A DNA stretch of 64,000 bases from Bryoerythrophyllum caledonicum. Taxonomy: Eukaryota; Streptophyta; Bryopsida; Pottiales; Pottiaceae. Every line of letters starts with the position of its first letter. The stretch's first letter is position 1. Positions 1 to 64,000 of this stretch are shown piece by piece. Under the pieces are notes generated by a model that saw only the letters and a list, made by a program, of their open reading frames with translations, had not been told where the DNA came from and did not search any database. The stretch lies in contig OZ020516.1 in the NCBI GenBank assembly GCA_963971425.1, positions 16,108,593 through 16,172,592 of the forward strand, written 5' to 3'. The position numbers and the translations under genes are program-made.

Positions 1-3000
1 GCAGCGACACACAAGTACACCGCCATATTGTGAATCCACTGACAACAGTCGGAACAAAACCACTAAAACTACCAGAGAAAAATTAAATGGTTCAACACTG
101 CAAAGATGAACCGTTCAATCACCTGCAAGACTTGCCGACCAATAGTTTGGAACTGAGTCTGTATCTGCCGGGTCACAGTTCCCTCTAACTTCGCACCCAC
201 CGACTTTTCCAGTTGAGGCAACATTTTCTCGGTGAAACCCTGCAGTACGGAAACCCAACCACCACCCAGACATTTCAGAATGAGCTGCACGGTCCAAGCT
301 TAATCATGAATCATCAAACTGTTCTAGCTATAATAAGAACATCTTATCACAATATCGTTCTGCCAGTAGGAACATGCACTTTCCAGGAACAATCAATGTG
401 ATGTGCAAAAAGGTAAACATCGAGATAAAGTACTGCAGATGCCGACGAATTTCTCCACACAATAAGCAACCATAATCAGGTTTCACCTATAGCTACCTGG
501 AACGACTCAGCCACCGTTGTTGAAACCGCTTTGTGAAGGGGAGGAAGAACGGCCTGAGCAACAACTGGACCAATAGCGGCAAATTCCTTCTTGAATCCCC
601 GCTCCAAAGCAACTGGCATGTCCTTGCTCACAAAATTAGTGAGCAGCATCGTAACCTGCTGGACTCTCTCACGCTCTTGCTTTTCTCTCCGTGCATTTTC
701 TTCTGCCAACCGCGCCCACATTGCATCTACGTGTGCTTTCAGAACCTTCTCCATCCGTTGCCCAAGGGCACCTGAAATCAAGATCCAACATTCACATATT
801 CAAACAACAATTTCTCAATGTGAATTTCTGAAATCTGCCAAGATTCAATCGGTTGCAAGCCTTACCAATCACACCGACTGATGAATACAATCTAAATTGT
901 TCTATACGAGCAAAGAGTGGGTACCTTCCATCCGTTTCCCTTCCTTGACGACAGGCACAGCCACCATAACAGTCATCTGCTTCTGTATCTCCTTCTGCAT
1001 TAATACCAACTGCAAGAAGCCCAGAACACAACTTGTCAGCAATGGTCAACCTTAATCATTCTATAACAGATGCAGTATTTCTGATGATTATAACTCACAT
1101 GAAAATCAACAAAAAGTAAATACCTGGTTCAACGACTCTTGCATTGAAGCCACCTGGGCAAGAAACGCAGGGTCAATTGGAGCAGGAGCAGGAGCAGGAG
1201 CAGGTGTTGATGTCGACATTGAAACTGGGTTCACAGCATGGCTTGTTTCACCTTCTGGTTTGGACCCAGCCGTCGACATGTTGGCCAAAGAGGATAATCC
1301 AGAGCCGGAGCCAATCCCACCGACATTTGTCTTATTCTTGTTCTTCCTGCCCTTCGCAATCGCTGCCTGAGGGGGAGGCAAAGGCAACTCGCCACTTGAA
1401 TCTCTAAAAGTAAGGTCTCGTAGCTTGTCACCGACTTCATCAGCAGCAGCCAGGGGTCTGTCTTTGTCTCCTGTAATTTCACCCTCTTCAACCTGTGAGT
1501 TCTCTCCCGAGTACCGATCAGGTAGATATCCAGAAGCGGCCATGATATCCTGGGGCACTGTCGGCTCTTTGTCCACATAATCGTTGCCGATTTGAGTTGT
1601 CTCTAGAGACTCTAACAAAGAGGACACTGAGACCTCCTTACCATCCTCACCAACCAATATTTCCGTCTCCACTACCTCTTTCTCCATAACAACGCTGGCA
1701 TCGACGGCAGTGAACCCCTCAGCAGGTTTGGGAGCCGATGTTTTTCCATCCTTGGCGCTCTGTTCTTGTGGAAGGGAAGCACCATAGGCTTCTGAATGCT
1801 TAGAACCGGCTGCGAGGTTCATAAGTTCCGAAGGAGTTATCAAATGCAGACCCTGATGATGCCCACCTTGCGGTCCCAAGTTGGAAGACTTAGTGTCCAC
1901 AGACGCGTCCTTCTCCTGCCTATCTGGAAGCTCTTCTGCAGAATTACTGCTCGAGGAGGATTGAGCCCTGTCCAGATTTGAAACATTCAGCGGAGGCATC
2001 AAAGAAGATACGTCACGTCTGATATCGGGAACGTCTTCTCCCTTCTGCTTCGAAGCATGATGGGTATCAGGAAACCTTGTTGGACTCCTTGAGCGCGACC
2101 GTCGTGAAGTGGGTGGCTTTGTGTTGCCGGATGCAAGACTCTCTGATTTACTGGAGATTTGCGCCAGAAGCTCTGCACTTGACGAGAAGCTAGTCTTGCT
2201 AGTTTCATTGCTCTGTACCTTCGGGGGAGCTTGCAAAAAGGTAGCGAAGTCCATTGCAATGCTCTTCTCCACATGATGAGTAGTTGCGACCTCCACACGC
2301 CCAACTTCAACTGGACTTCCAAAGGCAGAAGAGACAGCTGGGGTCCTTGCAGGAACACTGACGTTGGAAATTGTGGAAGTACCCGTGCTCATACCGGATG
2401 TAGGTCCAGGCCCCATATCTATTAAATCCGGAACAGCAGAATCGTGTGGGCGTTCGGGAGTTCCAGGAGCCTCTGAAACAGTTTCGTCCACAGGAGGCAA
2501 ACACTGCGAAACATCTAACCCATATTGCTGAATCGCCTGTGTTTGGACGCAATAAATCTGGACTTTGCCTTCTCCAGCCTCCGTGACAGTATCTTCTGTA
2601 ACTGTCAAGCTAAGAATTGGCATCGTCACAGAAAACTCCGCCAGATAGTTCATCCGTGCCGCAGCTGGATTATGACCAAACTCAACATGAACTGCATATA
2701 TGGCATTCTTCTTGGCATTCGCCAATAATATCAGGCTAGCACGAGATGCTACTACAAGTTGATTGAAAATAGCATTCTCATACTTGCCATCAGGAGCTTC
2801 TGAGCTCTGAAACTCCAGTGTTTGTATACAGCGCCACGTTCCTGCACCTGATTTTGAGGGTGATTCCTCTGAACCACTTGTAGGTGCCCAGAGTTTCAGC
2901 TCTCTATTCAATGGGCCCTAGAACACATACAACCGAAGATTTTCAGCAACATCAGCACATTCATCAGATGCAAAACATCTGATACAAACATTTGTATTCG

Positions 3001-5227
3001 TCAATATGAAGACAGTCGCAACTAATGATATCTTGGTGGGAAGGAAGAGATAAAAATAAAGAATTGCAGGCATACCGCAGTGAGAAGGACGTGATGGTCA
3101 GGGCGCCGTGGTGCTGACAAAAAGGCCACTGCAGCCACAGCCTCTCCGCCATGAGGCATAATACTCAACAATGGGCTTCTACTGCTATCGCCCCATATGC
3201 GCATCTGAACAAAAACATCCAGATCACACAGATCGTCAATGATACAGGTGTTCTAAAAAACAACTCCTGACTCGAGAATCGCCCTAAAGTATAACACAGA
3301 GCCTGTAGTGAAGTAGCAGAAGGCTGCATACCGTGCCATCTTGTGAGGCTGATGCCACCCTGAAGGTAGAGAAAAAGGGCACTGCCAAATCATTGACAGT
3401 GCCGTTGTGTGCACCGACTACATGTACTCCTTCTAGCGGGTTGTCCACCTGACATTTAAGAGGTTGGTCGGCCAAAAACCCTCCTTGAGGTGCAGCCTGC
3501 TGTACCTTAACTACATCAATGCTAAGAACCAAGTTCCCAATCGCTACCTCCAACACATCCTGCATCAAATATAAGTCATTTCACCGTCAGCAAATCTCCG
3601 GCAACACAAAAGATTAAATTAAAACTATAATGCCAGAGTCAATGAGCAAGCGACACAGCAATGAAAACACGGTGAAGCCCATAAGCACACAGTAACAGCT
3701 CTCATTGAAAGAAAAACCTGAAATTCACCTGCGATTGGAGATTCCAGCACACACGTGGATGACATGAGTCCCAGTCACCAAAAACTTGTATGGCCAGCAA
3801 TATTTGCTCTGTAATGAGCGTCTTGCCATTCTCAGGAGACGGTCCCTCACAAATTCTCCGCACATAAATGCGTCCATCTACACTTGCACTGCAATATCCA
3901 AAAACATCGGTTAGAATGTAGCCATAAACTTAAGACTATCAAATATTAGATGAAACTATTCCCCAAAACCCAGTGTTATTGCGACCAGTTGCAAGACTCT
4001 AAACTGTGAAATCTTTTTCTTTGCTTTTCTTACTCTTTCAACAGGATCCTCACTACTGAAATCGACTTAACAATCTAACCTCGGCAATTGATCATATACA
4101 GATCCCGGAAAGAGTTTACAACTCCTCAATATACACGCAGAAAAGGTACAAAAGAGGGACAGTAGGTACCTAGCAAGAAGGTGCTGGTCTTCCGACAAAA
4201 ACACCATGTCCGTGACCCTCTGCAATCATAAAAATCATATACACAAAGTGTTAAAATACTTGAAAATCCTTGAAGATTGTAGCAAACGTAGAATATACAC
4301 GTAGAAAAGCTAGAGTTGCTTTGAAAACGTTACCTGCGTGTGACCTCGAAGCAGCGCTCTCAACGCGGTGTTGATGTTGAGAATGCGGATCGTGCCCTGC
4401 CGCAACCCGTAACATATATACCTCTTGTTTACAGCGATCTGCCTCCCTACGACTAGAAGCGGATCTGATCCATACACTGTAATAGGACTAACTTCGAGCT
4501 GCGGCTGTGCTTCTCCAGGTTTACGAACATCCACATCGTAAACCACATGATCACCCCAAAGATGCCGGCCCCGGGGTTGCTTCCCACTTGATACTCTAGC
4601 AGAAGCCGTGGAAGTCACTGGCGCAACTGGAGCTGGCGGAGCAGTGGGCAACGCTGGCGCCAGAGCAGGAGGAGGGATGGACACATCCTGGTTAAGTCCC
4701 TGAGAGGACCGGGGCCGCTCAGTAGCACCATCGTCACTGCCCGGTGCTTCAGCTCCAATATTTGTTGTTAAAAGTGCCATAAGGCGGGCGCCATCCAAAG
4801 GAGAGGTTGATGCCTGGTTTGGGCCGCCACTGCCTTGTGTCGTCAAAGGAAGAGATGAAAGAGGAGGGTTAGGATGTTGCACGTCGTTCGGAGGGAACTG
4901 CTGCTGCGGCTGCTGCGGCTGCTGCTGCTGGTTGTATGGGGCAGTGGTGTAGCTTGGTGGCCGCAGTCCATGCTCCTGCTGGTAGTGCATGTAAGGGTGA
5001 AAAACTTGAGGCTGCCCTGGTTGCTGAGTACTATACTGAAAGTTTTGAGGGGGCATGCTTGAGAAGGAACCAGGATTCGAGGGAAAAGATCCTGGATTCT
5101 GAGGAAATTGACTAGGAGGGTAAGGAGGATGAGAGGCGTATGTAGGAGGAGGAGGGTATGGGCTTGGAGGTGCCTTGTTGAAGAAATTGTGGATGTCAAA
5201 CCCTCCTGACGGTCCAGTGGCGCCCAT
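1..5227 (-). CDS. VCS: Enhancer of mRNA decapping 4 / VARICOSE, 3' end beyond the window
   Basis: Scaffold protein of the cytoplasmic mRNA decapping complex (P-bodies), which in plants links DCP2 and DCP1. Coding exons read from GT-AG junctions: 4334-5227, 4170-4219, 3729-3888, 3332-3559, 3076-3204, 1124-2917, 925-1009, 497-771, 123-239; they sum to 3,732 nt (1,244 codons) in one frame, and the last intron runs off the left edge. The start at 5227 opens a Pro/Gln-rich disordered region (about residues 1-215) containing GARLMALL, followed by the very conserved block [12 protein letters not shown] and [16 protein letters not shown] that begins the WD40 propeller. The large exon 1124-2917 encodes a Ser/Pro-rich linker ending in an Ala-Pro repeat. 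The last exons give the helical Ge-1 C-terminal region, with [14 protein letters not shown] and [18 protein letters not shown]. The family has about 1,300-1,400 residues, so perhaps 100 are missing. Identity is firm; exon ends are read by eye. Confidence 0.93.
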
Positions 5228-6110
5228 TATGTTTCTGTTCCACTACTACCCTTGATGTTTCGCTTCTGCAGTGTTCACAAACCCCATCGGATCAAAATCA
5301 CAACAGGCCCCTCGGTTGAAAAAATTACCGACAAACCTCCAACCATAATAATTTCTTCCAATTCATGCCCTAGCACACCAAAAAACATACTAATCCCCCA
5401 TTCACTCATCTCAAGGTGTAATCTCGAACCGTACTGACCTGACACATGCTACAGAAAAGTACAAGCTTCTCTGATTTCTAACAGCCAGACGATGTGACGA
5501 GAAAGAGAGCCTGCTAGCGAAGAAACAATCAAGTTAATCCTCACAAACACACCAAAAGCCTCAAAATTAGGAGCTAAGCCATAACACGCCCTCACGTCAA
5601 ACACACAACACACCAACATCCAAACAACCAATACCCTAAGTGCACACGAAGAACAACGAAACCACAGACCATAGGCGCAATGAATCAGGCGGGAACAATC
5701 CAAACCCTAGCACATCCAAACCAGCCGCGAAAACCAACGCCCGTCCTCGAAACCCCAGCCACCCCATTCCCGCGCACCAAAACAAGCAAACTCACGCCCC
5801 GCCGCCCGCCCTAAACCCCGAACTCGAAATTCACACCATACCCCAGAAAAATCCGAAACCCCAAAAATGCCCCGGGTCCCTCCATGTCACGTACCAGGAT
5901 CACACCATCCAAGCAAGAGGCAACTGACGATGATGCGACGGTCGACGGCGAGGGCGGAGACGGTCGCGGGGGTAATCTCTCCACACACACTCAAAGCTCG
6001 CAGGCAAATAACGCAACGACGGCTCTTGCTTCCTTCTTCTTCTTCTTCTTCTTCTTCTTCTTCTTCGCTGCGACCTCCGGATGAGAAGTCTTTCCTACGC
6101 CGGCGTCCGC
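5228..6110 (-). promoter_or_regulatory. 5' leader and promoter region of the EDC4 gene
   Basis: Gene-free, AC-rich then GC-rich stretch upstream of the EDC4 start codon. It holds a TTC microsatellite (about 6032-6067, GAA on the gene strand) typical of plant 5' leaders. No TATA box can be assigned. The open frames here (for example the Ser- or Glu-rich ones across 5867-6523) are low-complexity by-products of the microsatellite. Confidence 0.5.
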
Positions 6111-6375
6111 GGGATGGCGGCGTCCTCTCGGGGCGCTTTGCGATGAATGGCGTCGATGCTTGCTCTCGCTCACTCTCTATCTCTTTCGCTCTGTCTCTGG
6201 CGAGATTTGCAAGCTCGGGCTCCGCGCTCAAGTTGAGTGTGCTCTCGGGCTCGGAGCCCCTCGCCCCTCCCTCCAGGAACTTTACGCCCCGCTCATGTCC
6301 GGGAGATACTAAGGCTATACACGGGTCATACTCGTCTCATTATCCGGCTGTACCCTCACGGCTCTCGAGAGTTAG

Positions 6376-6415
6376 ACGGATCGGGTCGCGTCGGGTCGGG
6401 TCGGGTCGGGTTGGG
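6376..6415 (+). repeat. TCGGG short tandem repeat, possible G-quadruplex
   Basis: Four to five tandem TCGGG units followed by TTGGG give five closely spaced GGG runs on the plus strand, a pattern able to form a G-quadruplex. It lies between the EDC4 promoter and the maturase gene. Confidence 0.6.
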
Positions 6416-6472
6416 AACTTGGGATGGGGCGAGACTGGGCCCTGCCTGGACGAATCTCGGGCGCGGGTTGGG

Positions 6473-8000
6473 TGGGGTAATTTCAGTGAGGCCCGGCCCG
6501 CGCCACTGTCTGTAGTGGGTTGATGCTTGTTGTCGGGGGCGGGGTAATTTCAGTGAGGAATTACATTTCACGGGCATAAGGTTAATTACTGGTTGTACTT
6601 GGGTCCAAAATGTATTATTGGGGAGTAAATTAGGAACGGGGAAAAATAACAAGGGCTTTATCGTCAATTACTAAGCAGGCGTTTATGGCCGTGGACATGG
6701 ACCCCCTTCAGTTTGTCGGGCTGAACCCATATGGTCACCCGGGTCCCAATCTGGGATTCTAGGGACTAGGATGGCATGTGCGCCTTCTTTGGTCCAAAAC
6801 GTGATAGTGGGGAGTAAACTAAGAAAGGGAAAAAATGACAAGGGCTTATCAGAAACAATAACATGTGAACCTTATCACATTTTCCCCTTGTTTGATGCTT
6901 AATTTTAGTTAAATTTGATGAACAATGGAAGTAGAATTATGGGAACAACACAAGTATGCCCTAGATTTGTCACCATCACAAACTAGAGAAGGTACATCAT
7001 TGTTATGGATGGGCCCAGGTTTGGAAAGAATATAGTTGTGTTGGAGGCTGGTACGGGTTGGGGGCCATTGTGAGAGGGTAGCGTGTGTGCTGGGAGTTGA
7101 ATACTTTCACTTGTGTGGAAAGACTGGAGCAATTGTTAGACAACATAGGATCCTGTCGGTCGGTTTTGTGAAGCTGATTGGGTTGTTTACGTTGGACTTG
7201 TGGACTTGGATGGTTTTTACCATTAAACGTCCGTCGGGAACAGTACATTCAGGCACGTATTTTACTCTGTAGAATACATATTAAGTTTAGCAAGACTTAC
7301 ATTTTTGGATTGAAGATTCTTCAACCAACTCTTTTGTTTGGAGGTTATTTCAATATCTCAACCTTATCGTGTTCAAATACGACACCATACATGTAGGATA
7401 TTGTGGCTACCAGTGGACCTTCTATTGTTGAAAGATTAATGTTGATTTTGGGAACATAATGTGTTTATTTACTCCTCGAGGATTTCATTATTTGAATTTG
7501 TAGATTTTGATATTCGAAATTATGGACTTTCAAGGGCTAATTTCTGTGTTTGACTAAAAAAGGTCATTTGCCCGGCAAGGAATTTCGACAATTGGAGAAG
7601 GTTCTATGATGTTGACTATAATCACAAATTTCTAATTGTAGCCTGTCCACGAAGACTTAGACCAATTTTCACCAAAAAAAAAATAGTCTCAAACTCTTGT
7701 CTTGAGAGGAGGATATAGACAACAATTTAGAAGTGTTAAAGTCTCAGTGATAAAATGATAAAAGTCCTGAGGTGGCTTTTGACAAATTTTGGGCACACTC
7801 CCATGGTTGCAATTTATATTGAGAATTTCCAAATTTTTGTACAAAGATGCAAGGAGTCAAGAGGTACATGACCAAAAATGAAGCCCAGCATCTACGAATT
7901 CCTGGAATTAAATTCAAAATTTACACGTAAGATGAAGAATTAACTATACTAATTTTGATGCACACTGTTTTTGAATCCACAGCCTTTAGTGTCGCATTTG
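6473..8000. other. Intergenic stretch with diverged duplications
   Basis: No gene seen. Two short direct repeats are visible: a 19-bp block (GGGGTAATTTCAGTGAGG) at about 6474 and 6541, and a roughly 65-bp block at 6598-6665 and 6789-6850 (both begin GGTCCAAAA and contain GGGGAGTAAA and ACAAGGGCTT). About 7205-7435 is a dispersed repeat whose second copy lies near 56,085-56,300. Confidence 0.6.
7205..7435 (+). repeat. Dispersed repeat, copy 1 of 2
   Basis: Aligns in the same orientation with 56,085-56,300: both share GGCACGTATTTTACT, CTCAACCTTATC and ACACCATACATGTA in the same order and spacing. No terminal repeats or target duplications could be assigned. Confidence 0.65.
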
Positions 8001-8098
8001 TGTGTGCTTCCACTTCTCTGAATTTAGAACGGCTACTGGATCCGAAATCAACACATATAGTTCATTCTCGCATCCTAAATCTAGTAAATTTGAAGATA

Positions 8099-8166
8099 GT
8101 GTCGGGTTTGAAGGCGTGTCGGATTTGAAGGCAGTGTCGGGTTTGAAGACAGTGTCGGATTTGCAT
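8099..8166 (+). repeat. Four-copy 18-bp tandem repeat in the maturase-gene leader
   Basis: Four imperfect tandem copies of GTGTCGGGTTTGAAGGC lie in the probable first, untranslated exon of the downstream gene. Confidence 0.7.
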
Positions 8167-8379
8167 GCTTTCGACCAAAACAGAGCAGAGCGGGAAAGAG
8201 CTGCGTCGCAGTCGAGAACCTCCGAATTCGCTCAGCATTTGCTCCTCCTCCGCGAAGCTGATGCGCAATTCGCCACCTTTTTGCTGTGTCAAGTCACCTT
8301 GCGAGTCCGGGGACAACAGATTGCGCGTCATTAGAGACAAGTCCCGGAAAATATAGAGCGCATTTGCGAATTCGCATCG

Positions 8380-8751
8380 GTGAGTTTACGATCAATCTCT
8401 CTCGTTGCATTAACACAGAAAATTCACTAATGCTCCTGCATTCTTCCTCGTTTCTGCGGTGGAGCGGTTGCTGCTATGTTTGAGATCGTTTTGCACTGGT
8501 TTCTTGATTACAGCATAAAATTTCTTGATACTGTATCATTTTATTGATACCGGGACGATATTTCTCTGTAATTTTTGCTGTGCTTGTGGTTGAAGGCGGA
8601 TGAAAGGCTACAGAAGTTTTTGATTGATGATATTCGGTGTAGATTTTGCAGATTTGCTGTTGTGATAGATTAGGGTTCGGGTTTAGGGTTTAGGGTTTAA
8701 GGTTTCAGGTTCGATGTTTTGAGTTTTGTAATTTGCGTTCCGTTTTTGCAG
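8380..8751 (+). other. Predicted 5'UTR intron of the maturase gene
   Basis: A donor (CATCG|GTGAGT) at 8380 and an acceptor (TTTTTGCAG) ending at 8751 bracket a T-rich intron containing a telobox-like tract (repeated AGGGTTT, about 8673-8702). The translation start follows 69 bases downstream. Leader introns are common in plant housekeeping genes. Inferred from signals only. Confidence 0.55.
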
Positions 8752-8820
8752 GTGTGGATTGGCTAGGTTGCGATTTGGATAGAGAACTGGAGGGTTGGTT
8801 AGGTTTTGAATGGTGCAATT

Positions 8821-10587
8821 ATGGCGTTTCGGTACTTGAAGGTGCTGGCGCGGACTGCTGCTGGTTTACGAAGCGGAGGGCGCATTCTAAATCCTTTGGA
8901 ACGTCTTCCGGCGTCACATTTGAGTAATGTGCGTTTTCAGGGTCGATGTCATGTGGTGGAAGGAGTTTGGCATTCCAGGATTACGGTGAGAGCAGCGTCA
9001 AATGATGCGTTGGATATCGTGAGGTACTTGGAAGGAGCCGAGGAGGAGGAGGATGAGGAGGATGAGGAGGGGAGCGAGGAGGTGCCGGTGGTGGAAAACG
9101 TTGAAGAATTCGAGAGGTTTAGTGATTCAGACGAAGAGGAGATCGCGAGAGTGAAGCCGCACTCTGACGGCATGTACCGCAAGGTCATCGACTCGATAGC
9201 GAATCCGGAAGCGTTAGCGGCTGCTTTCGAAAGCATAAAACAGAAGTATGGCAAAATAATCTTCCGGTCTCACGAACGGATCGACTGGCGATGGTGTGAG
9301 CAGACTGCGGATGAGTTACGTGCCGGGACGTATGCGTTTCGGCCTGTCAGACATGTGAACGTGCCTGTTCTGGGACAAGGCGAGAGGATGAGGTCGGTGC
9401 GCGTTGTGAGCCCCAAGGATCAGATCATTTTGGAGGCTTTCAGGGCGGCTCTGGAGAAGATATATGCGCCATTACTGTCTCCTTATGTACACAGCTGCAA
9501 GCACAGCGCACTCGAGCAGGTGAAGTACGGTTGGCGAGGGACCTCATGGTTTCTGGAGTTTTCTGTGGAGAGGAGCTACGACGAGACGAATCAGAAGCGG
9601 CTCAAGAACATCGTCTCGGATAAGATCCAGGATAAGCGGTTTCTGGACTCATTGTTTCAGATGTTCAATGCCGGGGTTATAGGATTGGAGAAGACGAATG
9701 TTGAGGAAGGTGGCATCCTGTCTTCCATTTTGTGCAACATTTATTATCAGAAGCTGGACGAGGAAATGGAGGCAATCAGGGAAGAGTGGAACACGGAAGC
9801 CAAGAACCGGAGTACCAACCCTGCTTACAAGAGGCTGATGGTGTTCGACAAGAAGACGCTAGCGAGATTGGGAGGCAATGCTGAACAGATGAGGCGCGAG
9901 AAGCAGCATCGCTTGGCACTGGCAAGGAAGATGGCAATCAGTCGCAAGAACTACAAGGACCCCAACTTCACGAGGGTTCAGTACGTGAGATTTGGTGATA
10001 ACTTTCTCATAGGGCTTTCCGGGAGCAAGGCCACAGCCTCGAAGATCATGAGGCGGCTGACGACGTTTCTTCAGTCAAATCTTCAGCTTCAGTTGGACTC
10101 GGAGAAGACTCGTCTCAGTCACGCGGTTTCGGACAAGACCCTGTTCTTGGACGCTTACGTCCGTGTTCTCGACCCGAAGGAGTTGCCTGAGGTGAAGTCT
10201 TCGCTGACCAGGGCTCTGGCGAGGAAGAAAGAACAGACTATGAGAGTCAAGCAGCAGCTGGATGACCGTTGGACGAGGGAGTGCCGTAACGTGGTGCTTA
10301 AATGTTGGACCATTGCATTCGAGAAGTGGCGCCGTGAGTTTGGGAAGGACGGGGCCAAGAAGCGGACCTTCGAAACTGCGACGCAACAACTGTTGTCTAT
10401 GCCTGAAGAGGAGAGCAAGCTCTGGCGACGACAAGCCCAGGATGTACTGCATGTTTTCGTCTCTGCAGCCCTGCGACAAGGTCTGTTTCCGAAGGAGGAA
10501 GTGGACAATTACTATCAACTTCTTGCTAGTCTGGAGAAGAGTCTGGCGAAGGCGCCGCAGCATGAATTTCACGATTTGGACGAGTAG
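8821..10587 (+). CDS. Nuclear-encoded group II intron maturase / RT-like protein, predicted organellar
   Basis: 588-residue single-exon protein. I place the start at the ATG at 8821 (MAFRYLKVLARTA), because the frame upstream offers only non-ATG codons. The basic, acid-free N-terminus looks like a mitochondrial or plastid targeting peptide, and a Glu/Asp-rich spacer follows (about residues 75-115). The group II RT fold is recognisable: R-x-V-x-V-V-S-P-K-D-Q-I-I-L-E-A, then GGILSSILCNIYYQKLD near residue 297 (RT block PQG/LSPLLxNIYL), then YVRFGDNF near residue 388 where active enzymes have YADD. The palm Asp pair is thus broken (FGDN), and the first palm motif reads FSVERSYD. This fits a splicing cofactor that has lost reverse transcription, as in plant nMAT proteins. 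A basic helical C-terminus (from about 460) may be the RNA-binding X domain. No HNH endonuclease is seen. Which nMAT class it belongs to I cannot say. Confidence 0.82.
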   Translation: MAFRYLKVLARTAAGLRSGGRILNPLERLPASHLSNVRFQGRCHVVEGVWHSRITVRAASNDALDIVRYLEGAEEEEDEEDEEGSEEVPVVENVEEFERFSDSDEEEIARVKPHSDGMYRKVIDSIANPEALAAAFESIKQKYGKIIFRSHERIDWRWCEQTADELRAGTYAFRPVRHVNVPVLGQGERMRSVRVVSPKDQIILEAFRAALEKIYAPLLSPYVHSCKHSALEQVKYGWRGTSWFLEFSVERSYDETNQKRLKNIVSDKIQDKRFLDSLFQMFNAGVIGLEKTNVEEGGILSSILCNIYYQKLDEEMEAIREEWNTEAKNRSTNPAYKRLMVFDKKTLARLGGNAEQMRREKQHRLALARKMAISRKNYKDPNFTRVQYVRFGDNFLIGLSGSKATASKIMRRLTTFLQSNLQLQLDSEKTRLSHAVSDKTLFLDAYVRVLDPKELPEVKSSLTRALARKKEQTMRVKQQLDDRWTRECRNVVLKCWTIAFEKWRREFGKDGAKKRTFETATQQLLSMPEEESKLWRRQAQDVLHVFVSAALRQGLFPKEEVDNYYQLLASLEKSLAKAPQHEFHDLDE

Positions 10588-10826
10588 CCTAATTTCCAAT
10601 TGGTGGTCTCGTGGTTATTCTCGATCTATTTTTTCTAGCGTTGGCGTCAGCAAGGTCTTCAACGCACTGGTGAGTGATTCAGTATGGTCCTAATATTTGC
10701 TCAGGTCGGAGGTACTTCCGCTGGTAAATAGCATTACCAGGTTTTTTTTGTTGATCGTGTCTTCATGTGATTGATCTCTTGTTTAACGACATTCTCTTTC
10801 TGCCCAACCTCTTCACCAAGCTTACA

Positions 10827-10906
10827 CATAATGTTGGGTAGTAAAGTAGAGCAGGATGCTCCATAATGCAGGGTAGTAAATCAGAGCAGGATGTTCCATA
10901 ATGCAG
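10827..10906 (+). repeat. Two-copy 38-bp tandem repeat downstream of the maturase gene
   Basis: Two adjacent copies share CATAATG, GGGTAGTAAA and AGAGCAGGATG. They lie in the probable 3'UTR or just beyond. Confidence 0.7.
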
Positions 10907-11990
10907 GGCCACTTGAGCTTTGTACTTGTTTGTCCTTGCCACCTGAAATAGCGGTCATAATAGTTGAAGTGAGAGATACTTCACTGCCGTCCGTGTTATT
11001 CACAAAATGACAACAATCGCTTAGGATTCCTAACAGCAAATGTTGCTGTTGGTGATTGATGATGGGCGTATGCAGGGCGTTGTTGATACCAAGTTAAGGA
11101 GCCACTGTAAGAGTGTTGCGCGTTGCTCTGTTCAAGGGGGCTCATTTTTCCATAACTCTGACATGGTAAGCAGCACGGCCAGAACCTGCTATTATTATTG
11201 TCGTTTTGTGGTGAACACATTGTAACCAGATATGTTTAGAACCTTCAGCTACCAACTTTCTAAGTCATTGTTTAAAGCAAAGTAGTGTGGCGGTTACTTT
11301 TGCTTTGACTTAGCTGTAGATTTGCTCCACTGAGTACACTGAGTAGTATATTCTGATTGGCTGTGCAGCTTGCGATTTTTGCGTCATTGATTCGTCCGAT
11401 TAGCACAGCTTTTCAACAACCCTCTGATTTTCAACCAAATGTAGTATCTTTTAATGGAAAAAGGCTTCTATCCAAACTTTGGCTTTGGCGAAACTCCGGG
11501 GGAAAGTGCGCTGCGCGAAGTTGGCGCGAAACTTTTCTTTCTTCCTGAATGTTGTTTGTGTTGTTCCGTGATTGCGTCCAGACGAGTCGCCGCTTTTCTC
11601 TCTTTTTCCTTTCTGCTGCAAATGTCTCGACACAATGTGGTGGCTCTTGCGTCGACGATGGTTTTTCTAATAGATTTTCCTTGGCCCAAGTTGTGATGGG
11701 AATTGGACGAGAGCTCGGAGAAAGTGAAAGTGGAGGGGAAGGAGGGAGGGGAAATTGCAGAGAAGGCGAAGAGGTGGAGAGAGGAATCGGCGTGGCTGTT
11801 TTAGAGAGCTCATGGAATCAGTGGATGGATGCAACAGGCTTCGAACATTGTACGTTTTATAATATCGTTTTGTGTTCTGAACAATATGTGATCAGTTGTA
11901 TCACGTCAAAGAGAGAACACAACCGACTAAGTGAAAGTAATCCGCCAATGAATGACGAATATAGCCTTCCTGCAGAGCTGATGAATTTCC
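10907..11990. other. Intergenic stretch, no gene supported
   Basis: The open frames here have no recognisable family and no convincing codon pattern. A GGA-rich purine tract lies at 11,700-11,800. Confidence 0.5.
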
Positions 11991-12077
11991 AAAACTAGAA
12001 TGGCCCAAAATGCTACCCACATGATATGACTGGGAGACTTCTGAGTATCCTACTGAACAAGTTGTGTGGCTCCACTT

Positions 12078-12779
12078 TCATTCACTCTCTGAATGCTGAT
12101 CCATTTTGACTGGTGTGTATCCACATTCGTCACAGGCACGTGGACCTGCGGCAAGGATCATAAATGACTGCACGAGCTCAGGATTCTGAGCCATCTCCAG
12201 CAGAACAAATTTAGACGCGCTCACCTCCTTGAAGTTGCGGAGGATGTACTGATGGCAAATGTCCTTAAACGACACAAATACGCTCATGCGGTAGAAGTCC
12301 CAGCAGTTCTCAGGCGACAGATTCCTGGGCAGAGCGTCAGCAAACACCGCACTGAGTCGTTCCATCACTTCGAACTTGACGGCCGCCTCATAGAGCTGCC
12401 GGAAGCGCCTGTCCACCGCCTCGCGGAGCTCCAGCATCGCAGGATTCATGCGCTCCTCACATGAGATGTAGATCAGGAGCACAAACAGCTGCAGAGTTTC
12501 AATGCTCATCTCTTTCACATCGACGGCGGAAGTCATGCCATAGTTGATCTTGAAGCTGAAGTCTGAGGACACTGTTGCTAAGACGCATTTGTGCGCTCGC
12601 ATTGAGCCTCCTCGAGCTTGGAGGGTGATGTCGGCGTGAGTGCCTTCCATGAGCATCTGCACCAGTACCGGGTCCGAGCAACGTGATGTGACTGTAATCC
12701 TCGACCTCTCCATATTCTCCTCGGATAAGCCTGAGGCGAGGAACTTGGAAGGGTCCACGTTCAAGCTGGAACACGCCAT
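12078..12779 (-). CDS. BTB/POZ domain protein, tandem copy 1
   Basis: 233-residue protein. I start at the ATG at 12779 (MACSSLNVDPSKFLASG), because the three paralogues align from here and a splice acceptor (TTGTTGCAG) lies just upstream, indicating at least one 5' exon or leader intron. The BTB core is visible at about residues 45-70 (HADITLQARGGSMRAHKCVLATVSS: V/I-x-G-x-x-F-x-A-H-K-x-x-L-A-x-x-S pattern), followed by a helical BACK-like region and a C-terminal CDECGYTP (C-x2-C). Such proteins usually homodimerise and act as CUL3 E3 adaptors or scaffolds; the substrate is unknown. Loop residues of the BTB fold (INYGMTS) differ from copies 2 and 3. First of a same-strand array. Confidence 0.75.
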   Translation of the reverse strand: MACSSLNVDPSKFLASGLSEENMERSRITVTSRCSDPVLVQMLMEGTHADITLQARGGSMRAHKCVLATVSSDFSFKINYGMTSAVDVKEMSIETLQLFVLLIYISCEERMNPAMLELREAVDRRFRQLYEAAVKFEVMERLSAVFADALPRNLSPENCWDFYRMSVFVSFKDICHQYILRNFKEVSASKFVLLEMAQNPELVQSFMILAAGPRACDECGYTPVKMDQHSESE

Positions 12780-13838
12780 AGCCCCTGATCCAGCTCTGCA
12801 ACAAGAAGTAAATAAGACCTTGAACACAAAAACAATGTGGATAAAAAATTTCCATGCTCCATGAAACAAAGGTAACGTCGTCTCTTCGAGCCACTTCATT
12901 CCCGATCTCCTCAGGTAGACACTCCACAAAATCAATAGTTTCTACACGTTTTGCCAAATTCTGAGGTCTATCAGGGCTTGACATAATAAGTAGAATGAGC
13001 AGTTTGCTCTTGCTTATCAACAGTACTACGTAGAATTTGACTCGTGCTGATTGATGTGTACACAGATCCTTCCCTCCATGCACGTTCCTATGGACTCGCA
13101 ATCTTGGAGCTGAATACATCAGACGGAAAAGCCTTACTACCTGAGACGCAGTTTTACTGACAAACGGGAGGCGCACGAAACGAACACAGAAAAACACCAA
13201 GAAAGTCAGAGATGAGGGGAGCAAGACCAAGCGTCCCTTGTAGCTAGAATTCTGCCAAGCTGCGTCAAATTGGAAGTGGAAATGAGGAGGCGGCCATCTT
13301 TCCTCAAAGCACAAAAAAGGGCTCAAGAGGAAGGAGAGAGCAGCCTTCTTTTCTGGCCTGATTTGATGGTAGCCTGATGTGATGCTAGCCTGATGTCGAG
13401 TGCGTGCCAGGCTTACAAGACGCGGTGCGAGTCGCCCACCCACGCCGTCGCCTCTTGGCGCGGTTTTTCTCCCCGTCAAGTTCAACGAGCGCCACTCCGC
13501 GCCCACTCTCTGCCCTCGTGTCTGATCGTGCGCCAGGGGCATTCATCACCCACTACAACGCTCTCCGAGTCTCAGATCTCGTAGCCACCTGTGACCTGAG
13601 TGCAAATGACACCACTTCGTTGTTGGTGATGCGCTGGTTCGAGAACAAGGTTTTAGACTGGTGAAGTTGTCGTGAGGCGCTTCTCTCGGGCGGACCTTCA
13701 CCACGGGAAGTAAGACATCAGATCCGGCTCAGCATGGTTTGTGCAGCGGCGACTGTGGAAGTTGAGGAGCTCTTGGGGCTCTCGTCAGTCGATTCAGATT
13801 GACCTCTCAACGTCAAGCGCTGTAGATACATTGCCATT
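12780..13838 (-). other. Upstream region of BTB copy 1
   Basis: Homologous to the region upstream of BTB copy 3 (about 17,520-18,100), sharing TACGTAGAA and TTGGAAGTGGAAATGAG blocks, so it probably holds the promoter and 5'UTR exons. The long open frame through it (12,499-13,542) is not conserved as protein and is rejected. A segment at 13,735-13,820 recurs at 15,822-15,912 and marks the duplication unit. Confidence 0.5.
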
Positions 13839-14058
13839 TTGGTTGATTGGTGGGAGAACTTATAAGATTCTACATGTGGGCCTAATTGTTTTTTTATTAA
13901 ACTCCTTCTACAAGGAAATTTTCGGAACGCTAAACTTTCAAGGAGGTACGACACTAAACAGTGCCAAACCTAAGCTCAGATTTATTTTGAAGTCAAACGT
14001 AATAATAAAAAGTTAGGCCCTCATGTAGAATCTTGTTAGCTTCCTCCACCAACCAACA
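13839..14058. mobile_element. About 220-bp MITE with 45-bp inverted ends
   Basis: The ends are inverted repeats (left TTGATTGGTGGGAGAA ... AAGATTCTACATGTGGGC; the right end is its reverse complement with a few changes). The paralogous segment at 15,912 continues without this sequence, so it is an insertion postdating the duplication. Target duplication not resolved; class unknown. Confidence 0.7.
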
Positions 14059-14139
14059 AAAGCAAAAATAAAAAAACAAATCCCGTTTATAGTGATTTTA
14101 TTCTGAGTATCCTACTGAACAAGTTGTATGGCTCCACTT

Positions 14140-14853
14140 TCATTCACTTTCTGAATGCTCCTGATCCATTTTCACTGGTGTGCATCCACACTTGTCACAG
14201 GCACGGGGAGTTGCGGCAAGGATCATGAATGACTGCACCAGCTCAGGATTCCGGTTCATCTCCACCACGACCCGTTTAGACGCGATCACCTTCCTGAAAT
14301 TGCAGAGGATGTACTGATGGCAAACATCCTTCAACAATACAAACGTGCTCATGCGGTAGAAATACCAGCAGTTCTCCGGCGACAGATTCCTGGGCAGAGC
14401 GTCAGCAAACACCGCACTCAGCCGCTTCATCACTTCGTACTTCATGGCCATCTCATAGAGCGGCCGGAAGCGCCTGTCCACCGCCTCGCGGAGCTCCAGC
14501 ATCGCAGGGTTCATGCGCTCCTCACATGAGATGTAGATCAGGAGCACAAACAGCTGCAGAGTTTCAATATCTGTGATGGAGTCCACGGCGTAAATCAGGT
14601 GCTCTCTCTTGCCGTTGTTGAACATGAAGGCGAACGCTGAGGACACTGTTGCTAAGACGCACGTGTGCGCTTGAATTGAGCCTCCTCGAGCTACGAGGGT
14701 GATGTCGGCGAGAGTGCCTTTCATCAGCATCTGCACCAGTACCGGGTCCGAGCAACGTGTTGTGAGGGTGATTCTCGACTTCTCCATATTCTCCTCGGAT
14801 AAGCCTGAGGCCAGGAACATGAAAAGGTCCACGTTCAAGCTGGAAGACGCCAT
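14140..14853 (-). CDS. BTB/POZ domain protein, tandem copy 2
   Basis: 237 residues from the ATG at 14853 (MASSSLNVDLFMFLASG), with the same layout as copies 1 and 3: BTB core (ADITLVARGGSIQAHTCVL), BACK-like helices with the invariant block MLELREAVDRRF, and C-terminal CDKCGCTP. It shares a 3' flank with copy 1 (GAGTATCCTACTGAACAAG). The open frame extends upstream past the splice acceptor without another conserved start. Likely functional, as no internal stop is seen. Possible CUL3-type adaptor. Confidence 0.75.
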   Translation of the reverse strand: MASSSLNVDLFMFLASGLSEENMEKSRITLTTRCSDPVLVQMLMKGTLADITLVARGGSIQAHTCVLATVSSAFAFMFNNGKREHLIYAVDSITDIETLQLFVLLIYISCEERMNPAMLELREAVDRRFRPLYEMAMKYEVMKRLSAVFADALPRNLSPENCWYFYRMSTFVLLKDVCHQYILCNFRKVIASKRVVVEMNRNPELVQSFMILAATPRACDKCGCTPVKMDQEHSESE

Positions 14854-15647
14854 AGCTCCACACGCACGGACTGAATGCCTGCCCCTGATCCAACCTGCAA
14901 CAAGATAAGAATAAGACCCTGAACACAAAAGAATGTGCATGCGAAATCTTCATGTTACATGAAACAAACATAGATTAACCCCAACGTACCGTGCCTGTGA
15001 CCGTGCCCAGAAATCAACAGGAAAACACCAAGAGAAGCAGAGTTGTGAGGAGCAACACCAACCGTCCCTTGCAGCTAGAACTCTGCCAAGCTGCATCAAG
15101 TTGGAAGTGGAAATGAGAAGCAGGCCAGAAGGGCTTAAGAAGATGAGAGAGCATTCATGAAGCCATGCCACCTGGAAGTTGGTAGGACTTAATTAGTGCG
15201 CCGGCGAGGATTACATCATTGATGATCATCGATTAGGCATTGATAATGCTGCCTTCGTTTGATAAAGATCACGAAGTTCTCAAGGTGTTGTCAACATCCA
15301 TAGGAGCTTGGAATGTCCTTGCCGCTCTACAATGTGCCTTCTAGCTACTCCAGCTATCAGTCAAGGATATCATCTGCAATTGAACGATGTAGCGTAGTCT
15401 GAAATCTGAAGTGCGGACTTGGTTCTAATGACTTTCTCTGTACAGTGTTGGCAAAGTTTTGGTTTCTTTAGAAGGAGAGCTGCTGCCAGGGCATTGGAGG
15501 TATGTTTCGGATTGCAAGTTATATCTATTCCTCTTTGCTATATTTGAACAGGATCTACTTGTGGTGGCTACAAGAGCTCTTTGAAGGGCCTGATGCCCAC
15601 ATCATCGACGAGTGCAGTTACGTGGGCTATTTAATACCAATATAACG
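14854..15647 (-). other. Upstream region of BTB copy 2, with the empty site for the MULE
   Basis: Holds the putative leader and promoter of copy 2. From about 15,190 to 15,370 it is paralogous to 18,040-18,236 joined directly to 28,024-28,085, so it shows what the 9.8-kb MULE insertion site looked like before insertion (GTCCTTGCC at 15,315-15,323). Confidence 0.7.
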
Positions 15648-15772
15648 ACACAACCGTGCTTATGCGGTAGAAATGCCAGCAGTTCTCAGGCGACAGATTC
15701 CTGGCCAGAGCGTCAGCAAACACCGCCATGAGCCGCTTCATCACCTGGCAGTCGTTGGCCGCAGCATAGAGA
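15648..15772 (-). pseudogene. BTB gene fragment
   Basis: About 125 bp matching the middle of the BTB genes (region encoding LSAVFAD ... RNLSPENCW and the preceding helix), closest to copy 3 (shares TGGCAGTCGTTGGCCGC). No start, stop or flanking exons: a relic of unequal exchange in the array. Confidence 0.75.
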
Positions 15773-16498
15773 CACCAGGAATAATGCATCGTTTCTAACG
15801 CTTACGGCTTTGCATCGTCTCGTGCAGCGGCGAGTGTGAAGTTGAGGAGCTCTTCGGGCTCTCGTCAGTCGATTCAGATTGTCCTCTCAATGCCAAGCGC
15901 TGTGGATACATTACCTTCACAGATCACTGTTGGGTTCCTGAACGCTGACTGCTCGACAGTATCATGTTCTGCACTAGAGTTGAGGTGCTCTTCACGCTTG
16001 TACGAGCCTCTTGTAAGTCGATCTGCGAGATCTCTCGGTGAAATCTCTTCACATGTCTCACAAATCTCACTTTCATTCTACCTTCACAACTCAGCTCTTA
16101 CATTCTGCCTTCGCAAATCTCACAAATCTCTCTCACAGACCTGTATCTGACTTGTCTAATCTTGTTCTGTGATTTCGTTTCCGAGTTAGTCACAAGCAGC
16201 TCTAGAGACCTGGAACCAATACCACCACTTTGAAGCAAAATGGTTTCTTTTCCACATGACAGACTTTTGCATTGGAGTTTTCATTCCAGGGCAATGAGCT
16301 GCTGGTTCAAACTAAGAAACTGGAATCACGTATAAGCGAGCCAACATCTTAACTCATAAAATTTGGTGTAGATGATGTGTTTCAAAACTAGAATTGCCCA
16401 GAGTCCTACCTACATGATATCATCACTAGACTTCTGAGTATCCTACTGCACACATTGCGCAAGTTTTGTGGCTCCACTTTCATGGACTCTCTGGAAGC
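15773..16498. other. Spacer between BTB fragment and BTB copy 3
   Basis: Contains the duplicated unit-boundary segment (15,822-15,912) and the shared 3' flank of copy 3 (from about 16,386). No gene seen. Confidence 0.5.
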
Positions 16499-17167
16499 TC
16501 ACACTGGTGTGTGTCCACATCTGTCACAGGGACGTGGACGTGCGGCAAGGATCATAAACGACTGCACGAGCTCAGGATTCCAATTCATCTCCACCTCAAT
16601 ACTTTCAGACGCGCTCACCTCCTTGAAATTGCGGAGGATGTACTCTCGGCAAATATCCCGCAACGACCAGTTCGTGCTCTTGCGGTACAGGTCCCAGCAG
16701 TTCCCAGGCGACAGATTCCTGGCCAGAGCGTCGGCAAACACCGCACTGAGCCGGTCGATCACCTGGCAGTCGTTGGCCGCATCATAGAGCGGCAGGAAGC
16801 GCCTGTCCACCGCCTCGCGGAGCTCCGGCATCGCAGGGCTCATGCGCTCCTCACATGAGAGGTAGATCAGGAGCAAAAACAGCTGCAGAGCTTCAACGTT
16901 CATAAAGTTGAAGTCGACGGCGGAAACCATGCGAAATTTGCACATGGAGGCGAATGCTGGGGACACTGTTGCTAGGACGCATCTGTGCGCTCGCACTGAA
17001 CCTCCTCGAGCTTGGAAGGTGATGTCGGCGTGAGTGCCTTCCATGAGCATCTGCACTAGTACTGGGACTCGTGATGAGACGGTATTCATCGACGTCTCCA
17101 TATCCTCCTCGAATAAGCCTGAGGCGAGGAACTTGGAAGGGTCCACGTTCAAGCTGGTAGGCACCAT
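16499..17167 (-). CDS. BTB/POZ domain protein, tandem copy 3
   Basis: 222 residues from the ATG at 17167 (MVPTSLNVDPSKFLASG). BTB core HADITFQARGGSVRAHRCVL, then PELREAVDRRF and the C-x2-C end CDRCGHTPV. It stops about 12 residues earlier than copies 1 and 2, and lacks the CSD of TSRCSDPVL (here SSRVPVL, an in-frame loss of three residues). Several loop positions differ, so it is the most diverged copy, but the frame is intact. Confidence 0.72.
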   Translation of the reverse strand: MVPTSLNVDPSKFLASGLFEEDMETSMNTVSSRVPVLVQMLMEGTHADITFQARGGSVRAHRCVLATVSPAFASMCKFRMVSAVDFNFMNVEALQLFLLLIYLSCEERMSPAMPELREAVDRRFLPLYDAANDCQVIDRLSAVFADALARNLSPGNCWDLYRKSTNWSLRDICREYILRNFKEVSASESIEVEMNWNPELVQSFMILAARPRPCDRCGHTPV

Positions 17168-18227
17168 AGCTCCACACATTCTGACTAAATTCTTGCCCCT
17201 GATCCAGCTCTGCAACAAGAAGTGAACAATGTTAGAAGGTGAAAACTTGAAGTTAAACAGTCATCCAAATGGTTGAACTTCCTGTCTGTTGGACTTCAGT
17301 TGGTTGAGCTTCAAGTTAGCTACAGTACATATTGATCGTTGATGTGTCTTATGAAGTATCTTTTTGTATCAGCGATCGTCAGCGTAGCTAAGATGTAAGC
17401 ATGCATGCTTAGTGAAGACGTAGGAAGTTGATAACTAGATCAGAGAGTACATGATGTACAGTTGCAACTTTGCTGCATATGAATAAAGCTTCATTCACAG
17501 ATCATAGAATTTAATAAACAAGACTTACTACATGAAACAAACGTCGTATCATCTCTTCGAGCCACCGTCGTTCCCAATCTCATTATGTAGACACTCCGCA
17601 ATAACAATAAACTCCATACGTTTAACCAAATTCTGAGGTCTATCAAGACTTGGCATAATATGTAGACTGAGAAGTTTGCTCTTGCTTGCCCACAGTACTA
17701 CGTAGAAGTTGGCTCGTGCTGATTGCTGTGTACACAGATCCTTCCCTCCATGCACTGCAATCTTGGAGCTCAATACATCAAACGGAAGCACCTTACTACC
17801 CATGATGCGGTTCTACTAGTGACGACCGTGCACAGAAATCAAAAGTATGAGACAGAGAATCACCAAGAGAAGCAGAGCTGTGGAAGCAACACCGACCGCC
17901 CCTTGAAGCTAGAACTCTGCCAAGGTGCATCAAGTTGGAAGTGGAAATGAGAGGGGGACATCTCTCCATAAGCCAGACAAAGGGCTTAAGAAGAGAGCGT
18001 TCATGAAGCCATAAGAGTAAATTGCCACTTGGTAGTAGTTGATGAGTGCGCCGGCCAGGAATTACATCATTGATGAACGAAATTATGCGCCGGCCTGTTA
18101 CCACAGCAGTGAGGAACTAAAACGTTTTTGAATATTGGAGCTCAAACTCATTAGGCATTAATAGTGCTCATATGATAAAGATCACAAAGTTCTCAAGGTA
18201 TTCTCAACATCCATAGCAGCTTCAATG
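17168..18227 (-). other. Upstream region of BTB copy 3
   Basis: Paralogous to the upstream regions of copies 1 and 2. The last 190 bp continue, after the transposon, at 28,024-28,085. No separate gene seen. Confidence 0.5.
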
Positions 18228-18236
18228 GTCCTTGCA
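18228..18236 (+). repeat. 9-bp target-site duplication, left
   Basis: GTCCTTGCA immediately before the MULE TIR; an identical copy is at 28,024-28,032. Nine base pairs is the classic Mutator duplication length. Confidence 0.92.
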
Positions 18237-18768
18237 CCCGGTCACTACAGTCAATCCGGGTTCGCGGTGTCAGGGCCTGGTTTTAGGCCTGACACCGCGA
18301 AAAGCGGCCCTTCTACCTGCGCGCCTTTCCGCCTCCATGTAACCTTCTTCCCACAATAACGTCCACTTTCGCACACATTTTTCGCCCCGACACGTGTACA
18401 CCAGAATGACCCGTCCTTCTCGGCGGCTGTGAAGTGCCATCCACATCGTTTCGTACGGCGCCGTCTTTGGCATGATCATTGTACCGTGTAGTACACTACC
18501 GGAAGGGGATTGCTTGTCTACGCGTGAATGGACTTCCTCGATCTCAATCTCCCCATACAAGACAAGTCTGATGGGAATTCTAGCGAGACGGCGCCACCAA
18601 CCGTTGCCGATAACGGGGCAACACGGAGGAAATGGAGGCGTCAAGGGAGAAAGAAACCGGCTGGTGTGCATGAGAAGGGGGTGAAGGACCTTGATGCCGC
18701 GTTCCGGGAAGGCCTGTATGCAGAGTACCTGAAGAAACACGCTTGGAGGGTTCTTCGGATGCCCGATT
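18237..18768 (+). repeat. Left terminal inverted repeat of the MULE
   Basis: About 532 bp matching the reverse complement of 27,440-28,023 with scattered substitutions. It lacks a segment of about 45 bp present in the right TIR that carries a GCCGATAA motif. Weak homology resumes after a gap (18,770-18,825 versus the transposase exon at 27,290-27,340). Confidence 0.9.
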
Positions 18769-18842
18769 CGAAGAGGAAGCAATCCAACCTTATCGACTAC
18801 ATTCTTAGGGATAGAAGAAGGTGGCTACTTGGTTTAGGTTAG
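18528..18842 (+). pseudogene. TIR-borne copy of the transposase 5' exon
   Basis: Open frame of 104 residues (starts MDFLDLNLPIQDK) lying mostly in the left TIR. It is the mirror of the transposase first exon at 27,459-27,680 plus a little of exon 2 (SKRKQS). The left copy keeps a Gln codon where the right copy has a stop, so the two TIRs have diverged. Probably a by-product of TIR homogenisation rather than a separate gene. Confidence 0.6.
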
Positions 18843-19019
18843 GTTAGGCGTTCATCATCACCATCAACGTGAAACCCTAATACAATCATGGCAAAGTTTT
18901 TTGTAGCAGCACCATTTCCCGCACATTCGAACTATGTTTTTTGCCGTCTAGCGACATATCCAGGAAGTCCAAGCTCTGCGTCAGCGATCGCTGCTTCAAA
19001 ACCTTGAAATCGCCGACGG

Positions 19020-19276
19020 AACTTTTCGGTAAGTTCCCTGCCCTTCTATCTTTCTATTTCATTCCATTTCGGTAAGTTCTCTGTCATTCTTTCTTCTCAT
19101 TTCTTTTCGGTTTATTCCCTGTCCTTCTTTCATTCCATTTCAAATGTGGGGCGTTGGAAAGTATGCTGTGTGAAGATGTAGGAAATTTTGCAAGGCGTCC
19201 AGGTTTAGGGTTTCAAGGTTTTAGGGTTTTAGGGTTCTCGATAATCGTTTCGGGCAATAAGGTTTCATGTTCGGCA
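19020..19276 (+). promoter_or_regulatory. Leader of the second MULE gene, with pyrimidine repeats and telobox-like tract
   Basis: Three imperfect copies of a TTTCGGTAAGTTCCCTG-like block (19,024-19,141) and an AGGGTTT-rich tract (19,201-19,236) precede the first good ATG. Probably 5'UTR or promoter; possible alternative donors (CGGTAAGTT) occur twice. Confidence 0.4.
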
Positions 19277-21278
19277 ATGTCCTCCCTCGCAGGACCGAAA
19301 AAATGCCGAAGCGGCCGGGGTGTTTCTGCAAGGCACTATTTGATGAGATCCCGGTGGACAATAGGAAAGTGGTCTCCCACCTACAACGAGGAAACGGGGA
19401 GGATCGAGCAGCTATTTGTCATTGAGAAGGACCACATTTGGCGCGATAGCTGGGAGGTGATGGAGGCGAGGGCCCTTATCCTAGAGCTGCATGGACCGGA
19501 CTCGCCCATCGTACCGGTTGGACAAACCGGCCTCAAGCAGATACTGTGCATACATTGCAACACGACGCACCAGAAGCACATGTTCAACCTCCACCGCAAC
19601 CATACATTGTGCGAAGGGAAGGGGAAGGTGGGCGTAAAGATGCCGTCGAATCCCAATTTGGGCGTCAAGGATGTGGCAAACTTTGTGGCACGACTTCGGG
19701 ATTGCGGGTCGGTGGAAGAAGCCATTGAGGTTTTCGCCACCATAGAGCCGATAGCCACGAAGAGGAGGCCTCGAAAGGCTGCCGATAATGAGGAGGAATT
19801 TATTAGTGGAGTCCCAATTAAGCACGGCAAGAAGGTGGCATAGGCGGCACAGGAGGGTCGTCCACAGAAGCGTACCTCTATGCCTTCTCGGAAAGACCTT
19901 CGCCCCCGAAAGCGGAGTTCAGTGACGATACTTCTTCGTCGGCAGAGTTGGGAGGAGATCACAACACAAATCATGAGGCCGATAACGTAGGCACTCTGGC
20001 TGTTTACGCCGACAAGGACGGTCTTCACTCCGGAGATGATGCCTCTAGAAATTCCGGTGCCAAGAACCCGATATCCAAGGTCCGAAAGCCCGCACTCGCG
20101 CTGGTGCTGAAGAGCGATTCCTCTATCCTGCTCTGGAAGACCGAGCCTGCGAAGCAGGCTGTACCGAAGAAGAAGGTGGCAAAAGCTGAAGAGGCCACGA
20201 AGAAGGCAAGATTTGAAGACTCCACGAAGAAGACAAAAGCTCTCAATCCCCCAGCAATGGCGAAAAGGCTTACGGGAATGTCTGTGGAAGAGACCGCTAT
20301 GGCGAGAAGGCCTCGAGCCCCGCCGGCTTCACAGCGGTTGAGAGAGACGAGTATTGCCGAGAGACCCTCCAACTCTGACATTGGCCCGCCGATAACCTCG
20401 AACGAATGCCTCCCGACCTCGGCCCAGATGGAATTTCGACAGCCGCTGACAATGGCCAAGATACTTCGGGCAGGCTCTGATGAAGGTGCGAATCTCGATA
20501 ACCACCTCATTCTGCCGGACAAAGGTAGCAGTGAGCAAGGTTTGGAGTTGGAGAGGGCCGAAATGATACGACAGGCGCAGGAGGACGCTGAACGTATTTT
20601 TTCGCTTTGGAGAGTGCTCTCCCCCAAAAAGAAGGTACCGATAACGCCGTTGTACCTACTCCTCAAGCCCAGTCTCCTCGACACTATCACGATGGACAGT
20701 TTAAAGTCCAAAGATGACCTATTGAAATACGTCTTGTGTATGGTGGAGTCTGGAGGCCACCAGGGCACGTTCCACCAGGCTCTCGGTGCCTGCATTTCCG
20801 AAGGGGGCGGCTTCGCCGATAACGAGGTTTCGCTTCCACAGCTAACAACCCTTTGCAATCTGGCAAAGAATCCCGATGGCGGTACTGCGCAAGAGGTTTG
20901 GAAAGAGGCAGTGATAGGAACGTGGGCATACATGACACACGAGAAGGAGTGCGTCGAGTATGTAGCTAGGCGTACAACCGATGTGTAGAGCACAAAGCGG
21001 TTAAGGGAGAAGTTAGTCTGCAACGAGATTCAGAAATTTGATGCGGAAAGGGCGGTGGAGAGAGAGGCTATTCAATGGGACTTCAACAACCTCTTCGGGT
21101 ATTGCGCGATGAACGAAATTCTTCGACCATTGTTGCACCCACTACCATGGAGGCACAACATTGACGAGGCTCGAGAGGTCGTGCACCGTCTAGCGCGGAT
21201 CAGAATCGAGAGTGTCCCGTCGCCGGCTCCAGCTATGCTATTGAAGTGTTACTTCGTTTGCAACGGGTTCTCTCGGGT
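19277..21278 (+). pseudogene. MULE second gene, 5' part: zinc-finger-like protein
   Basis: From the ATG at 19277 (MSSLAGPKKCRSGRG) the product has a CIHC ... H ... HRNH ... C cluster (about residues 95-115), which resembles a BED/C2H2-type zinc-binding site, then a Lys/Glu-rich linker and a helical region (ERIFSLWRVLSPKKKV, then CNLAKNPDGG). The frame is interrupted: it ends at TAG 19,841-19,843, resumes one frame over from about 19,844, meets a second TAG at 20,986-20,988, and continues in the same frame to a good donor (GTAAGT at 21,279). Across that intron the reading joins 21,464 in frame. I do not recognise the family beyond the metal-binding pattern. As a possible DNA-binding protein it is the natural candidate to read the element's repeated motif, but that is inference. 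Confidence 0.55.
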
Positions 21279-21463
21279 GTAAGTTTTTCCTTCTCGCCAC
21301 AGACTTGTCCCTTATCGTCTCTTCTCATCCCTTATCGTCTCTTATCGTCCCTCATTGTCCCTTATCGTCCCTTATCGTCTCTTATCGTCTCTTATCGTCT
21401 CTTATCGTCTCTTATCGTCTCTTATCGTCCCTTATCGGCTGACGTGACTCCGTTGTTTTTCAG
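21279..21463 (+). repeat. Intron filled with a 10-bp minisatellite
   Basis: The intron (donor GTAAGT, acceptor TTTTTCAG) contains a tandem array from about 21,310 to 21,440 of CTTATCGTCT/C units, 11 of which have an intact TTATCG. The last unit is TTATCGGC, identical to the element-wide motif on the opposite strand. Confidence 0.85.
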
Positions 21464-23166
21464 GGGGCGGAATATGTGCAACCCTAGCGTAATCCCTGGG
21501 CCTGCCAGCGTTGCAATGTACGTGGACCCTCCAGAGACAAATTGGGATGGGCCGTCTCAAATGTACGAAGTCCTGAGTCCCTTCCTCTTCAGAAGGGACG
21601 CATCCGAACAGCACCTCCCTATATCGCAGGCGTTCTCGCGGCTCCGGGACAATAAGCACGGCGGGCAAGATTCGGTGTTACGCTTCATCGCAATGGTCCA
21701 TGCTCGCACTGTCGTGGACATGGCAAGGAGTCACCCAAAGGATTTCGTTCGACAGTGGTGTGCTGCCGATAAAGGTACCTACGAACACTCAGATATCCTC
21801 GACAAAAACTGCTTGGCGAGGGAGGATCTGGACTTCATGTATGCCGGCTTCGTTCCGATAACCCCATCATTCATCTAACTGTTTTCTTCCTCATTCTTGG
21901 TATCTCTATTATTTCCATGTGACTAAACGATAAGCCTTGTGCAGGCACTGTAGATCCTACCGGGGCACGCGAAAGGGAACTTGCTGAGGCAGAGTGCAAG
22001 AACGTTGTGTCGCGTCTGGTAACGACAGAGTGGGATCGACGAGAATGGCATCCAGTGACTTCACATGACGAAATTCGGCAGGAAACATCTATCCGAACAA
22101 GGGACCTCGAGGGTACAGATGCCCTTCTTCACATGGACGAGGGAACCTCAAATAAATTCCGCGTCCAGAATCGGTACCCGAGGAGTAACGACGACGAAGG
22201 ATTCTCCGATAAGCCGTTGGATGAAGTTACGGAGGAAGCACAAGAGGGGACTTGCGATGAAATATCTCAGGGAGGTGTTCCCGAATTGCCCAAGGAAGAG
22301 CCCGCTACTACAGCGGTGAAGTCACCGGTGAGTCCTGCCGATAACCCAGCTCACATGGAGTTTTCTTGAACACAAGCAATGAATGACCCTACCCTGGACA
22401 TTGCGGAGTCTTCACAGTGGCCAATGGGGCCATCTCAATTCGAGACCCCTCGTCATCATGTTGTGTTTGGGGGTACAGGGGAGACGGAATCCAGCATGAA
22501 ACCCCACCGTCTATCGTTCTCTTTGTTGAGTCAAAGTATTGAAAACCTGGACTCTACTGACAGTCCTCCGGTTGTTCCCGAGGAGCCCTGCGTCGCACGC
22601 TTGGAGGATCATCCAATCCCCGAGAATCCTCCCTCTTCGGAGTCCGATAATGCTTCTCCGCCAGAGCCCTATAACCATGCTCCTCGGCCAGAACCCGTTA
22701 AGCCTACTCCTCTGCTAGAGGCCGTTAAGAGTGCTCCTCAGCCAGAGCCCAATAGCCGTGCTCTGCCGCCAGAGCACGATAACCATGCTCCTCCACCAGA
22801 GCCCAATAACCCTACTCTTCCGCCAGAACCCGTTAAGCCTGTTCCTCTGCCAAAGCCCGATAGCCTTGCTTCAAAGGAGATGGACCCCGAGGATATCAAA
22901 CTTGCTTTGCGCTTTATCAAGGAAGCACATGAATCTCGCTTGACTAGTATTTGGGTTTATCCTGGACTCGAAGAGCGTGTTCAGAACGGAAGGGAAGGAC
23001 AGAAGGTGGCATATACGTACATGTTGGCGGAGAATCGCGGAATATATACGTTAGATTCTGTGTCTTGGGAGAAAGAGCCCTCGCTCTGTTACGAAGCCGA
23101 GGAGCATGACGAATCCACGATAGAGAAGAACCTCGGTATTATTGTGGAGGTCCTAAAACTCATGTG
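21464..23166 (+). pseudogene. MULE second gene, middle exons
   Basis: Two open stretches, 21,464-21,878 (contains MCNPSVIPGPASVAMYVDPP) and about 21,950-23,166, the second broken by TGA at 22,367-22,369. Acceptor-like TTGTGCAG ends at 21,945. Product: acidic linker followed by a proline-rich region (22,630-22,860) made of about eight imperfect repeats of PEP-x-N/K-x-x-x-PP, then a short globular segment ending at a donor-like site near 23,164. No family recognised. Almost certainly part of the same gene as the flanking exons. Confidence 0.5.
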
Positions 23167-23253
23167 AGTGTCGTCGTCTATGTTATCGTGTTCTCCGACA
23201 CCTGTTGTATATCGGCATTTGTTGTCTAACATCCCCTTTCTTCTGAATTGCAG

Positions 23254-24277
23254 GCCTCGTTTTATTCACCAAAAGAACCTCACTGGAGGTATGAGGTTTT
23301 TCGGTCCAGACCTTCGGCAAGTTGTGGATGTCTCGCTTGCACTACAGGACTGGCATTGCGTGCTAAAGGACAAGCGGGAAATGGAAGGGACATTTCTGGA
23401 TTTCCTCCTTAGGCATATCGTCTACCGTGCGAAGGAGCATGTTCGAATCCAGTATCATCACACGCACAACTGGTTATCGGCGACGTTGTAGTGCTATCTG
23501 GCGGACTCTGAAAAGGACTGGAATGACATCGTGAGCTTTCTGAGCCGCTCGTTTCATACGACTAGCAAGTTGCCCAATACCCTTATCGTCCCTTACCACG
23601 ATAAAGGTCACTGGAGCGTTTTCGTCCTGGAGCAAAGACGAACATATCAGCTGGAACCAGCAAAAGGTATGTACAAGGGTAGAGAAGTGGACAACCTTCT
23701 CTTCCTTCTGCACATGGGATGGGCAAACGCGAAGGGCGTGAAGGTCGGATCCAAAAGTTGGCGAGAATGGGAGAGTCGAGACTCGAGAGCCGATAAGGTT
23801 GCCTCTGCCTAATCAGCGAGAAAGCTGGGAGTGTGGTTTCATGGCAGGCATGGCCTTTTGGCAGTACCTTATCGCACGTGGTGGGCGTTAAGAGGTGGAG
23901 GATTAGACCGTGACAATGGGAACAAAATATTTGGACTCGGACGGGAAGAAGGCGTACCGATGGTTCATGCAAGTGCTATACACGGAGATTGTCGCACCGC
24001 TTCCGTTCCACGATGCTCTCAATCTATGTGGACAGGATACGGTGGAGTTCGGAAGCGGAAGTCCGGACGTTGTTTTCGTGGAAGCCGGTACAAGGACGGC
24101 GAAGAAGAAGGAAGTCCCAATTCTCGGTATTTCGGAGACAGGGGGAAACGTGAACTTCAGGGCTTCAACGTGCTGACAAACCCACCAGTGACTCGAGGAA
24201 GGCGGAAGAAGGCAATAGCTAAAGAAGGGGCAAAGAAACCAAGAAAATCGAAGGGCACCACCAAGACGAAGAAGTAG
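23254..24277 (+). pseudogene. MULE second gene, 3' part: Ulp1/C48-like cysteine protease
   Basis: Exon after a TTGCAG acceptor. TAG at 23,489-23,491 interrupts the frame, then comes the C48 signature: IVPYHDKGHWSVFVLE (catalytic His before Trp), a YQLEP stretch where the family normally has Asp, and, one frame over after a lesion near 23,790-23,800, LPNQRESWECGFMAG with the oxyanion Gln and catalytic Cys. C48 enzymes cleave SUMO/Ub-like isopeptide bonds; their role in transposons is not settled. Stops at 23,892 and 23,904 follow. The final part of the region (to the TAG at 24,275) encodes a Lys/Arg-rich tail. With frameshift and stops, this copy cannot make the intact protease. Confidence 0.75.
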
Positions 24278-24610
24278 GCGATAAGGGGGGGGGGGCTGCT
24301 ATACACAGCCGATAGACTCCAGGAATTTGTACAGATTAATAGGATGCCGAGGTTGTACATTTCATTCATTGTAAATGACAAATTTTTCGATAATATACTC
24401 GAACCGAATTTGAGATCCACTTGAGGCCTCTAAGGGGAACTTAAAATCCAGTCTTTGCCGATTATATTGAAGGTTAAGTTTTAACTTCATAACTAAAGAC
24501 TTAGCCGATATACATCTTCACTAGAAATATCAAGAGATGCATGGAACTTAATCTAAGAGCATCTTATCGGCAGTATTCCTTCAGGAGATTACTAATGGTT
24601 ATCGGTGCAA
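24278..24610. other. Intergenic strip between the two convergent MULE genes
   Basis: AT-rich stretch holding the 3' ends of both genes. It contains four CGATAA/TTATCG cores (24,279; 24,388; 24,564; 24,599) and several one-off variants (CCGATAT, CCGATAG, CCGATTA). Confidence 0.6.
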
Positions 24611-27600
24611 TTAACCACCAAAAATCCTCTGCCCTTTATCCTCAACCACATCAAAACCAATAACCAAAGCCGTTTCTTGAGTTTGTCTTTCGCTAGCTGG
24701 AACGGACCTCACCCGAAAACCTCTGGAATCCACGAAGTCATGCAATCTTCGGAGCCTCATTCCAAGACCGTCTTCATTTGTGGGGAGCGGTGCAGCTATC
24801 TCCTGGAGTGGATGAAGCATTCCGGCTTCGATTTCAGCCTCCAACCTTGAGAGGGTGGCGTCGGTGTTGCGCAAAGCTGCATCCAAGTGCCTTGCCAGCA
24901 ACGGTTGCCGATAAGCCTTGTCGAGTAGCTTCAGGACAAACTGATGCATATGATCAAAGTTGCATACCCATGTCTCGCCTAATTCTCGAAGGTTGGAAGC
25001 AACTAGGATTACATCTCCGATTTCGGTATCGGAGGGGACATCATTATCCGGGAAGCCCTCGGTATTCGGGTGTCGACCATTGTCTTGGCGGAGGAGATTT
25101 GTCATTCCACCTTGGATTGTGCCACGAAGGGAGCCCAGATATCTAGCAATTTTTCCCTCCGCCAGGTCAGGTCTTGTCATTTTCAAGACCTTAACCTGGT
25201 GCTTACAGATGTTTCCTTTCTAGGAATGAACACATTGGTAGACGGCCCATTCGGTGCATGGGTTGTATACCGCATACGTAAGATGTCTTCTATTCGAGGA
25301 TTTAACAAATGCAGGACCTTCCGACCACTCGGGCAGGGTGACCACATTATCGGGAATTATATTTGCTTGGTTGATTGCATTGACCATGGTCTACCGTTGC
25401 CTCTTGATTTTTATAAAACCGTTCAGCTTACACTAGTGACTGTAATCATACTTCTCAATGACATTTCCAGTGAGCTCATAAATAACCCAGTCCATCCTTC
25501 GGCCGATAACTTCCTTTTGGATTGCCGGAGCAGTGCTTTCATGTTAGAATGGTATGATTCGATTGCTGCAGTGGTGTCCTGGCCAGCGTGGGGGATTTTC
25601 CGGTCTCTCACAACCCACATTTTGATTTTCGGGAGCCATTCCTTGTTGAAGTATTTCCAGTATGCATCAGCGGTAGGCAAGAGAGCCTTGGCTTCGCCGT
25701 AGACGTATTGCACCCACTCTACCAAATTCCACACCTTATCGCCGGGAGCTCTCGTCGAAGGGTCTTGGAAGTCACTTGGTGTCTCCGATACATACATAAG
25801 TGAGCCCACAATTCGCAAGGCTCCGGCCCTCATCTCCATGTCTTTCAACTTAGCACATGCATTATTCTGCCATGCTCGACGAACATGTCAGAGACATAGA
25901 AATAGATGTGAGTGCGGCCAAACCTCCATGGGATAACCCGACATCCCGATAAGTACAACTCACCGAAGGCCCGTCACCCGATAACGTAAGAATGCTAAAT
26001 CACTTACCGAAGAGAGTTGATCTCATTATCGGCGTCGTCAAGAAGAAAGGCACTGGGTCTCCAATCCGGCCTTATCTGCACCAACTTCTGCTTTAGAGCG
26101 CGCATCCAAGGCACGAGATCTATTTGTTTGGATTTCGCAGTGATCACGAAAGCCACTGGAACCCCGTTTCTCCACTCGTCGAATACCATCATCGTGAAGA
26201 GCGGATACTAGACACGTAAGCAAAAAATTAATCGGTAGAATAGTGAGTGCTCCTAAATTCTAGACGGACCCTAAAAAGATTACGGTATAGGTATGAGTAC
26301 CTTTTTGTTGTTCGTTGCGAATGTCCCGTCTATAGCAATAATGCTTTCGTGACTGTATTTCAGCATCATGTGCGTCTCAAATGGGGTTTGAATCCCAATT
26401 ACGAAGGGTACGTTATCGGCATTCAGTACTCCGTCAACCTTGCTGCCCGGGTCTTGGTAGTAAAAATCCGTACCTCGATTTTCTCTTACCCACATTCTCA
26501 CACTCTCAGCATCGTTGTTGTGTTTCTTGTATAGTTCGTGCGCACAGACTCCGCATATGTTGCGGATGTCCTCCATGCTAAGGAAACAATCCCGAAAAGG
26601 TGTAAGAATGCTCTCATCGCGTGCCTTCAGTACCAGCTTCTGGTGTTTCTGTATTATAGCTGCCATCAGAACTTGCTCCTCAAATTGCCTGAGAACCCAA
26701 AGCCTTACTTCCTCCGACATGTACTTCCGAAAGCGGAGCTTTCCCCTCTGCACATTGTTCTTATCGTGGACAATGAGGCCCTGTATGTCAACATGTTCCG
26801 AGCAAAAGTACCCTATCTCGGCGATATATGAGAGGAAATAGTACTTCTTTACGTAGAATCGACATTGGCAGCCCACCTTCATAGACCCCCCCTCCTTTGC
26901 ATCGGTGGCACGAGGGCCTTTCTGGCCAAGGCCGGAAGTAACTTGTTTCCCTTTGTGATTGTATTTTGATGGCGTTGGTATCATTTCGGGCATGATAGCT
27001 TGGATCTTATCTCTGTTGTCTTCGGGACCGTATTGACACCGCCATTTGCAATCAGCTATGACCATTAGAGATACCTGCACTACTGAAGAGATATTACGGC
27101 ACAGCCGATAAGAAGATCTACTGTGCATATCGTGATATCAGAGGTCGAGATTCACTTACCGCTGGTACTCAATGTGGCAGTTCCACCGATAGTGCGTCTT
27201 CTCGCCGACGTTTGTGGGGTCGTTCTTGTCGCGGACAAAGGTAGTCTCTACATCCTTTCGGCCAAACTGCTCACCCTCCACAAAATCCAAGATCCTATCC
27301 CAGGGAATATAGGCGATAAGCTTGGACTGCTTCCTCTTCGATGATTGCGGGTCCTCTACGAACCTCGTATCATTCTCGGCCTCCATGTTCCACTTAAGAC
27401 ATTTCCATGTCAAAATTCCTAGAGGAGGGTTATGTAATTAATCGCGCATCCGAAGAACCTTGTCTCCGTGTTTCTTCAGGTAGTCTGCATGCGGGCCTTC
27501 CCGAAACGCGGCATCAAGGTCCTCCACCCCCTTCTCACGCACGCCAGCCAGTTTCTTTCTCCCTTGACGCCTCCATTTCCTCCCTGCTGCCCCGTTATCG

Positions 27601-27680
27601 GCAACGGTTGGTGGCGCCGCCTCGCTAGAATTCCCATTCGGCTTGTCCTATATGGGGAGATTGAGATCGAGGAACTCCAT
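24611..27680 (-). pseudogene. MULE transposase (MuDR-type), multi-exon, inactivated
   Basis: Exons inferred: 27,459-27,680; 27,160-27,392; 26,301-27,074; 26,008-26,207; about 25,433-25,923; about 24,611-25,387. An N-terminal Cys-containing DNA-binding region (WNCHIEYQR ... CKWRCQYG ... CQCRFYVKKYY) precedes the MULE catalytic core: IIAIDGTFATNNKK (first Asp), MMVFDEWRNGVPVAF, FLLDDADNEINSL (second Asp), then LCL-stop-HVRRAW where Trp is expected, and TTAAIESYHSNMK. The C-terminal SWIM finger reads YQCVHS-stop-KGNICKH, so the first Cys of C-x-C is Tyr and a stop (25,220-25,222) follows. A further stop lies in exon 1 (right TIR). The exon 4/5 junction does not keep frame as I read it. It would bind the TIRs and cut DNA in the nucleus, but this copy is dead. 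Confidence 0.85.
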
Positions 27681-28023
27681 TCACGAGGAGACAAGCATTC
27701 CCCTTCCGGCAGGGTACTACACTGCACAATGGATCGTGCCAAAGACGGCGTCAACGCAAACGATGTGGATGACACTTCGCGTCGGCAGCCGCTAAGGACG
27801 GGTCATTCTGGAGTACACGTATTGGGGCGAAAAGGGGCTATCGGCAAGAATGCCGATAAGGGATACGGGCAACGCGAAAAAATGTGTGCGAAAGTGGACA
27901 TTATCGTGGGAAGAAGGGCGCATGGAGGCGAAAAGGCGTGCGGGGAGAAGGGCCGCTCTTCGCGGTGTCAGGCCTAAAACCGGGCCCTGACACCACGAAC
28001 CCGGATTGACTGTAGTGACCGGA
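27440..28023 (-). repeat. Right terminal inverted repeat of the MULE
   Basis: About 584 bp, reverse complement of the left TIR and including the transposase first exon and promoter. Relative to the left TIR it has about 45 extra bases near 27,830-27,880 containing GCCGATAA (27,852) and a TATCGGC half copy. Confidence 0.9.
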
Positions 28024-28032
28024 GTCCTTGCA
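28024..28032 (+). repeat. 9-bp target-site duplication, right
   Basis: GTCCTTGCA, identical to 18,228-18,236. The host sequence then continues as in the paralogue at 15,324-15,370. Confidence 0.92.
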
Positions 28033-28363
28033 GCTCTAAAATGTGTCTACTAGCTACTCCAGATCCTATCAGTCAAGGATATCTCTAGTATCATGTAGAT
28101 TTTGAAGCAGAGTCAAGTCTCTTCAGTAAATGCCAGTAACAGCAGAAGTGTCACGACAAGTTGTAGAAACAGAGTATCAGAGACATGGGAGTAATATGGA
28201 AGACAGGCCATGAAATACATCACAATTCTGATGCACAGTAGTAGGTGACTCGAGTGAATCAGTAGCGGTAGGTTTCCAAATCCTTTGATTGGAAATAAAT
28301 TAATGATCATCTACAAGTAGGGTATATGGTACAGTTTTTCTATGACGTGAAGCTATTTTTCTT

Positions 28364-31300
28364 CTACTGGGTCAACTTGTCCCGGGGTAGTATATGGCCT
28401 ATGGTTTTCAGGAGTTGCTGGATGTCGAAGGGCTTCCCGAGGTAGCCATCCATTCCGTGAATCAAGCAGGTGTCTTGATAGCCCTGGATGGCATGCGCTG
28501 TCAGCCCTAAAATGGGCAGCCTCTTCCATGCATTCTCCATTTCTGCCTTCCGTATTTGCTCCGTCGCACACAATCCGTCCATGATGGGCATCTGAACAAA
28601 CAACCACCGTGACCACGAGTTAACAAAATTCAAAACTGAGACTATCCTCCAAGACTCAAGTGCAATGGAATACCTCAAGTAGATATTGGGTGAGTCAACG
28701 GACTCCGACAATTCAGAGTTCGCAGGACGTGCTGACCACAGGTAGGTAGCATGATAAAACAACATCTCGTCATGGAGAGACAAGTAGGAGTGCAGAGAGT
28801 AAAATAACACAGGGAAGAATTGGAACGACATGCTGGTACCTGCACGTCCATCAGCACGAGGTCGAACTCGTCGTGCTGCGCGCAAACGGCCTCCAGGGCT
28901 TGCTGCCCGTCCCCGACGATGGTGACGACGTGGCCGTGCTTCTCCAGCTGCCGGCTGGCAACCTTCTGGTTGATAGCGTTGTCTTCCGCGAGCAGGATCT
29001 TCAGCTGCAGCTTACTCTCTAACATCTTCTCTAAGTCTGTGGACGACTCCCTACTCAGATCGGACAGCGGCGTGGCGGCACTCTCCTGGGGCTGCTGCTG
29101 TTCTGCCCCGAAAATCGTGACTGAACCAGGTTCTTGAGCATTTGATAACGGTTCTGTCAACCTGGTCACCGCCGTGTCCCCTCTAGAATTAAGGTCTTTG
29201 TATGCCACCGCCACCTCATCTGTGACTCTGGCCCCTGTCGATCCTAAAAGTGGCAGCATCATCGTCTGCAACGGGGACAGCTGCAGCGGATCCGCTTGCA
29301 AGTAGCCTCCGCTGCCAGGAGTCTTTTCAAGGGCCGTCGAGTCACCCTGCTGATCCTTAGACAAGTCCCAGTTCGGAATTCCGTGCACCTGGCTCAGCCG
29401 CGCCCTCGAGTGCCCATAATTGTCAAAACTATGATTATGGCTCTTCATCACGTTCGATGACTCGTAATCTGACCCGGAAAGTCGCCGCGGTCGGTCAGGT
29501 TCTTGTGCTGATCCGAGAGGACAACCTGGTCTACCGTTGTTGGACAACGTTTGCCTCTTCGTTAAAACCATGTCCCCGAACGCAGAAGAGTCGTCTATGG
29601 AAATCACATGAGTGCTGTCTGCGGCTGCGTCCCGAATTGCTTGTAGGTCGTTCACAGACGGTACTCTCGATGCGTTCTTGGAAGCGCGACTAAGTGGTCC
29701 AGAATCTGCTCCGGTGTTGTACCAATCTGGACCAGGGTGATTGAAAACCAGGCCACCCATTAGGCTCCATGATTTGTTCGCCCTCCCTGCAAGATTCATG
29801 TTGTCCCAGTCAGCCCTAAGTTGTGCATCATAGCAGTTCTTTAGTACTCGTGAAGATCCATAACCTCTTATCGAACACCGCAAGTAGCATAAACAATCAC
29901 GCAGTCGCAGGGTGAAATTACAATCACCTTGAAAAGGAAAGACCGGAAACGCAGGCTATATGCTGTCATAGTAAAGAAATGGTTTTCCAAACCCACCTGG
30001 AGATCTCGCTGCTCCTGGAGATGCTTCTCCTGAGCCTTCTTTATAAGGGACCGTGTTGAGAAAAAGAGGCAAGCAAATATGGAAGGTACTTCCCTTCCCC
30101 ACTTCACTTTCAGCCCAGATCGTACCACCTAAAAGCTCCACAAATCTGCTCGGCAGAATACACGTATTTCAGGTCAGCAACTAGGCACACAACAGTGGAA
30201 GTAGAAGTGGACACGGTCGTTCCCTTTTCAGGTCACCAAGGAATGAATTGCAAGGGGGAACAAGTAGGCACCTGTGGACTATGCAAAGCCCGAGACCAGT
30301 TCCGCCATACAGACGGGACGTAGATGCATCGGCCTGGGTGAAGGGCTTGAACATGTCCTTCAGTTTTTCCGGGTTGATCCCGATCCCAGTGTCACGAACC
30401 TCCAGGTGAATGAGCATGCTCTCGGGACCCACCGAGACGGATCTGTCAACAGAGACCTTGTCAACCAGTCCTACCCCCACTCTGCTGCTGAGTCCTGGTT
30501 CATGACCAACATGGAACAGTAGTGAGAAAGATGAAACTTCCACAGTCACAGTTTTGTGAAGCCCGCCTTCATCCGTTGGAAAATATGATTCAAACGTCGT
30601 TGGTATTTCTCATCTTAAGTGTCGTACCTTCACTGTCGCCCGCTCTCATCATCGACGCTTTCAAGGCATCCGAGGCCACCCTCACGTGCACAGACACCGA
30701 TCCTTCGTGTGTAAACTTAAGCGCGTTACCCACTGCATCCAGGAACCAGGAATCGATTACGAATAAAATCATCATACATTTCAAAGACCAAACGTCATGT
30801 AGCAGTGCCAAGGCCACACTACTAGATGTCCTACTTGGCCCGGTCTCTTGAGTTCAAAGCGAAGCTCGCAAGCTTACGAAGTTGAATCTAACAGAGTTTC
30901 TTGACGTGGCAGAGTCTCCTACATTTGACGGCCCCTCTCCAAATGGCTTCACTCACTTTCACAGGCTTCACTAGCTCACTCAGAATGGAAACAAAAGAGA
31001 ACCTGAAATTTCGATCCTGCCAAATGACTGGATGCGTAAGGTCACTATCGACCTACTGTAGAACATTCTGTAAAAAAGCAGCTGGGACCATCATTCAACA
31101 GAAACACGAGGTAGTTCCGTGAAACAGTTGGACTCACCCAGGTTCAACAGGCACTGCTGGAGCTTTCCGACGTCCCCCACAAGCGAATGCGGCACATCCC
31201 TGTCCACGTCCATGAACAGCTTCAGGCCGCGCTCCTGAGCTCTGGCGTGCAGCATACGAAACGTGCTAGAGACCATTTTCCTGATGCTGAAAGGCACCCT

Positions 31301-33165
31301 CTCAACCTCCAGCCGCCCTGCTTCGATCTTGGCAAGATCCAGAACGCTGTTTATAATGTGAAGGAGCAAGTCCGCGCATTCCTTCACCGACGCAAGGCTC
31401 TCCTTCTGATCGGGAGTGAGCTCGGACTCCAGCAGCAACGCAGTCAGCCCCAGAATCCCATGGATCGGCGTCCTGCATACGCCACACCATTCTATTCGTT
31501 GTCAACAAAAATTCCTTCCCTGTCTGTGGATAACTTACTACTGCCACTGTATTATTTCAAGTCTTTCCACTAACCGAAAAAAACGAAAACCTCACCTAAT
31601 TTCATGACTCATGTTGGCCAAGAAATCTGACTTAGCATGGCTCGCCATCTCCGCCCGTTTCTGTGAAATCTGCAGCTCCTCGTTCGCCTTCTGCAGCTCC
31701 ATCGTCCTCCTGTCCACCTGATACTCCAGGTCCACGTTCATCTGATGCAGCCTCCGAGTCAACACTTTCTTCTCCCTCACCGCTGCCGCAAGCGTTATAC
31801 TCACCACTCCCATGACGATGCTGAAAAGCTCAATCTGCTCAACAACAAGAAAAGAAAAACTTCCACTTCAACCCATATCCTGAAAAAACAAGTACAATTG
31901 CCCTAATTTAATGAGAATCCATAACGTGAAACATCGTTTCGAAACCTAAATGATCCTGCCACTGACCTTCAAACTACGGAAGAAATATGCACCAAACAAG
32001 CTTAAATCAAATTCTGAACTGCCACTTGAATCCAAATTCTGTAAGACGAGTACTATTGCCCTAATTCGCTGAGAGTCCGGAACTAGACCATCATTTCTAA
32101 CACTGAAAAAACCTGCCAGAAAACGGAGGAGACGATTACCTGGAGAATGAGAGAGCCGGAGCCGACTGGAGGGTAGCCGGTCATGGCGTACACAGCGCCG
32201 CGCTTGCGGACAGTGCCGAGCGCGCACGAGTACGCAATGCCCGTGACCGTGAACGCCCAGCCAACGCGGTTGAAGCGGAACGCGGTGAACGTAATCAAGG
32301 GAAAGCACAGGTACGGCAGCGGCCGGAAATTGTCCACACGAAAGAAGAAGATGACGGTAAGAAGCCCGAACGTAGCGAGCAACATGACCGTGAACTCCAC
32401 CAATTTCCGGGGCCTCTTGAAGCTCGGCTGGCGGTGATTCCACACGCACAGGTGCAGGATGAGCGGCGTGACGGTGATCATGGCGGTCAGCCCTGAAAGC
32501 CACCACGAAACCCAGAAGAGCCAGAACCCCGACCACAGCGCCAGCGGCGAGATGGTAACACAGAGCGCGATCACAATCGAGAAGGTCAAGCTCGTCACAC
32601 TCACAATAAACAAGAACCAAACCGCATCCGAAACCGAGTCAATCGTCGGGACCCGCTTCCCTTCCGTGCACAGAAGCTTCCGAAGATAAAACGCACCGAC
32701 GTGACTCTGAAGAGTCGCGACGAGCGCAACAACAAACATCACCGTCGTGTTCACCGAAGTAAACCCTGACCCACGCCACAACATGTACATCCGCGCAAGG
32801 TACAACCCGACGATGTTCCCCGGCGCGACGCCCGAGGCCCAGATTGCGGCCAACGACAGGCTCACCGCGTGCGGCAAATAGATCGGGAAAATGCACAACG
32901 TCATGATGCGCGCCCGGAGCACCGGAACCGACATCTCCCACGTCAACACGCCCGCCATCACCACCGCCGCCAGCGTCATCAAGTTCCGGAGCACGAGCAG
33001 CCTCACGTCCGCCGCGGCGCGGGGCCGCTCGCGCCATTTCTGCTGCACCACCACCCCACCCTGATCGATCCACTGCCGCGACGAACGCTTCCACGACGCC
33101 CACCCCCTCTCCTCCCCCGCCGCCACAACGTCCACCTGCTGCGGCAACAACTCCCCCGAATTCAT
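28364..33165 (-). CDS. Hybrid sensor histidine kinase with MASE1 membrane sensor domain
   Basis: Eight exons, all with GT-AG ends: 32,140-33,165; 31,596-31,834; 31,138-31,472; 30,628-30,732; 30,272-30,566; 29,997-30,145; 28,840-29,864; 28,364-28,591. They total 3,402 nt in frame (1,133 residues). Residues about 60-340 form a multi-helix membrane domain of MASE1 type (blocks [52 protein letters not shown]). A coiled coil follows, then HisKA with SHEIRTP (His about 419), N-box VGNALKFT (about 537), G1 DTGIGI, and YGGTGLGL (about 660). A long Ser-rich linker leads to a C-terminal receiver: [11 protein letters not shown], phospho-acceptor in LMDVQMP (Asp about 1056) and Lys in LGKPF. All catalytic residues are present. 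Expected to autophosphorylate and pass phosphate to an HPt protein in a multistep relay; the ligand is unknown. Starts 330 bp from the MULE. Confidence 0.92.
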
Positions 33166-33684
33166 CTCTCCCTCCTCTCCCCCCCCCCCCCCCTGTCACC
33201 GCATCCTATCCCCTTCCGCCTCCACCGCCCCTCCTTCGCCCTCCATAACCCCCCGAGAATCCAAAAACACACCACCGTCACCTTCCCCCACAACCCGAAC
33301 CCCGCCAGGTCCTCTCGCCCGTCACCATCGCCGTCGACGGATCCGGCGCGAGTACACGAACGCCACTTCCCTCGACCCAAACACGGACGCGGGGGCGGTG
33401 ATTTGGTGCGCACTCTGCATGGGCTTGGACGCGTCCAGCGCCGCGGACGTAAGCTGCTGCCGCGAGCCCACTTGCTGGCGAGTGCTGGGGCCCCACTTCA
33501 TTCTTCTTCTCTCTCTACACGCTTCTACTCTCTCTACACGCTTCTTCTCTCTCTACACGCTTCTTCTCTCTCTACAGCCCCTCTCCTTTTGATTACTTTT
33601 TTCTGCGGAAAACGGGGGAGCAAGATTCTGTGCAAGCTACGGGTATGGGCTTCCGTTTGCGATTCCTAAACTGGCTCATTTTAG
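33166..33684 (-). promoter_or_regulatory. Leader and promoter of the histidine kinase gene
   Basis: GC-rich, with a poly-C run at 33,179-33,193 and four tandem copies of a 20-bp unit (TTCTTCTCTCTCTACACGC) at about 33,501-33,575, giving GA-rich repeats on the gene strand. The open frames here are low-complexity (Pro/Arg or Gly/Arg rich) and are not genes. Confidence 0.6.
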
Positions 33685-33686
33685 TA

Positions 33687-33990
33687 AGGCCCCCTACAAC
33701 CGACAAGTTAAGGAAAGTGCGTATATGGAGAGAGGAGATGATTATGCTATTATTTTTCCGTGATAGCCGATGGAATTACAATTCCAACCCAAGTGATTTC
33801 ATATTTTTCCAATGAGGGCTGAATTAGTTATGAATTTTCAAATTGTGCAGCCATGTTTAGTGGGTGGCTAGCAGTAGGTACCCCCCATAACCTACAAAAA
33901 CCCATAGCCAATGCAAGATTGATTGGTTTTTGTTGGCTAGCAGTAGGTACCCCCCATAACCAACAAAAACCCAGAGCCAATACACTGCTA
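33687..33990 (-). mobile_element. Truncated copy of the AGGTAAGCCCC MITE, inverted relative to 50,694-51,046
   Basis: About 33,687-33,905 matches the reverse complement of 50,800-51,046 (shared CATGTTTAGTGGGTGG, GGAGAGAGGAGAT, ACAATTCCAACCCA). Only one end (AGGCCCCCTA after TA) is preserved. A 47-bp block (starting GGCTAGCAGTAGGTACCCCC) is repeated directly at 33,866 and 33,935. Confidence 0.75.
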
Positions 33991-34339
33991 ACATTTGGAA
34001 AAATTTATGAAATTCAGCAAGAATGCTAATAAGTATTTAGCTACCTTTTGTGATGATATCTATGGGTAAGACATAAGTGTAGCATGGTATCATGTAGGTG
34101 TATGAGGGATATTGGAGGATATGGCTTAGGTATCTCTAGTGCACTATGTGCTTAAGAACTTCAAAGTGAAGGTTATAGCATTTTGTGAAACTAATTTTCA
34201 GAAACTGAGTGTGGGATCGTTGGATTCGGGTCTTTGTCCCCTCGATCAACGATTTCTCTTTTTCACCAAAACCACCCCAAATCTAAGACATTGCAAGACT
34301 GATTGACATGATTTTTTACTATTTTAAAGTGTAGGATCT
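33991..34339. other. AT-rich spacer
   Basis: Nothing coding and no structured repeat recognised. Confidence 0.4.
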
Positions 34340-34640
34340 TGAAGAAGAAGAAGAACTTTGGTTCCGATGGGGATCGAAGTGAATATTGTATTTGTTCATT
34401 CTCTTCACTAAGCCTATGGCCACGGGACATAGATTAGTGTACGAGAACTACTTCCTCCTTTCGAGGGTAAACACTTTTCTACGTTAAGTGCCTTAAAGAC
34501 AACTGTCATGTCATCTCCCCCAAGGGCTTTTTGGGTACCCATACAACGAGGTCTTAAGACCCCCCACCATACTTGGGTCCCCTATGGTGGTAGGCACCAT
34601 GCCGGCGTAGGGACTTGCTACACATTGTATATATTTTATG
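34340..34640 (-). mobile_element. SINE relic (copy 2) in reverse orientation
   Basis: Reverse complement shares with the full SINE at 39,349-39,706 the order: TGGTGCCTACCACCAT, GGTCTTAAGACCTCGT-like block, GCCCTTGGGGGAGATGACATG, ACACTTTTC, GGGACATAG, GAGAATGAACAAA and a (CTT)n tail (GAA on the plus strand at 34,340-34,355). The tRNA-like head is replaced or diverged; no target duplication found. Confidence 0.7.
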
Positions 34641-36708
34641 GATTTATGTTCTATGTTGTGTTGGTTATTGCACACCAATAATCACAAGTAATGGAGGGGT
34701 TTACAATAGGAGAAATGGACTTGCAATGACTAGGGGTGTAGAAAGTAACCAATTAAATTCGAAAGTGATTTAATTTTTTTAATATAAAATAATTTGTTGG
34801 ATCTAGGATCTGACCACTGGATACTAGTTATGTTATTAAGCCTTCTTCTAAAAGGAGATTTTTTTTTAAAAGACGTAAAATCCTTGAACACTACGCTTAT
34901 TAAAGTTAAAACAATGAGGGTTGCCGAGAACTTTCTTATACTCTAAAAAGTGCACTATTCAACTTTACAATAATGCTATTATGGTTCTACAGCAGTATTA
35001 TTCAGCTTTGTAGTAGCCTACCTGCCATGCCCGCTCTCCCCATTTGAAATTCAAAACCCTGTAACATTTTCTTCAAATGTCACATGTAGAACCAAATTGC
35101 ACTCCCACAAAGGTTTTGACAATACCCATCAACAATTAAAATTTCAAAAGAGGAATGATATAAAAAAAAAGTAGTAGAGAGTTTGATACCTTTTTAGCTT
35201 TTTTGATACCTTACCCAACAATGTGTGATAATATTTGACTTGTGCAAGAATGGAATCATTAACACTTCTAACCTCTAAGACAAACCACTTTTTCAGGAGA
35301 GTTTTTGGTGAAGACTCTACAGAAAAGCCGAACATTCTCGCTACTTTATAGTCTCAAAGAACATTCCATGGCCTTGTACAAGCAGATGTACAAGAGTAAC
35401 TTGAGTACCCTATCCAAGTCATGTGGTGATGTTGTTCTTATGAGGTTGTGGCATGTGGGAGTACGGTTCTTCTCATGAAAAATGGTGTCCTCGTGTACTT
35501 CCCACGGAACTCTCTCTCGCGTGGTTGCAAGGAAGAAACATATACTTCAACAGAGTCACAAATGTCTAAGGCATCATGAACTCTACTTCTTTCTTCCCAG
35601 GTGGAGGTAGAACTACTTTTAACTTTAGTTTTTAGACCACCGAGCTTTTCCATACTTCAAGAGAATTCTAGTTGGTATCCCACTAACTTTTTCCATAGAC
35701 ATAATGGCTTTTAAGAGTCAACAAGTCATTGTATGAACCCTTTAGTGACCATGCAACCACAATCCGGGCTTTGCATGTGTTTCATTTCAAATTCCATGAA
35801 GTTCAACCGAAACTGAAATTGGTGTCAGCTACCCGAAATCACTAAAACCCCACCTTGGCACTTTCGGTATTTTTAACCATAGGATCTTAACGTTTGGTAC
35901 AACAAGAAGACATTCAAAACATTTGGTAAACTTTGACCTGGTGGATTGTAACATACATACATTTGGAGGGCGCTATACAATTATCTTCTTTCCTCTTTCA
36001 AATCCAATACAACAATTCATTCACTCTGAATAGCTATTAAATTTGGAGGAACTTGATTGATTTATCCTTATCAAGAATGACATAGCTTTGTCATCTTTAA
36101 AATAGTTCTAGGTGCTTCAGAGAAAGAAGTAGGGGTCATATTGTACCATGATTCTGAAATGCCTTTGTTCCCTTCAAGCTAATTATCATTCAAGGTTAAT
36201 GGTGATAATTAAAAACAAGAAAAGAGGTCAAAACCCATGGTACTGTATCTTCACATTACAAATACCTCAAGAGGAGTAGAAAAATCATGAGAATGGAAAA
36301 AAATATCTAAAGAATGAAATTCAAAGCATCACGATTTTTGAATGATGGTGTACTCTTCCACCTGTCAAAGTAAGTTTCAAATCCCATGGAAGAAATAGAC
36401 TCAATTTGGAATCATTTGAGAATCCAATAACTTTATCAAGAAAATGCTCAAGTCTGACCATCCAAAACTTGGTTGGGAGTGTGCCATGTGTCAAAATTTG
36501 TACTTTTGGGTACAAAAACAGATGTGTTTGCACCGTCCAAACATGAGCCCATGATCATTGGCTAAAACCACTTCTAAAGCTTCATCCGCACATAGTAAAC
36601 CTCACAAAAGTCTAAAATCTACCTTTTTAAACCTTGAACCACTAAAGGACCGTGAGATTCTATCCCCCACACTCACTGAAAACTGCCAGGTTCAATGCAT
36701 TACGCTAA
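34641..36708. other. AT-rich stretch with no gene recognised
   Basis: Old repeat-derived sequence. Fragments resemble parts of the TTAA-flanked elements (CCCATTTGAAATTCAAAACCC near 35,040; CCTTACCCAACAATGTGTGA near 35,210). No intact open frame longer than about 70 codons and no RNA gene seen. Confidence 0.5.
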
Positions 36709-36712
36709 TTAA

Positions 36713-37656
36713 CCCCTAAGGTACCAAGGCAGTTTTACACCAAAAACACTTCAAAATTAATGGATTCTAGTGCAATGAACAAAGAAGGTAACAAAAAAGA
36801 TTATTTTTAGTTCTGACCGTAGGATCTCAATAAAGGCTTATTAAGTAATACATGTTAAAACTTTCATAAACTTTGACCGCACGGATTGAAAGATTATAGT
36901 GTTTGAAGTCAAGCAAATGGTTCATTTTCTTCCCTGCGTTTAGTGGATCAGCAGACTTTGACTTCAGTTGGTGTCAAAAAATTTCACTACACAAGGTCTA
37001 AATCTATTACCATCTTGTTAAGCATGATGTTAGCTCCTTACACACCAATTTTTAGAGGTAGAGACACGGTGTAGTATATTCAAAACAAGTGTGCAAGGAG
37101 TGGAGGCCCGAAATTTGTTAATTCACACTTTAATTTTTTTGAACTTAATATGTTTTTGATTGATAATCCGAATGGTTAATATGAAGGTTTACATTACATA
37201 TTGTTGTGGAAAAAATAAAAAGTGAAAAATATGAAGATCTCTAGGTTTTATGTGGAAAAGAAGAAATTTTTTTGGTACCTTACCCGACAATGAGTGACAA
37301 TGTGTGAAAATGTTTGACTTGGGTTGGTATGCTATTTTTCACTAAAGACAAGACCTTTTTTTTGACAACATGAAGGGAAATAATATTACTTGCGAGTACT
37401 GAGAATCTCACTTTCAATAGAGTGTCCTATCAAAAGTTTTTGGAGGTGCCCGAGGTGCCCGCCCTCCCCATTTGAAATGAAAAACCCTATAACTTTTTCA
37501 TCAAATGTCCAATTTAGGAAAAAATTGTTTTTCCACTAAGGTCTTGGTAATGCCCTTCTATGGTAAGAATTTCAAAGATGAATGTTTGAAATTGACAGCA
37601 TAGGAACCTGACCGAATTTTCAAAAAGCCCGTTTTGGACACTTGGTCCTTTAAGGG
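36713..37656 (-). mobile_element. piggyBac-like non-autonomous element, copy A
   Basis: Flanked by TTAA at 36,709-36,712 and 37,657-37,660. Ends CCCCTAAGGTACCAAG and, reversed, CCCTTAAAGGACCAAG. Its body is the reverse complement of copies B and C (shared TTGACTTCAGTTGGTGTC, CCCATTTGAAAT, GGTACCTTACCCGACAAT). 944 bp, no coding capacity. Confidence 0.75.
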
Positions 37657-37660
37657 TTAA

Positions 37661-39333
37661 CACGGTTTTTACACATCTAACCATAGGATCTCGTACTAGG
37701 ATTGTCCAAATCTGTGTGGTAAAAAAATTGTTCACTTTGACCACACATATTGAAAGTTAACAGCCTTTGAAGTGAGACATTCACTCTTCTTGAGGTCATA
37801 CTAAAGTTTGACTATGGCAAATTTTTGCACTACGAGCTATGATTTTCTAATTTTAACTTTAAAATGATCATGTTAGGCATAGGTGCACCAAATTTTAGAA
37901 GTAGAAGAGGGGTGTAAGATGTCCTTAAAAATCCTGCAATGCAACTATGTGCTGAGAATTAACAATACACTTCAAGTTTTGCATACATCATATCCTTCTC
38001 ATGTTTTTGAAATTTGAAAATCCATACGGCAGATGCAACAATTTCCATTCTTTTTCCAAGAGAAATTTTTCTTTTTTAAACATGGGCAAAAATCAAATTT
38101 CTATTGAATTTAGAATTAATTAAAGATTTGCTACACTATTTATTATATGTCACACTAAACTACTGCACTATTTGTATATGTTATCGGAAAAAAATTGGAA
38201 TTTTAGAACCGTAAGTTGGACTTCTACAAAAATGATGTCTTTGGGAAGCTAATAGGAAGTTGCCCATTCAATAAAAAAAACCATGCCTAAATTTGAGTTG
38301 TTGGAACCTTATTCAAACTCATAATGTCCCTAGAGGGAACATTGGGTCTTTAGGGGGTAAGGACAACAGAATGAACACGCCCGGGAGATGACATGAATGG
38401 GTACATTTCAACGCAATTTGTCACCACATCATCTACATAGTGGATACATTTGGATTGGTCACTACAAACATCAGTGTAGTTCGTCAGTCAAACTCCAACG
38501 CACATTCTCACTGCGTTTGTTGGAAGCGCAAGGATTCAAGGAACTTAAATTGGAGTGCGGATCAAATTTAGATGAATTGTCGGTCCACGAATTCGCTAAA
38601 TTACTCCAAAAATGACCGCCTATGGGCCTCTTGTCCTTGAAGGGTTAACTAGAGCTGTAGAATACAAACCTTTGAATCCACCTTACTCATACCTCAAGCT
38701 TACATTGCTTATATATGATGGTAGCAATAAAGTTTTATGGACAATTTGTCTTTGAAGTTGGTGTGAACACAAAGATTTGTAGCACCATGCAGCGCAAATT
38801 TCAATAGGTTTGGACCTTCTAGTGCCAATGGGCATAACTTTAGTATGCCCATTAGAAAGATGGTATGAGGTGTTTTTTGACTATGCCAAATAAAGGCAAT
38901 TATTACCACAGTTTGGTATATTCATTGCTCATCTCATACCTTTTTTTAAATAGTGCAAAACACCAAGTTTGACCATATTTAATCCTTGAAGGACAGTTTG
39001 CCTTCTAAATAAAATTTTCCATTTTGGGCGGGTTCCTACAATATCAATTTTGATCATAAAATTTTGAAACTTTTCAATAAGATGCACCACAATAGTAGCT
39101 TCCCAAGAATTTTTTCCTACACACATCTCTAGAGAAAACCTTATGCTATTCTAAGTGTATGTTGCTCAACGTAAGCACTCTAATAGAATTTCAAAAATAT
39201 TACCTCAATATTAGAAGATTAAATTGTTTGAAGTAAAATACAAGGATTCTTCCCTAAATAATGAAGATCAACAAACTTTGACTTCACCGGTCTTAATTTT
39301 TTACATTTAACAGGTTCATGCTTTTTATTATTG
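37661..39333. other. Repeat-derived AT-rich stretch with an empty site for the SINE at 57,683
   Basis: About 37,860-38,140 is paralogous, in reverse orientation, to 57,480-57,672 plus 58,081-58,200. At 37,937-37,950 the sequence (ATCCTGCAATGCAACTATG) is uninterrupted where the other copy has a SINE. A TTAA end (GAAGGGTTAACT, 38,641) is unpaired. No gene seen. Confidence 0.6.
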
Positions 39334-39348
39334 TTATGCTTTGAATAA
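39334..39348 (+). repeat. 15-bp target-site duplication of SINE, left
   Basis: TTATGCTTTGAATAA, identical to 39,707-39,721. Confidence 0.9.
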
Positions 39349-39706
39349 GGCACCACAACCTTGGTGTAGTGGTTTGAGTCATGGCACACCAATAACTTAA
39401 AGGTGGTTGTGAGTTCAAGTCCCCATGATGGTGTGGTGCCTACCACCATAGTCCACCCAATTATGGTCATGGATCTTAAGACCTCGTGGTATGGGTACCA
39501 AAAGAGCCCTTGGGGGGATGGAATGTTGGTTGTCTCTTAGGCACTTAGCGCAGAGAAGCACATAGTGTAGAAAAGTGTTTACCTTCGAAAGGGGGAAGTG
39601 GTTCTATCACACTACCCTATGTCCCGTGGTCATGGGCTTAGTGAAGAGAATGAACAAACACTATATTCACGCCGGTCCCCGAGGGGAACCGGAGTTCTTC
39701 TTCTTC
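39349..39706 (+). mobile_element. Full-length tRNA-like SINE with LINE-type (CTT)n tail
   Basis: 358 bp between 15-bp duplications. The 5' head has an A-box-like TTGGTGTAGTGGTTTGAG (39,361) and a B-box-like GAGTTCAAGTCCC (39,412), consistent with pol III transcription. The body continues with GTGGTGCCTACCACCAT, and the 3' end (GAATGAACAAACACTATATTC, then CGCCGGTCCCCGAGGGG, then CTT repeats) resembles the 3' tail of the LINE at 41,401-43,912, suggesting mobilisation by that LINE family. Confidence 0.82.
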
Positions 39707-39721
39707 TTATGCTTTGAATAA

Positions 39722-40264
39722 TATTTGTTCCTTGTACACCAAATTTTGTAGGTAAAGGAAGAGTGTAGACTTTTTAGTCAGTTAAAATCATCAAGACATT
39801 AAAATCACCAGGGTCTACTATTAGTAACTTGAGAGACATGTCCAACATTGAAGAAGAAAACAAAAAAAGGGGAGCATTTACATGTAGAATGATTTCAATA
39901 AGTTGAAACTTTCAAAACAATTTTTTATATCAAGGTTGGAACATGGAATTTTTTTATTTTTTTTGGCAGTTTCGATGTATTCAACCACATACTTAAAGTG
40001 TTTTACGTACAATTTCAAGAAACAACTAGTACACAAAATGTGTGATTATAAAATGACAACTACAAATTGAAGTGATAGATCATGCACCGGGGTACATTAG
40101 TGAGACATGGACAAAAGATTTGGCACTTAGTGGAAACATGGAGGACAAGAGAATTTCAAATAGGCTAAGGATAATGACAATGTGAATGGAGGTGGATGAC
40201 CTTGGTTAGAATGAAGATGACAAAGAAGAAAGGGCAAGGATAAGAGTATTTATTCTAAATATGT
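39722..40264. other. AT-rich spacer
   Basis: No gene, RNA or complete repeat recognised. Confidence 0.4.
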
Positions 40265-40739
40265 AATTTGCTTAGAGTAATGTGTATTGCTAGTATGGTA
40301 CACTTGAAATTGATGCTTAGTGTATCCACACTATATGATTTGGATGTGCTATTGTTATTTACTTTCGATGAAGAATTTTACCAAGAGGACGTCTGTCTAT
40401 ACTACTCAAAGAGGTGGGTCATTGTAGTCATAGTTGGTAAAAACATTTATCCAAAGTAAAAACGTGTAGCATTTATTAATCAATTAGTATGGTTACACTA
40501 CACATCATTTTTAGTGTACACTAAAATTGATATTCAATGTTAAGCACAATAAATGACTTGTAAATGCTATAATTTTTTACTTTTGATAAAGTTTTTTTAC
40601 GGAGAGCATAATTATTTATACTATTTAAAGAGGAAAATCATTGTAAGCATAATTGGTGAAAATCTTCATCAAAACTTATAGCATTTACAAGTCATTTACT
40701 GTGTTGAACACTAAATATCAACTATAGTGTAGTGGTTAC
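40265..40739. mobile_element. Two adjacent foldback elements
   Basis: A diverged hairpin at about 40,265-40,490, followed by a clearer one at 40,493-40,739 whose arms both read (inward) TTGATATT ... AATGACTTGTAAATGC. They belong with the copy at 44,401-44,620. No coding capacity. Confidence 0.65.
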
Positions 40740-41390
40740 AACCACACTCGTTAACCCCTAAATTTCCAAGAGTCCCCTTGGGAGACTCTAGAAGGTTTGG
40801 GCAGGTTTTTGTGGTGTCAATTTACAACATTTTTCTTTGAATTTCTTTACTGAAGATGGACACTACTAAAAGCTTTGTGTGAGTTCAATTTTTCTTAAAT
40901 CCAAAATTTAATGAAAAAGTTATAGGGTTTTGAAGTTCAAATGGGGAGAGCGAGCACGTTGGGCACCTCTAGAAACTTTTGCTAGGACACTCTATTGAAT
41001 GTGAGATTTTCAATACTAGAGAATAATATTATCTCCTTACATACTATCAGAAAAATTATTGTCTTTAGTGAAAAATAGCATATTAACTCAAGTCAAACAT
41101 TTTCACACATTATTGGGCATGGTACCAAAAAAAACTTCTTCTTTTCCACATTAAACTTAGAGATCTTCTTACTTTTCACTTTTTTATTTTTTCCACAACA
41201 TCATGTCTTGTGAACCTTTGCATCAATTGTTCGGATTATCAATCTAAAACATATTAAGTTCACAAAAAAAAATAACGTGAATTGACAATTATTGAACCTA
41301 CACAGCTTGCACAATTTTTTTTGAATATGCAACACCCCTCCTCTACCTCTAAAAATCGGTGTACAAGGAACTAGTATTGTCCTTAACATG

Positions 41391-41400
41391 ATGGAAATTA
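41391..41400 (+). repeat. Target-site duplication of the LINE, left
   Basis: ATGGAAATTA, repeated at 43,913-43,922. The sister element at about 48,868-48,890 is uninterrupted here. Confidence 0.8.
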
Positions 41401-41560
41401 ACTACAAACCCCCATTAACATTGAACCAATACCCCAAACATTTGAAACCGAAATTGTCTAGCTATACCAAAGATATAAATACCGAATACCCAAAAATGAC
41501 CCCCTCAAAAATGCGCACTACGCACTACCCGATCCTATCTTAAACTATCTTATTACATCT

Positions 41561-42094
41561 TTGAATATCACACATTCATACTTCTCATCCCCCGTTACAT
41601 GCTCCACAAAAATCTCAAAATTCTACTCTCCATTCGAACATGATAAGATTTTTGGTTCTCTTGGTAAAGTTTTTGATTATAAGTGGAGTGGAATAGGCCT
41701 TGCACACCCTCACAATGAAGAAGAAACACAACAAGCAACACATTGGGCACGCCTAGCGGCAAACAATGATCCCAACCACAACATCACCATTATTATTACC
41801 CCCGACACTCATTGGTACCACAACTCTAACCCATACTTTGGCCCATTCCCGGACTCTCACATCATAGTACTATTTGAAGCGGACTCTGTAACTTACAAAG
41901 AACCCACTATACCACCACAAATACAAACACCTCACCTTGAACCAACAACCCTACGTATCCTATGTATACATCACCAAACTCGAGAGATAGGTACTCTAGA
42001 AAACCTCACTCATCTCACCTTGATAGAAAAAAATCTAAAAATTAACAAAGTATACACCGCAATGCCCCTCCCACACCTATTTCAATCCGTGTAA
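41561..42094 (+). pseudogene. LINE polyprotein segment upstream of RNase H
   Basis: 177-residue open frame in the truncated LINE, one frame off from the RNase H frame. A single frameshift near 42,090-42,110 would join them. Contains HPHNEEETQQATHWARLAAN and HIIVLFEADSV. I do not recognise the domain; in Dualen elements this position lies between RT and RNase H. Confidence 0.6.
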
Positions 42095-42156
42095 ATCGTA
42101 ACAGAAAATGGTCTAAAACCCCCCAGACAAACATCTCCACACTAACAATTACCGAA

Positions 42157-43686
42157 TTGAGCCTCCCACTCCCCCACTATCAAATTAATACCGACCTTAA
42201 ATTTGACCCCAACTTTAGCTATTATACTGACGGTTCCTTTATAGAACCAACCGAAGTAAGCCCGGGACATTGGCACCAAGAAAAAGCCGGTTATGGGATA
42301 TACAATTCAACCAAACAAATAAAATTAGGCAAAAGACTACATGGACTCCAAAATATTCTAAGAGCCGAAATGATGGCTATACACAAAACCTTTAAGATAA
42401 TCACCACTCAATACCCTAACGAACCAGCTCACATTTTTACAGATTGCATAAATGTATTATATCTCCTTAATACACACATAAAACACCCCACCTTACACAA
42501 CAATCACCCGGACAAAACTATCCTTACATCTATGGTTGTAATGCTCCAAAATCGCACACAAATCACCACTCTCCACAAAGTCCAAGCTCATGCTAATATC
42601 GACGGCAATGAACAAGCCGACAAACTAGCAAAGGAAGGAAGAGAAAAAGCCCACAAGAATGCCAAACACCCATACGAATACACCCATGCCACCCCATACT
42701 ACTTCCATAGATATGAATGGCCCTCTATGGGCGAAACTCCCGATAAAGGCCCCATACGATTCTTGGACAAATACCTCAAAAAACATGATCTTGTAAACAA
42801 CCTGAAAAAACTTACAGAAAATTTCCCCAATATTGATAAATGGACCGGCAACCCAAATATTCACAACGCACGGTCCAACAATTTTTGGAAAAACTCCATA
42901 ATTACGGATCCACAAATCACATGCCTAATCAAATTTCGCACCGGACAACACATGGGAAATGCCCGCAAACAACTCTTCTTCGGAATAGAAAGATTCCCTA
43001 CAATAACATGTCCAATTTGCAACACCACGGACCCAGACACATGGCTACATGTCCTACTCAAGTGCCAAAACCCCCATATACACGCACTAATTGTCAAAAG
43101 ACACAACAAAGCCGTATGGGCTATCCGTAAACTACTTGTATCATCAACCAAATCCCGGTGCTTTGTTCTCATTAATGCCGGAACCTTTAATGACAACCCA
43201 CAAGAAAATACGGTCCCTCCTTGGCTATTACCATGCATATGTTGCACTCAAAGATGCCACTGTAATGCAAGATTCAAACCAGACTTACTATGTGTTAGAG
43301 GACTATCATACAAAGACCCCCCACCAAACCACATAGACCCTAGTCTCACTATTCAGTTTATTGAATTCACATACTGCAATGATAGATTCTCCCCGGACAC
43401 TATTGCAAACAAAACAAACAAATACCAACCACTACTTGACGATATTCAAGCACTTGGATGGAAAGTAGGCCCCCTCATTGTCATCACCGCGGGTGCTAGA
43501 GCCACCACCTTCTTTCCCTCAATGACAACCCTTGAAGAAACATTTAAAATCCCCATCACGTCAATCAAGACCACCTTTCCAAATATTAACACTATTGCTA
43601 TTCAACATGCTATGTCGATACTTCTGCATAAACGAAAACTTGAAAACAACCAACCACTTCCTGACCCCTCAAACCCCCCTCCATAG
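42157..43686 (+). pseudogene. LINE C-terminus: RNase H, CCHC/KRHN motif, PD-(D/E)XK endonuclease
   Basis: Open for about 509 codons (the frame extends slightly upstream; no ATG is expected in a truncated polyprotein). RNase H: YYTDGSF (Asp), RAEMMAIH (Glu), FTDCINVLYLL (Asp), GNEQADKLA (Asp), so the DEDD set is complete. Next comes CPICNTTDPDTWLHVLLKC with RHNKAV, the C-x2-C-x8-H-x4-C plus KRHN signature seen before the nuclease of R2-type LINEs. Then KPDLLCVRG (PD), IQFIEFTYCNDR (E-x-T/D position) and NKYQPLL (K-x-x-K-Y-like), matching a restriction-like endonuclease. RNase H together with this nuclease is the Dualen/RandI arrangement; R2-type LINEs normally lack RNase H. Confidence 0.85.
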
Positions 43687-44400
43687 ACTAACATTTGCAT
43701 TTTACCGTTCACGCCCTCCCTCTTCAGGAGAATTTAGAACCTATGGTCCCTTGCTCTTTGCTACTTGTTATTGGATACATAGTGTCTACCCTCGAAAGGG
43801 GGAAGTAGTTCCATACTACTAATCCATGCCCGGTGGACAGACTTAGTGGTGGAATGAACGGACATTTTATTCATGCTGGCCCCCTATGGGGACCGGCGTT
43901 CTTCTTCTTCTCATGGAAATTAATTTAGACCTTGTGTAGTGCAAAAATTTGACACCAAGTGAAGTCAAAGTCTGCAAATCTAGTAAACACAGGGAAGAAA
44001 ATGAGGCCTTTTCTCTACTTCAAACACTATAATCTTACAAGCTATGCGGTCAAAGTTTATGAAATTTTGTGAGTATGTTATTTAATAAATTTTAATTGAG
44101 ATCCCATGGTTCAAAATAAAAATAAATTTTCTACGTTTCTTCCTTACTCATCGCAATAAAACCAACAGTTTTGAAGTGTTTATGGTGTGAAATTGTCACA
44201 AAAATTTAGGGGTTAACTTACTCCAACTTGTGTGGTCATCACTCGTTCTGATTTCCACACTGTTTACTATTTACAGAGTGTTGACTATTTACAGTAATGT
44301 GCATGACTTGTAGAAAATGCGTTTCATATTCCATATAGAGATATTCCCTTTTAATGTGATTACATTTCGGAATATGTATTGGCATGGTTTATTTTCACGC

Positions 44401-44620
44401 TACACTAAAGATCACATTTAGTGTAATGCTCAGTAAATGACTTGGAAATGCAATAAGTTTTTACTTTAAGTGAATATTTTTACCAACTATGTTTAGAATG
44501 ATCCTCTTATTTGAATACTAAGGAGAGTTGTGCTCTTCGTAAAAATTGGCATCAAGAGTAAAAACTTATCGCATTTACAAGTCATTTACTGAGCATTACA
44601 CTAAATGTGATCTTTAGTGT
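44401..44620. mobile_element. Foldback MITE with 65-70-bp near-perfect arms
   Basis: Left arm TACACTAAAGATCACATTT ... CAGTAAATGACTTG ... ATAAGTTTTTACT and right arm its near-exact reverse complement, with a short loop of about 75 bp. Youngest-looking member of the foldback family at 40,265-40,739. Might give a hairpin RNA if transcribed. Confidence 0.78.
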
Positions 44621-44639
44621 AGTTTGATTTCCATACTAA

Positions 44640-45516
44640 GTGGTGTAGTTTAGTTATAAGGAGAGCAATGCAGGAGAAATTGGGAATAATAGAATCAATT
44701 GAATGGAATCCATGTACTTGGGCCTCATGTACACTACCACATATACACGAATTTGCCTAAATACCCCGATCAAGCGTTGCACCAAGCCTCAGGCTTTGAA
44801 GGGTGGGAGAGGGTAGGGACAAAACCGGCCCCTATTTTTAGGTTGGAAGGGGGGCCTACTTAATCCAAGGGTGGGGGATCTGTGGATAATTTGGAGCCGC
44901 AGGCCCCAGTTTTGTCCAAAAAAAATCCAAAAAAAGCCTCTAGAACCCTAAACCGGACAGGGCCAGAAAAATGGTCCCACCCAAGCCTCGTGCCCAACCA
45001 CGCTCGACCAGGGTGAATAAGGAGATCCCATGTACACTAAGGTTGGATGACCCATAACCACCACGAACCCCATAACGGATAAGCAAAAGTGCACCAAAAC
45101 CACCACAGACCCACCCCATTTCCGAAATTTTAGGAAGTCATATATGATTGGGTGTCAGTTCATGATTGGTTCAAAGCTGCTGGTTTTTAGTCAATGCAGA
45201 AGTGGTTTTCAGTACAACTTAGTGTGGAAATAGAGAGTTGTGTAAGTCGAGGAATGGGTCACGGCTTACTATCCACTTTGAAAATTTGTAGCAATTTCAA
45301 TATGAAGAAATAAATGGTCACGACAATTGCAATATTCATGAAATCCTATTTTGAATTCCCAAAAAATGTCTTACCACGTATACAAATGCTATAAATAGGT
45401 CAGCAAGCTTAAGTTGGTGGTTATAGGTCATCCAACCTTACCACATGCATCAGTCACGAGTTTCACACACTCCCTGCCAAATTATTTATTTTTCCAAAAT
45501 ACAGAAGTTTGTTACG
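44640..45516. other. Spacer holding a diverged MULE-type MITE
   Basis: About 44,790-45,030 resembles the MITE family at 52,085 and 59,578 (shared GGCCCCTATTTTTAGGTT-like, GTCCAAAAAAAATCC, GCCTCTAGA, GGGCCAGAAAAATGGT blocks) but lacks clean ends. No gene. Confidence 0.5.
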
Positions 45517-45520
45517 TTAA

Positions 45521-45883
45521 CCCTTAAACGTCAGAGCCAGCCCGAGGGGCTTGGTTTCTACAGAATCTTCTCTGTAGCTCTTCCTGTACTCAACTTTTCA
45601 CTTATTTTTTTATATCATTCTAATCACCTTCTTTTGATGCATTCACAAAGTGAAATTTTACAATTCAAATCACAATTTGTATGAGTGATTTGTGCTTTGA
45701 AAGGATTGTGGTAGGTAGGTTGATAAGGTTTATAACCTTGTAGGAGGTTGCAAGCTCATCATTGATTGGTTTATTCATGATGCCCAAGTTCAAAAAGTGC
45801 ACTATTCATTGATGTCCAAGTACAGAAGATGCAGTGATCCAATTTCGGGCTGCCCGCTCAGGCCATGAATTGTCGTTTAAGGG
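45521..45883 (+). mobile_element. piggyBac-like short element, copy D
   Basis: TTAA at 45,517-45,520 and 45,884-45,887. Ends CCCTTAAACGTCAGAG and, reversed, CCCTTAAACGACAATT. 363 bp and non-coding; a different body from copies A-C. Confidence 0.7.
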
Positions 45884-45887
45884 TTAA

Positions 45888-47690
45888 TGTGTAATGTCAG
45901 GTTATTGCGTCATGGTTGGGTTGCTGTAAACTACTACGTGCCATTACACTTTGTCGTCTACAAAAGCCCTTCAGTACATGACAGAAATGCGCATTTGGCT
46001 ACACTACTTATTGAGCTACATTTCTGCCTACAAATGAAGTTTTGTTGTAGATGATACAATCTGATGGGTTGGTAGTAACCCACCACACACGCAACAATGT
46101 GCATAATTTTAACTTTTGGACCACCATTGATTATTAGGATGATATCTGGATTCCTGATCAAATGTGAAGCATACACTGAAAAGACAAGTTTTAGTAAGAA
46201 ATTATGAGAGATTGTGTGAACAGATTTCTGTCAGCAATATCAATACTGAAGCCAGTACTGCAAAGGTGCAGCTTTGAGTTGCCATCAATCCTTGTCAAGA
46301 TGTGCAAAACCCACCTGATGTTTTCGTACAGCTTTCTCTGGAAAGAACACAGCGGTAATATTGGGACCAAATTGAGTTTTAGCACCTCCGGACTCCCATT
46401 TTGGGCTTCCTGGGCGCATTTAGGGTTAATGATCTAAGGTCCACATTGACCCAAAAAAAAAAAACCTAGGCATCCATACACCTCAAGCTTGCGCCTTCAA
46501 GCAAAGTTTCTGAACATCACATAGTCCAAAGAAACATGGTATCATCAACCAACTCACTTCTACTCTACACAACGGATAGTCTTTGCAAGACTCCATCCAG
46601 TATGTGCACCGATTCGGGTTTTTTTTTTTTTTTTTTGGACGATTTGGACTGTGTCAACATTTTTGGGCGATTTGGACTGTGTAACATTTTTGTATACAAT
46701 CAAGTAGAAAAAAGAAAAAAGAAACACCGATAATTGTGTAAAAATATTTTCTTCACATATGATATGTCAATGCAAAGCTATCAACCTAGTGCACATGTGA
46801 ACCGCTCTAATTCAAAGTCAAAAAAATCTTGCAAGAATCTATTGATGGTTGAAGTAGTACACCCTCCAAAATCCACAGTTTTCACTACCAGTTTACAATA
46901 ACTTTAAACACTATAATCTATTCCATCAACCGTTGGATGTTCCATCTGGGCTGCTATTCGGCTATCCAAGTTGGCATTACCATGATGATCTATAATCAAC
47001 TTCCCCTTTTTGTTCCATAGGAGGCCTTGAGGATGTTGACCAAATTAGAATCAATTGTTATGTAAATCCTAATATCCATCCATAGTTTGGGAAAAGAAAT
47101 TCGGCTTTCCTTAGTCAACACAAGTTGATCCAAAGATCTTTTTGCACACCCTCACAATCTCTTCGTGGTTGTATTCCCAACCAAACATCGCTCTGGTTTC
47201 ATTTTTTAACACCGAATGTGTATTGGCATGCCACCTACAAATCAAATCTCTGTCCCATTGATTGCGGTATCCTTTACAGGGGTGTTCTTTGGATTTCTCT
47301 CATGGCTTGGTGACATGTATGGAATTAGTCCAAATACCTCTAATTAAATAGCAAGGTATCAGAGGCAACAAGCTACACCAAAGTTTTTAAACTTTAGAAT
47401 ATTTCCATTGAAAAGTGCAAAAGAATTATTGCATTTTGAAAGAATAGAGCAATGTTGACTTGGTCTCTAATATATATTATGCACCTAGTCCATAAGGCAA
47501 AAATTATCCAGAATGATTTAAGCCATCAAATATTCTACTCCACTTTCCACTACATCAAGTGGAGAATGCATATATATGAGTGTGTGATTGGGGAATGGCA
47601 AGCCGAATTGTGGAGAATAAGGCCTCATTTTATGGTTTTCAAAATGAACAAAATTGTCAAGAAACGAGAAATGCTAAGCAAGGGGTAGCC
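45888..47690. other. AT-rich repeat-derived stretch
   Basis: No gene. About 46,680-46,800 recurs at the right edge of the window (63,880-64,000), sharing ATACAATCAAGTAGA and GTCAATGCAAAGCTATCAAC. One unpaired TTAA end (TTTAGGGTTAATG, 46,417). A poly-T run at 46,619-46,637. Confidence 0.5.
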
Positions 47691-48075
47691 CCTTAGTTGT
47701 TTTTTGTGTACAGTCCACCAAACGACAAGGAGCGCAATTTAGAGCGCATGAAAAGAACGCATTCATGTACAAGGGAATCTGATGCATTTTCGGTTGGATT
47801 TTTGGCAAAGATGATTTGGAAGGACGAGGATTGCAAAGAGCTCATCAAATATACAATGGGTGCAATTGCATTCTCAATGAAGTTAGATGCCTTCATTCAC
47901 AAAGACCCCACAAAGACGCCATCACATGCAAGAGTTATAGAGGTTTTGATTGGTCCCCCCTACAACTTCTAGGTCCATCCACTAACCCATGTCCGATCGA
48001 CATGGATTTTGTGGTGGCAAGAACAGACACTTTATTCACGCTGACCCCCACTTAGAGATTGGAGTTTTTTCTCTA
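47690..48075 (+). mobile_element. Probable LINE 3' end with a short open frame
   Basis: A 91-codon frame (47,697-47,972; contains ESDAFSVGFLAKMIWKDEDC) of unknown family is followed by a diverged LINE/SINE-type 3' tail (CATCCACTAACCCATGTCC ... ACACTTTATTCACGCTGACCCCC). I infer a truncated LINE with a different C-terminus; target duplication not found. Confidence 0.4.
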
Positions 48076-48218
48076 GGTCTCCAGTAGTTGTTTTAGATAT
48101 ACAATTTAGTGCCACACTTATAGACATATGTTTTGAGCATTAGACAATGTTTTTCTAACATTTTGATTGCCTACACGGCCTTGTTTTATATTTGCAAAAT
48201 CATATAAATCAATTTTAA

Positions 48219-49308
48219 CCCCTAAATTACCAACAGCCTCCTTGGGGGACTCTCGAAGGTTTGCGGAGGTTTTAACGGTGCGACTTTATAACATTATTTT
48301 TTGAAATTTTTATTGTAGATGGACATTACTAAAGGCTTTATGTGAATCCATTTTTTTTCTTCCAAAATCCAACATTTCATGAAAAAGTTATAGGGTTTTG
48401 AAATTCAAATGGGAAGAGCAGACACGTTGGGCAACTCCAAAAACTTTTGCTAGGACACTTATTTGAATGCGAGATTTTCCGTAATAGCAATTAATGTTAT
48501 TTTCTTTCATATTGTCAAAAAAATCTCTTGTCTTTAGTGAATATTAGCATATTAATCCAAGTCAAACATTTTCACACATTGTTGCACATTATCGGGCAAG
48601 GTACCAAAAAATCTTCTTCCTTTCCACATAAAACTTAGAGAACTTCATATCTTTTACTTTTAATATTCTCCATGGCATTGTGTGTTGTTAACCTTTTCAT
48701 CGACCATTTGGATTCTCATTCTAAAACATATTAAGTTCACAAAATAATAAAATGTGAATTGACAATTTTTGAACCTCCACTCTTTACACAATTTTTTTTG
48801 AATATGCTACACCCTTTGTTTACCTCTAAAAATTGGTGTACAGTACAAGGAACTGATATCATGTTTAACATGGTGGTAATGAATTTAGACCTTGAGTAGT
48901 GCAAAAATTGGACACCAAGTGAAGTCAAAGTCTACTTATCCAGTAAATGCAGGGAAGAAATGAACCTTTTTTCTTCTTCAAAGACTATAATCTTTCAATC
49001 CGTGTAGTAAAAGTTTATGAAATTTTGTACAAAAATTTTGTATAAATATTTGACACCAAGTGAAGTCAAAGTTTGTTGATCCGCTAAACGCATGGAAGTT
49101 AATGAACCCTTTTTGGTGCTTCAAACACTATTGTCTTTCAATCCGTGTCGTCAAAGTTTAGGAATATTTGTGAGTATGTTGCTTAATGAGTCTTAATTGA
49201 GATCCTACGGTTTGAACTGGGAATAAAAGTTCTGGTTTTCTTCCTTACTGCACTGAAATGAACAATTTTGAAGTGTTTTGGTTTGAAAATGGCTTGGTAA
49301 TTTAGGGA
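48219..49308 (+). mobile_element. piggyBac-like non-autonomous element, copy C
   Basis: Left TTAA at 48,215-48,218; the right site has decayed to TTAT (49,309-49,312). Left end CCCCTAAATTACC. Collinear with copy B, and it preserves the sequence into which the LINE inserted in copy B (around 48,868-48,890). Contains an internal partial duplication (GACACCAAGTGAAGTCAAAGT at 48,912 and 49,051). Confidence 0.7.
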
Positions 49309-49312
49309 TTAT

Positions 49313-50121
49313 TGAATTTGTATCATTGATGAAGTGAAAAATTCGTATCACTAGTTTTGTAACAAAAGAAAATAAAAGAATTGACACGTGCACGTGTCCC
49401 CCTCTAGACGTCTACATGCCTCCCCCTCCAGACACGCACACCCCTCCTCCAAAACGTGCATGGTTTCCAGACTTTCGCGCCTCTAGACGTTCACACGTGG
49501 ATTTCTTGGTTATGAAGCGCTTTTCTCTGTCATCATAAATTTAAAAAATAATGAACTCAGTAAATTTTTCTCCTCCCGACTATGTTCGATATTTCTTGGG
49601 GACCGACTGGTCTGTTAGTCCAAAGTGCCGTCCGGTCCACCAAATTTAGTTCATGTCCGTTCTTTATGACAATTGTGCTCATGTTGATATTCTAGTATTG
49701 AAAAACACTTTTTCTTCAACCAATATTAATTTAAAACTCACTACTTAGTTTTGCACCTTCATATCATTAAAATATTGCACATTATGTACAAGCATCATTT
49801 AAAATAGAATACATGTGATTTGTGGGTGAAGGCATCATGTAACCAGATCTCATATAAAATTGAATGTATTCACAAGCCCCCAATTTTGTAACACTATTCC
49901 AAAATTTATAATACTCGTGTTTATCATTCATGTCTTCTTTGTTGATCCAATACAGTGATCTTTCATGTCTTCTTTGTCGATCTAATAGTCTCTTGCATTC
50001 AACATTGGCTTCTTATGTGTACGTAAGTGACATATATTCTCTATTTTAGTTTGAAAAAGACACCTTAAATATCATCATACATTACTACGCAAGTAAATTT
50101 GTTGAACAAAACTCACAATGT
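49313..50121. other. AT-rich spacer
   Basis: No gene. A small GC-richer patch at 49,385-49,495 has CACACGTG-like and TCTAGACGT repeats. Confidence 0.4.
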
Positions 50122-50132
50122 TTACATTTTAG

Positions 50133-50226
50133 AAGAAAGAAGAAGAACGCCGGTCTCCGTGAGGGGGCCGGCGTGAGTAAAGTGTCCGTTCATTCCACCA
50201 CTAAGTCCATGCCCACCGGGCATGGA
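50133..50226 (-). mobile_element. 94-bp LINE tail insertion
   Basis: Only the 3' tail of the Dualen-like LINE family (reverse orientation: GCCGGTCTCCGTGAGGGGGC, then GGAATGAACGGACA-like). Flanked by 11-bp duplications TTACATTTTAG at 50,122-50,132 and 50,227-50,237, so it is a genuine, extremely 5'-truncated insertion. Confidence 0.85.
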
Positions 50227-50237
50227 TTACATTTTAG

Positions 50238-50691
50238 ATATATTGCAAGGCCGTATAAATATTTGACTATTTTCTTTTTTGTTTGTAGAAGCAAGTCATG
50301 GATGCATCCATTGCAAATTTGAAACATGCTTGTGCAAGGATTTTAAGAGAATTTGAGTATACAAGATTACATTATGTTTCTTTTTCAAAATCGGAATCAT
50401 TTACTTACATTCTTTAAGTAAACACTTTATATTTGTTTATATGGAATTTCATCGTATTCCTCAACAGATAGTAAAGCAGTCAAAGATGTAAAGAAGCTCA
50501 CTGCATATATATGCAAAAACACACATAATCAAACAATTCAAAACTTTTTCAAAGAAATATAGGAATCAAACATCTTATATGAACTACCTCAAATATAGCT
50601 ATTTATTGAATATTGGGACTATAGAATCATCTCCAAATATGCTCTAGAGAACTATTTGCCACCTAGACATCATGCTACGTTGCTATGGTAT
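50238..50691. other. AT-rich spacer
   Basis: Nothing recognised. Confidence 0.4.
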
Positions 50692-50693
50692 AA

Positions 50694-51046
50694 GGTAAGC
50701 CCCCCTATAACCAACAAAAATCCATGGCCAACGCCTGTAAGATTGGGGTATATCCAACCCTCTTCCATCCCATTACCACCAATTCAGCTCCAAATGGAGG
50801 TTTGCTATTAGTCAAGACCCTTACTTTTGGTCGTTAGTTATGGGGGGTACCTCCTGCTGGCCACCCACTAAACATGGCTGCACACTTTAAAAATTCATAA
50901 CTAATTAAGTTTTCATTGAAAAAATATGAAATCACCTGGGTTGGAATTGTAACTCTATTGGCTATCACTGAAAAATAATAGTGTAATTATCTCCTCTCTC
51001 CATATATGCACATTCCTTAACTCGTCGATTTTAGGGGGGCTTACCT
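50694..51046. mobile_element. TA-flanked MITE with AGGTAAGCCCCCCTA ends
   Basis: 353 bp. TIR AGGTAAGCCCCCCTA and its exact complement at the right end, flanked by TA at 50,692-50,693 and 51,047-51,048. A partial relative lies inverted at 33,687. Non-coding; a TA duplication suggests the Tc1/mariner group, unproven. Confidence 0.78.
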
Positions 51047-51048
51047 TA

Positions 51049-51464
51049 GCCTCAACGCTCTCATCATCCTCTAGCAATGCGCCTCTTTAATGTGCTTAAA
51101 TGCATTTCCTATCATACCCGACATATCCTGATCCAACACTAGAGGAGCTTTTGTGTCTCCAACACCAATAGATGCAGCCTGAACATACGTGTAACTGCAT
51201 GATACACCGTGTTGCGTGTGCCTTAAGCCATTTTTTTTGGTAATAGAAGCCATTGAACAACATCCCTTGCTGCATAGAAAAAATCCTCTGAAATGCCATG
51301 ACACCCACCAATACTTCCTCCTCATGAATCTCCAATTTTGACTATGATTCAGAAACAACTAAAATTCCCATGTACCAAAAATCCAAGTGATTCAGATGCT
51401 TGACTTGACCATATTCTCTTGAGCTGAAGCACTTGAGAGGCAAATGTACCCCTTCCATGACCAC
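51049..51464. other. Spacer with an unrecognised minus-strand open frame
   Basis: A 95-codon frame at 51,071-51,358 (minus; contains LVLDQDMSGMIGNAFKHIK) overlaps another frame of similar length. I recognise neither. It could be a decayed gene fragment; no splice-consistent model found. Confidence 0.3.
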
Positions 51465-51467
51465 TTA

Positions 51468-52069
51468 GGGGCGGTTTACACTACGGACCAAGAACTCGTC
51501 CCGTGGACCTCTAAAATCTGTGATTGGCTCCATCAACTTGTCCCGGGATGACTTGGGTTTAAACTTTACACTACATGAAAAAAAGAAGAGTGACCAAAGG
51601 ATTTGAGGTCCTCAAAAGGCCCAGAAATAGGCCTAGTGGATAATGTTGAAGGGTCCCCCGGATTTTGCGGTGAGAGAGGTATAAAGGGTTCTCTCATTGT
51701 TGGTCGAGGAGACCGTGGGCTTGAAATGCCGTTTTATTACTTTTAGATTGATTTTTTTTTTGGTTTTTTTTAGAGGGCCCAATGTTACTGTAGATACAAT
51801 GGCGGCCACCCTTTTTGTCTTTTTGGCTTGTTTTATTTTCTTTGTTATTTTAGGCAATAGTGACCTTTTTAGGCATTCATTAAAAAAAATCAGCACGCCC
51901 ACTTTTTAGTACATGGTCATTCCTCCCGGTCCAAGTTCGGTTTACACTTAGTGAGAGGCCCAAGGGCTTTAAAACTTACATTTTTTCTAAAGTGTGACCA
52001 TGAAGTGTGACCATGGAATTAATCCATTTTCCTTTGTCACTTCTCTTGGTCTGTAGTGTAAACCGCCCC
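51468..52069. mobile_element. Tourist-like MITE 1 (PIF/Harbinger type)
   Basis: 602 bp flanked by TTA (51,465-51,467 and 52,070-52,072). TIR GGGGCGGTTTACACTAC with the complement at the right end, and the similarity continues for about 27 bp. The open frames inside are not transposase. Confidence 0.82.
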
Positions 52070-52084
52070 TTAGCCAACATCCAC

Positions 52085-52360
52085 GCCCAGGGCAAATTGA
52101 CCCTCGTTGGGAGATACCCAAGGTGGGTCCCATCTTTACTGCATGGGGTCATTTTTCTAGCCCTCTTATTTTGGGGGGTCCGGAGGCTTTTTCTGGTTTT
52201 TTTTTGGACAAATTTGGGGTCGAAGGCCATCATTTACCCTATAATATCCTCCCTTGCTATAACTAGAGTCCCATCCAAAAACAAAATAGGGGCCAGGTTT
52301 GGCCCCACCACCTTGTAGCCCCCTCGGGTAACTCCCAACAAGGGTCAATTTGCCCTCGGC
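52085..52360. mobile_element. MULE-type MITE 1
   Basis: 276 bp with TIR GCCCAGGGCAAATTGACCC (right end GCCGAGGGCAAATTGACCC when reversed) and 10-bp duplications CAACATCCAC at 52,075-52,084 and 52,361-52,370. Same termini type as 59,578 and as the 2.5-kb element at 60,278. Confidence 0.85.
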
Positions 52361-52585
52361 CAACATCCACCACATCGATATTTGTCCACTTCACTGTAGT
52401 TATTTGTCCTTCTCTGTACAATTGTCCATGTAAGAAGTCTCCCTTGAAGTTGATGGATTCGTTAATCTCAAAGGAGATTCTTTTATGTCATCTTCATCTG
52501 AACCAAATCACGTCCTAATTGTTGGTCAATTGACTGCCAACCAAGGTGTCTAGGAATTCAAGTGGACATTCTCTTCTCACATTAA

Positions 52586-53714
52586 CCCCTGAGAGCCCAA
52601 GTGTACTTGGGGTGTATGTTTTGGATTTTGGGCATGTATCTTTGAGTGGAAAAAATACTCCGATTCTTATGAAAATTTTGCACTGCATTGTCCTTGATGA
52701 AATCTATATGGGGAAATTTTCAAATATGATTTTGGACTTTTGGTTCAAAAGTTATTAGCCTTCAAAGGTCAAAATGGGGAGTCTGGACTACAGGGGCAAC
52801 CATGTCAACCAATGCGATTTGAAGAGAAAAATGGAGCATAATTTTGGGACAGAAGGACGAGGAAAGGAGTCCAGACTTCTATGCATGAAGTCCAAGTGGA
52901 AAAAACTTTGAAAATTATCAAAAGAGTCATTAAAATAATTTTAAAAGAACAACAAACAACAAACCGTCAGCTGGCCCGCCAGCGTCCTGCGCCAGAAGCA
53001 GGCCTGCCAAGATTTTTTATTTTAAAAAAAGTTTAATTTTTAATTTTGTTTTTTGTTTTTGTTTTTTTTTCGTCTAGCTGCGAGGGCTGTCAACAGCGGG
53101 ACAAATTGGCCACCCAATTTCAAGCACTGCTCTTTTCCATAATGCTTTATTTATTCCATATATTCATGAAAATTATGGATTATACTAATTTTAATCGTTT
53201 CTTTTTCTTAAATTAGTGAAAAAATAAATTGAAAGTTTCCACCATTGGGATTCTCAAATGCAACAACTTGTATGAAACAAACAATTTCATATCACTTATG
53301 TAGTAATTGTCATCATTTTGTACCCCCTTTCACTAAAGTATATATTCCTACATCTATTACCCCTTGAATTGACCTCAAATTTTGCACACAAATAGCTAAC
53401 AACATATAAGTCATATTGGTAAAACATTTGATCACATTTCAATGTAAAAACTAGAAGATATGCCTAGTCAAAGTAGGCTAACCTTGCCAGGCAAGGGGGG
53501 AACAATACTTTTCTTTGCACTTCAAACGCTACAATCTTCACATCCGTGCGGTGGATTGCAACCAAATTTATATTGTAAGTTCATATACATGTCTATTTTA
53601 AGATTGTACAGTTAAAGTCTAAAAGTAGACTTTAATGTTAGATTTTGTTGCCACTTGTTGATGGTGGCAGTTTTGGAGTGTTTCATGATGGAAAATGCCT
53701 TGGGCTTTTAGGGG
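52586..53714 (+). mobile_element. piggyBac-like non-autonomous element, copy E
   Basis: TTAA at 52,582-52,585 and 53,715-53,718. Ends CCCCTGAGAGCCCAAG and, reversed, CCCCTAAAAGCCCAAG. 1,129 bp, no transposase. Includes a 53,525-53,700 segment related to the other copies (ATCCGTGCGGTGGATT). Confidence 0.75.
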
Positions 53715-53961
53715 TTAAAACCAAAACATGGAGATGGAGAACGCTCTCCGGAAAATTGTTACAATGAGGAGAGTGATATATGCACTATGTGACAAGAATC
53801 ATGAATTATGCTGTAGGTTAATTTCTTCTTGACATAATCCAGGGATTTGTAGATCCATCCTCATATCTCTGACCCGTAGCGAAGGTTGTGAAAAATTACA
53901 CAATCTATGTTGATTATATTTTAAATTAGTTGTTTTTCATTCTTACTGACAAAACCCTAAT

Positions 53962-55811
53962 CACTACACTAATAATGATATTTAGTGTTACGGGACGAAT
54001 AGTGTAGTTATGCCTACTGCTTAAATTTTGCTAAATGTCTATTTGTTGACGATTACTATTCAAACAATTATTTTGCATGTTTAAAAATACTATGGATATT
54101 AAATACATTAATTATTTATCATTACAATATTTCTAATGTGGTTTTTAATATTCATTTAAAGAAAATAAATGTATTTTTAATACCAAGTATAAACTTTCAT
54201 ATTAACATATGTATACAGTAAATAAGTAAAAATATGTAATCATAGACTATAAATTTTGATATATATAACTATCAAAATGATAAATTATAATACTAATACT
54301 TATTTGTAAATGCATGTTTCCTCTAATTCTCTTTTTCCAACACGCCAAAATCAAACAAGCGCAACAAATTACAATTACTCACAATTAATGTTTGAAGTGA
54401 GATTCAATGTTGTTACATTAGTAGGAGTATTGCCATTTAGCGTCCAAGTTTACAATTAGTGTTGCAAACATTGAATATCATTATTAGTGACTCCACGTTT
54501 GGATCTCAGCTCGTCATCGTAATTGTCATGACTCTCTGAACTCAACCAAGAGGTTGAAGCAAGAAGACCAGGGAGATGATTGACAATATTTTTCACACCT
54601 CAAGAAATTTGTAGAAGTAACCGAGTAATCGTTGCAAAAAGAACTTGTGGAAGTTTTCCAGGAGACCTCTTTGACTTGCCTAATGAAGTGGACTTAAACT
54701 TCATTGGCTTTTTCTCATGTATCCCTTTTAATAATGGAATACCATTCCAACATCATTGGCCCCAGCATTCCAGGCAGCTAGCATTTGTGCCCTCTGATCT
54801 TGAGTCTTGTTCCAAATAGAGTCCTAGCTGCTGCTTAGGGCCACTTCACACTATGCCCAAGTCGAGTGACCGTCCGTTAATATGAGTGGCCAAACTATGG
54901 CCAGAGGCCAAACTTTTTTGCCAAAAAAATACATTAAATAATACAGATTGAAGGTTTGGCCGGTCGTGGTGTGAAGCCCCAAAGCCCAAGTCCAAAGTCC
55001 AAACCCCATATCATAACGCCAAAAAAAATCATCCAATAAAAATCAGCCAAAAAAATCACCTTCTTTCATCTACTGGTCTAGATCTTGTCACATTTTGATT
55101 ATTTTATTAAAAAATTCAACGGACTCTTGATTCTGGTTTGGGTCCGCTATAATGGGCGGCACAAGTTTTGCTCGAGAGGCGGTTGCTTTGGCGCCAAAAC
55201 AACCCAAAGTGCTGCCATGTAGGACGACGGCCTTTGGAGTTTGGGCACAAGTGTGAAGGCCCAAAGTCCGGACTTTGGCCATTCTAGCAATCTCATTGGT
55301 GGAAATCGATGGCCACTTGACTTAGCCACCAAGTGTGAAGCGGCCCTTAGACTAGAAAGAGTGTTGTTGTGAATATTGGTTTGGATGTACTAATGTGTTC
55401 AACATGGTCCCCAATATATCTTCACATGCTTGAGGGCCATTGCTTAAACATATATAAACATAAAATTGATTTACATGTTTACATCAAATAACTATAAATA
55501 CTGAATTACAAATCATAATTTTAAATAGTGAATAAATATTAAATGATTTATTATAAATTTAATATTTATATTTAAAGCTTGTTTCTTCTTATTCTCTTTT
55601 TACAATTACAGTTCTTTGTATAAATAAATTGGTACTTGACCAACACCAAATGCCAACACGTCAAAATTAAACAAGGGCCCAAAATTACAGTTATTGACAA
55701 TAAGTCTTTAAATTTACATTTAATGTTGTTACAATAGTAGAGTTATTGCCATTTAGCATTTGTGTTTGTATCAGTGTTATAAACACTAAATATCATTATT
55801 AGTGTAGTGGA
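53962..55811. mobile_element. 1.85-kb TIR element CACTACACTAATAATG, containing a nested MITE
   Basis: Left end CACTACACTAATAATGATAT and right end its complement (ATATCATTATTAGTGTAGTG). The TIRs are about 28 bp; an internal partial copy lies near 54,450-54,490. Despite the CACTA start I find no 3-bp duplication. AT-rich, non-coding. Related to the foldback family by its TTTAGTG-containing ends. Confidence 0.65.
54838..55346. mobile_element. Tourist-like MITE 2 (PIF/Harbinger type)
   Basis: 509 bp flanked by TTA (54,835-54,837 and 55,347-55,349). TIR GGGCCACTTCACACT / GGGCCGCTTCACACT, related to MITE 1 (GGGCGGTTTACACT). Nested in the 1.85-kb TIR element. Confidence 0.8.
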
Positions 55812-56370
55812 AAATTTGCTCTAGGTAGCACAACTCTTTCATCAAATGTCTAATTTTATTTTTAAAATATACTTCCATGAGGCTCTATCATTTTTCAAAA
55901 ACATCATTTTCTAAACATTCAGGATAAAAGTTGATGTTTTTTTCTTGAAGTGAAAAAGATAAGAGACTAAAAGAGTAAAAGTACATAAGGTTTTAAGCCT
56001 CAAGTAGTTAAATAAAAGAAGCACCCCACCTAACCTAACCAGAAGAGGCTCATGACTTGGCAAACTCAACAATTCCACCCGTAAACGTCACTCGGGAATT
56101 GCATATACAGGCACGTATTTTACTTTGTAGAATTCAAAAAATGTATTAAAAATTAGTTAGACTTACACCTTTGGAATGAAGATTTTCAGCCAACATCTTA
56201 CATTTGGAGGTCGTTTCAATAACTCAACCTTATCATGTTTAAATACAACACCATACATGTAAAATATTATGACCATTAGTGGGCCGTTATGAAGTTTAAG
56301 GATTAAATAATATTCTTTTGTACATAGTGAGTCCCTCCTACCTCCAGCAGTGACTAGGCACTTGTATCTA
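55812..56370. other. AT-rich spacer with dispersed repeat copy 2
   Basis: About 56,085-56,300 is the second copy of the repeat at 7,205-7,435. Otherwise nothing recognised. Confidence 0.55.
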
Positions 56371-56744
56371 AGGTAGCCGCACCAGAAACCGTCACTTTAA
56401 GCCAAAGCCAACATATCATACATAGCAAAATTTCAGCAAAAATTTGAGAGGAAAGATAATTAAAAAGTATAGAGGTTCGTGCAAAAACCACAACTTTGTT
56501 AAGAGTGAGATGGAGGCAAAAAAATCTCAAAGTGCAAAATCAAACCCCACCACTTTCCCTCTGACTAGTGCACTATAACCGTTGTTAATGTAACCTTGAT
56601 CCACCTTAGCTAAGAACCAATCTCACTTGGACACATATCACTGTTGCATTGTTCTCCATGCGGGAACTGGTGTGTTGGGAGTGGGAATTGGTGCTTTGGG
56701 TGGCTACAGTTTTAGGGACAAAACGGTTTCTGGTACAACTACCT
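56371..56744. mobile_element. TA-flanked MITE with AGGTAGCCGCACCAG ends
   Basis: 374 bp. TIR AGGTAGCCGCACCAGAAACC (right end, reversed: AGGTAGTTGTACCAGAAACC), flanked by TA at 56,369-56,370 and 56,745-56,746. Confidence 0.78.
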
Positions 56745-57672
56745 TAGTATTGGATGCATACACATGGTTACTTGTTCAATAGTGTCCATCCTTGAAAGAG
56801 GAAAATAACTTCATACCGTTAATCTATGTCTCATGGACTTGGGCTTAATAGTGGTGGCATGAACATGCACCTTATTCATGCCAACCTCTTTCAAATGTAG
56901 GAATTTTCCTTGTTTTTCTTAATTTTTCCCATTTATTTTATGGCAACAGAAAAGATTGTTATGCACATTGCAAGAAATGGTGCAAAAATTGACCCTTCAT
57001 ACAATTTTTTCTTGGTTTCAATTCTAATTTTGTGACAATGTAAAGGAATCAACATAGTTTCATAAGTTGCCTCAATGTGAAAGAATTAATACATGTACTA
57101 CAACCTTCTTTAAATTTGACATTTGATTAGGAGAATCCCTAGTTATCTCTTACATCTATGAACCATATATTAGGGAAAATATTCAAAAGTAGGATCAATT
57201 TTTTTTAATAATAATAGAATGTTAAAAAACCATCTTATGGATAAACGTCCTTCAATTCCTTATGGACAATTGTCTCTTTGGGGGATAAATTGAATTTCAA
57301 TCGAGTCCCTCCATCTCTCTTTTTGGCATGATTTTTAAAATGTTTTTGCATCAAAGGGCAACTATTGATTATCTTTCCATTGACATAATCTTTGTAGAAA
57401 TGTGACTTGCAGTTCAAAAGTTACCAACAATTTTCAAAGACATATACAAAAAGTGCAATAATTTAATGGAACCAATATAACAAATAGTGTAGCAAAACTT
57501 TAGTTTGTATAAAATTCAATAGAACTTTTATTTTTGGTTCAATTTTTGAGTTCCTTTTGGAAAGGAAATGGAAATCTTTGCATCTACCGTAGGGATTTTT
57601 GAGTTCGAAATACATGATAAGGATATGTTATGTGCAAAACTTGTTAGTGTATTGTTAATTCTCACCACATAG
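56745..57672. other. AT-rich spacer with a LINE/SINE tail relic
   Basis: About 56,775-56,900 is a diverged LINE/SINE 3' tail (CCTTGAAAGAGGAAAATAAC ... CATGAACATGCACCTTATTC). From 57,480 the sequence is the reverse-orientation paralogue of 37,960-38,140. Confidence 0.5.
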
Positions 57673-57682
57673 TTGCATTGGA

Positions 57683-58080
57683 AAAGGCCTTGTTGTATAG
57701 GGACCCACAAAGCCCTTGGGGGAGATGACATGTTGGTTGCCTCTAAGGCAATTAGTGTAGAAAAGTGTTTACCCTCAAGAGGGGGGAATAGATCTATTAC
57801 ACTAGCCCATGTCTCGTGGCCATATGCTTAGTGAAGAGAATGAACAATCACTATATTCACGCCGGTCTCCTTCTTCTTCTTCTTCTTCTTCTTCTTCTTC
57901 TTCTTCTTCTTCTTCTTCTTCTTCTTCTTCTTCTTCTTCTTCTTCTTCTTCTTCTTCTTCTTCTTCTTCTTCTTCTTCTTCTTCTTCTTCTTCTTCTTCT
58001 TCTTCTTCTTCTTCTTCTTCTTCTTCTTCTTCTTCTTCTTCTTCTTCTTCTTCTTCTTCTTCTTCTTCTTCTTCTTCTTC
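57683..58080 (+). mobile_element. 5'-truncated SINE with an expanded (TTC)70 tail
   Basis: Matches the 3' half of the SINE at 39,349 (GCCCTTGGGGGAGATGACAT, GTGTAGAAAAGTGTTTACCC, GAGAATGAACAATCACTATA, CACGCCGGTCTCC), then a pure TTC array at 57,871-58,080 (210 bp, 70 units). Flanked by 10-bp duplications TTGCATTGGA at 57,673-57,682 and 58,081-58,090. The microsatellite accounts for the long poly-Ser, poly-Leu, poly-Glu and poly-Lys open frames here. Confidence 0.9.
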
Positions 58081-58090
58081 TTGCATTGGA

Positions 58091-58540
58091 GGATTTTTAA
58101 GGACATCTTCTACCCCTCTTCTACTTCTAAAATTTGGTGCACTTGTGGCTAACATTATTTTATTTTGGTCAGAATTAGAAAACCACGGCATGTAGTGCAA
58201 ACCTTTGCCATAGAAGGTGGTCAAAGTGTAGTGAAGGTGTCTAGCATGACCTCAAGAAGAGTTTATGTCTCACTTCAAATGCTAATATCTTTCAATCTAT
58301 GCGGTCAAACTGACCAAAATTTGTACCATACACACATCTACAATCCTAGCACAAGATCTTACAGTGAAAGATATGTGAAAATTGCATTTGTTTGCATTTT
58401 GTGTTTAATGACTTCTAAGTGCCTAAACATCCACATATTAGACTATGAACAAAATCTTTCATACTTGATTTCATGTCAATTGACATCCTTTTTACCCATC
58501 CAATTTTTTGAGTAATTATTATCTACCTATATAATAGGCG
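58091..58540. other. Continuation of the repeat interrupted by the SINE
   Basis: Paralogous (reverse) to about 37,700-37,940. No gene. Confidence 0.5.
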
Positions 58541-58600
58541 TCAGTCACTCTATTCGCCGCTCCCTGACCCTAAACCCTAAACCTAAGACATCGCCGGAAC

Positions 58601-58933
58601 ATGCGCGCTGTTGTTGGTGAACGCGTTGTTGATTTGGGCCATTGTACATTTCCAGAGTGGCTCTTGGCGCTGGGGGAGGACAGGCTGGAGAAGGTGAAGG
58701 ATGACATGATCAGGTGTCCATGGGCGATGATTGTCGGCAATCACACCTTGAACGGCTTGATCAATGCTGTCTATGGACGAATTGCTGATGTTGAAGCAAA
58801 TGCGCACAAATACTACAGCGGTCGTGCCATCCTTGCCGCACGGAATGACGACGTTTCGCGGATCAACGTACGACGTTCTGAAGGATGCAAATTGCAATCT
58901 AAAATACAATACGTCAAACAAATTTTATTCTGA
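58601..58933 (+). pseudogene. PIF1/Helitron-type helicase fragment
   Basis: 110-codon open frame. Residues about 50-90 (LINAVYGRIAD ... YYSGRAILAARNDDVSRIN) match the Helitron/PIF1-like helicase block that normally reads L-I-x-x-V-(F/Y) ... Y-x-x-R-A-I-L-A-P-x-N-x-x-V-x-x-I-N, and the preceding part has the acidic CPWAMIV region. Only this fragment is present (no Walker A), and the frame drifts into unrelated sequence after 58,880. GC-rich relative to its surroundings, with a telobox-like CCCTAAACCCTAAAC just upstream (58,566): a captured or decayed piece. Confidence 0.7.
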
Positions 58934-59565
58934 GGAGCACTAATAAAAAAACCTTCCCCAATTGGAACAATGGGTACCGATACTAGTTTTATTACAACTT
59001 ACAAGTGGAGGTGATTCAAATATTTTAAGAACTTTCCCATGATTAGATATTGAATTTTTATCCATTTATTTTTTAAAGATTTGTTTCATCCATCAATTTT
59101 TTTCATCCATCCGTTTAACAAAAGATTATTCATTTCACAGAATGCAGTTTGTCACATTATGAATGTTCTATTCTCAGGTCTTCAGTCTCAAGTGCTTGGT
59201 GTAAATTTCAGGTTTTAGTACAATCATGTAAGGTTCAATACCATACTCATGCTTTTGACAAGAAAGGTCTGCTAAAAAGCTGCCTGACTTTTCCTGCAGA
59301 AAACATTCAGTGCATGTTTGCCACATCATTTTTAAGCTCAACAAGCTGGCACTTTAGTGTTTATTACCCTTGCCCTAACTGAAAGGCTGGAGGAATTGCT
59401 TCACCAATTGGCCAGCACATGGTTATTTATGTCGGCAAACATACTCATGCACAAAGTATGCTGAATTCTTGCTGCCTACCTCTCTTTCTCATCAATGTGC
59501 GGCACATCTTTGTTCTATTCGTGTATTCAATCAACCTAAAAGTAAAAATGATCCATGAAACTTAA
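58934..59565. other. AT-rich spacer ending at a TTAA element end
   Basis: No gene. The right edge is a piggyBac-like end (TTAACCCCTAAAGGAC at 59,562); the best partner is a decayed end at about 62,888-62,897 (AATTAGGGATTAA), which would enclose the MULE-type elements. Confidence 0.4.
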
Positions 59566-59577
59566 CCCCTAAAGGAC

Positions 59578-59855
59578 GCCCAGGGCGAATTGACCCCCTC
59601 GTTGGTACTTACCCGAGGTGGGCCCCATCTTAATTGCATAGGGTCATTTTTCTGGAACTTTTAATTTGGAGGGTCCAGAAGCTTTTTTTGGGATTTTTTG
59701 ACAAATTTTGAGGCCTACGGTCATTGTTTTATTTTAGTGGACCCTTCCTTGCTCTAAATCGGGTCCCATCCAATACAAAATAGAGGCCAGGTTTGGCCCC
59801 ACCACCTCGTGGTCCCCTCGGGTAAGTCCTAGCGAGGGGGTCAATTCGCCATGGC
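59578..59855. mobile_element. MULE-type MITE 2
   Basis: 278 bp with TIR GCCCAGGGCGAATTGACCCC and, reversed, GCCATGGCGAATTGACCCCC. Body collinear with MITE 1 at 52,085 (GGGTCATTTTTCT, GGCCAGGTTTGGCCCCACCA). No clear target duplication, so probably rearranged with its neighbour. Confidence 0.8.
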
Positions 59856-59865
59856 CGGTCTTTTA

Positions 59866-60190
59866 GGCCCACAACGAATTGACCCCCTCGTTGGTACTTA
59901 CCCGCGGGGGCCACGAGGTGGTGGGGCTAAACCTGGCCCCTATTTTGTTTCTGGATGGGGCCCTATTTACATCAAGGGAGGGTCCCCTGCAGAAAACAAT
60001 GGCCGTAGGCTCCAAATTTGTCAAAAAAAATCCAAAAGAAGCCTCTAGATCCTCAAAGAAAAGAGGGCTAGAAAAATGCAATTAAGATGGGGCATTAAGA
60101 CGGGGCCCATAAAAATGATCCATGTAACTTCACCACTACAGGACCGGGGCCCACCGCGGATAAGTTCCAACGAGGGAGTCAATTGGCATT
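59866..60190. mobile_element. MULE-type MITE 3, inverted next to MITE 2
   Basis: Reverse-complement relative of MITE 2 (GAATTGACCCCCTCGTTGG at its left; GGGCCAATGCCAATTGAC reversed at its right). It contains a 40-bp insert (60,103-60,143) copied from the host sequence left of MITE 2 (AAAAATGATCCATG). The pair forms a large imperfect palindrome. Confidence 0.7.
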
Positions 60191-60875
60191 GGCCCTAAAG
60201 AACCAAATGTTTCCTCCAGGGATAGTTTCTTTAACTCTCACAGTAATTGTCTTCTTATTCGTACGGACAAGTTTGACGCCCATGGCGAACTGACCCCCTT
60301 GTTCCCCCGCATGGGATGAAGGGGGTAGCTGCCCGTGTGATGAATCATCCCTTCCAGCCAACCAAGTGGTGAAACCCCAACCGGCTAACAAACAAACCCT
60401 CCCCCCCTCCCAGCATGTGTCGTGGCCCGTGCCCTCCTCTCGCCGGTTGTGACACATTCCTCTACAAAATACCCGTGACAAGTATTGCCTCCTATGAAGC
60501 TTGTGTGTATAGGAGCACGTGTAGGATTTGATTCTGTACCTCGCCAAGTGTTCTCAAGTGCTATCCTTTGTGTCCATCTGACACTAATAATAAATATATT
60601 ATTTTCTTTCATGGTTTCCATTCCGCATAGATTGATCCTTTGAGCTCATCTTTCGTGCTTAGGTATGTTGTCATCGAGAACTAGGGTTTAAGTTTTATAT
60701 TTTCAAGTTTCCGGAGTGATACACTAGCTTCTTCAATAAGTGATTGATTATAGTTTAGGATATGAGGCATATTTCAATCATTCCATCTAGTGTGACTTAG
60801 GATTTTTATAGCACAACTTTATGCTAGATATATCATGGATGTAGATAATGACTTATTTCTTAAATTTCATTATTT

Positions 60876-61122
60876 CCGTGATAGGTATTGCGATTGGTAT
60901 GCAAAGGCTCCTAGGGATGTTTTAGAGAACTTTTACTGTGTGTGACGGGTATTGCCTTTTAAATGCATACTCAAGTACAATTATTGAGACCTTTTTCCTT
61001 TGTAACGGATATTGTGATAAGAAACAAAGACGTTTTATTTCATATTCTTGTATCGTAACGGGTATTAACAAAGTAACTAAGGGAGTGTCTTTTAGTTGTC
61101 ATCTCCGTGAAGGGTATTGCTA
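60876..61122 (+). repeat. Five spaced copies of (T/C)GTAACGGGTATTG
   Basis: At about 60,876, 60,942, 61,001, 61,054 and 61,105, spaced 50-66 bp. The intervening sequence is only weakly similar, so this is either a decayed minisatellite or a repeated protein-binding motif. Related strings occur in both TIRs (near 60,470 and 62,590). Confidence 0.65.
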
Positions 61123-61390
61123 TGTATATTTTATCTTCCCTACCCTTAGGATTACATAAATTTCTCATAATTCAAATAAAATTCTTTTCATATTTACCGC
61201 ATTAAAAATAATGAATATTTATGTATTTAAATGGACCTATCGGCCACTTTACTTTCCATTACTCTAAATTGCCTTTCTTACATTCTAAATTTTTCTTGTA
61301 GAGTCCACATGCCAAATTCACAAAAGGCTATCATCGTTCGGAATCCTCCGCCTAGACCTATTTCATTCCATGACATTACATGGAAGCATG

Positions 61391-62025
61391 CTAGTAGACA
61401 AGGATGGAGCAATGCAAGTGCAATCGTGCATTCATACATTCATTTTTTTGGTTGAAAATGCGGTGAAGATCCTTCAATTGCGCAATCTCCAACTCGTCCA
61501 CGCCACTGCCCAACTTCAACTCCGTAACCGCGTTGGCAAAATAGGGATGGCGCGGTAGTGCGCCAAGGCATGCCGCATACAATTCTCCAACTCAATTTTT
61601 CTTTGCCTTGAGGTGAGTGACATACTTCTTCCCATTGCTATGCCAACAAAAGGTTTTTTCCACGCATTACATTCAACACTGGCCGCCATCTCCACCCGTG
61701 CCCATAACACCTCCGCCGAATTTGTCCACGCTTGGAATTTTATCCAAACCTCCTTTTGTTGTCTTTTGAACGGCTTCGTTAAAATTCTTGCATTCATACG
61801 GCGGGAGTTGATCTTGCATAGTCGTTCTACCTTCCGCGGACGACCAAGTGTTTGCGTCGGGAGCTCCATGCGATGGCGATGTCGAAGATGATTATTCAAT
61901 TGTCGCCGATTCTTCCACGGACCCAAGCCACAATTCTCAACCTCGCAATGCCATGGCTTCTCCGCACGAGGAACTTCCTTGAAGTCTCGGTTGAGAACAA
62001 TAAGTCGTAAGCCGGATAACTCCAT
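61391..62025 (-). CDS. C2H2 zinc-finger protein inside the Pack-MULE-like element, frame possibly broken
   Basis: From the ATG at 62,025 (MELSGLRLIVLNRDF) the product has a clear finger, HCEVENCGLGPWKNRRQLNN then HLRHRH (C-x4-C-x12-H-x3-H), at about residues 26-50, then a basic linker (GRPRKVERLC) and a helical region. The frame ends at 61,516. A more protein-like continuation in another frame (ELYAACLGALPRHPYFAN ... ELEIAQLKDLHRIFN, about 61,440-61,585) suggests a frameshift near 61,590. No intron is seen. It may be a host gene fragment captured by the element or an element-specific regulator; I do not recognise the family. Confidence 0.55.
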
Positions 62026-62797
62026 CCTACGGAATGGAAAAAACTACACATAAGCAAGAATGAAATAAAAATCTTACATCTCCAAACCACTCTAAGCAAT
62101 AGAAGATTTAATCACAACACTAAAAAGAATGAAAGAGAATATCCTAAAATACCAATTCTTGTCATGATTTTAAAACACACCAAATACAATTAATTTAATG
62201 GATAAAATTGAAGCATTACTTGTTGGGACCGCAAAATAAAGCATAAAGTTGTGCCATAAAAATCCTAAGTCACACTAGATCGAATGATTGAAATATGCCT
62301 CATACCCTAAACAATAATCAATCACTTATTGAAGAAAGTAATGTATCACTCAAGAAACTTGAAAATATAAAATTTAAATCCTAGTTCTCAATGACAACAT
62401 ACCTAAGCACAAAATATGAACTCAAAAGATCAATCTATGCGGAATGGAAACCATGAAAGAAAATAATATATTTATTATTTGTGTTAGATGGACACAAAGG
62501 ATAGCACTTGAGAACACTTAGGGAGGTATAGAAACAAACCCTACACGTGCTCCTGCACACACAAGCTTCACGGGAAGCAATACTCGTCACGGGTATTTCG
62601 TAGAGAAATGTGTCGCGACTGACGAGAGGAGCGCACGGGCCACGACACATGCTGGGAGGGGAGGAGGGTTTGTTTGCCAGCCGGTTGGAGTTTCACCACT
62701 TGGCTGGCTTGGAGGGATGATTCATCACACGAGCAGCTGCCCCCTTCATCCCACGAGGGAGGATGAGGGGGTCAGTTAACCTTGGGCCAAGTTTGAC

Positions 62798-64000
62798 TAC
62801 ATCATCTTATATAAATATAAAAGAAGATCCTATAGTTACATTCTTTAAAAGTTGACATTGGCATTCTTAATGGATTTTTTTGTAATGCCTTGGTCAATTA
62901 GGGATTAATGGAGTCATCCCTGAAGTCCTTTTTGAAGAGGACCTGGGGTGATTGACAAGATGAATTTCCTCGTCGAAGAATTAGAACATGAATAAATCTC
63001 ATGGTTTTCTTTCCTACACTGATGAAACGCATCAGTAGCAGTGGCATTTAATCAATATAAACTAATTATAAACTAATTGCTCATTTCCAAGTGGCCCAAG
63101 TCACGTTCTCCGTGTTGTCTTGGTTACTATCAAGAATTGGGGGGGTGTCAAAAGGAGATCATCCCTCCACCTTTGAGATTGCTATATTGTATCCTTTTTG
63201 TTCTTAACCCTTTCAGGCCTAACAATCATGTATGGGTTGTTTTGGCACAAGAACTTGAGTAGCAAGTGCTACAAGCCACCTCAAAGGAAAAAAATATATG
63301 ACGACTTAGAGGTGGAGAAAGCTGGGCATCTATTGAGACCATCGCCACGACAATCAATGGAAGCATTACCAAGTTACAGTGATTTCTATGAAGTGAAATC
63401 GTAGATTCGTGTGGGGAAAAGTACTTGGTGCATAAAAGCCATTTTGCATGATCTAAAACTAATGTAGAATCCCTCTGGCCAAAATACCTCATTGGCCTAG
63501 AACGCTAAGCCTTAATTGCCCACGAGACCCAAAATAGCACTCTGGAGGTGTTAAAACTTAATTTTCATGAAATCCATGAAGGATTAGGATGTGAAATGTG
63601 ATGTTCAGATTTGCACACACATTACATGAACCTTCTCCAAAAACAAGATCATGATTTGGAGTGATTGAACTCTTGGAAAAGCTAGGAATCCAACACAAAA
63701 TACATCAAATACACTAAAATACAATGAATACCATGCCGCATACCATGTTGTATTTCATACACATGCAAAATGATTTTGGTCTTAAATTTTGATTGGAATT
63801 TGTCTTTCAAAGATTCTTCATTGTTTTGTGATTGTTGATCTCTTTCATCGCATACAAACTTTATATTTAATTCATACAAGTTTGGAACATTTGTGTATAC
63901 AATCAAGTAGACAAAAGCAATAAAATCATCAATAATCATGTGTAAATATTTTTCTTCAAAAATAACATGTCAATGCAAAGCTATCAACCTAGTGCACATG
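62798..64000. other. AT-rich right edge
   Basis: No gene. A TTAA end (TTAACCCTTTCAGGCC) lies at 63,206; its partner may be outside the window. 63,880-64,000 repeats 46,680-46,800. Short open frames at 63,077-63,404 match nothing I recognise. Confidence 0.45.

Follow-up and report, generated by a model that had tools for sequence, protein, structure and literature searches.

In En/Spm and Ac/Ds, element-encoded proteins, TnpA among them, bind many short subterminal repeats that are clustered near the ends. Among MULEs, sequence-specific anti-silencing has been described for VANC21/VANDAL21 and VANC6/VANDAL6 of Arabidopsis (PMC5735166; PMC10398659), in which a VANC protein, with DUF1985 and DUF287 domains, binds a short word and causes loss of DNA methylation. 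The VANC targets are denser in non-coding DNA, share one orientation and lie partly in tandem arrays differing between copies (PMC5735166). VANDAL terminal inverted repeats (TIRs), in the available portion of PMC6446971, measure 46-174 bp or are missing altogether. According to the accessible part of PMC13317346, Kaonashi/KIU represent Ulp1-bearing VANC genes of VANDALs, and Ulp1-bearing MULEs are present in grapevine, melon and rice.

The element analysed here occupies positions 18237-28023 (9.8 kb) of the window, i.e. the whole 64-kb stretch of DNA that was studied, and its assignment to the MULEs in a preliminary description is borne out by the inverted ends, a 9-bp target-site duplication and the transposase domain. 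The duplication, GTCCTTGCA, is identical on the left (18228..18236) and on the right (28024-28032), and duplications of 9-10 bp were found in six of the seven sister stretches with both ends located. The left TIR (18237..18768, plus strand) is 83-92% complementary, in pieces, to the right TIR (27440..28023, minus strand); additional short matches extend to 18814 on the left and from 27295 on the right. A 48-bp stretch at ~27834-27881, carrying one 8-mer of the type described below and an inverted TGCCGATA, is present in the right TIR and absent from the left. The transposase gene (24611..27386, minus strand; relatives P0001-P0005) contains stops and one frame change in the window copy, and its joined translation matches PF10551 (E 8.2e-7, 29.8 bits, cut-off 27.6) as well as PF21056 (E 3e-8). 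However, the inverted ends exceed 500 bp, as opposed to the absent or short TIRs of VANDALs, and Pfam detected neither DUF1985 nor DUF287 in the pieces of the second, sense-strand gene or in its relatives P0006-P0008. By the features tested, this MULE is not a member of the VANDAL/VANC group.

All 18 copies of GCCGATAA/TTATCGGC previously listed for this locus were recovered, position by position, inside the MULE, with none elsewhere in the 64-kb window. Together with 51 CGATAA cores they span 18606..27859 on both strands, in exons, introns, the intergenic strip and the TIRs. In 100 dinucleotide shuffles of the window the 8-mer reached a mean of 1.21 and a maximum of 4, versus 18 observed; for the core, of which the window holds 59, dinucleotide shuffles gave a mean of 22.6 and a largest count of 37. 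The preliminary counts of about 51 cores within the element and a handful outside agree with our data, 8 of the 59 being located in the 54 kb of flanks, and so does the occurrence in both orientations (26 plus, 25 minus). Over the whole element length this amounts to roughly one CGATAA per 230 letters, and the sites are spread evenly through both genes, the spacing test on the element cores being post hoc. Eleven of the 51 cores belong to a single intronic tandem array (21307..21437, minus strand) of 13 units of 10 bp, hence 40 cores and one array count as independent. With the array excluded, an order-2 Markov model predicts 3.6 cores and 0.25 8-mers, versus 40 and 17 observed, and an order-4 model, which itself already holds most of the motif signal, predicts 27 (P 0.013) and 4.35 (P 3e-6), respectively; against orders 5 and 6 the 8-mer excess is absent. 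The cores are denser in non-coding DNA (P 0.016), reaching 8.1/kb in introns and intergenic DNA vs 4.6/kb in the TIRs (6 cores in 1305 bp), yet 23 of the 40 non-array sites are coding. In the sisters the array comprises 4-11 units in 14 of 22 stretches, and in the remaining 8 no array of at least 4 units was found. A coding minisatellite (22650..22870, plus strand) consists of 8 units of 27 bp, with CCGATAACC included in the consensus unit.

Sister copies were taken from the same 437-Mb genome, as 24 of 136 scored matches (910 candidates) retrieved as stretches of 10 kb. These comprised the 19 matches ranking directly below the window itself, a further one with 82% protein identity, two from the class matching residues 30-285 and two at 78-79%. 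Site intactness and local-mean conservation were assessed in 20 stretches, density and dN/dS in 22, and columns, hexamer ranks and third positions in all 24; the intronic array was excluded from the conservation counts, as were pairs short of the required aligned columns and, for dN/dS, stops and gaps. Counting gaps of up to 150 bases within the element as element, the 22 stretches hold 314 8-mers in 180 kb of element DNA vs 0 in 40 kb of adjoining DNA, where 18 cores occur; the short word is concentrated in the element relative to this adjacent DNA, where it is rare. Two low counts were retained, 2 8-mers and 16 cores in L016 (long insertion, 2.8 kb aligned) and 7 8-mers and 36 cores in L031, into which other DNA is inserted. 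The comparison of motif density in family copies with the shuffled level, as proposed at the outset, shows that the sisters retain the density and that selection keeps the sites.

CGATAA is under selection as DNA, because the core is conserved above matched hexamers and its A-T-A-A above the flanks, while the G/C-rich flanks are unconserved. Of 681 site-copy pairs, 529 (77.7%) retain the core intact vs 50.2% of matched hexamers, a difference seen both inside and outside exons, and 37 of 40 sites exceed the local mean conservation, a level reached in 0 of 10,000 resamples; as the sisters share descent, the resampling figures are not strict probabilities. In excess conservation CGATAA ranks first among 668 hexamers. 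A-T-A-A is conserved above every flanking column, whereas the preceding C (.931) and G (.904) fall inside the flanking-column range (.811-.935), and CpG depletion is absent in the family. Synonymous A/T third positions score.963 in cores vs.870, and exon sites are conserved over background to the same extent as the remaining sites. Site turnover proceeds through array change as well as point gain and loss, each of the 20 sisters having acquired cores at new positions. The preliminary description had named the 8-mer as the motif with CGATAA as its core: the core holds as the conserved unit, while GC in front of it reflects a base preference without conservation at individual sites. A conserved word of at least 8 bp was rejected, as positions -2, -1, +6 and +7 are unconserved, and so was a second word, the best hexamer after core masking reaching z 2.97 (spread over words 1.13) vs 4.14 for CGATAA. 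Codon use does not account for the 24 coding cores, of which a synonymous shuffle predicts 5.9 (0 of 3000 shuffles reach the observed count), nor do duplicated flanks, since the contexts flanking individual sites are unrelated to each other. An RNA signal is at odds with the strand balance and with word occurrences outside exons (introns, intergenic strip, TIRs). Selection for site-specific protein binding is, on these patterns, very probable.

BED-type zinc fingers carry the signature Cx2C...Hx3-5[HC]. The sense gene (19303..24277, plus strand; relatives P0006, P0007 and P0008), a candidate for encoding the reader of the word, includes a C-x2-C-x11-H-x5-C block (19547..19612, plus strand) that, from a weak sequence match, may be a BED-like or C2H2-like zinc finger; its C, C, H, H and C are invariant across three proteins, and Pfam reports no zinc finger in the sense protein. 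This finger-like N-terminus is followed by a loose linker, proline-rich repeats and a Ulp1-like C-terminus. Ulp1 peptidases (family C48) combine the C48 fold with the catalytic residues His, Asp, Gln and Cys. The Ulp1-like protease region (23492..24128, plus strand) displays His...Glu...Gln...Cys in the window copy, with Asp in P0008. P0008 weakly matches SENP2 (E 0.52 and 0.11) with His, Asp, Gln and Cys aligned; an unrelated oxygenase scores slightly above this match, a profile built from alignment A2 did not retrieve SENP2, and Pfam found no protease in the sense protein. NCBIfam yielded no match for P0006 and P0008, and solved-structure searches returned weak matches or none. The window copy of the gene carries frame changes and stops. 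In the 22 sister stretches, dN/dS indicates that head and tail are constrained like the transposase, in contrast to the variable repeat-bearing middle. The source contigs of P0006, P0007 and P0008 measure 9354, 8552 and 9308 bases, and no DNA of the relatives was found in viral_contigs or genome_contigs.

We propose that CGATAA serves as a family address tag, maintained by selection on DNA over the whole MULE, and probably, by analogy to VANC, the tag through which an element-made protein locates its own copies. The sense-strand protein would bind it via the N-terminal finger-like block, with high occupancy reached only at closely packed sites, and silent chromatin would then be removed from the family copies by the Ulp1-like domain at the C-terminus, taken by analogy as a deSUMOylase, or by some other activity. 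The outcome would be an anti-silencing system that functions like VANC using a different reader. That the reader is the sense-gene protein appears somewhat favoured by the sequence features; anti-silencing as the outcome stands at even chances, and the same balance applies to the explanation taken as a whole. Of the motif-reader pair postulated earlier, the selected family word stands, and the constrained finger-like/Ulp1-like gene makes an element-encoded reader plausible, the reader role itself being putative.

Alternatively, CGATAA may be bound by a host protein, such as a transcription factor, an insulator or a remodeller recruiter, and be exploited for openness or expression, with a different role for the sense gene. 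Selection on the DNA word is silent on the identity of the binder, and Pfam recognises no DNA-binding domain in the sense protein; however, a site for a host protein should also turn up in host DNA, where cores are few (8 in the 54 kb of window flanks, 18 in the 40 kb beside the sisters) and 8-mers are missing, and the element possesses a conserved coding companion gene with a finger-like block, so that we regard host binding as rather unlikely. Somewhat less probable still is a transposition site for end pairing or compaction, used by the transposase or an accessory protein in the manner of the subterminal repeats of other DNA transposons: both TIRs contain cores, and the extra 48 bp of the right TIR contain a motif pair, but the lower core density in the TIRs than in introns and intergenic DNA, the even spread through both genes and the exon sites conserved over background like all others argue against it. 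A neutral outcome of tandem duplication, composition or shared descent could draw on the intronic array, the coding minisatellite and the common ancestry of the copies, yet is very improbable given the Markov, synonymous-shuffle, matched-conservation and column tests, of which the column results together with local-mean conservation weigh strongly against it, as well as the unrelated site flanks and the core gains at new positions in all 20 sisters.

The proposed address tag resembles the VANDAL21 and VANDAL6 systems in that a MULE contains a short word, restricted to its family, in many copies that are denser in non-coding DNA and partly arranged in tandem arrays variable between copies, along with an extra element gene that is conserved at its ends and variable in its repeat-bearing middle. 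However, the word is CGATAA rather than YAGTATTAY or AGTTGTCC/AGTTGTAC, and unlike the VANC21 motifs it extends into exons and TIRs, with both orientations equally represented (26 vs 25). In contrast to VANDAL/VANC, the TIRs are long, the DUF1985/DUF287 domains were not found by Pfam, and anti-silencing is predicted. Compared to the En/Spm and Ac/Ds repeats near the ends, the CGATAA sites occur throughout the element. An added gene with a Ulp1-like end is shared with the Ulp1-bearing VANDALs and MULEs in the accessible part of PMC13317346, where the tested anti-silencing cases are non-TIR VANDALs; the element here is TIR-type, with predicted anti-silencing, and, unlike in the cases covered by that part, its Ulp1-like domain escapes Pfam and is fused to a finger-like N-terminus. 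Tentatively, it may represent a TIR-type MULE lineage outside VANDAL with its own element-wide code, kept in exons at amino-acid cost and read by a finger/Ulp1-like fusion that frees copies from silencing, possibly via SUMO removal.

In conclusion, the locus provides a defined 6-bp code and a candidate for its reader, together with more than 100 scored matches of the family within a single genome. Such a word-reader pair could become a chromatin-opening tool for chosen loci, a use proposed for VANC (PMC5735166). The finding opens two questions, namely the repeated origin of motif-addressed anti-silencing in MULEs and the part played by the Ulp1-like domain. If the proposal is true, sequence-specific anti-silencing would be a recurrent strategy that extends beyond VANDALs.

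Based on comparisons among copies of the element, combined with counts in the window, we find that CGATAA is under selection across this MULE family and is scarce in the adjoining DNA. The copy in the window (C3:16108593-16172592 of the genome) occupies 18237-28023; it is bounded by two copies of GTCCTTGCA, has inverted ends of more than 500 bp and carries a MULE transposase gene on the minus strand and a second, sense gene on the plus strand (19.3-24.3 kb), both interrupted. In line with the preliminary description, the element holds all 18 window occurrences of the 8-mer GCCGATAA (either strand) and 51 of the 59 occurrences of its core, CGATAA, and the 54,233 bp of window flanks hold no 8-mer and only eight cores. 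With an intronic tandem array (21307-21437, minus strand) excluded, the element has 40 cores and 17 8-mers against order-2 expectations of 3.6 and 0.25, respectively; the order-4 expectation for the core is 27. The 24 one-base neighbours of the 8-mer occur 0-3 times each, and those altered in its first two bases are still in excess (1-3 vs 0.2-0.3 expected), which fits a 6-bp core. Its CpG decay products, GCTGATAA and GCCAATAA, have counts of 0. Reading-frame pieces (6747 nt) contain 24 cores and 12 8-mers, compared with 5.9 (sd 2.2) and 1.2 after synonymous-codon shuffling, the observed numbers being reached in 0 of 3000 shuffles. Non-coding DNA of the element is richer in cores than its coding DNA (P 0.016): leaving the array aside, introns together with intergenic and 5' DNA have 8.1 per kb (11 in 1359 bp), the TIRs 4.6 (6 in 1305 bp) and exons 3.3 (23 in 6990 bp). 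In post hoc comparisons, both the 18 8-mer sites (CV 0.51, P 0.0015) and 42 cores, the array counted as one (CV 0.64, P 0.001), are spaced more regularly than random points.

The array unit of 10 bp is about one DNA turn, so that the array cores would sit on one helix face; there are 13 units in the window and 4-11 in sister copies, or the array is not detectable. In the right TIR, a 48-bp stretch (about 27834-27881) without counterpart in the left TIR places one 8-mer opposite TGCCGATA as an imperfect palindrome. Outside the element, flank ORFs, labelled by eye with the response regulator alone checked by search, are presumed to encode VARICOSE-like, maturase-like and BTB proteins and a MASE1-type kinase, a set that points to a land plant and perhaps to one outside the seed plants; three similar ORFs in a row at 12078-17260 (minus strand), which we take to be BTB-like, form an apparent local tandem duplication. 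A compartment border lies at about 33-34 kb: GC is 45-57% before it and only 33-42% beyond, and CpG observed/expected declines there as well, 0.76-0.89 giving way to 0.51. At 57866-58082 the triplet TCT is repeated 72 times almost without a flaw.

A search of the genome (437,360,962 bp, 894 contigs) with one transposase exon gave 136 scored matches in two classes, one window-like (residues 1-285) and a larger one over residues 30-285 (82-90%) with many uninterrupted frames. Among the 24 sister stretches fetched from these matches, motif density like that of the window copy recurs: the ten that cover 93% or more of the element (identity 86-90%) hold 13-20 8-mers and 40-55 cores. Two of the non-window-like class, L029 and L030, hold 16 and 54, and 21 and 47, respectively, L032 (protein identity 78%) 14 and 58, and L031, interrupted by an insertion of other DNA, 7 and 36. 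Over L009-L030, the 179,684 bp of element DNA contain 314 8-mers and 844 cores, whereas the 39,791 bp of non-element DNA fetched with them contain no 8-mer and 18 cores. The internal-deletion copy L014 (5.65 kb) has lost 20.05-24.32 kb, which includes the greater part of the sense gene, but retains the motif density (11 8-mers), as expected under a reader acting in trans; descent predicts the same.

Because density alone could reflect descent, conservation was tested against matched words. When the 40 cores that lie outside the array are followed through 20 sisters, 529 of 681 site-copy pairs (77.7%) retain an intact core; for the 18 8-mers the figure is 211 of 299 (70.6%). Control hexamers and octamers, matched for GC and containing a single CpG, both give 50.2%. 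Against one-CpG controls at most 400 bp away the cores score 0.774 vs 0.565, with 37 of 40 sites above the local control mean and the observed mean reached in 0 of 10,000 resamples; the excess is seen at 23 coding sites (.756 vs.556) and at the 17 others (.799 vs.579). CGATAA ranks first among 668 hexamers in excess conservation (z 4.14). In the 20 sisters, 72 of 152 core losses are CAATAA or TGATAA, i.e. CpG decay, and each sister has 2-14 cores at places empty in the window. Column identity along C-G-A-T-A-A is.931,.904,.984,.970,.963 and.962 (40 sites, 24 copies), elsewhere averaging.872 for CpG bases and.897 for A/T. The A-T-A-A columns exceed all non-core columns from -14 to +20 (.811-.935); the core C and G fall inside that range, yet above the CpG average. 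The G/C-rich flanks at -2, -1, +6 and +7 (.889,.875,.811,.825) show no conservation in this alignment. At synonymous A/T third positions, identity is.963 in cores (22 sites) vs.870 elsewhere (901 sites), a value reached by 653 of 20,000 draws.

The candidate reader is the sense protein, which shares a C-x2-C-x11-H-x2-H-x2-C pattern with its relatives P0006 and P0007. Its C-terminal part has a single relative, P0008 (67% over 98%), which matches SENP2 weakly with His, Asp, Gln and Cys aligned (E 0.52 whole, 0.11 region); the window copy has Glu in place of this Asp. An unrelated oxygenase scores slightly above SENP2 in the P0008 search, a profile search with the alignment of the Ulp1-like region (A2) did not retrieve SENP2, and a Pfam search of the sense protein and its relatives found neither a finger nor a protease domain. 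Over the window copy and 22 sisters, which are not independent copies, dN/dS in the window frame is low in the finger part (.40), 22901-23164 (.44), the Ulp1-like part (.37) and the transposase (.40), higher in the linker (.70), the piece after it (.72) and 21947-22366 (.61), and 1.02 in the proline-rich repeats. VANC proteins, according to PMC5735166, combine conserved domains with variable, repeat-bearing regions.

The proposed mode of action would resemble that of Arabidopsis VANC/VANDAL, as described in PMC5735166 and PMC10398659. However, VANDAL TIRs are short or absent according to PMC6446971, whereas the inverted ends here exceed 500 bp; VANC carries DUF1985/DUF287, neither of which was detected by Pfam in the sense protein; and, in contrast to VANDAL, sites here also lie in exons and TIRs, in both orientations. 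VANC genes bearing Ulp1 are described in PMC13317346. A literature search that did not query CGATAA by name and mostly left subscription papers outside its scope returned no VANC-like system in long-TIR MULEs and no CGATAA word.

More distant relatives are known here as proteins only. At the coding sites, a core remains compatible with the amino acids present at 1/6, 2/5 and 4/5 sites in P0006, P0007 and P0008 (all-hexamer background.37,.36,.53) and at 2/4, 2/3, 1/4, 2/4 and 1/4 in the transposase relatives P0001-P0005 (.67,.24,.56,.49,.49). Between families, coding core sites are thus kept no better than the average hexamer, and roughly half of them are impossible in the relative. Family-specific words would give this pattern, which does not thereby demonstrate another word in the relatives.

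Of the motif-reader pair put forward in the preliminary description, the selected word, scarce beside the element, stands, and the reader is a reasonably likely partner that we infer. The sense protein would probably bind CGATAA, and there is perhaps an even chance that the outcome would be loss of silencing for copies of the family. The element has a CpG observed/expected ratio of.94, and ten sister stretches taken whole have.91-1.00, compared with.51 in the window at 34-64 kb; the high values fit low long-term methylation but could instead reflect recent spread.
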